Below, piece after piece: positions 1 to 64,000 of a DNA stretch of 64,000 bases. The notes under the pieces are model-generated. The model was not told the origin of the DNA, did not search any database, and was given only the letters and a program-made list of their open reading frames with translations. How positions within the stretch are numbered: position 1 is the first letter of the stretch; each line of letters begins with the position of its first letter. The position numbers and the translations under genes are program-made. Source of the DNA: Lachnospiraceae bacterium AC2028 (GTDB lineage Bacteria > Bacillota > Clostridia > Lachnospirales > Lachnospiraceae); the NCBI GenBank assembly GCA_000702685.1, contig JNJD01000008.1, positions 199,223 to 263,222 on the forward strand. The letters are read 5' to 3'.

Positions 1-1
1 C

Positions 2-877
2 GTTTACGAGCTTATGAACTCAACCGCTAACGATCGTGTCACCAGACTTATGTGCATCCGCAAGGACTGGAACAATCTTGAGCAGATGGGAAGCATCCGT
101 TCCACACGTCCCACCAACATCCCTCTTGCAGGTGAGTACAATGCGATTCTGATCCATGACGGTGGCCCCATCTACATCAACGACTTCATCTCAAAGCCTT
201 ACTGCAATCACATTTCCAGCGGTTTCTGGAGAGCAGATAACGGCAAGGGATGGGAGTATTCCGAGTATGTTACCGGCGATGACCGTGAGGGAGTAAGACT
301 CGGCGGAGGAACCCAGATGTATCCCGGACTTTCAAATTACATTGCAAAGCAGGGAATCTCCACCACCTACAATTCATACGCTCCCATGCGTGACAGCCAC
401 TTCCTTATCAGACCTTACGGCACCGATATGACTCTCACCGAGATGGGTTATTCGAACGCTACATCCGCAACCCATATCCAGATGCCTACTTTAAAGCACA
501 CTCAGACTGAGCTTAAGTACAACGAATCAACCGGCACCTATGATTATTACCTCTACGGAGAGCTTCAGAAGGATGCAGAGGATGATCAGGTAGTTACTTT
601 CGAGAATGTCCTTCTCCAGTGCACCGATTATTATGAGTACGATGATCACGGATACCTGATCTATCTCTACTTCAACCAGACCGATACCACCGGCTACTAT
701 ATCACCAACGGCCAGGCTATCAAGGTTACCTGGAATAAGGCTGTAAGCAACGACAAGCTCGACTACGAGATCACCAAGTTCTATGACGAGAACGGTGACG
801 AGATTCAGATCAATCCCGGTAAGACTTACATCTGCCTTGTACCCAAGAACGGATGGAGCACCGTAACACTTAACTAA
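2..877 (+). CDS. DUF3048 (YerB-like) lipoprotein, 5'-truncated by the window edge
   Basis: The reading frame is open to the left edge (V-Y-E-L precedes the first Met), so the N terminus with its signal/lipobox lies outside the window. The visible part holds the second half of the DUF3048 N domain (VYEL..., DRVTRLMCIRKD) and the complete C-terminal DUF3048_C domain, ending in ITNGQAIKVTWNKA and the NPGKTYICLVP block. The family is known as extracytoplasmic lipoproteins of Firmicutes (B. subtilis YerB) with no settled biochemical role. The stop is followed 15 bases later by a palindrome with a T-run that should end the transcript. Confidence 0.8.
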   Translation, partial: VYELMNSTANDRVTRLMCIRKDWNNLEQMGSIRSTRPTNIPLAGEYNAILIHDGGPIYINDFISKPYCNHISSGFWRADNGKGWEYSEYVTGDDREGVRLGGGTQMYPGLSNYIAKQGISTTYNSYAPMRDSHFLIRPYGTDMTLTEMGYSNATSATHIQMPTLKHTQTELKYNESTGTYDYYLYGELQKDAEDDQVVTFENVLLQCTDYYEYDDHGYLIYLYFNQTDTTGYYITNGQAIKVTWNKAVSNDKLDYEITKFYDENGDEIQINPGKTYICLVPKNGWSTVTLN

Positions 878-891
878 AAATATACCTGACA

Positions 892-929
892 GTGAGTCAC
901 GGGGACAGTCCCCGTGACTCACTTTTTTT
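892..929 (+). terminator. intrinsic terminator built from type A palindrome
   Basis: The palindrome at 892-922 is directly followed by seven T residues, so this copy doubles as a rho-independent terminator for the DUF3048 gene. Confidence 0.8.
893..921. repeat. dispersed 29-base palindrome, type A, copy 1
   Basis: Near-perfect inverted repeat with arms TGAGTCACGGGGAC and GTCCCCGTGACTCA around a central base. It lies 16 bases after the stop of the DUF3048 gene. Other type A copies lie at 965-993, 6037-6065 and 11689-11717. Confidence 0.85.
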
Positions 930-964
930 GTCTTAATTTGCGTCACGGCGGGCAGGATGTCCTT

Positions 965-993
965 TGAGTCACGGGGACTGTCCCTGTGACTCA
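965..993. repeat. dispersed 29-base palindrome, type A, copy 2
   Basis: Same TGAGTCAC...GTGACTCA palindrome, with the stem extended outward by CTT/AAG. It lies 43 bases after copy 1, upstream of the murD promoter. A GGG followed by six T lies about 8 bases downstream, so weak termination is possible. Confidence 0.85.
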
Positions 994-1034
994 AAGCATC
1001 GGGTTTTTTCTTTGCCGTAAAACAGGGCATTTTG

Positions 1035-1063
1035 TTGTAAAAAAGCGGTATTTTGGGTATAAT
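1035..1063 (+). promoter_or_regulatory. sigma-A-type promoter of murD
   Basis: TTGTAA at 1035-1040, a 17-base spacer and a perfect TATAAT at 1058-1063. Transcription should begin near 1070. This rules out the in-frame TTG at 1053 as a start, because it overlaps the -10 box. Confidence 0.75.
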
Positions 1064-1103
1064 ACATAAGATTATGGGCATTTTTGCCCTGATGGGGAGA
1101 ATC

Positions 1104-2360
1104 ATGGCTGTACCCGAACTTTTTGAAGGCAAAAGAATAATTATCTGGGGCTACGGAAGAGAGGGCAGGTCCACCGAAAAATGGCTGTCCGAACACACCT
1201 CACCGAAGTCCGTTACAATATTTGAGGGAAAACCCGAAGAGATGCTCGCAGGAGCGGGCGAAGACGCAGATATCATCGTAAAGAGTCCCGGCATTGTCTG
1301 GCCTCCCAAAGATGCCGATAAAAGCATCTGCGATAAGATCAGTGCAAAGATCACTTCACAGACCGAGATCTTTTTACATGAATACCGTATGAAGACAGTC
1401 GGTATCACCGGAACCAAGGGAAAGTCCACGACGGTTTCGATGCTTGCCCACGTACTCGGTGAACTGTCGGGAAAGAAAGTCATACTTGCGGGAAACATAG
1501 GTCTTCCCTGTCTTGATTATTACGACGATGCGGCGGGAGATTCGATAGTCGTCCTCGAACTGTCCTGTCATCAGCTCAAGGATGCCAAGACCGCACCGCA
1601 TATTTCCGTATTCCTCGATCTGTATGAGGAACATCTTGATTATTACGGAACGATGGATGCGTATTTTGAAGCCAAGAGCCATATAATTACGCGCCAGATC
1701 CCCGGTGATAAAGCGTATATCGGTGAGAATGTTCCCGAGCTTATTTCGTGTTCCGACAAGATTAGAGTGGTTCCTTCCGAAGACGATCTTTCCGGAATAG
1801 AGCTTTCTCTTTTTGGGGACCATAATAAGATCAACGCATACTTCGTAGAGAAGATCTGCTGTGATGAATTCGGTCTGGCAAAAGAAGACGTACTGAAAAG
1901 CCTTAAGAACTTCGAAGCTCTTCCGCACAGAATGAAGAAGATAGGAGAGTTCGGCGGGATCGCATGGTACGACGATTCGATATCTACCATCCCCGAAGCT
2001 GCTATCAGCGCAGCCGAGAGCATTCCCGGAGCTCAGGTCATCCTGATCGGCGGAATGGACAGGGGCATTTCGTATTCCGTGCTCGAAGATTATATGAAAA
2101 AGCACGGAGAATACAGATTCATATGTATGTATGCAACGGGCGAAAGGATCGTAAAGGAACTGGGAACAAGCCTTTCCAATGTTTGCTACGAACCGGATCT
2201 TAAGTCGGCTGTTGATAAAGCATATGAGATAACGGATAAGGGAAGAGGCTGCGTACTTTCACCCGCTGCCGCTTCATACGGATATTTCAAGAATTTCGAA
2301 GAGCGCGGATGCGTATTCGAAGAACTGGTAAGGGGTCATGGATCAGCTCAATCTGTTTGA
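1104..2360 (+). CDS. murD: UDP-N-acetylmuramoylalanine--D-glutamate ligase
   Basis: Cytoplasmic peptidoglycan precursor enzyme: ATP-dependent addition of D-glutamate to UDP-MurNAc-L-Ala. The start at 1104 (MAVPELFEGK) is chosen because GGGGAG sits 4 bases upstream and the longer ORF overlaps the promoter -10 box. This gives 418 residues, slightly short for the family (about 450). Motifs in order: N-terminal Rossmann GYGREG, ATP loop GITGTKGKST near residue 100, ELSCHQL (usually ELSSFQL), EEHLDYYGTMDAYFEAKS, and the C-terminal LPHRMKKIGEF and DDSISTIPEA blocks. Its 3' end overlaps rarA by 23 bases, so the two are probably cotranscribed. Confidence 0.93.
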   Translation: MAVPELFEGKRIIIWGYGREGRSTEKWLSEHTSPKSVTIFEGKPEEMLAGAGEDADIIVKSPGIVWPPKDADKSICDKISAKITSQTEIFLHEYRMKTVGITGTKGKSTTVSMLAHVLGELSGKKVILAGNIGLPCLDYYDDAAGDSIVVLELSCHQLKDAKTAPHISVFLDLYEEHLDYYGTMDAYFEAKSHIITRQIPGDKAYIGENVPELISCSDKIRVVPSEDDLSGIELSLFGDHNKINAYFVEKICCDEFGLAKEDVLKSLKNFEALPHRMKKIGEFGGIAWYDDSISTIPEAAISAAESIPGAQVILIGGMDRGISYSVLEDYMKKHGEYRFICMYATGERIVKELGTSLSNVCYEPDLKSAVDKAYEITDKGRGCVLSPAAASYGYFKNFEERGCVFEELVRGHGSAQSV

Positions 2361-3723
2361 ATACATGTCAGATAAAACCAAAGAATCCGAAAGCCCTCTT
2401 GCCGCAAGGATGAGGCCCAGAACCCCGGAAGAGGTTGTTGGTCAGGAGGAGATAATCGCACCCGGCAAGCTCCTTTACCGTGCCATCAAGGCTGACAAGA
2501 TCAGCTCTCTGATACTGTACGGACCGCCCGGAACGGGCAAGACCACGATTGCCAAGGTCATCGCCGGAGCAACAAAGTCGCGCTTTATTTCGATCAATGC
2601 GACCACCGCGGGAAAAAAGGATATGGAGGATGCCGTTAACGAAGCAAAGAGCATCCTTGCGATGAATTCGCAGAAGACCATCCTTTTCATAGACGAGATA
2701 CACCGATTCAATAAGGGGCAGCAGGATTTTCTTTTACCGTTCGTCGAAGACGGAACGGTCACACTGATAGGCGCAACGACCGAGAATCCGTACTTCGAGG
2801 TTAACGGCGCTCTTATAAGCCGTTCGATGATATTCGAGCTTAAGCCCCTGAGCATGGAAAACGTCAAGACTCTTCTGAAGATCGCCGTAACGGATCACGA
2901 AAGAGGAATGGCGGGATATAATCCGTACATCGATGACGATGCTCTGGATTTCATTGCTGATGTTGCGGGCGGAGATGCAAGACATGCTCTCAACGCACTG
3001 GAGCTTGCGATCCTTACAACAGAGCCCGATGAAAACGCGACAGGCGAAAGCGGCAAAGGCATCACCGGACCCGCTGATGTATCAAAGCCCGGAATACATA
3101 TCACTCTCGATGTCGCACAGGAATGCATCCAGAGGAAAGCCGTAAGATACGATAAGAGCGGAGACAATCATTACGATACGATCTCCGCATTCATAAAGAG
3201 TATGAGAGGTTCCGACCCCGATGCGGCGGTCTACTACCTTGCAAGGATGCTTGATGCCGGCGAGGAAGTAAGCTTCATAGCAAGACGTATCGTGATATGC
3301 GCTGCGGAGGATGTCGGCATGGCGGATCCCAATGCACTTGTCGTTGCGAACGCGGCATTCGAAGCGGTCATAAAGGTCGGTATGCCGGAAGCACGGATAA
3401 TACTTTCCGAAGCGGCGATATATGTTGCGACCGCACCGAAATCAAATTCGGCAATATGTGCGGTTGATGCGGCACTTGAAGAGATAAGGGAAACGGGTTC
3501 GCTTCCGATCCCTCCCCACCTGCAGGATGCGCATTACAAGGGAGCCGCAAAGCTCGGACACGGGATCGGTTATCAATATGCACACGATTTCCCGAACCAC
3601 TATGTAAAGCAGCAATATCTCCCCTACGAACTGGACGGAAGAGAATTCTTCAATCCCGACGGACAGGGGTATGAAAATAAGATAAAAGAACACTTTAAAA
3701 AGATAAAAGGTAAGGAGAATTAA
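2338..3723 (+). CDS. rarA: replication-associated recombination protein RarA (MgsA), AAA+ ATPase
   Basis: A clamp-loader-like AAA+ ATPase acting at stalled replication forks. Residues 62-70 form Walker A (GPPGTGKTT), followed by Walker B LFIDEIHRF with the KGQQDFLLPFVEDG segment, sensor 1 GATTENPYFE and SRS (arginine-finger region). The C-terminal half is the MgsA tetramerisation domain (RGSDPDAAVYYLARML, RRIVICAAEDVGMADP). The length of 461 residues is normal. The start lies inside murD behind AAGGGG. A short insertion rich in Glu/Gly/Thr occurs near residues 220-245. A malic enzyme gene begins 2 bases after the stop. Confidence 0.93.
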   Translation: MDQLNLFEYMSDKTKESESPLAARMRPRTPEEVVGQEEIIAPGKLLYRAIKADKISSLILYGPPGTGKTTIAKVIAGATKSRFISINATTAGKKDMEDAVNEAKSILAMNSQKTILFIDEIHRFNKGQQDFLLPFVEDGTVTLIGATTENPYFEVNGALISRSMIFELKPLSMENVKTLLKIAVTDHERGMAGYNPYIDDDALDFIADVAGGDARHALNALELAILTTEPDENATGESGKGITGPADVSKPGIHITLDVAQECIQRKAVRYDKSGDNHYDTISAFIKSMRGSDPDAAVYYLARMLDAGEEVSFIARRIVICAAEDVGMADPNALVVANAAFEAVIKVGMPEARIILSEAAIYVATAPKSNSAICAVDAALEEIRETGSLPIPPHLQDAHYKGAAKLGHGIGYQYAHDFPNHYVKQQYLPYELDGREFFNPDGQGYENKIKEHFKKIKGKEN

Positions 3724-3725
3724 AA

Positions 3726-4877
3726 ATGGGTGTTAACGAAGAAGCGCTTAAAGCACACGAGGAGTGGAACGGAAAGCTTTCCACCGAAGCCAAGTCCAAG
3801 GTGGATTCAAGGGAGGCACTTGCGATCGCCTATACTCCCGGCGTTGCAGAGCCCTGTAAGGAGATAGCAAAGGACAAGGATCTCGCATATAAATATACAT
3901 GGAAGGCCAACACAATCGCAGTCGTATCCGACGGTTCCGCGGTTCTCGGACTCGGAAATATCGGACCCGAAGCTGCCATGCCCGTTATGGAAGGCAAGGC
4001 TGTTCTTTTCAAGGAGTTCGGCGGAGTAAATGCTGTTCCCATCTGCCTTGATACCCAGGACACCGAAGAGATCATCAAAGCGGTCAAGTACATCGCACCC
4101 GGATTCGGCGGGATCAATCTTGAGGATATCTCCGCACCCAGATGCTTTGAGATAGAAGAAAGACTGAAAGCGGAACTCAACATCCCCGTATTCCACGATG
4201 ACCAGCACGGAACCGCGATCGTTGTTCTCGCAGCTTCCATCAACGCTCTCAAGGTCACCGGTAAAAAGAAAGAGGACTGCAAGATCGTTGTAAACGGAGC
4301 AGGCGCAGCAGGCGTAGCGATCTCCAAGCTTCTTCTTAAATACGGATTCGGTTCTCTTACTCTCTGCGATTCGAGAGGAATTGTTTCCGCAGACAGAACC
4401 GACCTTAACGATACCAAGAAGGAAATGCTTAAGATCACCAATCCCGAGAACAGATCCGGATCTCTTGCGGATGCCGTTGTCGGAACCGATATCTTCGTAG
4501 GCGTATCGGCACCCGGAGTTCTTACCGGCGATATGATAAAGACCATGAATGCAGAGCCCATCATCTTCGCAATGGCAAATCCCGTTCCCGAGATCATGCC
4601 CGACGAAGCAAAGGCAGCAGGCGCAAGGATCGTGGGAACCGGAAGAAGCGACTTCCCCAACCAGATCAACAACGTTGTCGCATTCCCCGGAATCTTCCGC
4701 GGTGCACTCGAAGCAAGAGCTCCCCAGATCACCGAGGAGATGAAGCTTGCCGCAGCAGAAGCCATCGCAGCTGCGGTTCCCGCAGACAAGCTCTGTGAGG
4801 ATTACATCATGCCCGAGGCATTCGATACCAGAGTACGCGATTCGGTTGCCGAAGCCGTAAAGAGGCTCGTTAAATAA
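3726..4877 (+). CDS. NAD(P)-dependent malic enzyme
   Basis: Oxidative decarboxylation of malate to pyruvate and CO2 with reduction of NAD(P). At 383 residues it is the short bacterial form without the phosphotransacetylase-like tail. Visible motifs: AYTPGVAEPC near the N terminus, DGSAVLGLGNIGP, the GGINLEDISAP metal/substrate segment, FHDDQHGTAIV, the Rossmann loop NGAGAAGVAI, and FAMANPVPEIMP. AAGGAG lies just upstream of the ATG. It sits 2 bases after rarA and its stop overlaps the next start (TAATG), so it belongs to the murD-rarA transcript. The cofactor (NAD or NADP) cannot be decided by reading. Confidence 0.9.
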   Translation: MGVNEEALKAHEEWNGKLSTEAKSKVDSREALAIAYTPGVAEPCKEIAKDKDLAYKYTWKANTIAVVSDGSAVLGLGNIGPEAAMPVMEGKAVLFKEFGGVNAVPICLDTQDTEEIIKAVKYIAPGFGGINLEDISAPRCFEIEERLKAELNIPVFHDDQHGTAIVVLAASINALKVTGKKKEDCKIVVNGAGAAGVAISKLLLKYGFGSLTLCDSRGIVSADRTDLNDTKKEMLKITNPENRSGSLADAVVGTDIFVGVSAPGVLTGDMIKTMNAEPIIFAMANPVPEIMPDEAKAAGARIVGTGRSDFPNQINNVVAFPGIFRGALEARAPQITEEMKLAAAEAIAAAVPADKLCEDYIMPEAFDTRVRDSVAEAVKRLVK

Positions 4878-5398
4878 TGGATGCCGAAAAGCTCACACAG
4901 GTAAAACTGATCATCCTGTATATGCTCAACAGAGTCGATTTCCTCATGACCGCTTCCCAGATTTCCGATTTCGTTCTGGGAAAGGATTATGCGGATTACT
5001 ATGTTCTTACGCAGGCACAGGGTGAACTTATAGAAAACGGCCTTATCTCACAGGCTCCCCATTCACACAATTCTACGGAGCTTTCGATAACGACCGAGGG
5101 AAGGGATACGATCAATTATTTCGCATCCCGTCTTCCCGATTTCATCAAGAATGATATCGAGAATTATTTTGCGGACAAGGCATTCGAACTCAGGAATGAA
5201 CTTGCCGTGCAGAGCAATTATGCTCAGAATTTTCTTACCGGAGAATATGAGACAAGACTCATCATCAAGGACCGTGATGTTACAACCCTTGATATGACGC
5301 TTTCGGTTCCTACGGAAGAGATTGCCGAGCATATAGTTGATGTGTGGAAGGAAAAAGCCACCGAAGTTCTTCAGTATATAACCAACGAACTGTTCTGA
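4877..5398 (+). CDS. DUF4364 family protein
   Basis: A 173-residue protein matching the DUF4364 family of Clostridia: an N-terminal winged-helix-like region (KLIILYMLNRVDFLMTASQISDFVLGKDYADYY, then an E-N-G-L-I 'wing' and a TEGRDTINYF strand) followed by an alpha/beta tail ending in VLQYITNELF. It resembles PadR/MarR-like transcriptional regulators, but DNA binding is inference. The ATG overlaps the stop of the malic enzyme gene by one base, implying translational coupling. A degenerate type B palindrome follows its stop. Confidence 0.75.
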   Translation: MDAEKLTQVKLIILYMLNRVDFLMTASQISDFVLGKDYADYYVLTQAQGELIENGLISQAPHSHNSTELSITTEGRDTINYFASRLPDFIKNDIENYFADKAFELRNELAVQSNYAQNFLTGEYETRLIIKDRDVTTLDMTLSVPTEEIAEHIVDVWKEKATEVLQYITNELF

Positions 5399-5404
5399 GC
5401 AAGG

Positions 5405-5431
5405 CGGAGGGGGACGGTTTCCTCTGTTCAC
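5405..5431. repeat. dispersed palindrome, type B, degenerate copy
   Basis: The right arm (GGGACGGTTTCCTCTGTTCAC read with one extra T) matches the intact type B copies at 42213 and 55374, but the left arm is largely lost. It begins 6 bases after the DUF4364 stop. Confidence 0.55.
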
Positions 5432-5461
5432 CTCATCAGCATAGTCATAAAGGAAAAGGTC

Positions 5462-5998
5462 ATGAGAATAGGTTCAGGATATGATGTTCATAAGCTCTGT
5501 GACGACCGTCCGATGATCATCGGAGGAGTGAACATCCCTTACGAAAAGGGATTGCTCGGACACTCCGATGCGGATGTGCTCACTCATGCGATAATGGATG
5601 CGCTTCTGGGCGCTGCGGCTCTCGGAGATATCGGAAAGCATTTTCCCGATACCGATCCCGAATACAAAGGTGCGGATTCGATAAAGCTTCTTGAGAAAGT
5701 AGGGGAGCTGCTCCTGAATGAGGGCTTTGTGATCGAGAATATCGATTCAACCATCATCGCCCAGGCTCCGAAGATGAGACCTTATATCGACGAGATGAGA
5801 GCAAAGATTGCTGCCGCACTCGAACTTGATGTAAGCCGCGTAAATGTAAAGGCGACCACCGAAGAAGGACTTGGATTTACCGGAGCTAAGGAAGGCATTT
5901 CCGCACAGGCTATAGCGCTAATAAACAGTGTATATGATCAGACTGATATCGGCCCCGCATCATGCGGCGGCTGCTCGCGATGTCCGGGCGTAAAGTGA
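5462..5998 (+). CDS. ispF: 2-C-methyl-D-erythritol 2,4-cyclodiphosphate synthase with Cys-rich C-terminal tail
   Basis: Fifth enzyme of the non-mevalonate isoprenoid pathway, forming MEcPP with release of CMP. Motifs: [11 protein letters not shown] with the metal ligands [43 protein letters not shown], and the [11 protein letters not shown] block. The start is supported by AGGAAAAGG upstream. The protein has 178 residues, about 20 more than usual. The extra tail after the normal end (about residues 160-178) reads [17 protein letters not shown], with three Cys spaced C-x2-C-x2-C. Whether the tail is functional is unknown. Confidence 0.92.
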
Positions 5999-6036
5999 GA
6001 ACAGACAGTGAAAGCGGAGAAAACGTCCCCGATTTT

Positions 6037-6065
6037 TGAGTCACGGGGACAGTCCCTGTGACTCA
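6037..6065. repeat. dispersed 29-base palindrome, type A, copy 3
   Basis: TGAGTCACGGGGAC arm, mirrored by GTCCCTGTGACTCA with a single arm mismatch. It lies 38 bases after the ispF stop and 50 bases before cysS. No T-run follows, so it is not a terminator by itself. Confidence 0.85.
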
Positions 6066-6115
6066 GAGCAGACTCTTCGTTCAGTGACATCAACAAAAGA
6101 AAGAGGATCAATAAA

Positions 6116-7528
6116 ATGCAACTGTATAATACAGCAACCAGAAAAGTAGAAGAATTCAAGTCCCGCGAAGAAGGCAAGGTATCTATGTATACCTGCGGAC
6201 CTACCGTATATCATTTCGCACACATCGGAAACCTTCGTACATATATCTGTGAGGATATGCTTGTAAAGGCACTTCTTTATGCGGGCTATGACGTAAAGCG
6301 TGTCATGAACATAACAGACGTCGGACATCTTTCGAGCGATGCCGATACCGGCGAAGACAAGATGCTCAAGGGTGCTAAGCGTGAGCACAAGACCGTGCTT
6401 GAGATCGCTGATTACTACACCAAGGCATTCTTTGCCGACTTTGCAAAGCTCAATATCCGCATGCCCGATGTCGTTGAGCCTGCGACTCACTGCATTCCCG
6501 AATTCATCCATATGATCGAAGTCCTGCTCGAGAAAGGCTATGCTTATCAGGCAGGCGAGAATATCTATTTCGATACTTCCAAGCTTGAGAAGTATTACAC
6601 GCTGTCCAATCATAACGAGGATGATCTTCGTGTCGGCGTCCGCGATGATGTTGATGAGGACAGCAACAAGCGCAACAAGACGGACTTCGTTCTGTGGTTC
6701 ACCAAGTCGAAATTCGACGATCAGGAACTTAAGTGGGAAAGCCCCTGGGGACGCGGATATCCCGGATGGCACATCGAGTGCTCCTGCATCGGAATAAAGC
6801 ACCTTGGCGAGTATATGGACATTCACTGCGGCGGTGTTGACAATATCTTCCCTCATCATACCAATGAGATCGCACAGAGTGAGGCTTACCTCGGACATCC
6901 CTGGTGCAATTACTGGTTCCATGTTCATCACCTTGTCGAGAAGGACAAGGGCAAGATGAGTAAGTCCAGCGGCGAATTCCTGACCGTTTCGCTTCTTGAA
7001 GAGAAGGGCTACGATCCTCTTGCATACCGTTTCTTCTGCCTGCAGTCCCATTACCGCAAGCCTCTCGAGTTCTCATACGAAGTGCTCGACCAGATGAGCG
7101 CCGCATATCAGAAGCTCTTAAAGCGTGTGGGTGAGCTGAAAGAGGACGGATCCGTAGATGAAGCCGTATTTGCACAGTACAGGGAGAAATTCCTGAACGC
7201 ACTTACCGATGATATCAATACTTCCATGGCGATCACCGTGCTCTACGATGTTCTGAAGGCTGATTGCAACGATGCTACCAAGCGCGCGCTTGTAGCTGAT
7301 TTTGATAAGGCACTTTCTCTCGACCTTCTCGAAGGCGCGAAAAAGCTTGCCGGCGATAATGAAGTGGATGCGGAGCTTGAAGCCTGGATACTTGAACGTA
7401 TCGATGCAAGAAAGGCTGCCAAGAAGGCAAAGGATTTTGCACAGGCCGATGCGATCCGTGAGGAACTGAGTGCAAAGGGCATCCTCATCGAAGATACCAG
7501 AGAGGGCACAAAGTGGAAGAAGGCTTAA
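6116..7528 (+). CDS. cysS: cysteinyl-tRNA synthetase
   Basis: Class I aminoacyl-tRNA synthetase charging tRNA-Cys. It carries the N-terminal zinc/cysteine-binding CGPTVY, the HIGH-type motif HIGN near residue 38, WHIECS and HHTNEIAQSEA (remaining zinc ligands), and the KMSKS motif near residue 280 (GKMSKSSGEFLTV). The C-terminal DALR helical domain and the anticodon-binding tail ending in IEDTREGTKWKKA are complete. 470 residues is normal. The 3' end overlaps mrnC by 16 bases. The order cysS-mrnC-rlmB-sigH is conserved in Firmicutes. Confidence 0.97.
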   Translation: MQLYNTATRKVEEFKSREEGKVSMYTCGPTVYHFAHIGNLRTYICEDMLVKALLYAGYDVKRVMNITDVGHLSSDADTGEDKMLKGAKREHKTVLEIADYYTKAFFADFAKLNIRMPDVVEPATHCIPEFIHMIEVLLEKGYAYQAGENIYFDTSKLEKYYTLSNHNEDDLRVGVRDDVDEDSNKRNKTDFVLWFTKSKFDDQELKWESPWGRGYPGWHIECSCIGIKHLGEYMDIHCGGVDNIFPHHTNEIAQSEAYLGHPWCNYWFHVHHLVEKDKGKMSKSSGEFLTVSLLEEKGYDPLAYRFFCLQSHYRKPLEFSYEVLDQMSAAYQKLLKRVGELKEDGSVDEAVFAQYREKFLNALTDDINTSMAITVLYDVLKADCNDATKRALVADFDKALSLDLLEGAKKLAGDNEVDAELEAWILERIDARKAAKKAKDFAQADAIREELSAKGILIEDTREGTKWKKA

Positions 7529-7908
7529 AGTATTCGCCCCTGTCGCTTTCTTTTCTCGGAGATGCATATATGAGTCTTATCATCAGAAAGATGCTTCTCG
7601 AGAAAGGTGACATGCCTGTCGGAAAATTCCACAAAGCAAGCGTAAAATATGTCAGCGCCGATTCACAGGCGCTGATATATGATCTTTTCATGGAAGGCGA
7701 TATGCTTTCGGATGAAGAGAAGGATATAATGCACCGCGGCAAGAATCATGCCCATCCTTCCGGAAGAGGCACGAATTTTGCAAGCTACAGCAAGGCGACG
7801 GGTCTGGAATCCCTCATCGGATATCTCTATATATCCGGCTGGACGGACCGTGCCGATGAACTGATAATGATCGGAGCAGACTATGTCTCAGGAAAAGGGA
7901 AACAGTAA
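7513..7908 (+). CDS. mrnC: Mini-ribonuclease 3 (Mini-III)
   Basis: A stand-alone RNase III catalytic domain lacking the dsRNA-binding domain; in B. subtilis it matures 23S rRNA ends. The 131-residue protein has the conserved SFLGDAYMSLIIR segment with catalytic Asp, the KASVKYVSADSQA helix, MHRGKNHAHPSGRG, and SKATGLESLIGYLYISG with the second acidic site. It starts inside the end of cysS and overlaps rlmB by 26 bases. The position between cysS and rlmB matches B. subtilis. Confidence 0.92.
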   Translation: MEEGLKYSPLSLSFLGDAYMSLIIRKMLLEKGDMPVGKFHKASVKYVSADSQALIYDLFMEGDMLSDEEKDIMHRGKNHAHPSGRGTNFASYSKATGLESLIGYLYISGWTDRADELIMIGADYVSGKGKQ

Positions 7909-8647
7909 GGTTAATGAAAATGCAATAGAGGGACGCAATCCGGTCATAGAAGCCATCCGTGCCGGCAAGGAGATAGACAGGCTCTATGTTCTTGACGGAT
8001 GCAAGGACGGCGCCATACTCACGATCAAGCGTGAAGCGGCCAAGAAGGATATTGCGATAAAGTATGCTGATAAGGACCGCCTCGATCATATGTCATCAAC
8101 CGGTCATCACCAGGGCGTCATCGCGATAACCGCAGCTTACGAGTACAGCGAGGTATCCGACATACTTAAGAACGCAGAGGAGAAGGGAGAGGATCCCTTT
8201 GTCATTATCCTCGACGGAATAGAAGACCCTTACAATCTCGGTGCTATCATAAGAACTGCGGACCAGGCCGGTGCCCACGGAGTCATCATCCGTGCGGACA
8301 GAGCCGCGCATCTTACGGCATCCGTTGCAAGAGCCAGTGCGGGCGCACTTAATTACATCCCCGTTGCAAAGGTCACGAATATCGCACGCACCATAGAGGA
8401 ACTCAAGGAAAAGGGACTCTGGTTCGTATGCGCGGCAATGGACGGAGACCTTATGTATGATCTTAATCTGACAGGCCCCATCGGACTTGTCATAGGTAAT
8501 GAAGGAAGCGGTGTCACGAGACTTGTCCGTGAGAAGTGCGACATGACCGCTTCGATCCCGATGAAGGGACAGATCGATTCGCTTAATGCTTCCGTTGCAT
8601 GCGGAATACTCAGTTACGAGATCGTAAGAAGACGAATGAAGGGCTGA
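7883..8647 (+). CDS. rlmB: 23S rRNA (guanosine-2'-O-)-methyltransferase, TrmH/RlmB family
   Basis: SPOUT-class SAM-dependent ribose methyltransferase predicted to modify G2251 of 23S rRNA. It has an N-terminal L30e-like substrate-binding part (IEGRNPVIEAIRAGKEIDRLYV) and a C-terminal knotted domain with the three SPOUT motifs: DPYNLGAIIRTADQAGAHGV, GLVIGNEGSGVTRLVRE and IPMKGQIDSLNASVACGILSYE. 254 residues is typical. The ATG lies inside mrnC, so the operon is translationally coupled. It leads directly into sigH. Confidence 0.93.
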   Translation: MSQEKGNSKVNENAIEGRNPVIEAIRAGKEIDRLYVLDGCKDGAILTIKREAAKKDIAIKYADKDRLDHMSSTGHHQGVIAITAAYEYSEVSDILKNAEEKGEDPFVIILDGIEDPYNLGAIIRTADQAGAHGVIIRADRAAHLTASVARASAGALNYIPVAKVTNIARTIEELKEKGLWFVCAAMDGDLMYDLNLTGPIGLVIGNEGSGVTRLVREKCDMTASIPMKGQIDSLNASVACGILSYEIVRRRMKG

Positions 8648-8649
8648 AT

Positions 8650-9291
8650 TTGAGCAGATCAGATACAGTAAAAAGAAAGCTTTTACCAGATTATTCCCGT
8701 ATGAGCGATGAGGAGCTTATCGCGAGGATGCATGAGATAGCTCATGAATACCCCGCGATAGTGAATCACCTTATCGCCAGACATACGGGACTTGTTAATT
8801 ATATTGTAAATACGTTCACCATCATTTCCTCGGACCGTGACGATCTTATTCAGGAGGGAATGATAGGTCTATTTGATGCGATCGGAAAGTATGATCCTTC
8901 CAGAGGCGCATCCTTCAAAACATATGCATCAATCGAGATAAGAGGAAATGTCTTCAACGCCATCCGCACCAGGAACAACCAGAAGAACCTTCCTCTGAGC
9001 AATTATCTGTCGCTCGATATCACGGGCGGAATTACCTCTCCGGAACTCGGTTCGTATTTCATCCTGCCTTCAACCGATATGACGCCCGAGGAGAATGCTC
9101 TTTTCGATGAGATCAAGGACCGGCTTTTGGAATGCATCAATAATGAACTTACGGAAAAAGAAAGACACTGCTTAACATTAAAGATAAGCGGTGCCTCCGT
9201 AAAAGAAATATCTGATATCATGAATCTCTCCGAAAAGGCGGTCGAAACCGCTCTTTCGAGATCAAGGAAAAAACTTAAGAGTATTTACTGA
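8650..9291 (+). CDS. sigH: RNA polymerase sigma-H-like factor (TTG start)
   Basis: Sigma-70 family factor of about 213 residues. The TTG at 8650 lies two bases after the rlmB stop, with AGGG 6 bases upstream; the in-frame ATG at 8599 would lie inside rlmB. Region 2 is clear: LVNYIVNTFTIISSDRDDLIQEGMIGLFDAIGKYDPSRGASFKTYASIEIRGNVFNAIRT. The following NQKNLPLSNYLSLD matches the K-H-I-P-L-N-S-Y-V-S-L stretch of SigH. Region 4 ends in the helix-turn-helix NLSEKAVETALSRSRKKLKSI. In B. subtilis SigH drives entry into sporulation and competence. The yacP gene normally between rlmB and sigH is absent here. Confidence 0.85.
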   Translation: MSRSDTVKRKLLPDYSRMSDEELIARMHEIAHEYPAIVNHLIARHTGLVNYIVNTFTIISSDRDDLIQEGMIGLFDAIGKYDPSRGASFKTYASIEIRGNVFNAIRTRNNQKNLPLSNYLSLDITGGITSPELGSYFILPSTDMTPEENALFDEIKDRLLECINNELTEKERHCLTLKISGASVKEISDIMNLSEKAVETALSRSRKKLKSIY

Positions 9292-10062
9292 TCATTTCAT
9301 TTCGGGGAGAGGAGTTTCGATAAGATTCAGACCGAATCTGTCCACAAGCTCCATGGCTTTTTTCTCATTCTCCGGAACGTCTATCATACGTACATGGTGC
9401 GCATCGAGCGCCATCACCACATCATTTCCCGTTTTGCCCGCGATCTCCCAGAAGAGGGGATTGGGATAATTTCTGTTTTCACCGACACCGAGAAGATTTA
9501 TCTCGAGCGGAATCTTGTGATCGTATGCGTATTCGCAGATGCGGCTCATCTGCTTCTGATACAGTGCATCGTCCCCGACGAAATTGATCAGATCGGGATG
9601 TGCAAGATATAAAAATCTGCCTGTTGAAAGACCTGCAAGAGCCTGTTCTACATATTTGGCAAGTCTTTCCGGATCGCTTGTTTCTTCTCCGAACCAGCAT
9701 CCGTCATACTGGTTGTTCATGCAGTGCTGTCCGAGAATGAGATATTCGACCGGGTATCCTTCCAGGAATTTCATGAGCTTGGAAAAGAGTGCGGGATAGA
9801 ATTCGACTTCCAGACCGAAGTAGATATTGATCTTATCCCTGTATTCTTTTCTCAGAGACAGAACAGTGTCGGTGTAATCATCCATCTGGTCGAGATCCAT
9901 GCGCATCCCCTTGGATGAGTAGCCGTCCGGAAACGGCATCGGAGTATGATCGGAAAATCCGAAATCGGTCATTCCTATGCGGATAGCTTCCTCGATGTAT
10001 TCTTTTTCGGTGCCGGTCGCATGGCCGCATCTTGTTGTGTGTGCGTGGAGATTTATCTTCAT
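9292..10062 (-). CDS. PHP-domain phosphatase, histidinol-phosphatase (HisJ/HisK) family
   Basis: A 256-residue polymerase-and-histidinol-phosphatase (PHP) fold metalloenzyme. Metal-binding signatures: NLHAHTTRCGHATG at the N terminus, FSDHTPMPFPDGYS, GLEVEFYP, LGQHCM, LAHPDLINF, and DAHHVRMID near the C terminus. These support dephosphorylation of histidinol phosphate, but no other his gene is nearby, so a different phosphomonoester substrate is possible. AAGGAT lies upstream of the ATG. It converges on sigH: the two stop codons share the palindrome TGATCA at 9289-9294, with no terminator between them. Confidence 0.82.
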   Translation of the reverse strand: MKINLHAHTTRCGHATGTEKEYIEEAIRIGMTDFGFSDHTPMPFPDGYSSKGMRMDLDQMDDYTDTVLSLRKEYRDKINIYFGLEVEFYPALFSKLMKFLEGYPVEYLILGQHCMNNQYDGCWFGEETSDPERLAKYVEQALAGLSTGRFLYLAHPDLINFVGDDALYQKQMSRICEYAYDHKIPLEINLLGVGENRNYPNPLFWEIAGKTGNDVVMALDAHHVRMIDVPENEKKAMELVDRFGLNLIETPLPEMK

Positions 10063-10156
10063 GGTTTATCCTTGGGATCATTTATTTCGAACATAGGATA
10101 CTCTACATTGATTTTCCCAAAATATCAAGAATCGGTGGGACAAAATATGACTGTAC

Positions 10157-10185
10157 TTGTCTTTTGAGCGGGCATTTGATACAAC
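10157..10185 (+). promoter_or_regulatory. putative sigma-A promoter of the MBOAT gene
   Basis: TTGTCT at 10157-10162, a 17-base spacer and TACAAC at 10180-10185, 30 bases before the start codon. Confidence 0.45.
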
Positions 10186-10214
10186 AATAGATGTTGCGGA
10201 TATGAGGGATATAA

Positions 10215-11669
10215 ATGGTCTTTAATTCATATATATTCATATTGCTGTTTCTTCCGGTCACGCTGATCGGATACTACGGACTGATGCGCCTTAAGAAAGG
10301 TGATGCGGCGCGTTTGTTTCTCACAGCCGTATCCCTGGTTTTCTATGCGTATTTCAGGCCCGTCTATCTTCCCGTTCTCATCGGAAGCATCTGCGTAAAT
10401 TATTTTTTTGCATCTTTCATAGATAAAAGAGAAAAAAATAAAAAAGCATTTCTTATCACAGGTATCGTTTTCAACATACTTCTTCTTTTTGTATTTAAAT
10501 ATCTTGATTTTACGATAGGTACGATAAACGCCGTATCCGGATCTTCAATTTCCGCACCCGGTATTATGATGCCGCTCGGAATAAGCTTTTTCACGTTCCA
10601 GCAGATAGCATATCTGGTCGATGTCTTCAGAGGGGATATCCAAAACTGTTCCTTCGGAAGATACACTCTCTTTGTCAGCTTTTTCCCGAAGCTTGCTTCC
10701 GGACCGATCGCGGCATCTTCCGATCTTATACCGCAGTTTTCGGATGACGGGAGAAAAGCATTCGACCGGGCATATTTTTCAAAGGGAATCTGCAGGTTTT
10801 CTGTGGGACTTGCCAAGAAAGTTCTTTTGGCGGATACGCTTTCCAAAGCGGTTGATCACGGCTTCGGACATATAAGCAATCTGACATCCGCCGAAGGATG
10901 GGTGACCGCGATACTCTACAGCCTTCAGCTTTATTTTGATTTCAGCGGATACTGCGATATGGCTGTCGGAATAGCGAACTGTCTTCATATCGATCTTCCG
11001 GAGAATTTCAGTCTTCCGTATTTTGCGGATTCGGTATCCGACTTTTGGAAAAGATGGCATATAACGCTTACGGGATTTCTTACCAAATATGTATATATCC
11101 CTCTTGGCGGAAACAGGAAGGGAAAAGCAAGAACCCTTCTCAACATAATGATCGTATATCTGATCAGCGGCATCTGGCACGGAGCGGACTGGAGCTTTGT
11201 CCTGTGGGGAGTGCTTCACGGACTTGCCTGCTGCCTGCACCGCACATGGGCGGGACTTTGGGAGAAGATACCGAGGTTCATCAGAGTGTTTGTTACTTTT
11301 ATCTATGTAACGATCGCATGGGTGTTCTTCCGCGCGGGAAGCATCCGCGAGGCTTTGTCATTCATCGGTGTGATGTTCGGAGGAAAAGCGGGACTGTTTT
11401 CTCATGAATTCCTTGCATCGTTCGATGTACTGGAGCTTACATATACGGAAAGCCACATAGGTTTTCTCGGAAGGATCTCGGATGCATTTCCGGCCCTGAA
11501 CATGACGGTGATCATATCTGTATCCGTGACCGCACTGATCGTTGAGAAGATCCTTTCCGGAAGGAAATTCAGGCCGTCCCTGCAGAATGCGGTCATATGC
11601 GTATTGCTTCTGGTATGGTGCGTATTATCGTTTTCCGGTGTATCGGTATTTTTGTATTTTAATTTCTGA
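10215..11669 (+). CDS. MBOAT family membrane O-acyltransferase (AlgI/DltB-like)
   Basis: A polytopic membrane protein of 484 residues that should transfer acyl (often acetyl) groups across the membrane to a surface polysaccharide. Typical features: N-terminal VFNSYIFILLFLPVTLIGYYGL, the GISFFTFQQIAYLVDVFRGD stretch, YFDFSGYCDMAVG, and the MBOAT core SVSDFWKRWHITLTGFLTKYVYIPLGGNRKG followed by YLISGIWHGADWSFVLWG with the invariant His. The next gene encodes a membrane-anchored SGNH-like protein, the usual partner of AlgI-type acyltransferases, so the pair likely decorates an exopolymer. The substrate is unknown. Confidence 0.88.
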   Translation: MVFNSYIFILLFLPVTLIGYYGLMRLKKGDAARLFLTAVSLVFYAYFRPVYLPVLIGSICVNYFFASFIDKREKNKKAFLITGIVFNILLLFVFKYLDFTIGTINAVSGSSISAPGIMMPLGISFFTFQQIAYLVDVFRGDIQNCSFGRYTLFVSFFPKLASGPIAASSDLIPQFSDDGRKAFDRAYFSKGICRFSVGLAKKVLLADTLSKAVDHGFGHISNLTSAEGWVTAILYSLQLYFDFSGYCDMAVGIANCLHIDLPENFSLPYFADSVSDFWKRWHITLTGFLTKYVYIPLGGNRKGKARTLLNIMIVYLISGIWHGADWSFVLWGVLHGLACCLHRTWAGLWEKIPRFIRVFVTFIYVTIAWVFFRAGSIREALSFIGVMFGGKAGLFSHEFLASFDVLELTYTESHIGFLGRISDAFPALNMTVIISVSVTALIVEKILSGRKFRPSLQNAVICVLLLVWCVLSFSGVSVFLYFNF

Positions 11670-11688
11670 TCGTACGTGGACCGAAAAA

Positions 11689-11717
11689 TGAGTCACGGAG
11701 ACGGTCCCCGTGATACA
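11689..11717. repeat. dispersed 29-base palindrome, type A, copy 4 (degenerate)
   Basis: The left arm TGAGTCACGGAGAC is nearly intact; the right arm ends TGATACA instead of TGACTCA. It lies 19 bases after the MBOAT stop. The changed right arm creates a TACAAT that could serve as a -10 box for the next gene. Confidence 0.7.
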
Positions 11718-11747
11718 ATCTCGGTTTTGGATTAAGTTGGAGAGATT

Positions 11748-12791
11748 ATGGATCATAAGAAATGGAATTTAACGGTTGTGATCTGTTTCTACGGCATGCT
11801 TCTTGCCGCAGGCTTATTCAACTATGCCGTCGATCCGTTCCTTCACTACGGCACCGGTCTCGGAAAGTTCGAATATCCCCTGCTGGATGAACGATACATC
11901 AATGACGGAATACAGAGAAATTTCGATTATGAAATGATGATCACGGGTACGAGCATGAGCTGGAATTTTGCTCCCTCCGTTGCGGAAAGACTTTGGAACA
12001 AGCCTGCGATCAAGACAGCATATTCGGGTGCACATTTTAATGAACTCGCAAACAGCATCGAAACTGCGATCAGGCACAATCCGGAGCTTGATACGGTCAT
12101 ATGCAGTCTTGATCCGAACAATCTTGCTCTTGATCCGTACAGCGCGGCATACAGCGGAAATCCGGATTATATGTATGACGACGATCCTTTCAATGATGTG
12201 AATTATCTTCTGAACAAGGAAGTCATTACCAAGAGCATCGCTGTGATCAATTACACAAGGGCAGGCAATACCACCGTATCACTCGACGATTACGGAAGAT
12301 TCGATACATATATGCCGAGCGGAAGGGAAGCGGTCCTTGCTTCGTATGCAAGACTTCCGGTGTCGGATTCGATCCTTGAATTCGGAGATGAGGACAGAGA
12401 GAAGATCTGCAGCAATCTCAGCGTTAATTTCATCAGTCTTGCCCGTGATAATCCGGATGTCGAATTCATTTTCTATATTCCTCCGTACAGTTATTGCTAT
12501 TGGGACGGTGCACTGCGTTCGGGTCAGATGGATTACGTGCTTGAAGCTGAAAAGTATGCGGTTTCGCTTCTTCTCGAATGTGACAATGTAAGCGTCTACG
12601 CATTCGATGACGATCTTGATACCACGACGGATCTTGATAATTACACCGATACGCTTCATTACACCGCACCCGTATGCGAGAGCATTCTTGAAAGGATAAG
12701 CGCGGGGGAGGGAAGGCTTACGGACGGAAATTATGAAGAATATTTTGAACGGATAAAAGATATCTACGGAAATTACGATTACGATCTGTAA
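11748..12791 (+). CDS. membrane-anchored SGNH-hydrolase-like partner of the MBOAT acyltransferase
   Basis: 347 residues with an N-terminal signal anchor (about residues 8-25) and an extracellular domain. MITGTSMSWNFAP resembles the G-x-S block of SGNH/DltD/AlgJ-type proteins, and LDNYTDTLHYT near the C terminus supplies the D-x-x-H pair typical of these hydrolases. With the upstream MBOAT gene it forms the usual two-gene acylation unit: MBOAT moves the acyl group outward and the SGNH protein completes transfer to the polymer. The assignment rests on motif pattern and context rather than strong overall identity. Confidence 0.65.
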   Translation: MDHKKWNLTVVICFYGMLLAAGLFNYAVDPFLHYGTGLGKFEYPLLDERYINDGIQRNFDYEMMITGTSMSWNFAPSVAERLWNKPAIKTAYSGAHFNELANSIETAIRHNPELDTVICSLDPNNLALDPYSAAYSGNPDYMYDDDPFNDVNYLLNKEVITKSIAVINYTRAGNTTVSLDDYGRFDTYMPSGREAVLASYARLPVSDSILEFGDEDREKICSNLSVNFISLARDNPDVEFIFYIPPYSYCYWDGALRSGQMDYVLEAEKYAVSLLLECDNVSVYAFDDDLDTTTDLDNYTDTLHYTAPVCESILERISAGEGRLTDGNYEEYFERIKDIYGNYDYDL

Positions 12792-12802
12792 ACGTCCCAA
12801 GA

Positions 12803-12831
12803 TTGAACTTGAAGAAAGCCCACTGTATAAT
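12803..12831 (+). promoter_or_regulatory. sigma-A promoter of the secreted repeat protein gene
   Basis: TTGAAC at 12803-12808, a 17-base spacer and TATAAT at 12826-12831. A GGCAGGTGG ribosome-binding region precedes the ATG at 12864. Confidence 0.7.
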
Positions 12832-12863
12832 AAATAAGTAGTTGATAAAAAGGCAGGTGGCCT

Positions 12864-13598
12864 ATGAAGAATAAACTGATAAAAATATGTATGGCTTTTG
12901 CCGCTGCGGTTTTCTTTTGCCTTATCCCTTCGCAGAAAGCCGAGGCTGCGGTCAAGACAATGCCCGACGGAGGACAGTTCGATCCTTCATTCTATGCGGC
13001 AACATATGATGATGTGTACAAAGCTTTCGGAATGAACGAAACACTTCTTTACCAGCATTATCTTCTGTGCGGCATCAAGGAAAAGAGACTTCCCTATGCG
13101 GGATATGTCTATTCGACACCGCCCACAGGCACCGCATCAGGCACGGTTATCACGATGCCCGACGGCACGCTTTTCGATCCTGTTTATTATGCGAACAAGA
13201 ATCCTGATGTTGTCGCCGCTCTCGGAACACTTCCTATGAATCTCTATGCGCATTATGTGTATTGCGGCATGGCGGAAGGAAGACTTCCCTATGAAGGTTA
13301 TAAGGCATCCGAGCTTAAGCTTACATTCTCTACCGTGGGTGCGATCGCTGATGCTTATACGACGGATGATGTTATCAGTGCCGTAAGACAGGCCGCAAAA
13401 TACAGAGTAACGAATCTTAAGCTTCTCGATCACTGGAGCAGCGGAATATCCGCAGAGACTCTGATCGCATTGGTTAACGGACAGGCCGGATACGTTAAGA
13501 CCGTTTACGGTGTAAGAAGCATGACCTGCAGTTCGCCGAAGATGTACGGTGATATTAATAACCTGACCATAGAGACAACGGTCACACTTAAGTATTAA
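12864..13598 (+). CDS. secreted protein with two ~45-residue 'FDPxxYA...LPYxGY' repeats
   Basis: 244 residues with a clear signal peptide (KNKLIKICMAFAAAVFFCLIP..., cleavage probably after AEA near residue 28). Two tandem repeats follow: each starts MPDG-x-x-FDP-x-x-YA and ends LY-x-HY-x-x-CG-x-x-E-x-RLPY-x-GY. Repeat 1 is about residues 33-77 and repeat 2 about residues 92-141. This repeat is common in cell-surface proteins of Lachnospiraceae and is of unknown function. The last 100 residues are unassigned and predicted mixed alpha/beta. It is monocistronic, with its own promoter and terminator. Confidence 0.7.
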   Translation: MKNKLIKICMAFAAAVFFCLIPSQKAEAAVKTMPDGGQFDPSFYAATYDDVYKAFGMNETLLYQHYLLCGIKEKRLPYAGYVYSTPPTGTASGTVITMPDGTLFDPVYYANKNPDVVAALGTLPMNLYAHYVYCGMAEGRLPYEGYKASELKLTFSTVGAIADAYTTDDVISAVRQAAKYRVTNLKLLDHWSSGISAETLIALVNGQAGYVKTVYGVRSMTCSSPKMYGDINNLTIETTVTLKY

Positions 13599-13612
13599 GT
13601 AATAAATGACTG

Positions 13613-13645
13613 ACCCGGAGGCTTGTGCTTCCGGGTTATTTTTTT
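13613..13645 (+). terminator. intrinsic terminator
   Basis: ACCCGGAG...CTTCCGGGT hairpin followed by a T-rich run, 14 bases after the stop of the secreted repeat protein gene. Confidence 0.85.
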
Positions 13646-13646
13646 G

Positions 13647-13675
13647 TTGACGCTTTTGCACAGTCGTGATATAAA
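13647..13675 (+). promoter_or_regulatory. sigma-A promoter of rho
   Basis: TTGACG at 13647-13652, a 17-base spacer and TATAAA at 13670-13675. It leaves an untranslated leader of about 137 bases before rho. The leader is T-rich with a T-tract near 13784-13798 and no obvious stable hairpin, as might suit the rho autoregulation known in other bacteria (inference). Confidence 0.7.
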
Positions 13676-13818
13676 CGACTTGTAATCAATCTTTTGTTCT
13701 TTATTCGATTTGTTTCTGAAATTCGTATTCCGAAACATACCATTGTTTAAGATCCGAAAAGAGTGTTTGGTTTGCAGAATATTTTTCTATTTTTTTCTGA
13801 AAGGAATCCTGACTTTAT

Positions 13819-15345
13819 ATGAGAGAAAAACTTCAGAGCTTTACCCTTTCCCAGCTTAAGGAGATCGCTAAATCCGCAGGTCTCAAGGGAATAACAGGAC
13901 TGAAAAAAGAGGAGCTTATAGAGCGCCTTGTTGAGCTTGACGAAAAAATGCAGTCCGAGAAGGCAGCAAAGGAAGCGGAGGAAAAGAAGACCGAATCCAA
14001 GTCTTCCGAGAAGAAAGCTCCTTCGAAGAAATCCGGCGAAAAGAAATCCGATGAAAAGAAACCGGACGGCAAAAAGCACGAATCCAAAAAGACGGAAGAA
14101 AAAAAGCCTGCCACGGATGCTGCGAAGGCAGAAAAGCCCGCAGAGGAAAAGAAAGCCGATGCAAACGCGGATGCTGCGAAGAATAACCGTGCCGAGAACG
14201 CATATGTTCCCCAGGAGGGCGATGAACCCGCATACGGCATACTCGAGGTCATGCCCGAAGGCTACGGCTTCATCAGATGCGATAATTATCTTCCCGGCGA
14301 AAATGACGTTTATGTATCACCCGCACAGATCCGCAAGTTCGGACTCCGCACCGGTGATGTGCTTGACGGCGTAAAGAAGGCAAAGAGCCCTTCCGAGAAG
14401 TTCTCGCCCCTTGTTTTCCTTAATACCGTTAACGGATATCCTCTTTCCGAGGCAATGAAGAGAGTTGCGTTCGAGAATATGACTCCCATTTTCCCCAACG
14501 AGAGGATCCGTATGGAGACGGATGATGAAAAGAATATCGCGATGCGTGTTATGGACCTTGTAAGCCCTGTCGGCAAGGGACAGAGAGGAATGATCGTATC
14601 TCCTCCCAAGGCAGGTAAGACAACGCTCCTTAAGTCGGTCGCGCAGAGCATTCTTTTCCATAATCCCGAGACCCATATCATCATTCTCCTCATCGACGAG
14701 CGTCCCGAGGAAGTTACCGATATGAAGGAAGCCATCAGGGGAAGGAATGTAGAGGTCATTTATTCCACATTCGATGAAATGCCCGAGCATCATGCAAGAG
14801 TTTCCGAGATGGTAATAGAGCGTGCGAGAAGGCTTGTTGAGCACAGGGAGGATGTAGTCATTCTTCTCGATTCGATCACAAGACTCGCAAGAGCGTATAA
14901 CCAGGTCATTCCTCCCAGCGGAAGAACCCTTTCCGGCGGACTCGATCCCGCGGCACTCCACATGCCCAAGAGATTTTTCGGTGCGGCGAGAAACATGAGA
15001 GAGGGAGGATCCCTTACGATCCTTGCAACCGCTCTTGTCGAGACCGGATCCAAGATGGATGACGTTGTATACGAGGAGTTCAAGGGAACCGGCAACATGG
15101 AGATGATCCTTGACCGCAAGCTTTCCGAAAAGAGGATCTTCCCCGCAGTCGATCTTGCAAAATCCGGCACCAGACGTGAGGATCTCCTTCTTACGAGGGA
15201 AGAGCTCCGCGCCATGGAGATCGCCCGCCGTGCCCTCAACAGCCTCAAATCCGACGATGCTGCGGACCGCCTGCTCGAGGAGTTCAAGAATACCCGCTCA
15301 AATGCGGAACTTGTTCGCAATATAAATGTAAGAAATCATGTATAA
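13819..15345 (+). CDS. rho: transcription termination factor Rho with charged low-complexity insertion
   Basis: Hexameric RNA-dependent ATPase that ends transcription. Order: N-terminal Rho_N helix bundle (LQSFTLSQLKEIAKSAGLKGITGLKKEELIERL, residues 5-37), a Lys/Glu/Ala-rich insertion (about 45-115), the cold-shock-like RNA-binding domain (YGILEVMPEGYGFIR), and the ATPase core with GKGQRGMIVSPPKAGKTTLLK (Walker A), ILLIDERPEEVTDM (Walker B), DSITRLARAYN and the arginine-rich C terminus. 508 residues is long because of the insertion; such inserts are known in Rho of Clostridia and Actinobacteria and are thought to add RNA contacts. Confidence 0.96.
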   Translation: MREKLQSFTLSQLKEIAKSAGLKGITGLKKEELIERLVELDEKMQSEKAAKEAEEKKTESKSSEKKAPSKKSGEKKSDEKKPDGKKHESKKTEEKKPATDAAKAEKPAEEKKADANADAAKNNRAENAYVPQEGDEPAYGILEVMPEGYGFIRCDNYLPGENDVYVSPAQIRKFGLRTGDVLDGVKKAKSPSEKFSPLVFLNTVNGYPLSEAMKRVAFENMTPIFPNERIRMETDDEKNIAMRVMDLVSPVGKGQRGMIVSPPKAGKTTLLKSVAQSILFHNPETHIIILLIDERPEEVTDMKEAIRGRNVEVIYSTFDEMPEHHARVSEMVIERARRLVEHREDVVILLDSITRLARAYNQVIPPSGRTLSGGLDPAALHMPKRFFGAARNMREGGSLTILATALVETGSKMDDVVYEEFKGTGNMEMILDRKLSEKRIFPAVDLAKSGTRREDLLLTREELRAMEIARRALNSLKSDDAADRLLEEFKNTRSNAELVRNINVRNHV

Positions 15346-15352
15346 TTTGCAC

Positions 15353-15381
15353 TTGCAATCGACGGTCACATCTGATATTAT
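15353..15381 (+). promoter_or_regulatory. sigma-A promoter of rpmE
   Basis: TTGCAA at 15353-15358, a 17-base spacer and TATTAT at 15376-15381, about 80 bases before rpmE. The tRNA-Pro promoter at 36872 has the same two hexamers. Confidence 0.7.
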
Positions 15382-15459
15382 AGAAAAGCTGTTTGTGGCT
15401 GCATAAGCAGTGCGGATGAGAACAGACATAATTTACATTTATATAGAGAGGTGAAGAAA

Positions 15460-15663
15460 ATGAAGGAAGGAATACATCCCCAGTATTATCAGGCAACCGT
15501 TACCTGCAACTGTGGAAACACTTTTGTAACCGGTTCAACAAGACCTGAGATACACGTCGAGGTTTGCTCCAAGTGCCATTCGTTCTATACCGGCCAGCAG
15601 AAGAGCGCAAGAGCCGACGGACGTATTGACAAGTTCAATAAGAAGTACGGTCTTAATAAGTAA
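15460..15663 (+). CDS. rpmE: 50S ribosomal protein L31 (zinc-binding form)
   Basis: Large-subunit ribosomal protein of 67 residues starting [16 protein letters not shown]. The ATG at 15460 is preferred over the GTG at 15451 because GAGAGGTG is the ribosome-binding site. CNCG near residue 16 and CSKC near residue 37 supply the four Cys of the zinc-binding (C+) type. It is followed by a terminator, so it is largely its own unit within the rho-rpmE-prmC-prfA neighbourhood. Confidence 0.95.
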
Positions 15664-15671
15664 TTGTAACA

Positions 15672-15710
15672 AAGGGTTGAGGCCTAAAGCCTCAGCCCTT
15701 AATTTTTTTA
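15672..15710 (+). terminator. intrinsic terminator after rpmE
   Basis: AAGGGTTGAGGC / GCCTCAGCCCTT hairpin followed by AATTTTTTTA. The next gene starts 11 bases later, so read-through into it is likely needed or partial. Confidence 0.85.
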
Positions 15711-15720
15711 AGGAGCGGTT

Positions 15721-16824
15721 ATGGCCGGACGTAAGAGATCAAAAGTATATTCCGGGATTGGCGGACAGGCAGTCATCGAAGGCATCATGATGCGTAACGG
15801 TGAGAAGTATGCCGTTGCCGTTAGAAGACCCGACGGAAAGGTTGATATCGATACCCAGACACATAAGCAGTTCATGCAGGGAAGCTTTATTTTGAAGATT
15901 CCTTTTGTCCGCGGTATGTTTGTGTTCATTGATTCACTGATGCTCGGAACCAGGGCACTGAATTATTCCGCCGATGTCTATGATTCGGAAGAAGCCAAGG
16001 ATTCGGGAACATCGGGTTCAGGCGCTGGTGAAGGCATCATGAACACTCTTGTCATGATCCTTGCATTTGCACTTGCCATAGGACTTTTTATCGTCCTGCC
16101 CACATACCTTGCTTCCATTTTTGAAAAGAGCATCAGAAATCCTTCCCTTGTATCCGTTATCGAAGGTGCGATCAGGATCGTTGTCTTCATTCTTTATATG
16201 TTCGTGATCGGATTCATGAAGGATATGCGCACCATCTACCGTTATCACGGTGCGGAGCATAAATGCATCAACTGCATCGAAAGAGGTAAGGTGCTCAATG
16301 TCGAGAATGTTAAGAAGGCTTCCAGATTCCACAGAAGATGCGGAACGAGCTTTATGTACATTTCCGTGTTCATAAGCATCATCATCTTCTTTTTCATAAG
16401 AGTTGAGTACATCCCCATGAGGCTGCTCATCAGGATCCTTCTGATCCCCGTTGTGCTCGGAATTTCCTATGAGATCCTGCGCCTTGCCGGAAGAAGCGAG
16501 AACATCTTCGTATATATGCTCACGGCACCCGGCATCTGGTTCCAGCATCTTACAACCAGAGAGCCCGATGCTAAGCAGATCGAAGTTGCGATCTCATCCG
16601 TTGAAGCGGTGTTTGACTGGAAGAAGTACCTTGCCGACAATTTCGGATTGGAAGTGGATGAAAACGGTGAGATCGTAGGTGCGGTTCCCGGATGGGAAGA
16701 GGACGACGATTACGCCGATGAAGATGATTACTTTGAGGGCGAGGATGACCTTGTCTATGCCGAGGATGACAGCGAGTATTATCCCGATGACGAAGAGCCC
16801 GATGAGCCCGAAGACGAAGAGTGA
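15721..16824 (+). CDS. DUF1385 membrane protein (YqhQ-like)
   Basis: 367 residues. It begins with the family hallmark GIGGQAVIEGIMMRNGEKYAVAVRRPDG. Four to five hydrophobic segments follow (about residues 105-130, 145-170, 210-230 and 235-255), enclosing the conserved YRYHGAEHKCINCIERG and HRRCGTSFMYI blocks. The last 45 residues are extremely acidic (Asp/Glu/Tyr). The family has no proven function; in Clostridia it is almost always beside prmC and prfA, as here. AGGAGCGG precedes the ATG. Confidence 0.85.
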   Translation: MAGRKRSKVYSGIGGQAVIEGIMMRNGEKYAVAVRRPDGKVDIDTQTHKQFMQGSFILKIPFVRGMFVFIDSLMLGTRALNYSADVYDSEEAKDSGTSGSGAGEGIMNTLVMILAFALAIGLFIVLPTYLASIFEKSIRNPSLVSVIEGAIRIVVFILYMFVIGFMKDMRTIYRYHGAEHKCINCIERGKVLNVENVKKASRFHRRCGTSFMYISVFISIIIFFFIRVEYIPMRLLIRILLIPVVLGISYEILRLAGRSENIFVYMLTAPGIWFQHLTTREPDAKQIEVAISSVEAVFDWKKYLADNFGLEVDENGEIVGAVPGWEEDDDYADEDDYFEGEDDLVYAEDDSEYYPDDEEPDEPEDEE

Positions 16825-16830
16825 TATCCT

Positions 16831-17688
16831 TTGAAAGCATCCGATCTGAAAAAAGACATAAAGGTACGTCTCGAAGCAGCCGGGATCCCCGATGCGGAAA
16901 CCGATACGAGGATCCTTATGAAGGAGTATGCCCATGTGAGCGTGTCGGACCTTTATGCTGATCCGGACCTTGAGCTTGCGGATTCTTTTTCACGCGATGA
17001 TCTTGAAAAAGCTATGGAGCTCCGCGTAAAAAGAGTTCCTCTACAGCATATACTCGGCAGGACCTGTTTTATGGGTTTTGACTTTACTGTCTCTCCGGCA
17101 GCGCTGATCCCGAGACCCGATACCGAGATCCTTGCGGAAGAAGCGCTTATGGACTATCACGACGGTTCGCGCATACTTGATCTGTGCACGGGCAGCGGAT
17201 GCATCATCATAAGCCTTCTTGCACTTATGAACGACTGTTACGGAGTTGCAACCGATATATCGAAGGATGCGCTTTCCCTTGCGGAAAAGAATGCTTCCGA
17301 TATCCTCGGTGAAAAGAAAGACAGGCTTAGATTTTTCGAAGGTGATCTGTACTCTGCCGTTCCCGAGGGAGAAAAATTTGAAATGATAGTTTCCAATCCG
17401 CCCTATATAAGGACTGCGGATATGAAAGGTTTAATGCCCGAAGTAAAAGATCACGATCCGGCCCTTGCGCTTGACGGCGGCGAGGACGGACTGGTCTTCT
17501 ACAGAAGGATAATAGAGGGGGCCGGGGATCATCTGTGCCCCGGAGGCGACCTGATCCTTGAGATAGGCTACGATCAGGCCGGAGATGTTACCGAGATCAT
17601 GAAAGCCAATAAATTCATCGAAGTCCGGACAATAAAAGATTTCGGCGGATGTGACCGCGTAGTCAGGGGAATCTTATCCTCTCTTTAG
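16831..17688 (+). CDS. prmC: peptide chain release factor N5-glutamine methyltransferase
   Basis: Methylates the Gln of the GGQ motif of release factors, including the product of the next gene. 285 residues starting with TTG at 16831; no better start is visible. It has an N-terminal helical substrate domain (VPLQHILGRTCFMGFDFTV), SAM-binding LDLCTGSGCIIISL near residue 117, and the catalytic NPPYI (VSNPPYIRTADM). It lies 6 bases after the DUF1385 gene, and prfA starts 48 bases after its stop. Confidence 0.94.
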   Translation: MKASDLKKDIKVRLEAAGIPDAETDTRILMKEYAHVSVSDLYADPDLELADSFSRDDLEKAMELRVKRVPLQHILGRTCFMGFDFTVSPAALIPRPDTEILAEEALMDYHDGSRILDLCTGSGCIIISLLALMNDCYGVATDISKDALSLAEKNASDILGEKKDRLRFFEGDLYSAVPEGEKFEMIVSNPPYIRTADMKGLMPEVKDHDPALALDGGEDGLVFYRRIIEGAGDHLCPGGDLILEIGYDQAGDVTEIMKANKFIEVRTIKDFGGCDRVVRGILSSL

Positions 17689-17736
17689 CCGTGCGTGAAT
17701 CTGCTTTTTGTTTTTTTCACGGATAAGGAGAGAAAT

Positions 17737-18819
17737 ATGTTTGAACAGCTTGATGAACTCCTCGGAAGATACGAGGAAATGAACAGACAGCTCCAGGATC
17801 CCGCAATTGCCGGGGACGGAGCGAAATTCCAAAAGATAATGAAGGAGCAGGGCGCTATAACCCCGCTCGTAAACGCATACAGCGAATATAAGAAGTGCAA
17901 TACCGATCTTGCCGATGCCCTTGAGATGCTCTCTTCCGAGAATGACGAAGAGATGCGTACGATGCTCAAGGAATCCGTATCGGAGGGTAAGGCACGCATA
18001 CAGGAGCTTGAGGAGCAGATCAAAATCCTTCTTCTTCCCAAAGATCCCAACGATTCCAAAAACGTTATCATTGAGTTCAGGGCAGGTGCAGGCGGAGACG
18101 AGGCCGCTCTTTTTGCTGCTGAGCTTTACAGGATGTATGTCCACTATGCGGAGAGTCAGGGCTGGAAGACTCAGCTTATATCCGCGGACGAAACGGGTAT
18201 CGGCGGCTTCAAGGACTGTACCATGACCATTACGGGTGAAGGCGCATACTCAAGACTCAAGTACGAGAGCGGAGTCCACAGGGTACAGCGTGTTCCCGAG
18301 ACGGAAAGCGGCGGAAGGATCCATACCTCCACGGCATCCGTTGCGGTAATGCCCGAAGCCGACGAGGATGTCGATATCGAGATTGATCCCAAGGATATAA
18401 GGATCGATGTCATGCGTGCTTCCGGAAACGGCGGTCAGTGCGTCAATACGACCGACTCTGCCGTACGCCTCACACATTTTCCTACGGGTATTGTTGTCTA
18501 TTCCCAGACGGAAAAGAGCCAGATCCAGAATAAGGCCAAGGCTTTCGCACTTCTCAAGGCAAAGCTCTACGATATACAGCAGCAGGAAAAGCACGATGCC
18601 GAGGCGGAACTCAGGAAATCCCAGATAGGAACCGGAGACCGCTCGGAGAAGATCAGGACCTATAATTTCCCTCAGGGAAGGGTCACGGATCACCGTATAG
18701 AACTTACCCTTTATAAGCTGGACAAGATAATGAACGGCGATATCGGGGAGATCATAGATGCCTGCATTGCGGCCGACAGATCGGCCAAGCTTGCCAAAAT
18801 GGAAGAAAATCAAAATTGA
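17737..18819 (+). CDS. prfA: peptide chain release factor 1
   Basis: Reads UAA/UAG stop codons and triggers peptide release. The start at 17737 ([14 protein letters not shown]) is set by AAGGAGAG upstream and gives 360 residues, the normal size; the in-frame upstream ATG at 17695 would add a non-conserved stretch. Motifs: [15 protein letters not shown], the codon-recognition region around [17 protein letters not shown], and the GGQ loop [18 protein letters not shown] with Cys where His is commoner. The C-terminal [25 protein letters not shown] is intact. Confidence 0.96.
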
Positions 18820-18821
18820 GT

Positions 18822-18851
18822 ATGACATTTTTCTTTAATTTATGATACAAT
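18822..18851 (+). promoter_or_regulatory. putative promoter of the CarD-like gene
   Basis: ATGACA at 18822-18827, an 18-base spacer and TACAAT at 18846-18851. A GCATTC...GGATGC hairpin near 18880-18897 lies in the leader. Confidence 0.45.
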
Positions 18852-18917
18852 GAATTTTGTATCGGCATTATGTAAACAGGCATTCAGGGGGGATGCCGCA
18901 TTAATAAGGAGTTTGTC

Positions 18918-19412
18918 ATGTTCAGCGTAGGAGATTATGTAGTCTGCGGTAATAAAGGTGTGTGCAGAGTGGACCAGATATCACCCCTTGATATTTCGGG
19001 TGCGAGCAGTGAGGATTACTATATCCTCAAGCCTGTCTACAGCCCAGGCAGCACTGTATATATTTCCATGGAGTCCGCTGACGAGAAGCTCCGTGCGGTA
19101 CTTACCAAGAAGGAAGCCGACAAGCTTATAAAGCAGATGCCCGGTGTTCTTGATATTACGGTCGATAACGATAAGCAGCTCGAGGGCGAGTACAAGAACT
19201 GTATCCGTTCCAATAACGCAATGGACCTGGTCAAACTCCTCAAGACCATTTACCACAGACGCGAGGCGAGATTTGCCGCAGGCCGTAAGGAGACCGCGCT
19301 CGATGCGAAGTATTTCCGCATGGCCGGAGATTACCTCTACGGAGAGCTTGCCATAAGCCTCAATATTCCCAGGGAAGAGGTAGAGGGGTATATCGGAAAT
19401 ACTATTTCCTAA
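18918..19412 (+). CDS. CarD/CdnL-type RNA polymerase-binding regulator
   Basis: 164 residues. The N-terminal half is the Tudor-like RNA-polymerase-interacting domain (FSVGDYVVCGNKGVCRVDQI, then YYILKPVYSPGSTVYISME), and the helical C-terminal half (MDLVKLLKTIYHRREARFAAGRKE, YFRMAGDYLYGELAISLNI) matches the DNA-contacting domain. Such proteins bind the polymerase beta subunit and stabilise open promoter complexes, in other bacteria often affecting rRNA and stress genes. AAGGAG precedes the ATG. It stands alone between prfA and the infC operon. Confidence 0.88.
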   Translation: MFSVGDYVVCGNKGVCRVDQISPLDISGASSEDYYILKPVYSPGSTVYISMESADEKLRAVLTKKEADKLIKQMPGVLDITVDNDKQLEGEYKNCIRSNNAMDLVKLLKTIYHRREARFAAGRKETALDAKYFRMAGDYLYGELAISLNIPREEVEGYIGNTIS

Positions 19413-19417
19413 AGGTA

Positions 19418-19447
19418 TTGACATGGGTTATCCCATGTGTTAATATG
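19418..19447 (+). promoter_or_regulatory. strong sigma-A promoter of infC-rpmI-rplT
   Basis: Perfect TTGACA at 19418-19423, an 18-base spacer and TAATAT at 19442-19447. The spacer contains a small dyad (ATGGGTTATCCCAT). Confidence 0.8.
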
Positions 19448-19453
19448 CATTTT

Positions 19454-19600
19454 GCGTGTGAAAACACGGACAATAAAGCAGAGCAGCCGCTCTCACCTGC
19501 AGGCGCAGCCAAACAGGTTAAAAAGTCCGATCACAGTCTTTGATCGAATTTTGTATGCGGCTCACTGCGAGCCGCTTTTTTATTTGTTTGGGGGATATAT
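19454..19600 (+). promoter_or_regulatory. infC leader RNA with attenuator (L20-leader type)
   Basis: A structured leader of about 150 bases between promoter and infC. It contains upstream pairing segments (GCAGCCGCTCTC, CACCTG...CAGGT) and ends with an intrinsic terminator at 19557-19582. In B. subtilis the infC-rpmI-rplT operon is controlled by L20 binding to such a leader; the same control here is inference from position and architecture. Confidence 0.65.
19557..19582 (+). terminator. leader attenuator terminator
   Basis: GCGGCTC / GAGCCGC hairpin with loop ACTGC followed by TTTTTTA, upstream of infC, consistent with transcription attenuation. Confidence 0.85.
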
Positions 19601-19615
19601 CAGGAGGTACTTAGT

Positions 19616-20167
19616 ATTAACAACTTATTTATCAATGAACAGATAAGAGACAAGGAAGTCAGAGTCATCGGCGAAGCAGGCAACATGATCGGCGTCATGT
19701 CCACTAAGGAAGCACTTGCCATGGCTCAGGATGCGGGACTTGACCTGATCAAGATCGCACCCACCGCAACTCCGCCCGTATGTAAGATCGCCGATTACGG
19801 AAAGTATCAGTACGAGCAGCTCCGCAAGGAGAAGGAAGCACGTAAGAAGCAGCATCAGGTTGACATCAAGGAGATCCGTATTTCTCCCAACATCGATACC
19901 AATGATGTAAATACCAAGATCAACGCTGCAAGAAAGTTCCTTGCAAAGGGCGATAAGGTCAAGGTCACACTTCGTTTCCGCGGACGTGAGATGGCTCATA
20001 TGAACACCACCAAGCACGTTCTCGACGATTTCGCCGAGCAGCTTTCGGATGTTGCAGTCATTGAGAAGCCTGCCAAGGTTGAAGGCAGGAGCATAATAAT
20101 GTTTTTAACGGCAAAGAAAGAAGATAAGCCGTCAAAAAATAAAGAAGAAGCACCAAAGCAAGATTAG
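19616..20167 (+). CDS. infC: translation initiation factor IF-3 with AUU start codon
   Basis: IF-3 binds the 30S subunit and checks initiation codons. The N-terminal family sequence ([33 protein letters not shown]) runs upstream of any ATG, back to ATT at 19616-19618. AGGAGGT ends 7 bases before that ATT, and no ATG, GTG or TTG exists in frame between the ribosome site and the conserved sequence, so AUU is the start. This gives 183 residues; a call at the ATG at 19685 would lose 23 conserved residues. The middle linker [18 protein letters not shown] and C domain [13 protein letters not shown] are intact. AUU starts of infC are the classical basis of IF-3 autoregulation. Confidence 0.93.
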
Positions 20168-20178
20168 GAGGAAGTAAC

Positions 20179-20376
20179 ATGCCCAAGATGAAGACAAGCA
20201 GTGCTGCAGCAAAGCGCTTCAAGGCTACAGGCACAGGAAAGCTTAAGAGAAACAAGGCTTATAAGAGTCATATTCTGACCAAGAAGAGCACCAAGAGAAA
20301 GAGAAATCTCCGTAAGGCAGCAATGACCGACGCTACCAATATCAAGAATATGAAGAAGATCCTGCCCTATCTGTAA
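20179..20376 (+). CDS. rpmI: 50S ribosomal protein L35
   Basis: 65-residue basic ribosomal protein ([32 protein letters not shown], then [11 protein letters not shown]). It starts behind AGGAGG, 11 bases after infC, in the conserved infC-rpmI-rplT order. Confidence 0.96.
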
Positions 20377-20431
20377 GGCAGACGCACCCGGCAGCGACAT
20401 ATGCTGACGGTTAGATTGGAGGAAATTAGAA

Positions 20432-20788
20432 ATGGCAAGAATTAAAGGTGGATTAAACGCCAAGAAAAAGCACAATCGCGTTCTGAAGCTTGCAAAGGGC
20501 TACAGAGGCGCAAGAAGTAATCAGTACAGAGTTGCAAAGCAGTCCGTAATGAGAGCTCTTACCTCATCTTACTCAGGACGTAAGGAGAGAAAGAGAGAGT
20601 TCAGAAAGCTCTGGATAACCAGAATCAATGCAGCAGCTCGTATTAACGGTCTTTCATACAGCAAGTTCATGTACGGTCTCAAGAAGGCAGGCGTTGACAT
20701 GAACAGAAAGATGCTCGCTGAGCTCGCAGTTAATGATGCAGCAGGATTCGCATCACTCGCTGAGATGGCTAAGAAAGAGATTGCTTAA
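20432..20788 (+). CDS. rplT: 50S ribosomal protein L20
   Basis: 118-residue large-subunit assembly protein ([47 protein letters not shown] region). In Firmicutes it also represses its own operon by binding the infC leader, which fits the attenuator at 19557-19582. TGGAGGAAATT precedes the ATG. Confidence 0.96.
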
Positions 20789-20814
20789 CTGAAAGTCAAT
20801 ATGACTTTACATAA

Positions 20815-20843
20815 AAAAGACAGCCGGTGAAGGCTGTCTTTTT
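20815..20843 (+). terminator. intrinsic terminator after rplT
   Basis: AAAAGACAGCC / GGCTGTCTTTTT hairpin closing the infC operon. Confidence 0.9.
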
Positions 20844-20854
20844 GTATTACACAC

Positions 20855-21074
20855 GGGTCCTGTCACATACAGACCTTTCTGCTCATTGGCCGTTCGCTAA
20901 GCGGTTCTGTGGAATACATACTACCGCGGAGTTCCGCACCGCTCGCATTCGCCATCGTGGCTCAGTGCTCGCTATTTTCGCCATCCGGGCGAAAATGTGC
21001 TTTGGATCATGTATTCCTTAGAACCGCTAAGCTCACTCTAAAATCGCAGAAATCTCTGTATGTGGCAGGACCCG
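20855..21074. repeat. ~220-base imperfect inverted-repeat element, no coding content
   Basis: The ends are inverted copies: 20855-20882 (GGGTCCTG...TTTCTGC) matches the complement of 21047-21074 at 25 of 28 positions. A second inverted block further in (GCTAAGCGGTTCT...GGAATACAT near 20896-20919, against 21013-21033) and a central TTTTCGCC/GGCGAAAA hairpin near 20975-20996 make one long folded structure. It fills the space between the rplT terminator and the convergent pepD gene. No open frame of note. It could be a MITE-like element or a structured RNA. A partial end match (GGCAGGACCCGTGT) lies at 59363. Confidence 0.7.
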
Positions 21075-21087
21075 TCCTGTTAAAATG

Positions 21088-22533
21088 TCAGCCTTTATCG
21101 GCGAGGACTTTCAGAAGATAGTCATATGTGCGCTGAGTCGAAGAGATGGAGAGGCGCTCGAGGGGAGAGTGGATGTCCTGCATGTCGGGTCCTATTGACA
21201 CGGCGTCAATATCAGGGGCTTTGTCCATGAAGAAGCCGCATTCGAGGCCTGCGTGGATTGCTTCGACCTTGGGTTCGTATCCGTACATATCCCTGAAGAC
21301 CCTGACCATCTTGTCCCTGAGAGGGGATTCCGGAGCATATTTCCATCCCGGGTAGACTCCGGTCACTTTATTGGTGCCTCCGAATTCTCCGGTGATCTTT
21401 TTCAGTGTATCGATGAGTTCGTCCCTTTCGGAAGCTATGCTGCTGCGGACCGAAAATTCGGCGTGGAGCTTTCCGCCCTTTACATCAATGATGCCGAGAT
21501 TCAGGGAGGTCTGCACGAGCCCTTCTATGTCTTTGCTCATTGCGATCACACCGTTTGGAAGTGCTTTCAGAAAATCAGAGGCCTTGGAAATGCTTAAATG
21601 CAGTGCTTCGGATATTTCATCGCAGGGGATGATCTCTGCGGTAAATCCGGGATCTGTCTCGGAATAGATTTTTCTCTGCTTATCGGATTCGAGTCTGACC
21701 GATTCAATGACGGAGTCAGCATCTTTGGCCGGAACGGATAATGTGACGGTGCACCATGAGGGGATAGCGTTGTCTGCGTTTCCGCCTTTGATATCCGTGA
21801 CTGCGGCATCTGAGACTTCTGATGCTTTTTTCAGGATCTCACCCATAACCTTGATCGCATTTGCTCTTCCAAGGTGGATCATCTGACCCGAATGGCCGCC
21901 TGTCAGACCGGAAATGCTTATCTGCAGTGATTTTTGATCCGGTGACGGAGAGGCGCCTGATTCCAGGAAACAGGAGACTCTGGCTCCCCCGGCACATCCG
22001 ACGGTAAATATTCCTTCATCCTCGGAATCGAGATTGATGAGACTGCGGTATTTGATGTTCGAGATATCCAGTCCCGAAGCACCTTCCATCCCCGTCTCTT
22101 CGTTGGCGGTTATTATGACCTCGAGAGGAGGGTGGGGGATGTCATCCGATGAAAGAATCGCAAGTGCCATTGCTACTGCGATTCCGTCATCCCCGCCGAG
22201 GGAGGTGTGATGAGCACCGATAAGATCTCCGTCGATAAAAATATCCAGCGGAGCGGTCTTCATATCAATGCCGCTTCCTTCATCGCATACGGCGACCATA
22301 TCCATATGCCCCTGAAGGATGATCCCGGGCATATCTTCATAGCCGGGGTAAGCGGGCTTTCTGTAGATGATGTTTCCTGCTTCATCCGCAGTGAAATCTA
22401 TATCATTCTTTTTCGCGAAAGCGATGAGATAATCCCTTATCCCGTCCAGGTTATAGGAACCGTGGGGGATCCGGGTGATCTCCTCGAAATATCCGAATAC
22501 TTTTTCGGGCCTGAGCGAGTCTAAAACAGCCAT
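21088..22533 (-). CDS. pepD: aminoacyl-histidine dipeptidase (M20 family)
   Basis: Cytosolic zinc dipeptidase cleaving Xaa-His and related dipeptides. Starting at MAVLDSLRP with CGGAGG 8 bases upstream, it has 481 residues, normal for PepD. Metal and catalytic motifs: LQGHMDMVAV (H-x-D), SLGGDDGIAVAMAL, ANEETGMEGASGLD (catalytic Glu pair), INLDSEDEG, and near the C terminus HAGLECGFFMD and SIGPDMQDIHSPLE. It is a single gene on the minus strand, facing the rplT operon. Confidence 0.92.
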   Translation of the reverse strand: MAVLDSLRPEKVFGYFEEITRIPHGSYNLDGIRDYLIAFAKKNDIDFTADEAGNIIYRKPAYPGYEDMPGIILQGHMDMVAVCDEGSGIDMKTAPLDIFIDGDLIGAHHTSLGGDDGIAVAMALAILSSDDIPHPPLEVIITANEETGMEGASGLDISNIKYRSLINLDSEDEGIFTVGCAGGARVSCFLESGASPSPDQKSLQISISGLTGGHSGQMIHLGRANAIKVMGEILKKASEVSDAAVTDIKGGNADNAIPSWCTVTLSVPAKDADSVIESVRLESDKQRKIYSETDPGFTAEIIPCDEISEALHLSISKASDFLKALPNGVIAMSKDIEGLVQTSLNLGIIDVKGGKLHAEFSVRSSIASERDELIDTLKKITGEFGGTNKVTGVYPGWKYAPESPLRDKMVRVFRDMYGYEPKVEAIHAGLECGFFMDKAPDIDAVSIGPDMQDIHSPLERLSISSTQRTYDYLLKVLADKG

Positions 22534-22641
22534 ATCCGTGCCTCCGTTTTTTGTCTGCAAAAACATCATTTATCATAAACCTTTACGGGGGATTAAAAAA
22601 GAGTTCTTTTCCCCAAATTTACGGCACAAAAGGGCATTCTG

Positions 22642-22650
22642 TGGTATAAT
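22642..22650 (+). promoter_or_regulatory. extended -10 promoter element
   Basis: TGGTATAAT (TG-n plus a perfect -10), with no clear -35 box, 39 bases before the MBL-fold gene. It would drive the four-gene signalling cassette. Confidence 0.5.
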
Positions 22651-22688
22651 TTTTATATCTTTGTGAACCGATTTATGAGGGACTCGAA

Positions 22689-23471
22689 ATGAAAGTAACT
22701 ATCCTGGGAGCGAGAGGTTCTATTCCCACCGAAGGAAAGGATATGCTTGAATTCGGCGGAGGTACTTCATGCGTTCTCGTAGAAAGTGATGACCGTGCTA
22801 TATTTCTTGATGCCGGAACGGGTATCATCAACGCACCGGATATAGGAAATAAGTCCATCACGATCCTTCTTACCCATCCTCATCTCGATCATGTCATAGG
22901 ACTTCCCTTTTTCCCGTATATTTCCGAGAAAAACAGAAGGATAGATTTTTATGCCGCCAGGACAGGCGATTATTCCGCATATGAACAGCTTGATACTGTT
23001 TATACGAATCCTCTCTGGCCCTGCAGGATCGTGGATTATCCGTCGGATATAAGGATATTCGATGCGGATTTTCCGATCACCGTCGGCGGTTTTACAGTGA
23101 CGGGAATTCCTTCCGTTCATCCCGGAGGAGGAACTGTTTTCAGGCTTGATGAAAACGGAAAGTCCGTAGTCTATGCAACTGATTACGAATATGAACCGGA
23201 TAAGATCGGAGAACTGATAGAGTTTTCCAAAGACTGCGATCTTCTTCTTTTTGATGCACAGTATACGGATGAAGAATTTGAAGCAAGAAGAGGCTTCGGA
23301 CATTCGACCGTTGCCCAGGGAATGGAAGTCATGAAAAAGTCGGGTGCGAAGAACATACGATTTGTACATCACGATCCAAGACATACGGATGAATTCCTGC
23401 GTGAAATGGAAAGACCCATAAAGAGCGAGGCGGCAGCTTTTGCAAGAAAAGATGAGGTGATCATCCTTTGA
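22689..23471 (+). CDS. MBL-fold metallo-hydrolase
   Basis: 260 residues of the metallo-beta-lactamase fold. LLTHPHLDHVIGLPFF carries the H-x-H-x-D-H zinc motif; further ligands are likely in SVHPGG, ATDYE and VHHDPRHTDEF near the C terminus. N-terminal KVTILGARGSIPT...FGGGTSCVLVE resembles phosphodiesterase-like MBL proteins (RNase Z/PhnP type). First gene of a cassette: its TGA overlaps the TTG of the HD-GYP gene, implying cotranslation. The substrate is unknown; a (cyclic) phosphodiester would suit the neighbours (inference). Confidence 0.8.
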   Translation: MKVTILGARGSIPTEGKDMLEFGGGTSCVLVESDDRAIFLDAGTGIINAPDIGNKSITILLTHPHLDHVIGLPFFPYISEKNRRIDFYAARTGDYSAYEQLDTVYTNPLWPCRIVDYPSDIRIFDADFPITVGGFTVTGIPSVHPGGGTVFRLDENGKSVVYATDYEYEPDKIGELIEFSKDCDLLLFDAQYTDEEFEARRGFGHSTVAQGMEVMKKSGAKNIRFVHHDPRHTDEFLREMERPIKSEAAAFARKDEVIIL

Positions 23472-24952
23472 GCGGTAAAGAGATCAAAAACAGCATAGGT
23501 GAGACGGGCTATACACTTGACCGTATGATACGTATCGCCCTGGATCTGTCATCCGAGAATGATTTTGACATACTCATGCAGAAGATCCTGCTGGAAGCGA
23601 TGGACATATGCCACTGTGATGCGGGAACGGTTTATGTTCTTGAAGATGATCATCTGAATTTCCACACGGTCCTTACCAAATCGCTGGGAACAAGCCTTGA
23701 GGAACAGAACCGTAACAAGAATCTTCCTCCGGTGCCTCTGGGAAGAAAGAACGTCTGTGCATGTGCGGCTCTCGATAAAAAGAGGATCAATATCCCCGAC
23801 GTATATGAATCCAAGGATTATGATTTTACCGGCGCCCAGAAGTACGATGCGATAACTCATTACCGCACAGGTTCCATGCTGGTAATACCGATGGATGATG
23901 ACAAGGATGATATCATCGGAGTTCTGCAGCTTATAAATGCGCAGGATGAAAACGGAAAGACCATCCCCTTTGATCCCGCATACGAACAGATAGTTTCGGC
24001 ACTTGCTTCGCTTGCCGCAGTGAGCTTGAATAACCACCAGCTTGCACAGGAAGTTACCGACACATTGCATTCCTTCGTCGAGGTAATGGTCGATGCGATC
24101 GATGCAAGAAGCGCATACAATGCCAACCACACAAGGAGCATGGTCAGATATGCCGATAAATTCATCGACTGGCTGCGTGAAACGGATAACGAATGGAAAT
24201 TTACGGATGACCAGAAGGACGCATATCTTATGAGCATCTGGCTCCACGATATAGGAAAGCTCATCGTTCCGCTTGAAGTTCTCGATAAGCCCGACAGACT
24301 TGGAGCACTGAAACAGGGACTTAAGAGCAAGGTTGATATCGCATGCCTTATGGAAAAGGTTGAGATGCTCGAGCATCCTGACAGAGCTTCCGATTGCAGC
24401 GCTAAGATCGATACGATCAGGAATGCTTACGAAGTTATAGAAACCGCAAATACCGCGGGATTCCTTCCCGATGAGAAGATAGAAGAGCTGAAAGGAATTG
24501 CGAAAATAAAATTAAAGAATGCCGACGGCGAAGATATACCTCTCCTTGATGAAAAGGAACTTGAAGCGATCACCGTAAGGAAAGGAACTCTTACTGATTC
24601 CGAAAGAAAACAGGTTCAGAGTCACGTTGTATATACAAGGCGCATGCTCGATAAGATGCATTTCAAAGGCATCTACAGGGAGGTTCCGTTCTGGTCGGGA
24701 TCGCACCATGAATTCCTGAACGGCCGGGGTTATCCGAACGGACTTACCGCAGATGACCTTCCGGACCAGTCGAGACTTCTTACCATCATTGATGTGTATG
24801 ATGCGCTTACGGCTGAGGACAGACCGTACAAACCGCCCATGCCGCCGGAGAAAGCATTCGGCATACTTAAGAGCATGAGGGATGACGGACAGATAGACGG
24901 AAGGCTTCTAGATGAATTCATTGAAAGCGAAGCCTGGAAAAAGGATAAATAA
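23468..24952 (+). CDS. GAF domain + HD-GYP cyclic-di-GMP phosphodiesterase
   Basis: 494 residues, probably cytoplasmic, no membrane segment. An N-terminal GAF sensor (about residues 20-185: MDICHCDAGTVYVLEDDHL, GSMLVIPMDDDKDDIIGVLQLINA) is followed by an HD-GYP domain (about 200-490) with IWLHDIGKLIVPLEVLDKP and the signature HHEFLNGRGYPNGL intact. An unusual helical stretch (about 290-370) separates the HD from the GYP part. It should hydrolyse c-di-GMP under control of a GAF ligand or redox signal. TTG start, overlapping the MBL stop. Confidence 0.87.
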   Translation: MSGKEIKNSIGETGYTLDRMIRIALDLSSENDFDILMQKILLEAMDICHCDAGTVYVLEDDHLNFHTVLTKSLGTSLEEQNRNKNLPPVPLGRKNVCACAALDKKRINIPDVYESKDYDFTGAQKYDAITHYRTGSMLVIPMDDDKDDIIGVLQLINAQDENGKTIPFDPAYEQIVSALASLAAVSLNNHQLAQEVTDTLHSFVEVMVDAIDARSAYNANHTRSMVRYADKFIDWLRETDNEWKFTDDQKDAYLMSIWLHDIGKLIVPLEVLDKPDRLGALKQGLKSKVDIACLMEKVEMLEHPDRASDCSAKIDTIRNAYEVIETANTAGFLPDEKIEELKGIAKIKLKNADGEDIPLLDEKELEAITVRKGTLTDSERKQVQSHVVYTRRMLDKMHFKGIYREVPFWSGSHHEFLNGRGYPNGLTADDLPDQSRLLTIIDVYDALTAEDRPYKPPMPPEKAFGILKSMRDDGQIDGRLLDEFIESEAWKKDK

Positions 24953-24978
24953 CCGTAAGGGATAAACGGAGGAAGAAT

Positions 24979-26265
24979 ATGAAAAAGGCACTTGATAAAA
25001 AGAAGATGATCATTATCGCTGTTGTATTGGTAGTGATCATCGGTATTGTCATCGCACTGCTTCTCAGGAAGAATTCGATCAGTGCGACCTCGATGAGAGT
25101 TCTTCGCTATGAAGGAACCGTCAACATGGAAGAAGACGGCATCCTGAAGACCATAAGGGAGAACCTGAGGCTTAAGAGCGGTAACGTTCTCGAGACCGAG
25201 CAGCAGAGCCTTGTATCGATCGGACTTGACGATACCAAGGTCGTAACACTTGATGAAATGTCGAGTGCAAACTTTACCCAGAGCGGAAAGAATCTGAATC
25301 TCAATCTTCAGAAAGGCTCTCTGTATTTCGATGTGCAGAAGCCTCTTGCTGCCGATGAAAATTTCGATATCGCAACCTCAACCATGATCGTCGGTATCCG
25401 CGGAACATCCGGATGGGTGAGCGTCGAGGGAGATCATGAAAGTCTTATCCTCGGAGACGGCCACGTACATGTTATCGCTACGAATCCCGTAACCGGTGAA
25501 ACCAAGGAGATCGATGTCAATCCCAGACAGAGACTGAATGTTTATCTCTACAACGACCGCGATGTAGACAGCGTTGTATTCGAACTTGAGGATATCACCG
25601 AAAGACAGCTTCCCGAGTTCGTATTAAATGTTCTCAGAAATGACATGGCTCTTCTTGACAGAGTATGCGAAGCAACGGGATGGGATAAGAACTGGATCCT
25701 CGGAACCACGGATGGAACTGAAGTGACGGATCCCGAGCCTGCTACGGATCCCGAACCTGTGTCCGAACCTGAACCCGAGCCCGCAGAGCCGGATCATGAG
25801 CATGTATATACTTCCGAAGTGACCAAGCCCGCAACATGCTCAAACCCCGGAGAGATGACATATACCTGCGAATGCGGAGATTCCTACACTGAAGAAATAC
25901 CCGCAACCGGAAAACATACCTATAATTCAACTGTAACAACCCAGGCAACTTGTGCGGTTCCCGGCGTTATGACTTATACATGTTCCGTATGCGGAGATAC
26001 ATATACCGAAGTAATACCCGCAACCGGTGAGCATGATTTCCAGGGCGGAGACTGCCAGCATCCGATGATCTGCACCGTATGCGGTGCCGAGGGACCTATG
26101 GGCCAGCATCAGATGGCGACGATTCATTGTAATGCGGAGACTCATACCGAACACATTTTGGACCCTTCCATTCCGGGCAATACGATGTGGTATATAGATG
26201 TTGAGGTTGTAGACAAGCCTGAACGTGACGAAACCCTCTGCCTGATCTGCGGTTACAGACCCTGA
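24979..26265 (+). CDS. membrane-anchored FecR-domain protein with Cys-pair C-terminal repeats
   Basis: 428 residues. One membrane segment (MIIIAVVLVVIIGIVIALLL, residues 10-29) puts the rest outside. Residues about 40-190 form a FecR domain (LRLKSGNVLETEQQSLVSIGLDDTKVVTLDEMS, GSLYFDVQKPL, VGIRGTSGWVSVEG). A Pro/Glu/Asp spacer follows, then two repeats ATC-x-x-PG-x-MTYTC-x-C-G-x-x-Y-T-E-x-IPATG and a final Cys/His-rich segment. The repeat type is known from clostridial surface proteins. FecR domains relay extracytoplasmic signals; the gene sits between HD-GYP and CHASE2-cyclase genes, so it may be the sensor or ligand for CHASE2. CGGAGG precedes the ATG. Confidence 0.8.
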   Translation: MKKALDKKKMIIIAVVLVVIIGIVIALLLRKNSISATSMRVLRYEGTVNMEEDGILKTIRENLRLKSGNVLETEQQSLVSIGLDDTKVVTLDEMSSANFTQSGKNLNLNLQKGSLYFDVQKPLAADENFDIATSTMIVGIRGTSGWVSVEGDHESLILGDGHVHVIATNPVTGETKEIDVNPRQRLNVYLYNDRDVDSVVFELEDITERQLPEFVLNVLRNDMALLDRVCEATGWDKNWILGTTDGTEVTDPEPATDPEPVSEPEPEPAEPDHEHVYTSEVTKPATCSNPGEMTYTCECGDSYTEEIPATGKHTYNSTVTTQATCAVPGVMTYTCSVCGDTYTEVIPATGEHDFQGGDCQHPMICTVCGAEGPMGQHQMATIHCNAETHTEHILDPSIPGNTMWYIDVEVVDKPERDETLCLICGYRP

Positions 26266-26291
26266 TGATATAAGAAACACAGAAAGTAATC

Positions 26292-28106
26292 ATGAAAAAA
26301 ATCATTTCCAATCCGATAATAATATCCCTCCTTGCGTCGCTTGCGGTGACACTTCTCATCGCAACGGGCGGGGTGCTGGATAAGGTTGATCTCTGGGCAC
26401 AGGATTCGTGGTTTCAGAGTGATAAGGCACTTGACGGAGAGATAATCGTCATCGGAATTGACGATAAGTCCCTTGCAGACATCGGTCCCTACAATACCTG
26501 GGACCGTACAATCATGGCATCCGCTCTCGAAAAGCTCGCGGAAGATCCCGAGATGAAGCCTGCGGTTGTTGCAATAGATACCCTCTATACTGAAGTGTCC
26601 GATCCCGAAGCGGATGAAAGACTTGCAAACGCCGCCGCGGAACTCGGAAATGTTGTTACGGCTTCTTTTGCATCCATCGGTGCCAAGGTTATTACGGAGG
26701 GTGATGAAACCTATTTTGCAACCGATGCTGTGCTTTCATACGAAGAACCGTATGATGCCTTAAGGGATGTGACAACGCAGGGACATATCAATGCGATGTA
26801 CGATACGGACGGAATACTTCGTCATGCACTTCTTTTCGTAAAGCCTGACGGACAGACCGTATATTCCATGGCTTTTGAAACCGCAAGGATCTATGCCGAG
26901 GCAAACGGATTCTCCGTACAGATGCCGCCCGCAAGCTCCAGGGGAAATTATTATGTGACTTATTCCGCCAAGCCCATGGGGTATTATGACGGATATTCTT
27001 TTTCGGATCTGATAAACGGAAACCTGGATCCCAAAGATTATGCAGGTAAGGTCGTATTTATCGGACCCTTTGCCAAGGGACTTCAGGACGAATATTTCAC
27101 TTCGATAGAACGTGCGAAGATGATGTACGGTGTCGAGTATCAGGCCAATGTCGTACAGATGATACTTGAATCCAATTACAAGACTGAAGTCGGAAAATTT
27201 CCGCAGGCCATAGTTCTTTTCATCGTATGCTTCGCGTTATTCCTTCTTTTCCAGAAGGTGGGAATCAAGATCTCATCGATCATAGCTCCCGCTGCTATCG
27301 CGCTCAGCATCGCTGCGGAATATGTTATTTTCAATGTTAAGATCGGAGGAGTCGGACACGTCCTGCATCCTCTGTGGCTTCCGGTAGGAATACTTGTTTT
27401 CTATGTGGCTTCGATAGTCATCCATTATGTGAAGTCGACACTCGAAAAAAGACGTGTCACCAGAACATTTGAAAGATATGTTGCTCCCGAGATCGTACGT
27501 GAGATATTAAAGGACGGTACCGAGGCACTTTCGCTTGGCGGCAAGACCTGTGATATCGCAGTGCTTTTCGTTGATGTCAGAGGATTTACCACGATGTCCG
27601 AAAGACTCGATCCCGAGAAGGTCGTATTTATCCTCAACAAATATCTGACCATGGCGAGCGGATGCGTAGAAGCTACGGGCGGAACTCTCGATAAATTCGT
27701 CGGTGATGCGATGATGGCATTCTGGGGCGCACCTCTTCCCCAGGAAGATCCGGTCATGAATGCGGTGAAGACCGCAATGGGCATCGTTGAAGGATGCGCT
27801 AAGGTGTCCGAAGAACTCAAGGCGGAGATCGGTGAAGAGCTCCGCGTCGGTGTCGGCGTAAACTACGGTCCCGCGGTCGTCGGAAATATGGGCGCCGAAA
27901 AGCATATGGACTACACTGCGATAGGTGATACAGTCAATACCGCCGCACGTCTCGAAGCCAATGCACCCGGCGGCAAGGTATATATCAGCAGAAGCGTTGC
28001 GGATGCTCTCGAAGGCCGCATAACATATACATCACTCGGCGATACCATAAAGCTTAAGGGTAAAGCCGATGGATTCGAAGTTCTTGAACTAAATTCGATA
28101 AAATGA
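26292..28106 (+). CDS. CHASE2-domain class III adenylate/guanylate cyclase
   Basis: 604 residues. A first membrane segment (about 10-27) is followed by an extracellular CHASE2 sensor (about 30-300: DSWFQSDKALDGEIIVIGIDDKSLADIGPYNTWDR, VVFIGPFAKGLQDEYFTSI). Three more membrane segments (about 305-380) precede a cytoplasmic cyclase domain (about 395-600). Catalytic residues: metal Asp in LFVDVRGFTT and FVGDAMMAFWGAP, base-selecting Lys in TLDKFVGD, and N-x3-R in DTVNTAARLEA. It should make cAMP (or cGMP) in response to an outside signal. Last gene of the MBL-HD-GYP-FecR cassette. Confidence 0.88.
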   Translation: MKKIISNPIIISLLASLAVTLLIATGGVLDKVDLWAQDSWFQSDKALDGEIIVIGIDDKSLADIGPYNTWDRTIMASALEKLAEDPEMKPAVVAIDTLYTEVSDPEADERLANAAAELGNVVTASFASIGAKVITEGDETYFATDAVLSYEEPYDALRDVTTQGHINAMYDTDGILRHALLFVKPDGQTVYSMAFETARIYAEANGFSVQMPPASSRGNYYVTYSAKPMGYYDGYSFSDLINGNLDPKDYAGKVVFIGPFAKGLQDEYFTSIERAKMMYGVEYQANVVQMILESNYKTEVGKFPQAIVLFIVCFALFLLFQKVGIKISSIIAPAAIALSIAAEYVIFNVKIGGVGHVLHPLWLPVGILVFYVASIVIHYVKSTLEKRRVTRTFERYVAPEIVREILKDGTEALSLGGKTCDIAVLFVDVRGFTTMSERLDPEKVVFILNKYLTMASGCVEATGGTLDKFVGDAMMAFWGAPLPQEDPVMNAVKTAMGIVEGCAKVSEELKAEIGEELRVGVGVNYGPAVVGNMGAEKHMDYTAIGDTVNTAARLEANAPGGKVYISRSVADALEGRITYTSLGDTIKLKGKADGFEVLELNSIK

Positions 28107-28139
28107 TTTGCCGCATATAAGGCTTTTATGAGGACGTAA

Positions 28140-29648
28140 ATGGTAACCAACGACGAAGGAATAGTACATTTTAAACACTCGATCATGGAAGAGGTCTGCA
28201 GGCTTGCGTGGGATTCGAATCTCAACGAAGATACCAAGGCTGCACTTGTTGAGAAGATCATTCCCGGTCCCAAGCCGATCTTCAGATGCTGTATCTACAA
28301 AGAGCGAGAGATCGTGCGTGAAAGGATCCGCCTTGCGTGCGGTCTGGATACTTCCGACAATATCGGTTCCGATAATTACGTCCAGGTCATACATGCTGCG
28401 TGCGACGAATGTCCCCTGTCCGCGTATTCCGTTACCGATAACTGCAGATTCTGTCTCGGAAAGGCATGTCTTAATTCGTGCAAATTCGCCGCTATAAGCC
28501 CCGGTGACGTACGTATGCATATCGATCCCGCAAAGTGCAAGGAATGCGGTATGTGCGCGAAAGCGTGTCCATTCGGCGCGATCGTACATCTGGAGCGTCC
28601 CTGCAAGAAAGCCTGTCCCGTGGGCGCGATAACCTACGATGAGTACGGCATCTGCAAGATCGACGAGACAAAGTGCATCAATTGCGGACACTGCATACAC
28701 AGCTGTCCTTTCGGTGCAATCGGATCCAAGACCTATCTTGTTCCCATAATACAGGATATCCTTGCCGGAAAAGAAGTCATCGCAATGGTTGCCCCCGCTA
28801 TAGAGGGCCAGTTCGGCGCCGATATCGATATGGCATCCATAAAAGCGGCCCTGCTCAAGCTCGGCTTTTCCGATATGGTAGAAGTTGGACTGGGCGGAGA
28901 CATGACCGCGGCATTTGAGTCCCTTGAATGGAGCGAAGCGCGTAAGGAAGGCAGAAAGATGACGACATCCTGCTGTCCCGCATTCATCAACATGCTCCGC
29001 AAGCATTTCCCGGATCAGTACCGTGACAATAAATCCACAACCGTATCACCCATGTGTGCTATATCAAGATATCTGAAGCTCACCCATCCCGGATGCACGA
29101 CCGTATTCATCGGTCCCTGCATTGCCAAGAAGGCTGAAGCCAGGGAAGAGAGGATCCCCGATAATGCCGATTATGTCATTACATTCGGCGAACTCAGGGC
29201 ACTGCTCAGATCCAGGGATGTTAAGCTTGAGCACGTTGACGGAGAATACCAGCTTGCTTCGTCATACGGCAAGAAATTCGCATCCAGCGGCGGTGTTGCG
29301 GGTGCGGTTCTCGAATGCATGCAGGAAAGAGGAGAGGATACTTCCGATATCAGGCTTCTTAAGGTTGCCGGAGGTGAAGAATGCCGTAAGGCGCTCCTTA
29401 TGCTGAAAGCGGGAAGGCTTGAGGAAGATTTCATAGAGGGAATGGTATGTCCCGGAGGATGTGTGGGAGGACCTTCCAAGCACGCTACCGAGGCTGAGAT
29501 AACCAAAGCGAGAAATACTTTGCTGGCCAAAGCCGATGACCGTAAGGTGCTTGAAAATCTCAAGGATTATCCCATGGATAAGTTCTCGATGAACCGCCAT
29601 GGGCATATGGATCCCGAACTTGTGAAGAAAGTTTTTGACACGAAATAA
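28140..29648 (+). CDS. monomeric [FeFe]-hydrogenase with N-terminal ferredoxin domains (group B-like)
   Basis: 502 residues, soluble. The N-terminal region (to about 200) is Cys-rich with several [4Fe-4S] sites: CDECPLS, CRFCLGKACLNSC, CKECGMCAKACPFGA, CKKACPVGA and CINCGHCIHSCPFGA. The H-cluster domain has L1 TSCCPAF, L2 FIGPCIAKKAE and L3 EGMVCPGGCVGGPS, so all four cluster cysteines and the proton-relay Cys (first C of SCC) are present. L3 ends GGPS rather than GGGQP, as in group B enzymes, whose physiological role is unsettled. The ATG follows GAGGA. It lies 33 bases after the cyclase gene. Confidence 0.85.
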   Translation: MVTNDEGIVHFKHSIMEEVCRLAWDSNLNEDTKAALVEKIIPGPKPIFRCCIYKEREIVRERIRLACGLDTSDNIGSDNYVQVIHAACDECPLSAYSVTDNCRFCLGKACLNSCKFAAISPGDVRMHIDPAKCKECGMCAKACPFGAIVHLERPCKKACPVGAITYDEYGICKIDETKCINCGHCIHSCPFGAIGSKTYLVPIIQDILAGKEVIAMVAPAIEGQFGADIDMASIKAALLKLGFSDMVEVGLGGDMTAAFESLEWSEARKEGRKMTTSCCPAFINMLRKHFPDQYRDNKSTTVSPMCAISRYLKLTHPGCTTVFIGPCIAKKAEAREERIPDNADYVITFGELRALLRSRDVKLEHVDGEYQLASSYGKKFASSGGVAGAVLECMQERGEDTSDIRLLKVAGGEECRKALLMLKAGRLEEDFIEGMVCPGGCVGGPSKHATEAEITKARNTLLAKADDRKVLENLKDYPMDKFSMNRHGHMDPELVKKVFDTK

Positions 29649-29656
29649 ATGTCGGA

Positions 29657-29685
29657 GTGAGCGCCGGAACTGTTCCTGTGTTTCA
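29657..29685. repeat. dispersed 29-base palindrome, type B, degenerate copy
   Basis: GTGAGCGCCGGAAC... reads as a worn copy of the type B unit (GTGAACG, core GGGACGGTTCC, GTTCAC), keeping the exact length. It begins 9 bases after the hydrogenase stop. Confidence 0.5.
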
Positions 29686-29762
29686 TAATGCTTATGTTAT
29701 GAATCTCACAGATTAAAAACCGGTTAAATGGAAGCTGTATAGAATTTAGTCGGATTTTGGTT

Positions 29763-29768
29763 TATAAT
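29763..29768 (+). promoter_or_regulatory. -10 box of tRNA-Gly
   Basis: Perfect TATAAT ending 12 bases before the tRNA; no convincing -35 box at 17 bases. Confidence 0.5.
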
Positions 29769-29780
29769 ATTATGTTGTGT

Positions 29781-29851
29781 GCGACTGTAGTACATCGGTA
29801 GTATATCAGCTTCCCAAGCTGAGGAGGCGGGTCCGACTCCCGTCAGTCGCT
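29781..29851 (+). tRNA. tRNA-Gly (anticodon CCC)
   Basis: 71-base cloverleaf: acceptor GCGACTG pairs with CAGTCGC (29844-29850), discriminator T, no encoded CCA. D-arm GTAC/GTAT with GG in the loop. Anticodon stem TCAGC/GCTGA with loop TTCCCAA, giving anticodon CCC (reads GGG). T-stem GCGGG/CCCGT has loop TCCGACT, where the normally invariant T at position 55 is C. Five T follow the gene and may end transcription. Confidence 0.88.
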
Positions 29852-29941
29852 TTTTACGAAAACCTTGTGATCATATCGGTCGCGAGGTTTTCTGTATCAA
29901 GGGGAAAACATATCTTGTGAGTGGGTTTTTAGGAGGTGTTT

Positions 29942-31873
29942 ATGGGACTTGTCAGTACTAACGACAAATGTATCGGCTGTAACAAGTGTATAAGAGCCTG
30001 TAGCAGCATGGGCGCCAATATTGCAACAGAAAGAGACAGGGGTAACATTATCGATGTTGATCCCGAGAGATGTATCGCATGCGGTGCCTGCCTTGATGCC
30101 TGTGAGCATGGTGCAAGGGAATATACCGATGATGTCGAGAGATTCTTCGATGATCTTAAAAAGGGTACCGGGATCTCCGTTCTCATTGCTCCCGCATTTC
30201 TTGCAAACTATCCCAGAGAATATGAGAAATATCTCGGCATGCTCAAAAAGCTCGGTGTAAACCGCTTCATCAGCGTATCATTCGGTGCCGATATCTGTAC
30301 CTGGGGTTATATCAAGTACATTACCGAGAATAAGTTCTTCGGCGGTATATCACAGCCCTGCCCTGCGGTAGTCGGCTATATCGAGAGATATACTCCCGAA
30401 CTCCTGCCTAAGCTCATGCCCGTTCAGTCCCCCATGATGTGTGCTGCGATCTATCTGAACAAATACATGAATGTCAAGGATAAGCTTGCGTTCATCAGCC
30501 CCTGCATCGCGAAAAAGAATGAGATAGACGATCCCAACAATAAGGGATACGTTTCCTATAACCTCACATTCAAGCGTCTTGTGGAGTACCTTAAAAAGAA
30601 TCCCGTCAGCGGCGCCACTCCTTACAAGGATGAGATAGAATACGGTCTCGGATCCATCTATCCGATGCCCGGCGGCCTCAAGGAGAACGTATACTGGCTT
30701 CTCGGAGAGGATGCTCTCGTAAGACAGATGGAAGGTGAGCATCATATGTATGAGTACCTTCAGCGCAACAAGGAGCTCCTTAAGTGCGGAAGATCCTCTT
30801 ATCTCTTTGTCGATGCTCTTAATTGTACAAACGGATGCCTCTACGGAACCGGAACGGAAGTACGTGATGACATGAGAGAAGATGTCTTCATGGCCATCCA
30901 GAAGATCAAGGCGGAAAGCAAGAATAATTCCAAGAAGTCCGCATGGGGAAGAGAACTCACTCCCGAAAAGAGGCTTGCTGCACTCAATAAGGAATTCGCA
31001 GATCTTAACCTGAATGACTTCCTCAGAAAGTATACCGACAGAAGCGCCGCATGCAGGATCAAGACTCCGAGTGCGAAGGAACTTGACGATATCTTCAGAC
31101 AGCTTAAGAAGGATACTCCCGAAAAGCGTTCGATCGACTGCGGATGCTGCGGATATGAATCCTGTGAAAAAATGGCCGTGGCTATCTATAACGGCTTCAA
31201 TCATATTCACAACTGCGTACACTTCATCAAGGACCGTGCTTACGAAGAGAAGGACAAGGCTGTTGCGCTGAGTGATGAAGTAAACAGAACCCAGGAAGAG
31301 ATGCGCGAGAAGAAGATTGTTCTTGCCGATGAGATCAGCGAGAACTTCAGCTCAATGAGAAGTACTATCACTCAGATGGAACAGACCGGTAACGATAATG
31401 CTCATCAGACTGAGGGTATTTCCAAAGAGATGTCTCAGGTCAATGATTTCGCTATAGAACTTAAGGAAGTTCTTAATACTATTGAGGAATGCCTGAACAG
31501 GCTTGAATCGAACAATACTGCCGTTATCGGAATCGCATCGCAGACAAATCTCCTCGCACTGAATGCTTCCATAGAAGCCGCACGTGCGGGTGAAGCCGGA
31601 AGAGGCTTTGCGGTTGTTGCGGATGAGATCAAAAAACTGGCTGAAGATTCCAAGACAACGGCCGATGACAGTAATGCCAATAACAGGGATGTCAAGGAAA
31701 CCGTTGAACATCTTATGGAAGAAGCGGCCAAACTCAGTGAGATCGTCAACAGCGTAAACGGCAGGACCACGAGTCTTGTAGCCTCCGCTGAGGAAACTGC
31801 TGTATCTATCAGTCTCATGAAGGATATGGCTGAAAATGTCGAATCATCCTTAAGAGAGATCCTCGAGCATTAA
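29942..31873 (+). CDS. soluble [FeFe]-hydrogenase-like sensor fused to FeS and methyl-accepting chemotaxis domains
   Basis: 643 residues, no membrane segment; start at ATG 29942 behind AGGAGG. Order: two [4Fe-4S] ferredoxin motifs (C10/13/16/20 and C44/47/50/54); a hydrogenase H-cluster domain with SQPCPA (C140), SPCIAKK (C188) and NCTNGC (C295, C299); a PF04060-type FeS motif with exact C-x2-C-x4-C-x16-C spacing (C400, C403, C408, C425); and an MCP signalling coiled coil with hairpin tip [27 protein letters not shown] (about 537-563). The four H-cluster ligands are kept, but the proton-relay Cys before C140 is Pro and the L3 Met is lost, as in sensory hydrogenases. Likely a cytoplasmic H2/redox receptor for CheA (inference). 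Confidence 0.85.
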
Positions 31874-31883
31874 GGACCGTGGA

Positions 31884-31988
31884 ATGGCGGAATTTGAACA
31901 GAACCGGGACAAGAGCATATCGGAAATATTCGAAAGGGCGGATCGGCAGATGTACGAGGATAAGCACAGGCTGAAGGAAATGAGCTGA
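31884..31988 (+). pseudogene. 34-codon remnant resembling the C-terminal helix of a GGDEF domain
   Basis: A short frame just after the sensor gene encodes MAEFEQNRDKSISEIFERAD followed by RQMYEDKHRLKEMS. The pattern I-F-E-R-A-D-x-x-M-Y-E-D-K is the usual last helix of diguanylate cyclase domains. No ribosome site or upstream GGDEF sequence is present, so it is best read as a fragment of a lost cyclase or of a signalling tail once joined to the neighbour. Confidence 0.5.
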
Positions 31989-31993
31989 ATGTA

Positions 31994-32034
31994 AAAAAAG
32001 ACGGATCAGGATAATTCCCGATCCGTCTTTTTTT
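31994..32034. terminator. bidirectional intrinsic terminator
   Basis: AAAAAGACGGATC / GATCCGTCTTTTT hairpin with A-run and T-run, between the hydrogenase-sensor gene and the convergent GGDEF-EAL gene. Confidence 0.9.
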
Positions 32035-32037
32035 ATA

Positions 32038-34005
32038 TCATTCTATCACTTCCGAGATCTCAAACTTTCCTTCTCCGATCATACTGTAGATATCATCAAT
32101 GGGAACGGGCTTGCTGTAATAGTATCCCTGCAGCCTGTCGCATCCGACCATGGTCAGGAAGTCAACACATGCATCATTTTCAACACCTTCGGTAAGTGTC
32201 TTCATTCCGAGGTTGTCGGCAAGATCTATGACAGTGCAGAGGATCTTCTTGGAATTTTCCGTATTTTCCTCGTAATCGGGATCGCCGAAGTTCTTGAGGA
32301 ATACCATATCGATCTTGAGCACATCAAAGTTGAAATCCTTGAGTACGTTGAGAGAAGAGTATCCGGAGCCGAAATCGTCGAGCCAGAGGCTGTAGCCTTT
32401 CTCGTGGAGGATATCCATCGATTTCTTGAGTCCGAGCGTATCGTCCGTCAGGGCGCTTTCCGTGATCTCTACATGCAGATACTTTCTTGGAATGTCATAC
32501 TTTTCAACAAGTCTTTCGAGTTCGCCGATCGCATCCATAAGCTCGAAATCAAGCCTTGAGAAATTGAGGGAAACGGGGAATATCTTTTCACCTTTATCGA
32601 GTCTTTCCCTCATGTCCCTGCAGACGGTTTCGTATATGCACAGATCGAGCTTGTCTATCTGACGTGACTCTTCAAGCACGGGGATGAATGTACCGGGTGA
32701 AAGGAAACCGTATTTTGGATCGATCCAGCGTGCGAGTGCCTCGCATCCGCAGAGCTTCTTATCCTCGGACCAGACGACCGGCTGATAATAAACCTTGATG
32801 TATCCTTCACGAACGGCTTTGTCCACGTTGTTGATGATGTAATTACGGAGCCTGAAATTCTCGGCCATCTTCTCATCGTATTCGGCATAGAATCTGTCCG
32901 CCTGATGGGAGATGGTGGTGCATGCGTATCTTGCCCTGTCGGTCTCGAGACGGGGATCTTCAATTTCTCCTTTCGGTCTGTATGCACCGACCTTAAGAGT
33001 AAGGTAAAGTTCATCCGGTGTATCCTTGCCGATGGATTCCTGAATCTTGGTTATCCTTTCAAGATAATCCGGCTTATCGGTAAGAATGGTGAAATGGTCG
33101 TTCGAAAGTCTCGCATATGAATCGTCTTCGAAATAATTGGCGATCTCCTTGGAAAGATTTATGAGCAGTTCGTTTCCTTTCATGAAACCGAGGGAGTCGT
33201 TGTAGAGTTTGAAGTTCTCGATGTTTATGAAAAGATATACGAGGTTTTCCTTGTCGATCGTCTCAAGCTGCTTGAAGGCTTTGTCGGTAAAGCCTTTTAC
33301 ATTGGGAATCCCGGTAAGCTCATCCGTAACCGATGCAATGACAAGCTTTTCGGATTTTATTGCTTCCGAATGACGCTGATGATATATGCTTATGACTACG
33401 GTTATCATGGAAATATAGAAGGTTGCGAAATTGATCTTGTCGCCTTCGTTCATTCCGAGCGTGCCGTCCTTAAGATAGACGAATTTATCAAGATATATGA
33501 TATATGCATTTCCGATGACCATGAGCATCAGGAATGATATATAGGGCCTCCAGATGAGAAGGCATGCCGCGTAGAGTACCATCGTAAGGAAGCAGAGGAT
33601 CATTCTTCCCTTGGAGTAATCGTTGGCGGATACGGTCCATCCGAAATACATGCATATGCCGGTGAATATGAGAGTGAGGATAATGCTGAGCCTCTTGGAT
33701 CTGCCTATCTTATCCTTCATATAAAGGATCGAATAGATAAGCATCAGTACACCTATCAGAAGGAGCATCCAATAGCTCTTCGTATAGGTGAAGAAACTTT
33801 CAAAGGTGAATTCGTATTTTCCGGAGAAGATATACTTATTCAGATAGCGTACTATCATCCATGTTTCCAGAACGATGATGATGGATGACATATAGATCGT
33901 GGAGCGTACATTCGCGTCACGATGGAATGATTTTTCGTAATCGGACATTTTGAAGAATCCGAGTGCCGCAAGGATCCTCTTGCCGAGACTGTCCTTCTTT
34001 TCCAT
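32038..34005 (-). CDS. membrane protein with degenerate GGDEF and intact EAL domain (c-di-GMP phosphodiesterase)
   Basis: 655 residues. Six or so membrane segments fill about residues 30-215, a sensor region of unknown type. A GGDEF domain follows (about 225-375: SVTDELTGIPNVKGF), but its active loop reads RLSNDHF instead of RxGGDEF, so cyclase activity is unlikely. The EAL domain (about 390-645) keeps the catalytic set: CEALARW, LNFSR, VEITESA, LDDFGSGYSSL, LKIDMVFL, LTEGVEN and QGYYYSKP. Net activity should be c-di-GMP breakdown, perhaps with GTP control through the dead GGDEF. GGGGAG precedes the ATG. Confidence 0.88.
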   Translation of the reverse strand: MEKKDSLGKRILAALGFFKMSDYEKSFHRDANVRSTIYMSSIIIVLETWMIVRYLNKYIFSGKYEFTFESFFTYTKSYWMLLLIGVLMLIYSILYMKDKIGRSKRLSIILTLIFTGICMYFGWTVSANDYSKGRMILCFLTMVLYAACLLIWRPYISFLMLMVIGNAYIIYLDKFVYLKDGTLGMNEGDKINFATFYISMITVVISIYHQRHSEAIKSEKLVIASVTDELTGIPNVKGFTDKAFKQLETIDKENLVYLFINIENFKLYNDSLGFMKGNELLINLSKEIANYFEDDSYARLSNDHFTILTDKPDYLERITKIQESIGKDTPDELYLTLKVGAYRPKGEIEDPRLETDRARYACTTISHQADRFYAEYDEKMAENFRLRNYIINNVDKAVREGYIKVYYQPVVWSEDKKLCGCEALARWIDPKYGFLSPGTFIPVLEESRQIDKLDLCIYETVCRDMRERLDKGEKIFPVSLNFSRLDFELMDAIGELERLVEKYDIPRKYLHVEITESALTDDTLGLKKSMDILHEKGYSLWLDDFGSGYSSLNVLKDFNFDVLKIDMVFLKNFGDPDYEENTENSKKILCTVIDLADNLGMKTLTEGVENDACVDFLTMVGCDRLQGYYYSKPVPIDDIYSMIGEGKFEISEVIE

Positions 34006-34045
34006 ATGTTATTCTCCCCAAATAAGACTATCGGACTTTAAACGG

Positions 34046-35080
34046 TTATGCCGCAGGTTCATATGCGTCCGGTGCATAGGCCTCGGCATGTATGAATGCG
34101 TCGGTCCTTACCTTGACGTTTTCCTGAAGATTACGGTAGAAAAACTGATAGTCATAAACATGATAAGCTCCGTTCGGAAGTCCCGTTATCGAAGGCGGAT
34201 AATCCGAAGGATCGATATCTGTGATCTTAAGTACACCACGGTTTTCATCAATGTAGCAGCCGCAGAGAGCTTTTTCTTCCAGTGTGATATTTCCGGAGCG
34301 GTCGGTAAAGCATGCTCCCATATTTTCTTCCTTATATGCGATCGTGGAATCTGTCCTCCAATTGAGAGGATTGATGGTTATCGCGTGAATATCGGACGGA
34401 TAGATGAAAGTTCCGGAAACTGATTCATCCTCACATTCGAAACTTACGACCACGCCGGTATCGCAATCCATCGTAGCGGGAACGATCTGTGGATATGCAT
34501 CAATATCCTCCTGCGTCATGGGCCATCCTATCGCATATACCGCAACAAGTCTCGAATGAAGTTCTTCATCGCCAAAGTATTCTTTTAACAGTCTGTAACA
34601 CATATCGGCTCCCTGCGAAAAACCTGCAAGGATTATGGGACGCCCTTTGTTTTCGTTATCAAGATACCATTTGAAAGCCCTGGAAACATCGCTGTATGCG
34701 ATCTCGAGATACTCCTCCCTTTCCTCTGCGGGAAGCTTGTAAACCTGCATGGAAGCCTGCCTGTAGAAGGGAGCGTACATGCGCGCGCATTCATCGTAAA
34801 TGCCGCGTTCCATATTAAGAGCACCGACAAAGTTTCTCATTGTGGCGGTGTCGGAGAGTGACATATTGTATTCGTCCTTGGTATCTACGGTGGGAGCGAT
34901 AAGGAAGAGATCCGCGGCGTCGGAATCGCCTTCCGCAAAATATGCCCAGTTGGAATTCAGGGAATATTCGGGATCTTTTTCCGTGTGATAAGAGGCGGCA
35001 TAGATTATGCCCACGATCACAGTGATGAGCAGAAGACCGGATACGAGTATTATTCTTTTTTTCAGTCTTTCATCTTCCAT
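34046..35080 (-). CDS. DUF3089 alpha/beta-hydrolase-like protein, membrane anchored
   Basis: 344 residues with an N-terminal membrane anchor (about 10-29) and an extracytoplasmic hydrolase-like domain. ADLFLIAPTVDT, YAPFYRQAS, ILAGFSQGADMCYRLL (nucleophile elbow G-x-S-x-G, serine near residue 154), YAIGWPMT and the late INPLNW block match DUF3089. The substrate is unknown. The TATAAT of the likely promoter (35091-35096 on the minus strand) ends only 10 bases before the ATG, and no ribosome site is visible, so the mRNA may be nearly leaderless. Confidence 0.78.
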   Translation of the reverse strand: MEDERLKKRIILVSGLLLITVIVGIIYAASYHTEKDPEYSLNSNWAYFAEGDSDAADLFLIAPTVDTKDEYNMSLSDTATMRNFVGALNMERGIYDECARMYAPFYRQASMQVYKLPAEEREEYLEIAYSDVSRAFKWYLDNENKGRPIILAGFSQGADMCYRLLKEYFGDEELHSRLVAVYAIGWPMTQEDIDAYPQIVPATMDCDTGVVVSFECEDESVSGTFIYPSDIHAITINPLNWRTDSTIAYKEENMGACFTDRSGNITLEEKALCGCYIDENRGVLKITDIDPSDYPPSITGLPNGAYHVYDYQFFYRNLQENVKVRTDAFIHAEAYAPDAYEPAA

Positions 35081-35090
35081 AGATACTGTA

Positions 35091-35120
35091 ATTATAACTC
35101 ATTTTAAGGGGATTACTCAA
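35091..35120 (-). promoter_or_regulatory. promoter of the DUF3089 gene, very close to its start codon
   Basis: Read on the minus strand: TTGAGT (35120-35115), an 18-base spacer and TATAAT (35096-35091). The start codon at 35080 leaves a leader of only about 4-5 bases. Confidence 0.55.
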
Positions 35121-35143
35121 CGTTTAAGCAGCTATTTCCAATA

Positions 35144-35172
35144 TTTTGATATTGCCTGATTTGTGATATAAT
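35144..35172 (+). promoter_or_regulatory. promoter of the leucine-rich-repeat gene
   Basis: Extended -10 TGATATAAT (TATAAT at 35167-35172) with a weak TTTTGA -35 at 35144-35149, 17 bases apart. Confidence 0.55.
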
Positions 35173-35212
35173 CATTGTTTGTCGAAAGAATAAATAACAA
35201 AGGATATTAAGT

Positions 35213-36808
35213 TTGATGAAGGGCGTAAAAAGAATCGCTGCAACCTTTTTGATAGTTACCGGATTGGCATTGCTCCTGGCTGAAGGAGCGTATGCTTATC
35301 TTGTGCATACACGTTTTGAACTGTTCGGCCATCCCTGCGATATCTACATGGAAAATATTCGGTTCGAAGGAAGTGAGATCACCGATATAGTTTCACTTGA
35401 GAGCGGTCTGAGGAGGTTCCCTCATTTAAAGAGCGTTGATACGGGGTCCTATAAGATGTATGCGGAGGATATTCCCGGACTTAAGACAATGTTTCCCGGT
35501 GTTGATTTCAGATATGATACCTGGGTCAATATCGAAGGAAACGATTATCCGATAGATGCAACCGAGGTCAATCTTACAGATCACGGATATTCCGAACTCG
35601 ACCGGCTTGTTGCAAAGCTGGCGTTTCTTCCCGCACTTGAAACCGTATACTTCGGTGAAAACCATATAACGGCTGCAGATAAATTTCTGCTCATGGACAG
35701 ATTTCCCGGTGTCGATTTCAAGGTTGTTGAGATCTACACCATAGGCGGAGTTGATGCTCCCGCAAATGCGGAAAGCATAGACCTTACGTGGGCAACGATT
35801 GATGACAGCCTGCTGGATAAACTCAGTCTTTTCCCCGATCTTAAGTCCGTAAATCTTCACGGACACGATCTTACCTGGGACGAGAGACTTGAATATGCAA
35901 GAAAATATCCCAAGGTCAATTTCGGATGGGATGTTGAATACGGTGAGGAAGTATATGACTCATCGGAAGTAACCGAGATCGATCTTTCCCGTAAGAGACT
36001 GAGCACCGATGATCTCGAAACACTCAAGGAACTTACCGAACAGATAAGGGGACTCGAAAAGCTCATTGTCTGTGATTGCGGACTTGACAACGAAACTCTC
36101 GGAGAGTTCAGGAAAGTTGTTCCGGACGTCAATGTCGTATGGCGTCTGTATATGGGAAAATGGAGACTGAGGACGGATCAGGTCACATTCTCGGTTCTTA
36201 TCTACAATTACAATTACGAGCGCCTCAGGAGCAAGGATATCCAGTGCCTCAAATACTGCACGGATCTCAGATGCCTTGATCTGGGCCATCAGTCGATCGT
36301 TGATATAAGTGTAATAGGAGAGTATCTGTCGGAGCTTAGGCTTCTCATCATGGCGGATAACTGGATCAATGATCTTACACCGCTCTCGAGATGCAAGCAT
36401 CTGCACTACCTTGAGCTGTTTGTTAACAATATTACCGATCTGTCGCCACTTGCGGAGCTTCACGAACTGGTCGACGTCAATATCAGCTATAACAGACGTC
36501 TCAGCGATATCACTCCACTTTTGTATTCGCCCATGATGGAGAGGATATGGCTTGAGAGCACTTCGGTATCATCCGAGGATTTCGACCTGCTGGAAGCTAC
36601 TTATCCCAATGCTAAGGTGGTACGTGTCGTAAGGGGAAGACCGTCCGTTGACCAGGGCTGGAGGGACGGTTCGGCAAGATATGCCCAGATGATGGATATG
36701 TGGTTCAACAATTATTACGGTGATGAATTTGCTAAATATGACGAGCTTGCGATAGAACTCGGATTAAGGGATGACGAGCCTGAGGAGACCAGATACATAC
36801 CTTATTAG
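35213..36808 (+). CDS. extracytoplasmic leucine-rich-repeat protein
   Basis: 531 residues with an N-terminal signal anchor (about 8-28). The body consists of irregular LRR-like units: an N-terminal set of longer repeats (F-P-x-L-x-S-V-D, P-A-L-E-T-V-Y-F, F-P-D-L-K-S-V-N-L) alternating with the phrase F/Y-P-G-V-D-F, then classical bacterial LRRs near residues 340-440 (LRCLDLGHQSIVDISVIGE, LRLLIMADNWINDLTPLSRC, LHYLELFVNNITDLSPLAEL, LVDVNISYN). Such proteins are surface binding proteins; the ligand is unknown. It is transcribed divergently from the DUF3089 gene. Confidence 0.78.
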   Translation: MMKGVKRIAATFLIVTGLALLLAEGAYAYLVHTRFELFGHPCDIYMENIRFEGSEITDIVSLESGLRRFPHLKSVDTGSYKMYAEDIPGLKTMFPGVDFRYDTWVNIEGNDYPIDATEVNLTDHGYSELDRLVAKLAFLPALETVYFGENHITAADKFLLMDRFPGVDFKVVEIYTIGGVDAPANAESIDLTWATIDDSLLDKLSLFPDLKSVNLHGHDLTWDERLEYARKYPKVNFGWDVEYGEEVYDSSEVTEIDLSRKRLSTDDLETLKELTEQIRGLEKLIVCDCGLDNETLGEFRKVVPDVNVVWRLYMGKWRLRTDQVTFSVLIYNYNYERLRSKDIQCLKYCTDLRCLDLGHQSIVDISVIGEYLSELRLLIMADNWINDLTPLSRCKHLHYLELFVNNITDLSPLAELHELVDVNISYNRRLSDITPLLYSPMMERIWLESTSVSSEDFDLLEATYPNAKVVRVVRGRPSVDQGWRDGSARYAQMMDMWFNNYYGDEFAKYDELAIELGLRDDEPEETRYIPY

Positions 36809-36871
36809 GCATATGTAAAACTGCGGTTTTCCGCGTGATCGCGCGGTTTGTCATAAAAGAAAAAATAAGTG

Positions 36872-36900
36872 TTGCAATTGCCATTTCACTATGATATTAT
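36872..36900 (+). promoter_or_regulatory. sigma-A promoter of tRNA-Pro
   Basis: TTGCAA at 36872-36877, a 17-base spacer and TATTAT at 36895-36900, 18 bases before the tRNA; the same hexamers as the rpmE promoter. Confidence 0.75.
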
Positions 36901-36918
36901 TATCAAGCTGTTGAAAAA

Positions 36919-36993
36919 CGGGGTGTGGCTCAGCTTGGTTAGAGCGCCGTCTTAGGGAGGCGGAGGTCGCGAGTTCGAATCCCGCCACTCCGA
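36919..36993 (+). tRNA. tRNA-Pro (anticodon AGG)
   Basis: 75-base cloverleaf: acceptor CGGGGTG/CACTCCG, discriminator A, no encoded CCA. D-arm GCTC/GAGC. Anticodon stem CCGTC/GGCGG with loop TTAGGGA, giving anticodon AGG (reads CCU; A34 is probably modified to inosine or read as is). T-arm GCGAG-TTCGAAT-CCCGC contains one A-C mismatch. The sequence matches bacterial tRNA-Pro. The 3' strand is repeated in inverted form downstream (see 36986-37061). Confidence 0.88.
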
Positions 36994-37061
36994 TAAAGTT
37001 AGAACCCGTACACGAAGGAGACGTTACTCCGAGTGTTACGGGTTCTTGCTTTATCGGAGTG
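36986..37061 (+). repeat. nested hairpin pairing with the tRNA-Pro 3' end
   Basis: CACTCCGATAAAG (36986-36998, including the tRNA acceptor 3' strand) is perfectly complementary to CTTTATCGGAGTG (37049-37061). Inside it AGAACCCGTA (37001-37010) pairs with TACGGGTTCT (37037-37046), and GGAG/CTCC closes an inner loop. The 76-base structure would compete with the tRNA acceptor stem in the primary transcript. Confidence 0.8.
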
Positions 37062-37073
37062 GATGCACTCACG

Positions 37074-37111
37074 AAAAAAATACCTTCACCGATCGGTGAA
37101 GGTATTTTTTT
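37074..37111. terminator. bidirectional intrinsic terminator after tRNA-Pro
   Basis: Perfect 38-base palindrome: A7, stem TACCTTCACCGA mirrored, T7. The remaining stretch to 37275 is very A/T-rich with no clear promoter. Confidence 0.92.
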
Positions 37112-37275
37112 CGTTTTTGGATCCACTTGCGGTTCTTTTTTTTATATTGTTATAAATCGTTTAAGGACTTTTTTGTCATAATTCTCGATTTTTTTGCCAA
37201 ATGTACCACAATATATTGTATTTTAAGTTTTTTTAGTTGCTATTTCTCGAATTGAACATTAAAATTATATTAACT

Positions 37276-38418
37276 ATGAACAAACCTGAGGATATAGCGA
37301 GAAGTAAAATCATCAAGGTATTTTTCCAGCTGACGGCGCTCGGCTTTCTTGCGAGTGTGATTATTTTTGCTGTCAGTTATTTCAGGAATAATATTACCTA
37401 TGATATAAGACTGTACGTCGCACTCAGGATCGTTCTTCCCACGATCGTCAACTTTGCGGCTGCGATCGCTACGTTTTTCGTCAACAGATCCCAGAGCTTC
37501 AACAATTACACAAAGTGCGCCGTATGTTCTTTTGCATTTGCAACCATAGGCGGAAGCTTCTCTTTCTGGAACGGCTATTATGTGGCTCTCTGGTGCCTGC
37601 CGGTTCTTGCCGTTATGTTCTGCAGCGTATTCCACGAGATGCACCTTCTTTTCGGTGTAACCGTGTATTCGATAATCCTTGTTGCCGTCTCGGCATTCTA
37701 TGAGATGCTCAGATTCCCGGATAATTATATGTATTATCTGGAGATCATGCTTGTCGTCATGATGGTCCTTGCGTGCGGAGCAATGGTTTCCCGCAACATG
37801 ATCATCTACAACAAGGAGATGTACAACATCCTTTATGATGCGAATGAAAAGAGCGATAAGTACCGTAAGCGCCTCGAGACCGATCAGCTGACCTATCTTC
37901 ACACCAGGCCCTATGCCCAGGAGAAGGCAGACATCTTCCTTCTCGATGCGAGCGAGGAACATCCTGTTTCTCTTGCAGTTGTCGACCTTGATTTCTTTAA
38001 GAGCATCAACGATACATACGGACATAAGAACGGTGACGTTGTTCTCTGGAAGTTCGGAGATACCGTCAACAAGAATATGAAGGATAACCTCGTGGTCGGC
38101 AGATACGGCGGAGAGGAATTCATCTTCGTATTCGACGGCGGTGATTACCATGACCATATCAAGTATATGGACGAGCTCAGGGAGAAATTCGGTAAGATCC
38201 ATTACAAATTCACCGACAGGAGCGTAACCTTCAGCTGCGGTATCGTAACGGCTTATTATCCCACCACATTCTCCGATGCGTTCAAGTATGCCGACGCAGG
38301 CGTATATTATTCCAAGGAGAACGGAAGGAACCGTGTGACGGCTTATCTGATGCCTCCGCAGACCAAGGCACAGGATAATTACCCGAAGACGGGAGATCTC
38401 AGACCCGAGAATAACTGA
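37276..38418 (+). CDS. membrane diguanylate cyclase (GGDEF)
   Basis: 380 residues from ATG 37276 (MNKPEDIARS); a TTG at 37237 would add 13 residues, and neither start has a strong ribosome site. Five to six membrane segments (about residues 15-185) form an unassigned sensor. The GGDEF domain (about 210-365) has ETDQLTYLHTRPYA, AVVDLDFFKSINDTYGHKNGD and the active loop GRYGGEEFIFVF, then SCGIVTAYYP and FKYADAGVYYSKENGRNRV. It should synthesise c-di-GMP from GTP. No inhibitory I-site R-x-x-D is seen before the loop. Monocistronic, with a terminator after it. Confidence 0.87.
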   Translation: MNKPEDIARSKIIKVFFQLTALGFLASVIIFAVSYFRNNITYDIRLYVALRIVLPTIVNFAAAIATFFVNRSQSFNNYTKCAVCSFAFATIGGSFSFWNGYYVALWCLPVLAVMFCSVFHEMHLLFGVTVYSIILVAVSAFYEMLRFPDNYMYYLEIMLVVMMVLACGAMVSRNMIIYNKEMYNILYDANEKSDKYRKRLETDQLTYLHTRPYAQEKADIFLLDASEEHPVSLAVVDLDFFKSINDTYGHKNGDVVLWKFGDTVNKNMKDNLVVGRYGGEEFIFVFDGGDYHDHIKYMDELREKFGKIHYKFTDRSVTFSCGIVTAYYPTTFSDAFKYADAGVYYSKENGRNRVTAYLMPPQTKAQDNYPKTGDLRPENN

Positions 38419-38450
38419 TACATGTTAAAAGAAAACATATAAGACCCTTC

Positions 38451-38480
38451 AAGGACCGGTTTTTATGCCGGTCCTTTTTG
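38451..38480 (+). terminator. intrinsic terminator after the GGDEF gene
   Basis: AAGGACCGG / CCGGTCCTT hairpin followed by TTTTG. Confidence 0.85.
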
Positions 38481-38581
38481 TGTGTAAAATTTTACACATG
38501 CAATCCTGTAGACTATGGATCGTAAAGGAAAACAATACCGGGTTTCACACCGGATAAGCGATTGAAAACAGGAGGTTCATT

Positions 38582-38971
38582 ATGAAAAGAGTCGGCAGGA
38601 TCTTCAGATCGGAATATTTATTCCTGGGTCTTTTGACAGTGATTCTCATACTCGGAGCGTTTTTTCTTTTTTCCATTACGGTGAAGGGGAACCGCTCGGA
38701 CGATAACAGGATCTGGAACGAATATTATGCACCTGTTGAAAGTGAGTATGTAAGTCAGGTAAGGGGATATCTGAACGATAACGGATATGTCAATTCCGGA
38801 GTCACCCTTACCCACACGACAGATGAGAACCTGAACAGGGTCTATACGCTCAGAGTACACAACAGAAGGCTCAGCGGATGCAGCGGGGAAAGGAGGGAAG
38901 AACTGAGTGAAGTACTCAGGTCCATGGGCTTTGAGGATGACAGATGCGTGATATGCGTGGAGCTTTCCTGA
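38582..38971 (+). CDS. small membrane-anchored protein of unknown function
   Basis: 129 residues with one N-terminal membrane segment (about 12-32, YLFLGLLTVILILGAFFLFS) and an outside domain of about 95 residues ending in two Cys near the C terminus (RCVICVELS) plus one in SGCSGER. No recognised family. ACAGGAGG precedes the ATG at good spacing, and codon use looks like its neighbours, so it is likely a real gene. The C-terminal alpha/beta pattern (YTLRVHNRRLSG, ELSEVLRSMGFE) hints at a small ACT- or POTRA-like fold, which is only a guess. Confidence 0.6.
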   Translation: MKRVGRIFRSEYLFLGLLTVILILGAFFLFSITVKGNRSDDNRIWNEYYAPVESEYVSQVRGYLNDNGYVNSGVTLTHTTDENLNRVYTLRVHNRRLSGCSGERREELSEVLRSMGFEDDRCVICVELS

Positions 38972-39047
38972 CACGCATACGGAGTTAGATTTTTGACGGC
39001 AGATGGGGTATAATGGGACATAAGTTTTGAACCCGAAAGGAGACCAT

Positions 39048-39587
39048 ATGCCTACGCCTGTCGAAGGAGAACTTTACAGACATTTCAAAGGCGGTCTGTA
39101 CAGGATCGTCACTATCGCACAACATACAGAAAATGCGGAGGGCCTCGTCGTATACAGATCCGAGGAAGATCCTTCAAAAGTGTGGGCCAGACCGGTTGCT
39201 CTTTTCTGTTCACCGGTGGATAAGGTGAAATATCCGGATGCCGCACAGGAGATGAGATTCGAAAAGGTTTCGGAAGACGGAAAAGCAGTTTCTCCGGCAA
39301 CTGCATCATCGCAGACCGTGAAGGCTTCCGTATCCGCTGCGCCGAAGACATCGGACGGAGAGGAACTCGATCCCGAGGTTGAGGAATTTTTGGATGCCAA
39401 GAGTTCCAATGACAGGCTCCATATCCTTGCTTCACTCAACCACAGGCTTACGGATGAAATGCTCATCACAATGGCTACTGCCTGCGACGTGGAGCTTCCG
39501 GAGGGAGATATACGTACCAAGTATCAGTCTCTCAGGGAATCATTGATCATTCTCGGTAAGTATGAAGGCGAAAGACTCAGAAAGTGA
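39048..39587 (+). CDS. DUF1653 domain protein
   Basis: 179 residues from ATG 39048, chosen because AAGGAG lies 5 bases upstream. Residues 1-70 form the DUF1653 domain (GELYRHFKGGLYRIVTIAQHTE, LVVYRSEEDPSKVWARPVALFCSPVD), a small beta fold of unknown role often found as a stand-alone 70-residue protein. The C-terminal half, after a Ser/Ala-rich linker, is helical and ends in IRTKYQSLRESLIILGKYEGERLRK. It lies 28 bases upstream of a 5'-nucleotidase gene, with which it is probably cotranscribed. Confidence 0.8.
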   Translation: MPTPVEGELYRHFKGGLYRIVTIAQHTENAEGLVVYRSEEDPSKVWARPVALFCSPVDKVKYPDAAQEMRFEKVSEDGKAVSPATASSQTVKASVSAAPKTSDGEELDPEVEEFLDAKSSNDRLHILASLNHRLTDEMLITMATACDVELPEGDIRTKYQSLRESLIILGKYEGERLRK

Positions 39588-39615
39588 CTTTTGTACAGCC
39601 CCCTAAGGAGGGCTT

Positions 39616-40557
39616 ATGTCATACAAACTTGAAGATAAAATGGTCATAGGAGTATCATCGAGAGCTCTTTTTGACCTTACCAAAGAAAACGAAATATTCG
39701 AAAAGGAAGGCCTGGATGCCTATCAGTCCTACCAGTTCGAGCATGAGAAGGATATACTCGAACCCGGCCCCGGTTTTTCGCTTATAAAGAGTCTTCTTGC
39801 TCTTAACGATAAAGATCCGGAGAATCCCCTGGTGGAAGTCATAATCATGTCCAGGAATTCCACCAATACATCCCTCAGGGTTTTTAATTCCATCAAGCAT
39901 TACGGACTTAAGATAACCCGTGCGGTGCTTGCGAGCGGTTCTTCGCTTTCACCTTATCTTCAGGCGTTCAAGACGGATCTGTTCCTTTCCGCATACGAGG
40001 ATGATGTGCAGAATGCGATAAACAGCGGTATTGCCGCAGGTATGATCCTTACGGATCATTCGTATTCCGGTGCGACCGACGGTTCCATAAGGATCGCATT
40101 CGACGGAGACGCCGTGCTTTTTGATGATGCATCGGAAGTTATCTACAAGGAAAAGGGACTTGAAGCATTTGAGGAGAATGAAGCTGTCAACGCGGATAAT
40201 CCTCTGAACGAGGGACCGTTTGCGGGATTCCTCAAAAAGCTCACCTGGATCAGGAATAAATACGGTTCCGATGAATGTCCCATCCGCACCGCACTTGTCA
40301 CCGCAAGGAGTGCCCCTGCGCATGAAAGAGTCATCAAGACTCTCCGCAGCTGGAACGTCAGGCTTGATGAAGCGTTCTTTCTCGGCGGCGTGGAGAAGAA
40401 GGAGATCCTCAAGGCATTCGGTGCACAGATATTCTTCGACGATCAATCGGTACATACCGATCCCGCATCGGAGGAGGTTCCCAGTGCAAGGGTTCCCTAT
40501 AAGGGAGGACGCCTGGGATATGACGGAGATGTTAATAACGGGCCCGGAGATGCTTAG
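39616..40557 (+). CDS. cytosolic 5'-nucleotidase (PF06189, NT5C1-like)
   Basis: 313 residues, HAD-like phosphatase expected to dephosphorylate nucleoside monophosphates (AMP/IMP type). Motifs: VIGVSSRALFDLTKEN at the N terminus, the family block VEVIIMSRNSTNTSLRVFNSI, RIAFDGDAVLFDD (HAD D-x-D), TARSAPAHERVIKTLRSWNVRLDEAFFLGGVEK and IFFDDQSVH. Its length fits this bacterial family. AAGGAGGGC precedes the ATG. The 77 bases to the next gene contain only a short CGGCTTGATAAGCCG hairpin. Confidence 0.87.
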   Translation: MSYKLEDKMVIGVSSRALFDLTKENEIFEKEGLDAYQSYQFEHEKDILEPGPGFSLIKSLLALNDKDPENPLVEVIIMSRNSTNTSLRVFNSIKHYGLKITRAVLASGSSLSPYLQAFKTDLFLSAYEDDVQNAINSGIAAGMILTDHSYSGATDGSIRIAFDGDAVLFDDASEVIYKEKGLEAFEENEAVNADNPLNEGPFAGFLKKLTWIRNKYGSDECPIRTALVTARSAPAHERVIKTLRSWNVRLDEAFFLGGVEKKEILKAFGAQIFFDDQSVHTDPASEEVPSARVPYKGGRLGYDGDVNNGPGDA

Positions 40558-40633
40558 CCTGCCGCAAGGCCGGTGAAGGCTTTCGCGGACACGAGATGTA
40601 AAGGAGTCGGCTTGATAAGCCGGAAGTAAAGAA

Positions 40634-41662
40634 ATGAAGCTTTTAACGATAACCATTCCCTGCTATAATTCCGCAGCATATATGAGGAAGGCCATAGAAT
40701 CGCTCCTTCCCGGCGGGGATGATGTAGAGATCCTCGTGGTGAACGACGGATCCACCAAGGACAACACCCTTGAGATTGCCAAAGAGTATGAGGAGAAATA
40801 TCCCGGAATAGTCCGTGCCATAGACCAGCCCAACAAGGGACACGGCGGTGCGGTCAATACAGGAATCCAGAACGCGACCGGACTATTCTTCAAGGTCGTA
40901 GATTCCGATGACTGGGTCAAGAAGAGCGCATATGCGAAGATCCTGGGCAAGCTCAAAGAGATCGTAATGTGCGGAGAAAAGCTCGATCTTCTCATCAGCA
41001 ACTATGTTTATGAGAAGGACGGAGAGAAGAAAAAGAAGGTCATACATTTCCGCAGGATGTTCCCGCAGGATGAGATCTTCACATGGAGCGACTGCCATCA
41101 TTTCTCCAAGGGCCATTACATTCTGATGCACTCCGCGATATACAGGACACAGATACTCAGGGACTGCGGAATGGTCCTTCCCGAGCATACATTCTATGTT
41201 GATAATATCTATGTTTATGAGCCTCTTCTTCATGTCGAGAAGATGTGTTATCTGGATGTAAACTTCTACAGATACTACATCGGACGTGACGATCAGTCCG
41301 TAAATGAAGAGATAATGATCTCCAGGATAGACCAGCAGCTCAGGGTCAATTACCTGATGGTCGATTATCTCATCGATAACAAATCCAAGGCCCTGAAGGA
41401 TAAGAAGAGATATAAGTATATGAGGAATTATCTGGAGATCATCACCACGATATCCTCGATCCTTCTCATCAAGAAGAACACCGACGACAGCCTTCAGGAA
41501 AAGCGTAAGCTCTGGACATATATCAAGGGACGAGACAAGCATCTCTGGGCTTACCTCAGAAGCGGAATTGCAGGAAATGCAATGAACCTTCCCGGAAAGG
41601 GCGGACGCAAAGTTTCCGTAGAATGCTACAAGATAGCGCAGAAGATCTTTAAATTCAACTGA
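40634..41662 (+). CDS. family 2 glycosyltransferase
   Basis: 342 residues, GT-A fold. LLTITIPCYNSAAYMRKAIESLL, VVNDGSTKDNT, KGHGGAVNTGIQNATGLFFKVVDSDDWV (metal-binding D-x-D) are classical. The C-terminal part has basic helices (KDKKRYKYMRNYLEIITT) suggesting membrane association but no membrane segment. Donor and acceptor sugars are unknown. No other envelope polysaccharide gene is adjacent. A terminator follows 12 bases after the stop. Confidence 0.87.
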   Translation: MKLLTITIPCYNSAAYMRKAIESLLPGGDDVEILVVNDGSTKDNTLEIAKEYEEKYPGIVRAIDQPNKGHGGAVNTGIQNATGLFFKVVDSDDWVKKSAYAKILGKLKEIVMCGEKLDLLISNYVYEKDGEKKKKVIHFRRMFPQDEIFTWSDCHHFSKGHYILMHSAIYRTQILRDCGMVLPEHTFYVDNIYVYEPLLHVEKMCYLDVNFYRYYIGRDDQSVNEEIMISRIDQQLRVNYLMVDYLIDNKSKALKDKKRYKYMRNYLEIITTISSILLIKKNTDDSLQEKRKLWTYIKGRDKHLWAYLRSGIAGNAMNLPGKGGRKVSVECYKIAQKIFKFN

Positions 41663-41674
41663 CCTGCAATCTGC

Positions 41675-41702
41675 TCCCCGCTTAGTGGCGGGGATTTTTT
41701 TT
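41675..41702 (+). terminator. intrinsic terminator after the glycosyltransferase gene
   Basis: TCCCCGC / GCGGGGA hairpin followed by eight T. Confidence 0.92.
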
Positions 41703-41706
41703 GTTG

Positions 41707-41735
41707 TTGACAATTGTATATATAGTGTATATATT
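41707..41735 (+). promoter_or_regulatory. sigma-A promoter of GntR/ABC operon 1
   Basis: Perfect TTGACA at 41707-41712, a 17-base spacer and TATATT at 41730-41735. Confidence 0.85.
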
Positions 41736-41748
41736 GAATATATACAAT
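41713..41748. promoter_or_regulatory. probable operator of GntR regulator 1
   Basis: An 11-base perfect inverted repeat, ATTGTATATAT (41713-41723) and ATATATACAAT (41738-41748), straddles the -10 box. It is the likely autorepression site of the GntR protein encoded just downstream. Confidence 0.7.
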
Positions 41749-41815
41749 GATTAATCATTAAGACGGAGAGGTTCATGCGCAGGACCGATCCGTCAGGCGC
41801 GCAAAGGAAATCCAT

Positions 41816-42202
41816 ATGGACATTATCATCAGCAACACCTCGGGAGTGCCCATTTACGAGCAGATCGAGGAACAGATCAAGAGCCTGATCATGACAGGCG
41901 AACTTGCGGCAGGGGACGCCCTTCCGTCGATGAGGATCCTGGCCAAGGATCTCAGGATCAGTGTCATCACGACAAAGAGAGCATTCGAGGATCTCGAACG
42001 TGACGGCTACATTGAATCCGTTGTGGGCAAGGGAAGCTTTGTAAAGGGCATCAATCCCGAACTCATGAAGGAGAATATGAAGTACGCCATAGAGGAGTAT
42101 CTTGAGAAGGCCGCTGATAAGGCGGTCATAGGCAGGATATCCTTGGACGAGATCAAAGAGATGCTCGAGATCATCTACGAAGAGAGAGCAAATCGGGAGT
42201 GA
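41816..42202 (+). CDS. GntR family regulator, YtrA subfamily
   Basis: 128 residues. The N-terminal winged helix-turn-helix (VPIYEQIEEQIKSLIMTGELAAGDALPSMRILAKDLRISVITTKRAFEDLERDGYIESVVGKGSFV, about 10-78) is followed by a short dimerisation tail, the mark of the YtrA subfamily. These act as repressors of adjacent ABC transporter genes, commonly responding to cell-wall-active peptides. The downstream ATPase and permeases and the dyad at 41713 fit this. Paralogous to the regulator at 57444. Confidence 0.88.
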   Translation: MDIIISNTSGVPIYEQIEEQIKSLIMTGELAAGDALPSMRILAKDLRISVITTKRAFEDLERDGYIESVVGKGSFVKGINPELMKENMKYAIEEYLEKAADKAVIGRISLDEIKEMLEIIYEERANRE

Positions 42203-42212
42203 AGGGAATAAG

Positions 42213-42241
42213 GTGAACGGAGGAACCGTCCCCTTGTTCAC
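42213..42241. repeat. dispersed 29-base palindrome, type B, intact
   Basis: GTGAACGG...CCTTGTTCAC with core GGAACCGTCCC; 10 bases after the GntR stop and inside the operon, 18 bases before the ABC ATPase gene. Confidence 0.85.
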
Positions 42242-42259
42242 ACTCAATGAGGTATAGAC

Positions 42260-43126
42260 ATGGATGAAGTTAAGAATGTGATCGAGCTTAAGAATGTCAC
42301 CAAGGATTATGGTGATTTTAAACTTGATAATGTAAGCTTTGCGGTTCCCGAAGGAACTGTATGCGGATTCATCGGTCAGAACGGTGCTGGCAAAACCACA
42401 ACGATCAGTCTGATCCTTGATGTTATAAAGCGTGATTCCGGAGAGATCACTCTTTTCGGTGAGAGCGTTAATAAAGATACCGCGTACTTAAGGGAAGATA
42501 TAGGTGTCGTATTCGATGAGATGGGCTTCCATGAATTCATGACCGGCCGCGACATCAATATCATGATGAAGAATATCTATAAGAACTGGGATGAAGAGGC
42601 GTTCTTCGATAACCTCAGGAAGTTCTCGCTTCCGTCGAAAAAGAAGTGCGGTGCGTTCTCCAGAGGCATGAGAATGAAGCTGCAGATCGCCGTGGCGCTT
42701 TCACATAAAGCCAAGCTACTTATCATGGATGAACCCACAAGCGGACTTGATCCGATCGTCAGAAACGAGATGATAAATATCTTCCGCGAATTCGTAGTGG
42801 AGGAGGACCATACGATTCTACTGTCATCACATATCACAAGCGATCTTGAGAAGATCGCCGATGAGGTCGTGTTCATAGACGGAGGAAAGATAGTTCTGTC
42901 CGGCAATAAGGATGAGATCCTTGAAAAACACGCTGTCGTAAAGTGTAAAAAGGATGAGCTTTCCAAAGTCAGCGAGTCTCTTATCGTAAATTCCGAAGTG
43001 AGTGATTACGGTGCGGAGGTTCTCGTTAACGACAAACATGCAGCGGAGAAACTTTATCCCGACATGGTAATAGAAAGAGCTGAGCTCGAACAGATCATGA
43101 TCGGCTATGTAAACGGAAAGAAGTGA
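42260..43126 (+). CDS. ABC transporter ATP-binding protein
   Basis: 288 residues. Walker A GFIGQNGAGKTTTISL, Q-loop region GVVFDEMGFHEF, signature FSRGMRMKLQIAVALSHK, Walker B LLIMDEPTSGLDP and H-loop LLSSHITSD are all intact. A C-terminal extension of about 75 residues follows, typical of YtrB/EcsA-type ATPases. It pairs with the two following permease genes; export of, or protection from, a membrane-active compound is likely. Confidence 0.92.
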   Translation: MDEVKNVIELKNVTKDYGDFKLDNVSFAVPEGTVCGFIGQNGAGKTTTISLILDVIKRDSGEITLFGESVNKDTAYLREDIGVVFDEMGFHEFMTGRDINIMMKNIYKNWDEEAFFDNLRKFSLPSKKKCGAFSRGMRMKLQIAVALSHKAKLLIMDEPTSGLDPIVRNEMINIFREFVVEEDHTILLSSHITSDLEKIADEVVFIDGGKIVLSGNKDEILEKHAVVKCKKDELSKVSESLIVNSEVSDYGAEVLVNDKHAAEKLYPDMVIERAELEQIMIGYVNGKK

Positions 43127-43135
43127 GTGAACGGG

Positions 43136-43164
43136 GTGAACGCAAGAACCGTCCCCTCGTTCAC
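43136..43164. repeat. dispersed 29-base palindrome, type B, intact
   Basis: GTGAACGCAAG...CTCGTTCAC, 10 bases after the ATPase stop. An extra copy of the left arm (GTGAACGGG) directly precedes it at 43127-43135. Confidence 0.85.
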
Positions 43165-43193
43165 CCGACTCGGTTCACCGGTGAGGTAAAACT

Positions 43194-43973
43194 ATGAAAG
43201 GTTTGATAATAAAGGACATCATGTGCCTTAAAAAACAGCTCACCACTTTCGCGTACATCATAGCCGGAGTGGTGGTCATATCGATATTGTATGTTCTCAG
43301 CAGCCGTTTCGGTAATCTTGCGAAAGTCGGAGTGGCTCTGCTGGACGAGAACAATAACATGTCTCAGGTTGATGTTAAGAATCTCGGTTCCATGGTTCTT
43401 GTAATGTTCATGCTGATCCCGATAGTAAGCGTGGGAGATATGCTGAACGTATTCATTGCTGACGGAAAGGCCGGATTTTTCAAGGTATCCGCTTCGTTTC
43501 CCGTACCCATGAAAAAGAGAATGCTTTCAAGATTCCTGACGATCTATACCCTGTGTGCCATAGGAGCCGCAGTGGATATAATTCTTGCTCTGGTATTGAG
43601 TGCTCTCACGGATATCATGAGCTTTGGAAGTTTCTTTGGGATCATCATTTCATGCGCATCCGTACTGAGTATATACAGTGCCCTGGTGATCCTGTATTGT
43701 GTGATTCTCGGTTACGGTAAAGAACAGTATGCCCAGGTGTTTTCACTTCTTACGATCATTCTTTCTTTTGTGATCATAAAGTTTCAGGGCGTTAAATCTG
43801 TGTTTATACGGATTTTTATCGAGGAACAGGGATTTGATTCCGTCACGTTCTGGAAGCCTCTGGATTATTTCCGTGACAAGGGCTATGTATTCCTGATCAT
43901 TGCGCTTTTAGTCAGTGTATTCAGTTACGGTCTCTCTTTATACATTGCCGAAAGAAAGAGAGGTGTCATCTGA
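43194..43973 (+). CDS. ABC-2 type permease subunit 1
   Basis: 259 residues starting MKGLIIKDIMCLKKQL, with six predicted membrane segments (about 20-40, 60-85, 105-135, 140-170, 180-200 and 220-245). MKGL-I-KD-x-x-x-L at the N terminus is shared by permeases of YtrA-regulated ABC systems, including the one at 58688. The stop overlaps the next start (TGATGG), so the two permeases are cotranslated and probably form a heterodimer. Confidence 0.85.
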   Translation: MKGLIIKDIMCLKKQLTTFAYIIAGVVVISILYVLSSRFGNLAKVGVALLDENNNMSQVDVKNLGSMVLVMFMLIPIVSVGDMLNVFIADGKAGFFKVSASFPVPMKKRMLSRFLTIYTLCAIGAAVDIILALVLSALTDIMSFGSFFGIIISCASVLSIYSALVILYCVILGYGKEQYAQVFSLLTIILSFVIIKFQGVKSVFIRIFIEEQGFDSVTFWKPLDYFRDKGYVFLIIALLVSVFSYGLSLYIAERKRGVI

Positions 43974-44749
43974 TGGGCGGATTATTATATAAGGATTTTC
44001 TTTCTATAAATGGCAAAAAACAGATTTTGGTTATTTCTGTTTTTACCGTATTGCTTGTGGTCTTAAAACTTATCGTTGCCTTTGCGTACATACCGGACGC
44101 CTGGCTTATGGAAAATTCCGAGGGTGAGGTCATGAGCTTTTTTGACTATCTTGTTTCTATGCCGGCCCAGATGCTTCCGATCATGTGTATCGGTTTTATA
44201 GCCGGATGGGTTCCGAATGTAATTCAAAACGATGAGAAAAGCAAGATACATGCATATCTGTCGGCGACTCCCCTTTCGAAGCGTACATATATAGCGGAAA
44301 AGTATGTCTTCATAGGAATCTGCATTTATTCGGCTTTATCAATCTGCGTGATATGGTGCGTAATCTCAATGGCGTTTTTGCAGGAGGGCGCTGTACTGGA
44401 TATCCTGATGCTCATTTCATCATTTTTGATCGAGCTTTTCTCCCTGGCACTTTTCGGCGCAAGCATCGAATTTCCTGTTTTTGTCGCCTTCGGAAAAGAA
44501 AAAGGACAGATGATCAAGACCGGTATTCTTGAGGTTCTGGCGTGGTTTGCTGCGGCATTTCTTTTCTTCGGAAATCTGGATATTTTTGGGAAACTGGATT
44601 TTGGTCTCATCATTGAATGGGCAAAAACACATTCTTTTGCACTTATGTTCATGGCTGTAATTTCACCGCTCATTACTCTCTGTGTCTATTACATCTCATA
44701 CCGTATTTCCGTGCGCATATATGAGAGAAAGGAGAGAGAGCATGAGTGA
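43973..44749 (+). CDS. ABC-2 type permease subunit 2
   Basis: 258 residues, starting MGGLLYKDFLSINGKKQ, with six predicted membrane segments. It overlaps the previous permease by one base and the CPBP gene by 8 bases. A,T-richer stretches occur in its first 200 bases compared with neighbours. Function as above: the membrane half of the exporter, with the ATPase at 42260. Confidence 0.83.
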   Translation: MGGLLYKDFLSINGKKQILVISVFTVLLVVLKLIVAFAYIPDAWLMENSEGEVMSFFDYLVSMPAQMLPIMCIGFIAGWVPNVIQNDEKSKIHAYLSATPLSKRTYIAEKYVFIGICIYSALSICVIWCVISMAFLQEGAVLDILMLISSFLIELFSLALFGASIEFPVFVAFGKEKGQMIKTGILEVLAWFAAAFLFFGNLDIFGKLDFGLIIEWAKTHSFALMFMAVISPLITLCVYYISYRISVRIYERKEREHE

Positions 44750-45617
44750 TAAAAAGAGGCTTCTGATCTACCTTGGACTTACATTTGTTATAACTTTTGC
44801 ATGGTTTTTCATTGCCAATCCCGACAGATCCACATGGGAAGACATGGGGACCATGAGACAGTCATTCGTTGCTCTCGGTATGCTTTTTCCCGTGATATGC
44901 CACGTTCTTACGAGAGTGATCACTAAGGAAGGATTCAGATTCAGCGGTGAGAACAATTCATATTTCGGAATATATCTAAAGGACGGAAAGTGGAAGTATT
45001 TCCTCTTTGCATGTCTGGCACCATGGCTCTATATGGAACTCGGCAATCTGATAGAACTTGCAATGTGTCCTTCCATGTATGATCCTGAGTACTACATCTC
45101 GCTTGATATAGAAAAAAGAATGCTTTTTCTGATGCCGGTATATGCGATCGTTACCGGTTTTGTAGGCTCCTTTGCAGCATTCGGTGAAGAAGGCGGATGG
45201 CGCGGTTATATGATGCCCAAGCTCCTTAAGATCACAGGCAGGAAGAGAGCTCTTATCATAGGCGGCGTGATCTGGGGACTCTGGCATGCACCGCTTACAT
45301 GCATCGGACATAACTTCGGTACCGATTATCCGGGATTTCCGTATCTTGGAATAGTATGTATGTGCATATTCTGCACACTTATGGGTGTGCTTCTTACATT
45401 CATCACGGAAAAGAGCGGATCCGTCTGGCCCGCAGCCATCATGCATGCGGTCAATAATTCGAACCCCTCTATACTGGGCGGATTTATGAACCCCGATAAC
45501 AAGACCACGGATCTTCCGATCGGAATGATCGCAATGTGCATAGCACTCCTTGCCGTGGCTATACCTGTGATGATCATATGGAGCAGATCTGACAGCAAAG
45601 CCGCTTCCGAAGAATAA
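44742..45617 (+). CDS. CPBP family intramembrane metalloprotease
   Basis: 291 residues from ATG 44742, behind AGGAGAG and overlapping the permease stop (ATGAGTGA). Seven or so membrane segments. The Abi/CPBP motifs are complete: FGEEGGWRGYMMPKL (E-E-x3-R), GGVIWGLWHAPLT (F/W-x3-H) and WPAAIMHAVNNSN (H-x3-N). In bacteria such proteases are often linked to bacteriocin self-immunity; being the last gene of an ABC exporter operon is compatible with a peptide-resistance module (inference). Confidence 0.87.
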   Translation: MSDKKRLLIYLGLTFVITFAWFFIANPDRSTWEDMGTMRQSFVALGMLFPVICHVLTRVITKEGFRFSGENNSYFGIYLKDGKWKYFLFACLAPWLYMELGNLIELAMCPSMYDPEYYISLDIEKRMLFLMPVYAIVTGFVGSFAAFGEEGGWRGYMMPKLLKITGRKRALIIGGVIWGLWHAPLTCIGHNFGTDYPGFPYLGIVCMCIFCTLMGVLLTFITEKSGSVWPAAIMHAVNNSNPSILGGFMNPDNKTTDLPIGMIAMCIALLAVAIPVMIIWSRSDSKAASEE

Positions 45618-45637
45618 ACAAAACAGATAACAAAAAA

Positions 45638-45661
45638 CAGGGCCCGGATCTCCGGGCCCTG
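45638..45661. terminator. strong hairpin between convergent genes
   Basis: CAGGGCCCGGA / TCCGGGCCCTG hairpin preceded by an A-run (favouring minus-strand termination) and followed by AATTATT. Confidence 0.7.
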
Positions 45662-45684
45662 AATTATTGTCGGAACAAACTGAT

Positions 45685-46716
45685 TTAAAGAACGCCTTCA
45701 CATACCGAACATTTTCCTCCGACGGGAACCATGACCGCATCGCAGTAGGGACATTTGACCTGTGCTCCGGCTGCTGCCGCTGCTGCCTGCATCGGTATGG
45801 GGCCGCCTGTCGGATCGGTGGGGGAAACGGGGCTCTGCATGGGCTGCCGGCCTGCAAATCCCTGCTGCATGGGCTGTCCGTTCATTCCCATCATTTCGCC
45901 GCCGTTCATGAACTGAGCTGACCCTGCAGGTGCGTTTGCTGCTGCCTTCATCATAGCTGCCATATTGGCTGCCTGCATGGCCTGGGCTATTGAATCGGGT
46001 GATGAAAGATCAAGACCGGGTGCGGTATTCTGTGGCATTCCCATCCAGCCGGTTATCATGCTCTTGATATTGTCGCCGATGCTGATGCATTCGTTGTATT
46101 TGTTGATGTTCATGTTGGCACGGAGACCTGCGTTAGTGCTGAGCTTCCAGCCTGCGTTTCCGCCTGCGGTCATGCAGGTGTTGCCGGTATCAACGGAAAA
46201 GCTGTTGATCTTGAACTTCATATCATCAAAGTAAGGATTGTCCACTCTGATGGTTACGTAGAAATCGTATGAATACTTATATCTGGGAGGAACGTAGCTT
46301 ACGGATTTTCCGTCAACGGTTCTCTTTTCCTCGGTTCTGTTTTCTTTTATATCAAGGTCGCAGGATCTTGCCTGTGAAAAATCGAGAATGTCGGGATTTC
46401 CGCCCGAAAGATCCTTGTCCGAGCAAACCGTGAATCTGTTTGCGGAGGTATCAACATAAAGCTTCTGGCTTCCGAGTCCGTATACCAGATTTGAACGGAA
46501 TGCGCTGACCTTGCTCTGATTTGCCTCTCTGTATGCCAGCTGCTGCTTTATCTGATCGACTGTTGAATGCCTTCTTTCGTCGAACCAGGGCGAAAGCTTA
46601 TTTGCACAGTTCTTGCAGAGATTTCCGTCCTCAAGCTTACGGTTTCCGAGAAGCTTTATCTCCTCGCCGCATACATCACAGTTCTTTTTTTCAAACATTT
46701 TCCCCAAGATACCCAT
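45685..46716 (-). CDS. DUF4428 zinc-ribbon protein
   Basis: 343 residues from ATG 46716 (MGILGKMFEKKNCDVCG), chosen because AAGGAG is 7-8 bases upstream. The N-terminal DUF4428 domain has C-x2-C...C-x2-C (CDVCGEEIKLLGNRKLEDGNLCKNCANKLSPWF), then RHSTVDQIKQQLAYREANQ. A central beta-rich domain (about 80-200) contains a Tyr-rich strand segment. A long Met/Ala/Gln/Gly/Pro low-complexity linker leads to a C-terminal zinc ribbon, CPYCDAVMVPVGGKCSVC. Function unknown; probably cytoplasmic. Its promoter appears to be an extended -10 (TGGTATAAT) at 46778-46786 on the minus strand. Confidence 0.75.
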   Translation of the reverse strand: MGILGKMFEKKNCDVCGEEIKLLGNRKLEDGNLCKNCANKLSPWFDERRHSTVDQIKQQLAYREANQSKVSAFRSNLVYGLGSQKLYVDTSANRFTVCSDKDLSGGNPDILDFSQARSCDLDIKENRTEEKRTVDGKSVSYVPPRYKYSYDFYVTIRVDNPYFDDMKFKINSFSVDTGNTCMTAGGNAGWKLSTNAGLRANMNINKYNECISIGDNIKSMITGWMGMPQNTAPGLDLSSPDSIAQAMQAANMAAMMKAAANAPAGSAQFMNGGEMMGMNGQPMQQGFAGRQPMQSPVSPTDPTGGPIPMQAAAAAAGAQVKCPYCDAVMVPVGGKCSVCEGVL

Positions 46717-46951
46717 AGTCATTCTCCTTGTTTTAAACAGATGCGATCATATGACAAATGATCAATCAACATCTGTTATTATACCATCTGCGGGACCCAA
46801 GTAACATACCAATCATTGGAACGATAGCTCGCCATGGTAACCTTATGATGATAATATGTAATACGGATGTATAGGTCGGGTGACCCGGCGGATTGTTTTT
46901 CCGTCTGTACATATGAACAGGAAAATTTGCCCCCCTTTCAGGAGGAATATT

Positions 46952-48064
46952 ATGAAAAAACTGATAAGTCTGATAATGGTAATGCTTCTTGCACTTAATC
47001 TGGCGGGATGCGGCGGAATTACAGGGTCGAAGACCGGGCTGCTTGCGGCACATCTTTCATATTATGCCGACGGCGGTCTCAGTTGTTTTTATGAGTATTC
47101 GTATGAGTTCGATAATAAGGGACGCCTTGTGAAAGAACTTGAATATCGGAACGGAAATCTGTATACCACTGCGGAAACCGTATATGATACCGACGGAACT
47201 TCTGTCAGAACGGTTACGGATGTTCGCGGCAAAATTGAAACAGTCGAAGAGTACGATAAGGACGGAGTGCGTCTGTCTGAATCGACATACGGTTATAACG
47301 GTGAGATTGAAAAATACTGCGAATATGATAAGGACGGCAGATTAACCTTCAAGGAATCGAAAGGTTCATACAATTATACGGTCAGATACGAATATGACGA
47401 GTCCGGAAATCTGGTCAGGACATACGAAGAAAGCCGTGATGAGAACGGAAATTTAAAATCTTCCTACGTAGAGATCTATGATGAGACCGGGCTCAGGATC
47501 AGACAGGATGTTACGGATGCTGACGGAAATACACACACGACAATGGAAGCTAAAATTGAAAGTGAAGGTAATCACCGCACGATCCTGGAATATTATGACG
47601 GAGATGTCCGTTACAGGATCGAAGAAGAATACGATGAAAACGGAAACCTTCTGACCAGCATATCCTATTCGGAGGATGACGGCGAGATATTAGATTCCCA
47701 TGAATATACATACGATGACAAGAACAGGGTCATCGAGGATGTTTATTATTCCATGTATAATTCTTCAACTTCCCGGTACGAATATGCGGATGAGGGATAT
47801 ATATGTAAGGAGAGCCGTACATACGAAAGACCGTATTCATCCGAACCCTACGGTGACGGATCGGATTCCTATATGCAGGAGTTTACAGACGTAACGTTTT
47901 ATAATGAAGCAGGCGAGGAAACAAGGACACAGTGCTATATGGGAACAAGGATTACCGGTTACAGCGAATATATATACGAAGATGTGAAGGTGCGCCCCGG
48001 CGCAGTGTACGATTACACGGATGATTCGCGCGAACTCGATCCGAGATCGACAATCGTATATTAA
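46952..48064 (+). CDS. lipoprotein with YD/RHS-like repeats
   Basis: 370 residues from ATG 46952, set by AGGAGG upstream. Lipoprotein signal: MKKLISLIMVMLLALNLAGC with lipobox LAGC (Cys at residue 20). The rest is a run of short repeats of the pattern Y-E-Y/F-D-x-x-G-x-L-x-x-x-x-x-Y/E, such as YEFDNKGRLVKELEYRNGN, YDKDGVRLSES, YEYDESGNLVRTYEES and YDENGNLLTS, typical of YD/RHS-type beta repeats but without an RHS core or toxin tip. Presumably a surface-attached protein. Confidence 0.78.
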   Translation: MKKLISLIMVMLLALNLAGCGGITGSKTGLLAAHLSYYADGGLSCFYEYSYEFDNKGRLVKELEYRNGNLYTTAETVYDTDGTSVRTVTDVRGKIETVEEYDKDGVRLSESTYGYNGEIEKYCEYDKDGRLTFKESKGSYNYTVRYEYDESGNLVRTYEESRDENGNLKSSYVEIYDETGLRIRQDVTDADGNTHTTMEAKIESEGNHRTILEYYDGDVRYRIEEEYDENGNLLTSISYSEDDGEILDSHEYTYDDKNRVIEDVYYSMYNSSTSRYEYADEGYICKESRTYERPYSSEPYGDGSDSYMQEFTDVTFYNEAGEETRTQCYMGTRITGYSEYIYEDVKVRPGAVYDYTDDSRELDPRSTIVY

Positions 48065-48159
48065 TATACAAGATATGAGCTTTTATGATAATACCGTGAT
48101 GCCAATATGACGGAAAAGTGATAAAATATAATAACAGTGAAACATGTTCGGAACTTGAG

Positions 48160-48207
48160 GGCGGTTTCTGCGTTTCATTGGATATGAAACACAGGGCCGT
48201 CTTTTTT
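48160..48207 (+). terminator. terminator-like hairpin in the leader of the radical-SAM operon
   Basis: GGCGG..CTG.GTTTCAT pairs with ATGAAAC.CAG..CCGTC, followed by TTTTTT. A TATAAT at 48127-48132 lies upstream, so this is either an attenuator in the leader of the next operon or the terminator of the preceding lipoprotein gene, 96 bases away. Confidence 0.6.
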
Positions 48208-48226
48208 ATTCCCAAAAGGAGAACTA

Positions 48227-49018
48227 ATGGTCATAAGAAAAGAAGGAATAGATTCCGGCAAGGCATTCGACTGGGGCAGGACATCCGAAGCGTATGCCAG
48301 ATTCAGGGACATCTATCCCGAGGTGTTTTATAAAAAGCTTACGGACCGCGGCCTCTGCATTGACGGTCAGAACGTTCTGGATCTCGGAACGGGAACCGGA
48401 GTTCTTCCGAGGAATATGTATAAATACGGTGCCGGGTGGACGGGACGTGACATTTCTCCCGAGCAGATAGAGCAGGCCAAGCGCCTTGCATCCGAAGCGG
48501 GAATGAACATCGACTTTGCGGCGGCGGCCACCGAGGATGTAGATTTCCCCGATGAAACTTTTGACGTGATCACAGCCTGTCAGTGCTACTGGTATTTCGA
48601 CCACGAGAAGGTTGCACCGATACTTGCAAGGATGCTTAAGCCCGGCGGAAGACTTGTTTTCCTTTACATGGCATGGAAGCCCTTTGAGGATGAGATCGCC
48701 GGAAAGAGCGAGAAGATAATCCTTAAATATTCTCCCAAATGGACCGGCGCGGGTGAAAAGAAACATGAGCTCTGGATACCCGATGCCTACTTCGGGTACT
48801 TCGATAAGGAAGACCACGAAGAATACGATCTGGATGTTCATTTTACGAGAGAATCCTGGCACGGAAGAATGTATGCAAGCCGCGGAGTGAGCGCATCGCT
48901 TGAACCGGAAGAACTCGCCAAGTGGGATGAAGAGCACAGGGCGATGCTTGAAGAATCCGCCCCCGAAGAATTCGACATAAAGCATTTCGGAGCCATTTCC
49001 GTTTTGAGAAAGAAATAA
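48227..49018 (+). CDS. class I SAM-dependent methyltransferase
   Basis: 263 residues with a Rossmann-type SAM domain: GQNVLDLGTGTGVLPRNMYKYGA (motif I, about 46-68), WTGRDISPEQIEQAKRLA, and FDVITACQCYWYFDHEKVAPILARMLKPGGRLVFLYMAW. The C-terminal 110 residues are specific to the subfamily. AGGAGAAC precedes the ATG. The next gene starts 1 base after its stop, so it belongs with two radical-SAM genes. The substrate is unknown. Confidence 0.87.
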   Translation: MVIRKEGIDSGKAFDWGRTSEAYARFRDIYPEVFYKKLTDRGLCIDGQNVLDLGTGTGVLPRNMYKYGAGWTGRDISPEQIEQAKRLASEAGMNIDFAAAATEDVDFPDETFDVITACQCYWYFDHEKVAPILARMLKPGGRLVFLYMAWKPFEDEIAGKSEKIILKYSPKWTGAGEKKHELWIPDAYFGYFDKEDHEEYDLDVHFTRESWHGRMYASRGVSASLEPEELAKWDEEHRAMLEESAPEEFDIKHFGAISVLRKK

Positions 49019-49019
49019 T

Positions 49020-49922
49020 ATGAAAGTATCATCATTCCTGCATTTTGCGGGATTCGGAATAAAGACAATACTCTTCCGGAAAAAGGATCCGATCCTCGGA
49101 ACCGTTATCCTGACCGATAAATGCAATCTTCACTGCAAGCATTGTTCGGTAAACAACATCACTGCGGTGATCCACCCTTATGACCGGATAAAGGGTGAGA
49201 TGAAGCAGCTGTATGATATTGGCGTCAGGATCCTCTTTTTCTGCGGAGGCGAGACCTTCATGTGGAAGGATTCCGGGAAGAATCTCAGGGACCTCGTGAT
49301 CGAGGCCAAGGAAATGGGATTTCTTATCGTGAATGTCGTTACGAACGGCACCTTTCCGATAGACCTTCCCGAAGCCGACCTGATCCTCCTTTCCCTGGAC
49401 GGGGATAAGGAACGCCATAATATGGTCAGAGGCGATACTTATGATACAATAATGGGGAACATCGCTGCTGCCACCTCGGACAATATCTGTTTTTACATGG
49501 CGGTAAATCAGATCAACAAGGATCATATACGTGACGTGTGCATCACGGCCAGGGATACGAAGAATGTGCGTGCGGTTTCTTTTAACTTCCATACACCGTA
49601 TCCGGATACGAAGGAGCTGGCTCTTTCAAGGGATGAAAAGAAAGAGTGCTGTGATGTCATAAAACAGATGATGAAGGAGAAGTGCCCGGTATTTAACTTA
49701 AAGAGCGCATTTCCTTATCTGATAGAAAATTCATTTCCGACACCGTGCCATCAGTGCGTGGTCATAGAAAACGGCAAGGTGTCGACATGCGGAAGATGTA
49801 TAGATGTACCGGGGCTGTGCGACGAATGCGGGTATTTCTTCGTTGCCGAATATACACTTCTGTTCAAGGGGAATATTAAGATAATCTTCGAGATGCTCGG
49901 GACTTATCTTAAATATATTTAA
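49020..49922 (+). CDS. radical SAM protein with SPASM-like Cys cluster
   Basis: 300 residues. CNLHCKHC (C35, C39, C42) binds the SAM-cleaving [4Fe-4S] cluster; GGET and the TNGTFPIDLPEADLILLSLDGDKERHNMVRG stretch are typical of the partial TIM barrel. The C-terminal CHQCVVIENGKVSTCGRCIDVPGLCDECG contains seven Cys, like an auxiliary-cluster (SPASM/twitch) domain. It ends with a hydrophobic stretch (YTLLFKGNIKIIFEMLGTYLKYI) that may touch the membrane. The following gene is a second radical-SAM enzyme. Confidence 0.83.
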   Translation: MKVSSFLHFAGFGIKTILFRKKDPILGTVILTDKCNLHCKHCSVNNITAVIHPYDRIKGEMKQLYDIGVRILFFCGGETFMWKDSGKNLRDLVIEAKEMGFLIVNVVTNGTFPIDLPEADLILLSLDGDKERHNMVRGDTYDTIMGNIAAATSDNICFYMAVNQINKDHIRDVCITARDTKNVRAVSFNFHTPYPDTKELALSRDEKKECCDVIKQMMKEKCPVFNLKSAFPYLIENSFPTPCHQCVVIENGKVSTCGRCIDVPGLCDECGYFFVAEYTLLFKGNIKIIFEMLGTYLKYI

Positions 49923-49940
49923 GATCCAGGGGGTACCACA

Positions 49941-51197
49941 ATGAATCTGAAAACCGATCTTGCTCGTATCTGGCTTACACGTTCACTCAAGCCTTTTGTT
50001 TTCAAGAATGAATACGATGAAAACTTAAGGTTCCACGGCATCGATGAACTGGGTTTATATGTTCATATCCCTTTCTGCAAGCATATCTGTGACTTCTGTC
50101 CGTATTGCAAGGTGAGATATGACCAGGATACCTGTGACAGGTATATCGATGCGCTCATAAGTGAGATCCATATCGTAGGACGTCAGTCACCCAATAAGAG
50201 AAAAGTCACCAGTCTGTATTTCGGCGGAGGATCGCCCGCTCTTGCTATCGACAGGCTCGGTGAAGTCATACTTGAGATCAAAAAACATTTCGAGATAACC
50301 GAAGGCATCGGCATCGAGCTTCATCCCGATAATGTCAAGGTTTCCGTGCTCAGAAGACTTAAGGAACTCGGCTTTACCAAGATCTGCATCGGTATTCAGT
50401 CATTCCTTCCCAAGTATCAGGAGATCCTCGGACGAAAGCCCGTTGATAAAGAAGCGCTTGCTTATGTTCTCGAGCAGGTTCCTTTTGAGACCGTATCGAT
50501 GGACTTCATATTTGCGCTTCCGGATCAGACATTCGAAGATCTTAAGTCCGATATCGATGATGCATTCGAACTCGGTGCAAACCACGTTGCTGTATATCCC
50601 TTCATAGACTTTACCTTTACTCCCAGCGGAGTCGAGGGCGCAGCCAACAAGGAAAAGAGAAAGCTTCTCGACCAGCTCACTATGTACTGCAAGGAGAAGG
50701 GATACAAGAGAGATTCCATCTGGACATTCTCCAATAAGGAAGATGCACATTATTCATCGATGACAAGGGATAATTTCCTCGGATTCGGTGTGAGCGCAAC
50801 CACGCTTCTCAAGGATCAGTTCAAGATCAATACATTCGATATCGATGCATATTGCAAGAGAGTTGAGGAAAAGAAGCTTCCGACTGCGCTGACGCTTCGT
50901 TTCACCCAGAGACAGAGAATGGTTTATTATCTGTTCTGGACCGCATACAGTACCAATGTTGATCCCGAGCGCTTCAGGAAATTCTTCGGTGTGCCTCTTA
51001 AGAAGAAGTACGGTTTCGAGCTTATGATCGCGAGATTCCTCGGCTTCTGCAAGCTTCAGAACGGAATATACAAGATGACACTCAAAGGTGCATTCTATTA
51101 TCACTACTTTGAGAATTTCTACACCCTTGCTTATATCGATAAGATGTGGAGTGTACTCAGAAAAGAACCGTTCCCCAAGAAGATCGAACTTAAATGA
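49941..51197 (+). CDS. HemN/HemW-like radical SAM protein
   Basis: 418 residues. LYVHIPFCKHICDFCPYC carries C46, C50, C53 and an extra C56. Barrel motifs YFGGGSPALA, ELHPDNV, KICIGIQSFLPKYQEILGR and SMDFIFALPDQT match the coproporphyrinogen-oxidase-like family. The C-terminal half differs from true HemN and HemW and lacks a clear HemW heme-binding signature. It may be a class C-type radical-SAM methyltransferase or a tetrapyrrole or lipid-modifying enzyme; its substrate is unknown. GGGGGTACC precedes the ATG, 18 bases after the previous stop. Confidence 0.82.
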   Translation: MNLKTDLARIWLTRSLKPFVFKNEYDENLRFHGIDELGLYVHIPFCKHICDFCPYCKVRYDQDTCDRYIDALISEIHIVGRQSPNKRKVTSLYFGGGSPALAIDRLGEVILEIKKHFEITEGIGIELHPDNVKVSVLRRLKELGFTKICIGIQSFLPKYQEILGRKPVDKEALAYVLEQVPFETVSMDFIFALPDQTFEDLKSDIDDAFELGANHVAVYPFIDFTFTPSGVEGAANKEKRKLLDQLTMYCKEKGYKRDSIWTFSNKEDAHYSSMTRDNFLGFGVSATTLLKDQFKINTFDIDAYCKRVEEKKLPTALTLRFTQRQRMVYYLFWTAYSTNVDPERFRKFFGVPLKKKYGFELMIARFLGFCKLQNGIYKMTLKGAFYYHYFENFYTLAYIDKMWSVLRKEPFPKKIELK

Positions 51198-51241
51198 TCC
51201 CGATAGGAAACATGATGATCGAAAAGGAGACGTAGAGTCTT

Positions 51242-52147
51242 ATGATCAGTTTTAAATGCAAAAACTGCGGCGGCGAGATGTCCGTTGACAGCAGCGGAAG
51301 CCTTATATGCGAATATTGCGGAACCAAGCAATTTTTCAAGGATATCGATCTGACTCAGTATAAGGAATTCAGATCACAGATGCTTAATTATCTGCGCGGT
51401 GTCCATGACGCGAAGGTTGACGGCAAAGAGCGCGAAGAAATGCTCTGGGGTCATGCAGAGGAGAAGGTTTTAAAATCCGCCGAGGGCGATGACATCACTA
51501 TCCGCTATCTTTACACATATGAAGAGGATGCGGCTACCGTTTACCTTACCAGGAACAATGCGATCTTTGTCTACAGCTCGAGGGAGGCAAATATAGCCTA
51601 TAAGGCTCTTGCCGCCATAGAGCGTCTTTCTTTTCCGCCTGCGGATGTCAAGGGACTGTCCGACTGTTTCCCCAAGCTTAACGGAAAATACGAGCTTGCG
51701 GGCGGCGGTGTGATGCTCGCATTTGGAAGAAGTGATAATCTGTTCCCTCTTCCGATGTTCGGAAGTCTTGCTCCCGAACACACGGCATGGGTTATCTCCA
51801 GACTTGAAAATATCTGCTGCGTTCTTGAATACAGTGATCTTGTTCACGGCGGAATATCCGAAGATTCCGTATGGATCAATCCGTTCAATCATCATGCGGT
51901 CCTTATGGGACACTGGCACACCGTGTTAAGCAAATCCGCTTCAAACTCGGGAAAGGATCTGACAGATATTCGAAAGACCGCTTTAAGGATACTCGGAATG
52001 CACAAAAACGAAGCTCCGAAGGAATTGATCGACTTCCTTGAAGGAAAGCCTGCGGAAGATGCGTTTAAAGATTTCGAAAAATGGGACAGAGTGATCGAGA
52101 CCGGATTCGGTGGAAGACGATTTGCCAAGATGGACGTCAATTTCTGA
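51242..52147 (+). CDS. zinc-ribbon protein with a kinase-like (pseudokinase) domain
   Basis: 301 residues, cytoplasmic. The N-terminal zinc ribbon is C6-x2-C9...C23-x2-C26 (CKNCGG, CEYCGT). From about residue 75 the pattern resembles a small protein-kinase fold: TAWVISRLENICCVLEYSDLVHGGISEDSVWINPFNHHAVLMGHWH (about 181-226) aligns with the kinase catalytic loop and DFG region, but H-x-D is HGG and DFG is GHW, so catalysis is unlikely. The G-loop and Lys are not visible. It is first in a tight operon with a vWA protein and a PurA paralogue. Function unknown; scaffold or sensor role inferred. Confidence 0.6.
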   Translation: MISFKCKNCGGEMSVDSSGSLICEYCGTKQFFKDIDLTQYKEFRSQMLNYLRGVHDAKVDGKEREEMLWGHAEEKVLKSAEGDDITIRYLYTYEEDAATVYLTRNNAIFVYSSREANIAYKALAAIERLSFPPADVKGLSDCFPKLNGKYELAGGGVMLAFGRSDNLFPLPMFGSLAPEHTAWVISRLENICCVLEYSDLVHGGISEDSVWINPFNHHAVLMGHWHTVLSKSASNSGKDLTDIRKTALRILGMHKNEAPKELIDFLEGKPAEDAFKDFEKWDRVIETGFGGRRFAKMDVNF

Positions 52148-52163
52148 TCATTAGGAGGATAAA

Positions 52164-53063
52164 ATGGGAAGAGGAAGTTATACCGCAGCCGATTGGAACA
52201 AACTTAAGAACAGCAGAAATATCGCTTCTGCCAAGAATGAAAAAGAGATCTTCAAAAGTCAGAGATGCGATCAGAGATTCGATCCCAAGTTCATCAGGGT
52301 AAGAGAAGCAAGAGATTCCGAGGATCATCCCGAATCGCTTCCCATCATAATCGGACTTGATGTTACCGCATCCATGGGATATCTTGCGGAGAAGGTTGCG
52401 AAGGAAGCTCTCAATGAGACGATGATGAAGCTGTATTCCACCAGTGCGGTCAAGGACCCCACCCTTATGTTCGCCGCATACGGAGATGCAAGCGATGAAT
52501 CACCTCTTCAGGTAACACAGTTCGAATCGGACATCCGTATTGCCGAGCAGCTCCTCGACCTGTGGCTTGAAAACGGCGGAAGAGGAATGGTCACTCCCAA
52601 TATGCTCTGGTATTTTGCCGCAAAGCATACCTCTCTTGATAATTTCGAAAAGAGGAAAAAGAAGGGCTTTATCTTCACAATCGGAGATGAGGCTGACTGC
52701 AGGAATGACAGCGAAAAGGATGCTCTTATGTATCATTACAACAGAGTGTTCGGCGAAGATATAAAGATGGATGTTGATGAGATGCTCGCAGCAGCTGAGG
52801 AAAAGTTCGAGATCTTCCACATTTTCTTAAACGATCATCACCAAAAAGCCAAATATCTTGTAAAGCTTCTTCCCGGACATACTATGGCTATAAGACCGGA
52901 TGAGATCGATGCCATCCCCGAACTGATCATCAGCACGATGCAGATGACAAACGGAATGCAGCTTGAGAAGGCTGTAAACCAGTGGCCGGAACTTAAACAG
53001 CCCATCCTTAAGAAAGCACTCAGTGATCTTAAGATAAAGGGTAAGAAGGGACTTATCTTTTGA
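52164..53063 (+). CDS. von Willebrand factor A-like domain protein
   Basis: 299 residues, no signal peptide. LPIIIGLDVTASMGYLAEKVAKEAL (about 59-82) contains the MIDAS motif D-x-T-x-S (residues 66-70). TLMFAAYGDASDES and KGFIFTIGDEADCRND supply later metal-site and core-strand segments. AGGAGG precedes the ATG, 16 bases after the upstream stop; its own stop overlaps the TTG start of the PurA paralogue. Intracellular vWA proteins usually assemble complexes with ATPases or other effectors; the neighbours suggest it bridges the zinc-ribbon protein and the PurA-like enzyme (inference). Confidence 0.7.
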   Translation: MGRGSYTAADWNKLKNSRNIASAKNEKEIFKSQRCDQRFDPKFIRVREARDSEDHPESLPIIIGLDVTASMGYLAEKVAKEALNETMMKLYSTSAVKDPTLMFAAYGDASDESPLQVTQFESDIRIAEQLLDLWLENGGRGMVTPNMLWYFAAKHTSLDNFEKRKKKGFIFTIGDEADCRNDSEKDALMYHYNRVFGEDIKMDVDEMLAAAEEKFEIFHIFLNDHHQKAKYLVKLLPGHTMAIRPDEIDAIPELIISTMQMTNGMQLEKAVNQWPELKQPILKKALSDLKIKGKKGLIF

Positions 53064-54262
53064 ACGACAGACCGATACGGGCAATAATCGGAAAAGGATT
53101 CGGTGATGAGGGAAAGGGGCTTGCAACAGATCATTTCTGCAGACAGGTCCCCGTCACTCTCGTCATAAAACATAACGGAGGAGCCCAGGCCGGGCATACG
53201 GTGGAACCGGAAGGAAAAAGGTTCGTGTTCCATCAGCTCTCGGCGGGCTCTTTTTGCGGTGCGGATACTTTCTGGGCGGATTCATATTATCCCGATCTGT
53301 ATAAGCTCGGAGAAGAAATAGACGAATTCCGTTCGGTAAGTGGGATCGTTCCGAAGATATTCTGCGATCCCGAGACAAAAGTAACTTTGATCGATGATGT
53401 CCTCATCAATATGCTTCTCGAGCTGTCCCGCGGTGATTCCAGGCACGGAAGCTGCGGTATGGGCATCAACGAGTGTGATTTAAGGACTAAGGCCGGATTT
53501 GGAATAAAGGTCAGAGATCTTCTTTCATCATCTGCGGAAAATGTTGTTAAGAAAGTATCCGATATCCGCGAAACATATGGCAGGAAGAGACTTGAGGAAC
53601 TCGGATTGACCGGGCGGAATGCGGAATCCTCCGAGATGATCGAACTGTATGATGCGCTTTCCTCCGGAACTGTCATTGAGAACGCGGTCGAAGAAATGAT
53701 GCGTAATGCTTCGGGTTATGTGACTGTCTGTGAAAATCCGGAAAAGCTTATGAAAGAATGTGATCAGATAATCTTTGAAAGCGGACAGGGTTTGTTGCTG
53801 GATTCCGAAAATACGGAATATGCTCCTCACGTCACCGCATCGAGAACCGGACTTTTTCATCCCTGCAGGATACTTTCCGAATACGGACTTAAGCTGACTG
53901 AAGCGGTTTATGTAACAAGAAGTTATGTAACAAGACACGGTGCCGGACCGCTTCCTTATGAATGCACGGCTTCGGAGCTTGGCATTGCTTCCCACGATGA
54001 GACCAATGTTCACAATTCATGGCAGGGAAGTATCAGATATGCAAGGCACGGCGGTTTTGACGAATTCGTAAGCCCCGTCCTTGCTGACATAAATGAAAAC
54101 GGTGCAGGAGATATCGGAGCATCTTTGTTCATTACCCATCTTAACGAAACAGACGGTAAACTGATGACCGCCTGCGGAGATATACCCGTTGATGAGTTTG
54201 TTTCGAATCCGGTCATCAGTGATGCTTTTACGATCGTTTATAAGTCTTATTCCAGGCGGTGA
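53060..54262 (+). CDS. divergent adenylosuccinate synthetase paralogue
   Basis: 400 residues, TTG start overlapping the vWA stop. Clear PurA fold: GKGFGDEGKG with catalytic Asp16, GGAQAGHTV with catalytic His46 (PurA: GGHNAGHT), HGSCGMGI, FESGQGLLLDSENTEYAPHVTASRTG (239-264) and VTRSYVTRHGAGPLPYE (285-301). Two specificity sites differ. The aspartate loop TGRPRR of PurA reads NSWQGSIRYARHGG (319-332), and the GTP base motif TKLD reads THLN (359-362). The chemistry (phosphorylation of a 6-oxopurine and ligation of an amine) may be kept with different substrates or phosphate donor. It is probably not the housekeeping PurA. Confidence 0.8.
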   Translation: MNDRPIRAIIGKGFGDEGKGLATDHFCRQVPVTLVIKHNGGAQAGHTVEPEGKRFVFHQLSAGSFCGADTFWADSYYPDLYKLGEEIDEFRSVSGIVPKIFCDPETKVTLIDDVLINMLLELSRGDSRHGSCGMGINECDLRTKAGFGIKVRDLLSSSAENVVKKVSDIRETYGRKRLEELGLTGRNAESSEMIELYDALSSGTVIENAVEEMMRNASGYVTVCENPEKLMKECDQIIFESGQGLLLDSENTEYAPHVTASRTGLFHPCRILSEYGLKLTEAVYVTRSYVTRHGAGPLPYECTASELGIASHDETNVHNSWQGSIRYARHGGFDEFVSPVLADINENGAGDIGASLFITHLNETDGKLMTACGDIPVDEFVSNPVISDAFTIVYKSYSRR

Positions 54263-54265
54263 AAC

Positions 54266-55366
54266 ATGAATACGGCAGGAACCCACACAATAGAAACCGA
54301 AAGACTTATCCTTCGCAGGTTTACCGTGGAGGACTATGAAGATATGTACACAAACTGGACTTCGGATCCCGAGGTCACTAAGTTCCTGTCATGGCCCACA
54401 CATCCGGATAAAGAATTTACACGTACTCTTTTGACGGAATGGGTCGGATACTACAGCGAGGGAAAGACATATAACTGGGGGATCACGCTTAAGTGTGATG
54501 ACCGGGTGATAGGCAACATTGCCGTGGTCGAAAGAGATGAACGCACTAAGTCCTACGAGCTCGGCTACTGCCTCGGCAGGGCTTTCTGGGGAAAAGAGAT
54601 AATGCCCGAAGCATTAGAGGCTGTGATCCGGTATCTTTTTGAAAATGAAGAGGACCTTAGCAGGGTGATCGCAACCCACGATCCCAGAAACCCGAAGTCA
54701 GGCAGGGTCATGCAGAAGGCGGGAATGCATTATGACGGCTGCCTGCGCGCAGCCAAAAGAAATAATACCGGAATTCACGATACGGCTTATTATTCGATAC
54801 TGAGGAGTGACATGGTGACAAAGGAACAATACGCGGCGCTTTTTAACGAGATGCATCCGGGATATTTCGAAAGGGATTACGTTAAGAATGTTCCCGATGA
54901 TGAACCGGCTTCGGAGATGCTTTTAAGGCTCCAGAGCTTTGACGGAGATATCTATGAAAAGACTTTCCCGGATGATGTGACGTTCGGATTCTACGACGGG
55001 GATATTGAAGCCCTTAAGGAAGAGGTCGCCAAAGTGGTTCCCCACTGGGTGAATTTCTTCGGTAAGGATGCAAGGATCTATTGCGGATTCGTATCGGGTA
55101 AGATCGCATCCTTCTGTATGATCCAGGATTTCGGGGAGCATATGGTGGACGGCATGAAGTGGAAGATCGGCGGCCCCGGCTGTGTCGGAACGGTTCCCGA
55201 ATACCGTGACCGCGGAATAGGACTTACCATGGTCAGGAATGTAACGCAGATACTCCGTGATGAGCTTTATGACTACAGCTATATCCATTACACCTATGAG
55301 ACCGGATGGTACTCCAAACTCGGCTATACAACATTTCTTACCTGGACAGGAAGTGGGATAAAGTAG
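54266..55366 (+). CDS. double GNAT-domain acetyltransferase
   Basis: 366 residues. The first half (about 8-180) is a RimJ/RimL-type GNAT domain: IETERLILRRFTVEDYEDMYTNWTSDPEVTKFLSWPTH, YELGYCLGRAFWGKEIMPEALEAVIRYLF and NPKSGRVMQKAGMHYDG. The second half (about 200-366) is another GNAT domain with the acetyl-CoA loop GTVPEYRDRGIGLTMVRNVTQIL and GWYSKLGYTTFLTW. It starts 3 bases after the PurA paralogue, so it is probably cotranscribed. Substrates are unknown; the first domain resembles acetylases of N-terminal amino groups. Confidence 0.83.
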   Translation: MNTAGTHTIETERLILRRFTVEDYEDMYTNWTSDPEVTKFLSWPTHPDKEFTRTLLTEWVGYYSEGKTYNWGITLKCDDRVIGNIAVVERDERTKSYELGYCLGRAFWGKEIMPEALEAVIRYLFENEEDLSRVIATHDPRNPKSGRVMQKAGMHYDGCLRAAKRNNTGIHDTAYYSILRSDMVTKEQYAALFNEMHPGYFERDYVKNVPDDEPASEMLLRLQSFDGDIYEKTFPDDVTFGFYDGDIEALKEEVAKVVPHWVNFFGKDARIYCGFVSGKIASFCMIQDFGEHMVDGMKWKIGGPGCVGTVPEYRDRGIGLTMVRNVTQILRDELYDYSYIHYTYETGWYSKLGYTTFLTWTGSGIK

Positions 55367-55373
55367 GTGAACG

Positions 55374-55402
55374 GTGAACGATGGGACGGTTCCTCCGTTC
55401 AC
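55374..55402. repeat. dispersed 29-base palindrome, type B, intact
   Basis: GTGAACGATGGGAC...CTCCGTTCAC, 7 bases after the GNAT stop. A second left arm (GTGAACG at 55367) precedes it, as at 43127. Confidence 0.85.
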
Positions 55403-55418
55403 TTTCTGTGTTATGTAC

Positions 55419-55447
55419 TTGACATTTAAAATGAATTTATATAATAT
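55419..55447 (+). promoter_or_regulatory. sigma-A promoter of the reductase/TetR operon
   Basis: TTGACA at 55419-55424, a 17-base spacer and TAATAT at 55442-55447 (an overlapping TATAAT sits at 55440). Confidence 0.75.
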
Positions 55448-55474
55448 AAACGTGTTTATATAAACAGGTTTATA
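55445..55474. promoter_or_regulatory. tandem TetR operators
   Basis: Two perfect palindromes TATAAAC-nn-GTTTATA, at 55445-55460 and 55459-55474, overlapping by two bases and covering the end of the -10 box and the transcription start. They are the likely binding sites of the TetR-family protein encoded at 56662. Confidence 0.8.
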
Positions 55475-55504
55475 TTATTTTTGTTTTCATTTAGGAGGGA
55501 TACA

Positions 55505-56011
55505 ATGATCCTTGTAGTAAATACAACTTCGGATACATCGCTGACCGAAGAAATACGTCAGGCAGCGGGTGCCAAGGCGGGCGAAATCGATATTGTCGAA
55601 GCCGCCGAACTTAAGATAGGCCACTGCATCGGATGCAACTTCTGCTGGCTCAAGACACCCGGAGAGTGCGCCGTGAAGGATGATTACGAGATCATCTTAA
55701 AGAAGCTCATTCACGCAGACCAGTACTGGGTAATATCCGATACCGCACTCGGATTCATCGATCATAAGGGAAAGAATGTATTCGACAGGATACTTCCCAT
55801 CCTTACCATGAATCTTCATTTTGTAGGAGACCAGATGAGACATATCTCCAGATACGGCAAGAATGCCGATCTTGGGATCATCTATAAGGGTGATGCCGAT
55901 AAAGAGTATCTTGAGAGATGGGCCGAGAGAGCAGCGCTGAATCTTGAGAGCAGGTCACTCGGAGTATTTGATGAAAGTAAGATAAAGGAGGCGGTATCAT
56001 GCATGTGCTGA
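55505..56011 (+). CDS. flavodoxin-like NAD(P)H-dependent reductase
   Basis: 168 residues from ATG 55505, just behind AGGAGG. Flavodoxin fold of the NADPH-FMN-reductase/iron-sulfur-flavoprotein type: ILVVNTTSDTSLTEEI, ELKIGHCIGCNFCWLKTPGECAVKDDYEIILKKLIHADQYWVIS with the Cys-rich C-x2-C-x2-C segment typical of this family, and a TALGFIDHKGKNVFDR flavin-loop region. It overlaps the next reductase gene by 13 bases. Probably reduces quinones, nitro compounds or metals with flavin. Confidence 0.8.
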   Translation: MILVVNTTSDTSLTEEIRQAAGAKAGEIDIVEAAELKIGHCIGCNFCWLKTPGECAVKDDYEIILKKLIHADQYWVISDTALGFIDHKGKNVFDRILPILTMNLHFVGDQMRHISRYGKNADLGIIYKGDADKEYLERWAERAALNLESRSLGVFDESKIKEAVSCMC

Positions 56012-56649
56012 TAATAAACGGAAGCCCCAGGATCAAGAAGTTCAGCAATACCGACATGATCCTTAAAGAGTTCACAAAGGGAATGTGTGAAAACGGAGAT
56101 ACTTTTCATCTGTATGAGATATCCGATAAAGACAACTGGGATCTCATACGCAAAGCTTATGACGAAAGCGATAATATACTCATAGCACTTCCGCTCTATG
56201 TCGAATGCATTCCGGGACTTCTCATGGAATTCCTTGAAACTCTTACACCGAAAACCGGAAACGCAAAGATGTCATTTATCCTGCAGAGCGGCTTCTCGGA
56301 AGGCGTTCAGCTCAGATGCGGAGAGGCATATCTCGAAAAGCTTGCAGGTTATCTCGGATGCACTTACGGAGGAACGCTTGTCAAAGGCGGGAATTTTGAG
56401 ATAAGATTCTTAAATGATGAAAACAGGTCCAAGGCAACAAGTCCCTATGCGGAAATGGGAAGAGAATTCTCCGCAAACGGTAATTTCAATTCGGATAAAT
56501 GCAAGGCCTTCACCGGCCCCGAAATATTACCTGCACCCGTAAGACTTCTCGTCGGTTTCTTTTTTAAGACCGCGGTCAGAAAGAGCTTCGAAAAGGATGC
56601 GGCAAGTCTCGGATGTGAAAGACCTCTCGATTACAGACCTTATACCTAA
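55999..56649 (+). CDS. NAD(P)H-dependent FMN reductase-like flavoprotein
   Basis: 216 residues of the flavodoxin-like fold: VLIINGSPRIKKFSNTDMILKEFTKGM (phosphate-binding loop) and YDESDNILIALPLYVECIPGLLMEFLETLTP. GGAGGCGG precedes the ATG inside the upstream gene, so the two reductases are cotranslated and may act together as a heteromer. The operon ends with the TetR gene and is preceded by its operators, pointing to induction by a small, perhaps toxic or redox-active, molecule. Confidence 0.82.
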   Translation: MHVLIINGSPRIKKFSNTDMILKEFTKGMCENGDTFHLYEISDKDNWDLIRKAYDESDNILIALPLYVECIPGLLMEFLETLTPKTGNAKMSFILQSGFSEGVQLRCGEAYLEKLAGYLGCTYGGTLVKGGNFEIRFLNDENRSKATSPYAEMGREFSANGNFNSDKCKAFTGPEILPAPVRLLVGFFFKTAVRKSFEKDAASLGCERPLDYRPYT

Positions 56650-56661
56650 GCGGCGTGAAGA

Positions 56662-57267
56662 ATGGGAAGAAAAGCTCAGATAACAAAAGAAATGATCCTG
56701 GATGCGGCATATGAACTTCTGGACGAAGGCGGTATCGGTGCTGTGGGCATCAAGTCGATAGCGAACAAACTGGGTTGCTCTACGCAGCCGGTATCATGGT
56801 TGTTCGGAAGCATGACCGATCTGAAAAAGGAATTGTATTTCTACAGCGGGAGCAGGCTTTATGCACCCATGACGGAAGCCTTAAAGGGAAAGGAAGCTCT
56901 CGAAGCCTTTTTCATTTCCGGCAAGATCTATCTTTCAAATGCATGCGACCATCCACACGTATTCAGATTCCTGAATGTGGACGATCCCATGGATACGATA
57001 GGGGATGATGTCGCCGAAGGCAGGAGCATATTTGAATTCCAGTTTGACGAGGATGTTTTCAAGCTCCTTTCAAAGGAATACGATGTATCCCCGAAACTCC
57101 TCGGAGAAGCGGTAAGGGATACGGTCATATATACCCACGGTCTCGCACTCATGATGATATTCGACAATTACAGGATGCCCAAGTCCAAGGCCATAAAGAT
57201 GATGTACAACATGGGCGTGACGCTCCTCGGAAATCTGGGGATCAAGGCAGATAAAAAGTTCTGCTGA
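56662..57267 (+). CDS. TetR/AcrR family transcriptional regulator
   Basis: 201 residues. The N-terminal helix-turn-helix (ITKEMILDAAYELLDEGGIGAVGIKSIANKLGCSTQPVSWLFGSMTDLKKELYFYS, about 6-62) is standard; the C-terminal helical ligand domain is unique. Starting 12 bases after the reductase pair, it should repress its own operon through the two TATAAACnnGTTTATA sites. The inducer is unknown. Confidence 0.87.
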   Translation: MGRKAQITKEMILDAAYELLDEGGIGAVGIKSIANKLGCSTQPVSWLFGSMTDLKKELYFYSGSRLYAPMTEALKGKEALEAFFISGKIYLSNACDHPHVFRFLNVDDPMDTIGDDVAEGRSIFEFQFDEDVFKLLSKEYDVSPKLLGEAVRDTVIYTHGLALMMIFDNYRMPKSKAIKMMYNMGVTLLGNLGIKADKKFC

Positions 57268-57320
57268 ATGAGTGAGCCGGCTTACTGAGCTTCACCGATA
57301 ATAAAACAGACTTACAACAA

Positions 57321-57369
57321 GGACAGTTCCCGGATTCAACGGCTTAAGGAACTGTCTTTTTTATTTTTT
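57321..57369 (+). terminator. intrinsic terminator after the TetR gene
   Basis: GGACAGTTCC / GGAACTGTC stem with a 17-base loop and a long T-run. Confidence 0.8.
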
Positions 57370-57391
57370 TAAAATAAACACCATATAACAG

Positions 57392-57420
57392 TTGACAACA
57401 GTTATAAACTGTTATACACT
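57392..57420 (+). promoter_or_regulatory. sigma-A promoter of GntR/ABC operon 2
   Basis: TTGACA at 57392-57397, a 17-base spacer and TACACT at 57415-57420. Confidence 0.8.
57397..57413. promoter_or_regulatory. probable operator of GntR regulator 2
   Basis: Perfect palindrome AACAGTTATAAACTGTT filling the spacer between -35 and -10. Half-copies (AACAGTT before, CACTGTT after) flank it. Confidence 0.75.
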
Positions 57421-57443
57421 GTTTACTGTAAAGGAGGTTAGTG

Positions 57444-57818
57444 ATGAAGATAATCATTAACAACACTTCAATGATCCCTGTTTACGAGCAGCTCATGGAT
57501 CAGATCAAGCAGGAGATCATAGGCGGAGGACTTAAGGAAGGGGACGCCCTCCCTTCGGTACGAAACCTGGCAGGCGAACTTAGGATCAGTGCACTGACCG
57601 TTAAGAAAGCCTATGACAAACTTGAAGAAGACGGCTTCACCGTAACCGTACACGGAAAAGGAAGTTACGTTGCGGCCACCGACATACCACTGGCACTCGA
57701 AGCAAGGCGCAAGGCTGTTGAGGAAGAATTCTCCTCGGCTGTTTCGAAGGCACGCTCCGCAGGGCTGGAAGATGATGAGATCCGCGAGATCATTGAGATC
57801 CTGCTGGAGGATTCATAA
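57444..57818 (+). CDS. GntR family regulator, YtrA subfamily (second copy)
   Basis: 124 residues from ATG 57444, behind AAAGGAGG. The same architecture as the regulator at 41816: winged helix (MIPVYEQLMDQIKQEIIGGGLKEGDALPSVRNLAGELRISALTVKKAYDKLEEDGFTVTVHGKGSYVA) plus a short acidic tail ending EIIEILLEDS. It heads an operon with an ATPase and one permease and very likely represses it through the dyad at 57397-57413. Confidence 0.88.
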   Translation: MKIIINNTSMIPVYEQLMDQIKQEIIGGGLKEGDALPSVRNLAGELRISALTVKKAYDKLEEDGFTVTVHGKGSYVAATDIPLALEARRKAVEEEFSSAVSKARSAGLEDDEIREIIEILLEDS

Positions 57819-57839
57819 GCAAATACGAAAGGCTGAATC

Positions 57840-58688
57840 ATGATTAGATTAAATAATCTGCAAAAAGAATATAAAGGCTTCAAACTCAATGTCACTATGG
57901 AGATTCCCGAAGGAAGAGTAACGGGGATCATCGGCAGGAACGGTGCCGGCAAGACCACGACCATTAAGGCCATTCTCGGACTTATCGAACCTACATCGGG
58001 AGAGATAGAAGTCTTCGGAAAAAAGCCCAGGGAATTTACGGGAGAAGACAAGAAGCAGATCGGCGTCGCACTGTCCTCTTCGGGATTCTGTATGATCTTC
58101 ACGATCAAGGATGTCATCGATGTTCTTAAGGGCTTCTATGAAGATTTTGATGAAGAGGATTTTTCAAAAAAGTGCAGGGAGCAGGAGCTTCCGTTCGATA
58201 AGCAGCTCAAGGATTTTTCAACCGGCATGAGGGCTAAGCTCAGAGTGCTCGTTGCCATGAGTCACAAGGCAAAGCTTTTGATCCTCGATGAGCCCACAGC
58301 CGGACTCGATGTCATTGCAAGAAACGATGTCCTCAATCTCATTAGAAGCTATTTGGAAGAAGATCCGTCAAGATCTGTGATCATCAGCTCGCACATCTCT
58401 TCCGATCTAGAGGGCTTATGCGATGACATATATATGATCAACGACGGTAAGATAATCCTTCACGAGGACAACGATACGCTTCTCGGAAAATACGGAATCG
58501 TCAAGGTCAGTCCGGAGGATTACGAAAAACTTGATAAAAAGTACATCGTCGGTACCAAAAAAGAAAGCTTCAGCGTGACCTGCCTTGTTTCCGAAAAACA
58601 GTTCTATCTGGAAAATTATCCCAAGGCGGTTGTAGAGAACGCACATATCGACGATATCATCGTCCTCATTCTCGGAGGTGAAAAATAA
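57840..58688 (+). CDS. ABC transporter ATP-binding protein (operon 2)
   Basis: 282 residues. Walker A GIIGRNGAGKTTTIKAILG, signature FSTGMRAKLRVLVAMSHK, Walker B LLILDEPTAGLDV and H-loop IISSHISSD are intact, followed by a C-terminal extension as in the paralogue at 42260. Its stop overlaps the next gene's start by one base. It probably energises the permease at 58688. Confidence 0.92.
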   Translation: MIRLNNLQKEYKGFKLNVTMEIPEGRVTGIIGRNGAGKTTTIKAILGLIEPTSGEIEVFGKKPREFTGEDKKQIGVALSSSGFCMIFTIKDVIDVLKGFYEDFDEEDFSKKCREQELPFDKQLKDFSTGMRAKLRVLVAMSHKAKLLILDEPTAGLDVIARNDVLNLIRSYLEEDPSRSVIISSHISSDLEGLCDDIYMINDGKIILHEDNDTLLGKYGIVKVSPEDYEKLDKKYIVGTKKESFSVTCLVSEKQFYLENYPKAVVENAHIDDIIVLILGGEK

Positions 58689-59353
58689 TGAAGGGTTTAT
58701 TGATAAAAGATACCAAGATCATATTGAACCAGAAAAGATTCCTGATACTGTTTTTGTTCGTAGCTGTCGTGCTCAGCTTTTCGATGGATTCGTCTTTCAT
58801 CGTAAGTTACATACCGATGATAGGAGTGATCATGATCCTTTCGACGATCTCTTACGATTATCATGATGAAGGGTTTTCGTTCCTGATGACGATGCCGATA
58901 AAGCCCGGAGATTATGCTGTTGCAAAATACGTCTTTACGATCCTGGGTATGTCGGTGTTCTGGGTGATCTCAGTGATGCTTCAGTTTGCATCTTTCTTCA
59001 TTCAGAAAACACCCTTTGATCTGACCGAGACGATCATGGCCGATGTATGCATGCTTCCGCTGTTCTTACTCATCGCATCGATCGTTATCCCCATTGATAT
59101 CAAATTTTCGCCCGAGAAGGTCAGAGTGATCATGTTCCTCATCTATGGTGTGATAATGGTTGCTTTCCTGGGTGGAAAAGCACTGCTTGGAACACTGGCT
59201 GACAATAACGGCATCGATATGGCCTCGAAGCTTGAAGCACTCGATTCGGTCAATCCCGTATTTTTGATCTTAGCACTTGCGGCATTCTGCATCATCTGCC
59301 TGTCGATCTCAATGACCTACAGCATACGCCTGATGCAAAAGAGAGAATTCTAG
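58688..59353 (+). CDS. ABC-2 type permease (operon 2)
   Basis: 221 residues with six predicted membrane segments, starting MKGLLIKDTKIILNQKRF like the permease at 43194. Contains the YDYHDEGFSFLMTMPIKPGDYAVAKYV segment typical of ABC_2 permease (YtrC/D-like) proteins. Only one permease gene is present here, against two in operon 1, so it may work as a homodimer. Confidence 0.85.
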   Translation: MKGLLIKDTKIILNQKRFLILFLFVAVVLSFSMDSSFIVSYIPMIGVIMILSTISYDYHDEGFSFLMTMPIKPGDYAVAKYVFTILGMSVFWVISVMLQFASFFIQKTPFDLTETIMADVCMLPLFLLIASIVIPIDIKFSPEKVRVIMFLIYGVIMVAFLGGKALLGTLADNNGIDMASKLEALDSVNPVFLILALAAFCIICLSISMTYSIRLMQKREF

Positions 59354-59389
59354 TCGGTCCACGGCAGGACCCGTGTAACAGATAAAAAT

Positions 59390-59421
59390 AATCCCTTGAT
59401 GCCGGTCGCATCAAGGGATTT
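59390..59421. terminator. bidirectional intrinsic terminator
   Basis: AATCCCTTGATGC / GCATCAAGGGATT hairpin between operon 2 and the convergent PAP2 gene. GGCAGGACCCGTGT at 59363-59376, just before it, matches the end of the element at 20855-21074. Confidence 0.85.
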
Positions 59422-59426
59422 TGTGT

Positions 59427-60140
59427 TTAGCGCTTGCGAACGAATTCTTTTTCCGCTTTCCTTTTTTCTCTTGCTGTCTTAACAAGCTGTATCACATCGA
59501 CGTAGTAGACAAGGTAGTACATAAGGACTGCAAGGATGATCGCGGTACCTACATCGAATACCGAATGCTGCTTGAGGAACATCGTCGAGAGGATGATCAG
59601 TATGCAGAGGATGAAGCTTCCGGCTTTGAGCAGTTTGTGCTTTTTAAGCTTTTCACTTCTTGCTACGGCGAATTCGATGCCGAGTGAGTTGTAAACATGG
59701 ATGCTGGGCCAGATGTTGGTGGGGGTATCGGTTCTGTACAGGTGCGCCACCCATCCTTCGAAGAAGCCTTCGTTGCCTATCAGGTTCGGCCTGAGGTTCT
59801 GACCGTTCGGCCAGAGTGTCGAGATGATCAGGAACAGTGTCATTCCGGTTACGAGGAAAGTGAAGACTCTCCAGTACTCATCCTTGGCCGTGAACAGGAG
59901 ATAGAGCACAGTCACGAGCACGTAGGGAAACCATAATTCGTAAGGGATTATGAACTGCGGGATGAACGGAATGTGATTGTCCGCAGCCAGATGGATCAGA
60001 TACTTGGGAACAACTACGTTTTGTTCAAGTATCGAAAACCAGGTAAGATATATGGCCGTATACATAAGAAAAGGAACGCCTTCCTTGTGCTTATGTACAA
60101 ATTCGCTGATATTGAAATATACGTTCTTTAAAAAATTCAT
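59427..60140 (-). CDS. PAP2-superfamily membrane phosphatase/phosphotransferase
   Basis: 237 residues with about six membrane segments. The PAP2 motifs are visible in modified form: motif 1 within WPNGQNLRPNL, motif 2 IWPSIHVYNS (P-S-x-H) and motif 3 FLKQHSVFDV (H-x3-D), the spelling of the Aur1/Ipt1-like inositol-phosphotransferase branch. It probably removes or transfers a phosphate on a lipid at the outer membrane face. A Lys/Arg-rich C terminus lies in the cytoplasm. Near a diacylglycerol-kinase-like gene, so lipid metabolism is likely. Confidence 0.8.
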   Translation of the reverse strand: MNFLKNVYFNISEFVHKHKEGVPFLMYTAIYLTWFSILEQNVVVPKYLIHLAADNHIPFIPQFIIPYELWFPYVLVTVLYLLFTAKDEYWRVFTFLVTGMTLFLIISTLWPNGQNLRPNLIGNEGFFEGWVAHLYRTDTPTNIWPSIHVYNSLGIEFAVARSEKLKKHKLLKAGSFILCILIILSTMFLKQHSVFDVGTAIILAVLMYYLVYYVDVIQLVKTAREKRKAEKEFVRKR

Positions 60141-60185
60141 TTTCGTAAATGCCTGAATGCCAAGTCTAAAATTTTCACTCAGACA

Positions 60186-60214
60186 ATAATATTCTCTTAA
60201 TCCGACTTAATCAA
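60186..60214 (-). promoter_or_regulatory. sigma-A promoter of the PAP2 gene
   Basis: On the minus strand TTGATT (60214-60209), a 17-base spacer and TATTAT (60191-60186), about 46 bases before the start. Confidence 0.65.
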
Positions 60215-60255
60215 TATAGTTTTTCATTAATATTTCTTTAAGGTTTATTGATCTT

Positions 60256-61179
60256 TTAGGGCAAAGTGATGTTTACGGCCGATCTGAGAACCCTGATCTT
60301 GAGTTCATCCGCCTGCCTTGTGACCTCACCGTCGGTATGTACCCACACGGGCTCGTCGAGCTTTACGCTGATCCTGGATGCGGTCATTCCCTTTATTCCC
60401 CTGAACATGAATACCTTGCCGAAGATGGCGAAGGGCAGTGCAAGGAAGAATTTCATTCCGGATATGCGCTCTACAAGAATGATATCGAGCTTTCCGTCGG
60501 TATGGGATGCGTTGGGACCGAATTTGAATCCGCCGCCTTCAAATGGTTCGTTCATGAATGCGGTGAAAAGAACACGGTCGATCGGAGTTTCGGGACCGCC
60601 GTCTATGCTCATCGTGCCGCTCGGCCTCTTTGCTCCGAATATCTGCTTAACGGCGATGCTTCCGTAAGAGAGCCTGCCGAGCCCCAGTTTATTGAGAGCC
60701 TTCTTGAGCTTTGAATGCATAGCCTCTTCGCAGACAGCGGCATCGAAGCCCATTCCGGAGCTTATGATGAATTTTCTGGAGGTGCCGTCGGAATATGTGA
60801 TCTCGCCGAGGTCGATTATGGCGGTACGTCCTCTTTTTACTGCGATATCAAGTGCGAGTTTTATGTCCTTGGGAATTCCGACACTCTTGGCAAAATCATT
60901 GCCGGAGCCTGTCGGGATTATGCTGAGGATGACCTTTTTGGTGTCCTTTATTCCGGTGAGAAGCTCGTTGATCGAACCGTCCCCGCCTATGAGCAGGATG
61001 CGGACCGATGAGTCGGCGTTTTCGGTGATGCTGCGCGCAATCTCCGCGATGTCTCCGGGCTTTTCCGAATAATGTATCTCGAAGGCTTCCCCTGCCTGAC
61101 GAAGATAGGGTTTTACCGTCTTTTCGGCGACGGCGCCTTTTTCGGAACCTGATGAAGAATTAACTATTACGTGTATCAT
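60256..61179 (-). CDS. diacylglycerol kinase-like lipid kinase (YegS/BmrU family)
   Basis: 307 residues. IHVIVNSSSGSEKG at the N terminus, the nucleotide motif LLIGGDGSINELLTGI and IIPTGSGNDFAKSVGIP are diagnostic. The C-terminal beta-sandwich includes SSGMGFDAAVCEEAMHSKLKKALNKLGLGRLSYG and the Asp-containing SHTDGKLDIILVERI. Expected to phosphorylate diacylglycerol or a related lipid, returning it to phosphatidate. GGAGGA precedes the ATG. The gene lies upstream of PAP2 on the same strand, with a separate promoter between them. Confidence 0.88.
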   Translation of the reverse strand: MIHVIVNSSSGSEKGAVAEKTVKPYLRQAGEAFEIHYSEKPGDIAEIARSITENADSSVRILLIGGDGSINELLTGIKDTKKVILSIIPTGSGNDFAKSVGIPKDIKLALDIAVKRGRTAIIDLGEITYSDGTSRKFIISSGMGFDAAVCEEAMHSKLKKALNKLGLGRLSYGSIAVKQIFGAKRPSGTMSIDGGPETPIDRVLFTAFMNEPFEGGGFKFGPNASHTDGKLDIILVERISGMKFFLALPFAIFGKVFMFRGIKGMTASRISVKLDEPVWVHTDGEVTRQADELKIRVLRSAVNITLP

Positions 61180-61287
61180 TGGGTCTTCCTCCGAAGAAGA
61201 TTGTACTCCAAATGGTTTATCTTTGAAAGAATATCTGCTAAAATATAGAGCGTGTTTTGATAATAATGCACCGAACGGAGGTAAAGC

Positions 61288-61689
61288 ATGAAACCTACTG
61301 CAGAAGAGTACGAACGCGTTGAAAGAAAGCGCTGGCTTTTCCTGGGACTTCCCTGGACATTTACCTTATATCGCATGAAGGAAGATATGCTCAACGTCAA
61401 GAGCGGATTCTTCAAGCTTGAGCAGAACGACTGCTATATGTACAAGATCGTTGACGTCAAGCTGTCACAGTCCTTCATGGAGAGACTCTGCGGACTCGGC
61501 ACCATCACCTGCTATACCGGTGATACCACCGACAAGGAGCTCGTGCTCAAGCATATCAAAAATTCTGAGGAGATAAAGAATTACCTCCTTAAGACTTCCG
61601 AGGAGGCCAGGATAAAGAGACGCACCGTCAACATGCTCGACATCGGATCGGGAGATCTGAACGATGTTAACGATGTGGGTATCGACTGA
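61288..61689 (+). CDS. bacterial PH-like (DUF304/YdbS-type) domain protein
   Basis: 133 residues. KRWLFLGLPWTFTLYRMKEDMLNVKSGFFKLEQNDCYMYKIVDVKLSQSFMERLCGLGTITCYTGDTTDKELVLKHIKNSEEIKNYLL matches the bacterial PH-like domain normally found in membrane proteins such as YdbS and YdbT, but here no membrane segment is present. The acidic tail (LDIGSGDLNDVNDVGID) is unique. CGGAGG precedes the ATG. It lies 27 bases upstream of folE and is possibly cotranscribed. Confidence 0.75.
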   Translation: MKPTAEEYERVERKRWLFLGLPWTFTLYRMKEDMLNVKSGFFKLEQNDCYMYKIVDVKLSQSFMERLCGLGTITCYTGDTTDKELVLKHIKNSEEIKNYLLKTSEEARIKRRTVNMLDIGSGDLNDVNDVGID

Positions 61690-61716
61690 TAGTTATATCG
61701 GTTATCCGAATTGAAA

Positions 61717-62280
61717 ATGATCGATCAGGAAAAGATAAAAGAAGCCGCAAGGCTGATAATAGATGCAATCGGTGAGGATCCCGAAAGAGAAGGTCTTCTG
61801 TCCACACCCGACCGCATAGGCCGTATGTATGAAGAGATAATGGCCGGCTACGATCAGGATCCGAAGGACATCCTCAGCACCACTTTTACCGTAGAGGAGA
61901 ACAATCCGGTCATCGAGAAGGATATAACCTTCTATTCGATGTGTGAGCATCATATGCTTCCTTTCTTCGGGAAGGCGCATATCGCTTATATCCCGGACGG
62001 TAAGGTCGTGGGCCTGAGCAAGCTTGCCAGATGCGTTGAGATCTATGCGAGAAGGCTTCAGATCCAGGAGCATATGACTGTGCAGATCGCGGATGCTATC
62101 ATGGATGTGCTTGCTCCCAAAGGCGTGCTGGTGGTCCTTGAAGCCGAGCATACATGCATGACAATGAGGGGCGTCAAGAAGCCCGGAAGCAAGACGATAA
62201 CGGTTGCATCAAGGGGCGTGTTTGAAAATGACGAAGCCCTTACGGACAGATTTTTAAATCTACTTACAAAGGGTTCGTGA
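61717..62280 (+). CDS. folE: GTP cyclohydrolase I
   Basis: First enzyme of folate synthesis, converting GTP to dihydroneopterin triphosphate. 187 residues from ATG 61717 ([15 protein letters not shown]); a TTG two codons earlier is possible, and the ribosome site is weak. [20 protein letters not shown] (zinc Cys, catalytic His), [23 protein letters not shown] and [14 protein letters not shown] with the second zinc Cys are intact. It leads the folE-folP-folBK operon. Confidence 0.95.
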
Positions 62281-62320
62281 TCGGACCCTTTGAATTTATT
62301 TACGGGAGTTTTCTTTTAAC

Positions 62321-63130
62321 ATGGATATTTCGAATTTTGGTGACAAGAAAACATACATAATGGGGATCCTCAATGTGACCCCGGATTCTTTTTCCGACGG
62401 TGGAAGATATAACAGCATTCAGGCAGCTTTAAGGCATGCGGAAGATATGGTATCCGAAGGCGTTGATATCATAGACGTAGGCGGAGAGTCGACAAGACCC
62501 GGGTACACACCGGTAAGTCCCGAAGAGGAAGCCGAAAGAGTTGTTCCCGTGATAAGGGAACTCCGTAAATATTTCAATATCCCCATATCGATCGATACGT
62601 ACAAATCCGTTGTTGCGGAGAAAGCTCTCGATGCGGGAGCAGATATCGTAAATGATGTCTGGGGATTCAGGATAGATCCGATGATGGCCCCGATCACAGC
62701 CAGATACAATGCGATGTGCGTTCTCAACCACAACAGCGATGATACATATTACGGAGACCTTGTACGTGATGTTGCAAGGGAGCTCGGAGAGTCCGTTAAG
62801 ATCGCACTGGAAGCAGGCGTCAGGAAGGACCGCATCATAATCGATCCCGGTGTAGGCTTCGGCAAGACCTATGAACAGAACATGGAGATCATCAGACATC
62901 TCCCCGAATTTGCAAATATGGGATATCCGGTACTCGCAGGCATCAGCAGAAAGTCGGTCATATGCAAGACACTCGGAATAAAGCCGATCGAAGCGGATGC
63001 CGCAACCGCAGCGATATCGGTCATGTGCGTACAGGCGGGATGTAAATTTATCAGAGTCCACAATGTGAAGATGAATCTTGATGCGGTCAGGATGACGGAG
63101 GCATTGCTCTATGGAACAGGTGAAAAATGA
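62321..63130 (+). CDS. folP: dihydropteroate synthase
   Basis: Condenses hydroxymethyl-dihydropterin pyrophosphate with p-aminobenzoate; the target of sulfonamides. 269 residues, TIM barrel: MGILNVTPDSFSDGGRYNS, DIIDVGGESTRPGYTPVSPEEE, PISIDTYKSVVAEKALDAGADIVND, IIDPGVGFGKTYEQN and CKFIRVHNVKMNLDAVRM. Its 3' end overlaps the next gene by 20 bases. Confidence 0.95.
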   Translation: MDISNFGDKKTYIMGILNVTPDSFSDGGRYNSIQAALRHAEDMVSEGVDIIDVGGESTRPGYTPVSPEEEAERVVPVIRELRKYFNIPISIDTYKSVVAEKALDAGADIVNDVWGFRIDPMMAPITARYNAMCVLNHNSDDTYYGDLVRDVARELGESVKIALEAGVRKDRIIIDPGVGFGKTYEQNMEIIRHLPEFANMGYPVLAGISRKSVICKTLGIKPIEADAATAAISVMCVQAGCKFIRVHNVKMNLDAVRMTEALLYGTGEK

Positions 63131-63974
63131 TAAGGATTATTCCCTCATAAGGATCAGGGATCTCAAGGTTTTTGCTCATCACGGAGTATTTGCCGAGGAA
63201 ACCGAAAAGGGACAGAATTTTTTTGTAAGTGTTGATGCTTATCAGAATATCTCCGCAGCGGCAACGCTTGATGAACTTATCCTTACAACCGATTACAGCG
63301 ATATGTGCGCGCATATCGAAAAGTTTCTTACGGAAAATACATACAAGCTCATAGAGACTGCGGCGGAGGAACTCAGCAAGAGCCTCCTTATGAAATATTC
63401 GCTTGTTGACAGTGTTGTCGTCGAGATCAAAAAGCCCGAAGCACCGATCGACGCTTCTCTTGAATATGTCTCGGTCGTCCGCAGGATGAGCAGGCACAAA
63501 GCACTTCTCAGCCTCGGCTCTAATATGGGAGACAGGGAAAAGCATCTTAAGGATGCGATGGAAGAACTCGATGCGGAGCCCGCTACGAATGTCATCAAAG
63601 TTTCAAGCATCCAGGAGACCAAGCCCTACGGATACAAAGAGCAGGATATGTTCATGAACTGCGCTATCGAAGTATCGACGCTCCTTGCTCCCAAGGATCT
63701 GCTTATTTTCACACAGGGCATCGAACTTAAGCACGGAAGGGAAAGGAAAGAGCACTGGGGTCCCAGGACTCTTGATATAGATATTGTCTTTTATGACGAT
63801 CTTGTATACGGCGACGGAACGCTCCAGATTCCTCACATAGATATGCAGAACAGATACTTTGTTCTCAAGCCTTTATCCGAGATAGAACCCGGATACAGAC
63901 ATCCCTTGCTGAACAGGACCGTTATGCAGCTTCTTCTGGAGCTTGAAGAAAAGATCGGTGAAGGCGAAGATTAA
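63111..63974 (+). CDS. folBK: bifunctional dihydroneopterin aldolase / hydroxymethyl-dihydropterin pyrophosphokinase
   Basis: 287 residues joining two successive steps of folate synthesis. The FolB part (about 1-125) has IRDLKVFAHHGVFAEETEKGQNFFVSVDAY, LILTTDYSDMCAHI and VVEIKKPEAPID; the FolK part (about 130-287) has KALLSLGSNMGDREKHLKDAMEEL, KPYGYKEQDMFMNCAIEVST and HWGPRTLDIDIVFYDD. Start inside folP. It makes the substrate used by FolP. FolB-FolK fusions are known in Clostridia and other Gram-positives. Confidence 0.95.
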   Translation: MEQVKNDKDYSLIRIRDLKVFAHHGVFAEETEKGQNFFVSVDAYQNISAAATLDELILTTDYSDMCAHIEKFLTENTYKLIETAAEELSKSLLMKYSLVDSVVVEIKKPEAPIDASLEYVSVVRRMSRHKALLSLGSNMGDREKHLKDAMEELDAEPATNVIKVSSIQETKPYGYKEQDMFMNCAIEVSTLLAPKDLLIFTQGIELKHGRERKEHWGPRTLDIDIVFYDDLVYGDGTLQIPHIDMQNRYFVLKPLSEIEPGYRHPLLNRTVMQLLLELEEKIGEGED

Positions 63975-64000
63975 TCCGCGGACGGAAGCTTGATCTTAAG

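Follow-up and report, generated by a model that had tools for sequence, protein, structure and literature searches.

A hydrogenase-type sensor module fused to a chemoreceptor signalling domain in Lachnospiraceae and its apparent exchange of outputs

In the regulatory [NiFe] hydrogenases (HoxBC/HoxJ; HydDB groups 2b and 2c), a hydrogenase does the sensing and is coupled to a kinase or a cyclase; these systems have another metal site, belong to another protein family than the sensor studied here and place the output on a separate subunit. Among [FeFe] hydrogenases, HydDB (2016) used the combination of an H-cluster domain with an MCP signalling domain to define group C2, labelled 'Chemotactic (putative)' (PMC5037454), and this assignment was repeated in PMC9431212. 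Group C2 genes reached a 3.2-fold higher abundance in the rumen microbiomes of Holstein than of Jersey cattle (PMC10811737), and the group has been tallied as H2 sensing in rumen and gut surveys from domain names alone. Two sensory relatives, TamHydS of Thermoanaerobacter mathranii and TmHydS of Thermotoga maritima, in which the catalytic residues C299, M353 and M497 are replaced, bind H2 and slowly turn it over (PMC8163306, PMC10055695). We analysed a 64,000-nucleotide stretch of the Lachnospiraceae bacterium AC2028 genome (contig JNJD01000008.1, hereafter the window) which encodes an MCP-linked sensor. Judged by its architecture, with an H-cluster domain carrying the L1-L3 ligand cysteines and an MCP output on one chain, the protein is a member of a named class, [FeFe] group C2, and the fusion itself is not new. 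A preliminary description of the locus had regarded an MCP output as much less described than PAS or kinase outputs; this is true of experiments, none of which was found for any MCP-type member in the literature searched, but not of the architecture, which already defines the HydDB group. What is new here is the co-occurrence with Che proteins, the short signalling arm, the apparently swappable outputs on one module, and the many carriers without HydG.

The reading frame of the sensor is continuous from 29936 to 31873 on the forward strand and opens with GTG. Its start is likely the ATG at 29942, because an AGGAGG (29931-29936) stands 5 bases upstream of it and the GTG at 29936 overlaps that ribosome-binding site; residue numbers are nevertheless counted from the GTG. 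All Pfam matches of the protein (dicluster Fer4, PF02906, PF04060 and PF00015) exceed their respective cut-offs, the PF00015 match covering residues 529-642 (84.5 bits; cut-off 34.6), whilst no transmembrane segment was found in the protein and Pfam gave neither a PAS nor a HAMP match. These results bear out the earlier proposal of a soluble fusion of ferredoxin clusters, H-cluster domain, PF04060 motif and MCP domain, including the exact spacing of the PF04060-type motif (Table 1). In the AF2 model (mean pLDDT 76, moderate), a hydrogenase-like front half is followed by a long hairpin whose helices span residues 428-550 and 552-644, and the best Foldseek matches in the PDB were all [FeFe]-hydrogenases. 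The fusion is real and not a chance product: a scan of genome contigs identified 203 relatives, mostly from rumen Lachnospiraceae, and nearly all complete ones are about 640-670 aa long and align end to end, as judged from 80 of the 203 found. All eight N-terminal ferredoxin cysteines were invariant in 32 relatives.

Table 1. Coordinates of the sensor, its domains and the associated genes (window positions unless a locus is named)
Feature	Position	Strand	Evidence
Hydrogenase-type sensor fused to MCP signalling domain, 643 aa from ATG	29942..31873	+	ORF and Pfam
Two N-terminal [4Fe-4S] ferredoxin-type motifs, residues 8-60 (C12 C15 C18 C22, C46 C49 C52 C56)	29957..30115	+	Pfam Fer4_7 / Fer4_10 above cut-off
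H-cluster domain, residues 82-304	30179..30847	+	PF02906, 105 bits
C-terminal [4Fe-4S] motif Cx2Cx4Cx16C (C402, C405, C410, C427)	31133..31219	+	PF04060, residues 400-428, above cut-off
MCP antiparallel hairpin, residues 428-645, tip Glu 553	31217..31870	+	PF00015 and AF2 helices
Monomeric group B [FeFe] hydrogenase	28140..29648	+	TIGR04105, 555 bits (cut-off 450)
tRNA-Gly (CCC), between group B hydrogenase gene and sensor gene	29781..29851	+	ARAGORN
A6-type NADH-dependent group A hydrogenase	L104:8194-9966		

By position, the H-cluster ligands are C142 (L1), C190 (L2), and C297 and C301 (L3), so that all four ligands claimed at the outset are present. The CpI positions C299, M353 and M497 are occupied by P141, S188 and L295, which confirms the reported exchange of the proton-relay Cys for Pro and the loss of the L3 Met; the L2 Met, absent from the earlier list, is lost as well. 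This P-C / S-P-C / L-N-C pattern is retained across nearly all output types, and the P/S/L active site was found in 78 of 81 MCP-type relatives and in 13 of 15 HK-type ones. A catalytic group A or B identity was rejected, as P141 and L295 replace the relay Cys and the Met and the protein falls far under the cut-offs of both catalytic [FeFe] family models (TIGR04105, 140 bits against 450; TIGR02512, 91 bits against 406). The sensor-type features of the active site thus support the original view of a sensor rather than an enzyme.

An operon of the sensor gene with the adjacent group B hydrogenase gene was also rejected, since the tRNA-Gly intervenes and only the nearest relatives retain the pairing; elsewhere the sensor gene stands alone, with no neighbour in common. 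The group B hydrogenase is context and not part of the sensor system. Further upstream, a row of signalling genes (22689-28106) encodes a metallo-beta-lactamase fold, a GAF-HD-GYP, a FecR-domain and a CHASE2-adenylate/guanylate cyclase protein, and its gene order is conserved in the relative L082; a convergent GGDEF-EAL gene (32038-34005) follows the sensor.

The preliminary description had made its chemotactic reading depend on CheA and CheW. In the window's genome (2.77 Mb, 14 contigs, 99.6% complete), one region carries a single CheA, CheW, a CheV-like protein, CheB, CheC, CheD and a FliA-type sigma factor, while CheR is encoded elsewhere and six flagellin-type matches were identified. The sensor gene lies far from this che operon, on contig C8 as opposed to C6. 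The sensor module was carried by 82 of 396 genomes in an even sample of Lachnospiraceae, and CheA was present in 78 of these 82 versus 132 of the 314 other genomes (Fisher p 2e-20, a value inflated by shared ancestry, the motile Lachnospiraceae being related and the co-occurrence partly phylogenetic). Two of the four CheA-less carriers are incomplete genomes; the only well-assembled ones, G053 and G084, both have histidine-kinase outputs, in line with a link between output and machinery.

The signalling tip of the sensor is canonical and of the same type as the tips of the genome's membrane MCPs, consistent with a chemoreceptor able to bind CheA and CheW; we consider it very probable that the sensor signals through CheA. 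Its C-arm has 92 residues (about 13 heptads), compared with 149-156 residues (21-22 heptads, 44H class) in the 11 complete membrane receptors that this genome encodes. The strict methylation consensus was absent from the window protein and from 131 of 162 relatives; a relaxed version occurs close to the C-terminus in many relatives, and the strict version is found in most membrane receptors of the genome. As neither the consensus nor the length class is that of a methylation-adapting chemoreceptor, the sensor may be either not methylation-adapted or adapted differently, and it may belong to a cytoplasmic array; given the short arm, it need not share an array with the membrane receptors.

Whether the H-domain can hold a complete H-cluster bears directly on the cue. 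In the window's genome, HydG was not detected at E<=1e-3, the HydF search recovered ordinary GTPases only (best 89 bits; cut-off 325.55), and tblastn identified no HydE or HydG in the 2.09 of 2.77 Mb (75%) that it covered. As HydG and HydF were undetected, the species may not build a full H-cluster, although hydF directly adjoins hydG in most relatives, so that a single assembly gap could remove both. The genome encodes three H-domain proteins, namely an A6-type NADH-dependent enzyme, a group B enzyme and the sensor; the retention of the two hydrogenases without maturases may point to a maturation route not yet recognised or to an assembly gap. The L1 motif of the group A hydrogenase reads TSCSPGW, with Ser where a second Cys is usual.

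Across the sample, HydG was no commoner in sensor genomes (37 of 82) than in the others (139 of 314; odds ratio 1.04, p 0.90), and it was missing from 28 of the 52 sensor genomes that are at least 95% complete. Random assembly loss was rejected as the cause: HydG status agreed in 43 of 47 same-genus pairs versus 51% expected (p 2e-9), indicating that its absence is a real trait. On the sensor tree, HydG status did not cluster (26 changes versus a shuffled mean of 27.4). Nor was the [2Fe] pocket seen to be lost where HydG is lacking: P86, S188, K193, L295 and the four Cys are equally conserved in HydG-lacking and HydG-bearing sensor genomes. Plasmid-borne hydG was found on some Bacteroides and Monoglobus plasmids, with no Lachnospiraceae among the matches listed. 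Two plasmid entries were observed besides. The 243-kb plasmid pNP243 of Butyrivibrio fibrisolvens D1 carries a 506-aa dicluster protein (L361:9566-11086) whose H-domain matches the query and whose length is group B-like, and no hydG on pNP243 was among the matches listed; a 2.6-Mb entry filed as an Acetoanaerobium noterae plasmid (NZ_CP154629.1), which looks like a chromosome, carries a 37%-identical sensor-MCP fusion and hydG. Either another maturation route exists, or the sensors, and perhaps the companion enzymes too, run on the [4Fe-4S] part only.

The maturase results bring two readings of the cue into opposition. A genuine H2 chemoreceptor, whose H-cluster is complete and which would guide cells in H2 gradients, for instance with respect to rumen methanogens, falls slightly short of an even chance in our estimate: the ligands and pocket are invariant, the HydS relatives handle H2 in spite of their replaced residues, and group C2 is enriched in the Holstein rumen, whereas sensor presence does not track HydG and no maturase was found in the window's genome. 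Alternatively, in the window's and many related species the protein might do without the [2Fe] subcluster, its H-domain [4Fe-4S] and three accessory clusters informing CheA of the ferredoxin pool, O2 or nitrosative stress and not of H2. The missing maturases in a 99.6% complete genome, the frequency of HydG in carriers and its concordance within genera speak for this second reading; we consider it rather unlikely, as the [2Fe]-site residues are kept equally well without HydG and the genome retains A6-type and group B hydrogenases that would be useless without [2Fe]. The preliminary description had suggested steering by H2 or redox state. The output machinery for such steering is present, but the case for H2 itself is weakened by the lack of detectable HydG and HydF and by the indifference of sensor carriage to HydG. 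Sensing of H2 through a full H-cluster is therefore plausible in HydG-bearing species, where we put it at even odds, and doubtful in the window's species, where the sequence data make it an unlikely cue.

We also studied which outputs are joined to the sensor module, which was found elsewhere across the phylum as well. At 137 loci, typed by sequence motifs and, for 18 representatives, by Pfam, the outputs comprised MCP, histidine or hybrid kinase, GGDEF-EAL, GGDEF alone, HD-GYP, sigma-54 activator, PAS, and MCP with a receiver domain. The exact Cx2Cx4Cx16C motif was present in 132 of the 137 sequences, the other five being truncated or of group B. In a tree of 131 modules, 120 fell into one clade (SH-aLRT 100), separate from the PAS-linked HydS type; this clade bears MCP, HK, sigma-54 and GGDEF-EAL outputs, and the tree requires at least 16 output changes. 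Judging from these sequences, the sensor module is a widespread plug-in with swappable outputs, and the many outputs within one clade suggest that the module signals through a generic mechanical link.

These outputs also bear on the idea that the protein is a slow catalytic hydrogenase whose MCP part does no more than bring the enzyme to the chemoreceptor array. The measurable H2 turnover kept by TamHydS and TmHydS would allow it, but localisation makes no sense with kinase, cyclase or sigma-54 outputs, all three catalytic second-sphere residues are replaced, and the sole well-assembled CheA-less carriers have kinase outputs; we regard it as highly improbable. A broader proposal is that the H-domain here is a general redox module, or one matured by an unknown route, plugged through the C-terminal cluster into chemotaxis, HK, c-di-GMP and sigma-54 outputs, so that the 'H2-sensing' label of C2 would be wrong in many species. 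We hold this proposal only tentatively.

Several individual fusions were observed. GGDEF-EAL is fused to the same H-cluster module at L048:12-2531, L137, L146, L147, L150, L156, L164 and L171, and at L048 this version lies about 4.3 kb from an MCP version on one contig; the openly accessible literature yielded no relevant report of GGDEF or a similar domain fused to an H-cluster domain. Fusions to a sigma-54 activator (AAA+ and Fis HTH) were confirmed by Pfam at L238:148-2394 and L215:127-2850, and further ones among L220-L231 were assigned by motif. A single locus has an HD-GYP output (L142:2524-4215), and a single one has a receiver domain after its MCP hairpin (L136:2554-4929).

Taken together, we propose, with a probability of roughly 0.7, that the protein is a cytoplasmic C2-kind chemoreceptor which reports the redox or H2 state of its H-domain to CheA via the C-terminal cluster. 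Its architecture, ligands, canonical tip, short arm without the strict methylation consensus, the presence and co-occurrence of Che proteins and the output swapping are read from sequence; the redox coupling, helix strain, control of CheA and direction of the response we infer. The N-terminal [4Fe-4S] clusters and the H-domain would take up electrons from H2, where the H-cluster is complete, and/or from ferredoxin. The charge state would then pass to the C-terminal Cx2Cx4Cx16C cluster, the last ligand of which, C427, abuts the 120-residue signalling helix. Since this Cys immediately precedes the helix (start at 428) in the AF2 model, the C-terminal cluster is a natural candidate for the transmission point, as has also been suspected for M2f enzymes (Land et al., PMC8163306). 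Strain in the helical hairpin might finally alter CheA/CheW activity at the conserved tip and thereby the swimming response. The family lends itself to clean tests: its receptor is short, soluble and found in motile anaerobes, its outputs have been exchanged naturally on one sensor module, and its carriers include genera that have HydG as well as genera that lack it. Such tests would reveal whether H2 or the internal redox state guides the navigation of anaerobes, and the cue used bears on how fermenters are positioned relative to methanogens.

Compared with known systems, the protein stands beside the published C2 reports by its architecture and rumen Clostridia host, and it shares with HydDB C2 the MCP-linked H-cluster domain and the proposed regulatory role. 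However, HydDB assumes H2 sensing, whereas about half of the carriers here are without HydG and the clade bears other outputs. Its type of signalling tip is that of soluble cytoplasmic MCPs and of the 44H membrane receptors in its own genome, but the protein is about 9 heptads shorter per arm and has no transmembrane segment, HAMP match or strict methylation consensus. The PAS-linked group C (M2f) proteins, HydS of Thermotoga maritima and of Ruminococcus albus (PMC10055695, PMC6776011), likewise have two N-terminal [4Fe-4S] clusters, an H-domain without the proton-relay Cys and a C-terminal Cx2Cx4Cx16C cluster. They carry PAS where the window protein carries MCP, and the active site is A/G/S in TmHydS and A or S / G / N in the sampled PAS-type relatives, as opposed to P/S/L here; without a PAS domain and with the PAS-type sequences outside its clade, the sensor does not belong to this type. 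TamHydS (M2e, proposed group D; PMC8163306) is similar in having Ser at M353, Leu at M497, the same accessory clusters and no PAS. TamHydS has no fused signalling domain, and its gene instead adjoins a bifurcating hydrogenase and a kinase-like gene, while the window protein has its MCP output fused. At M353 and M497, nevertheless, the residues of the sensor (S188 and L295) match the published TamHydS and not TmHydS.
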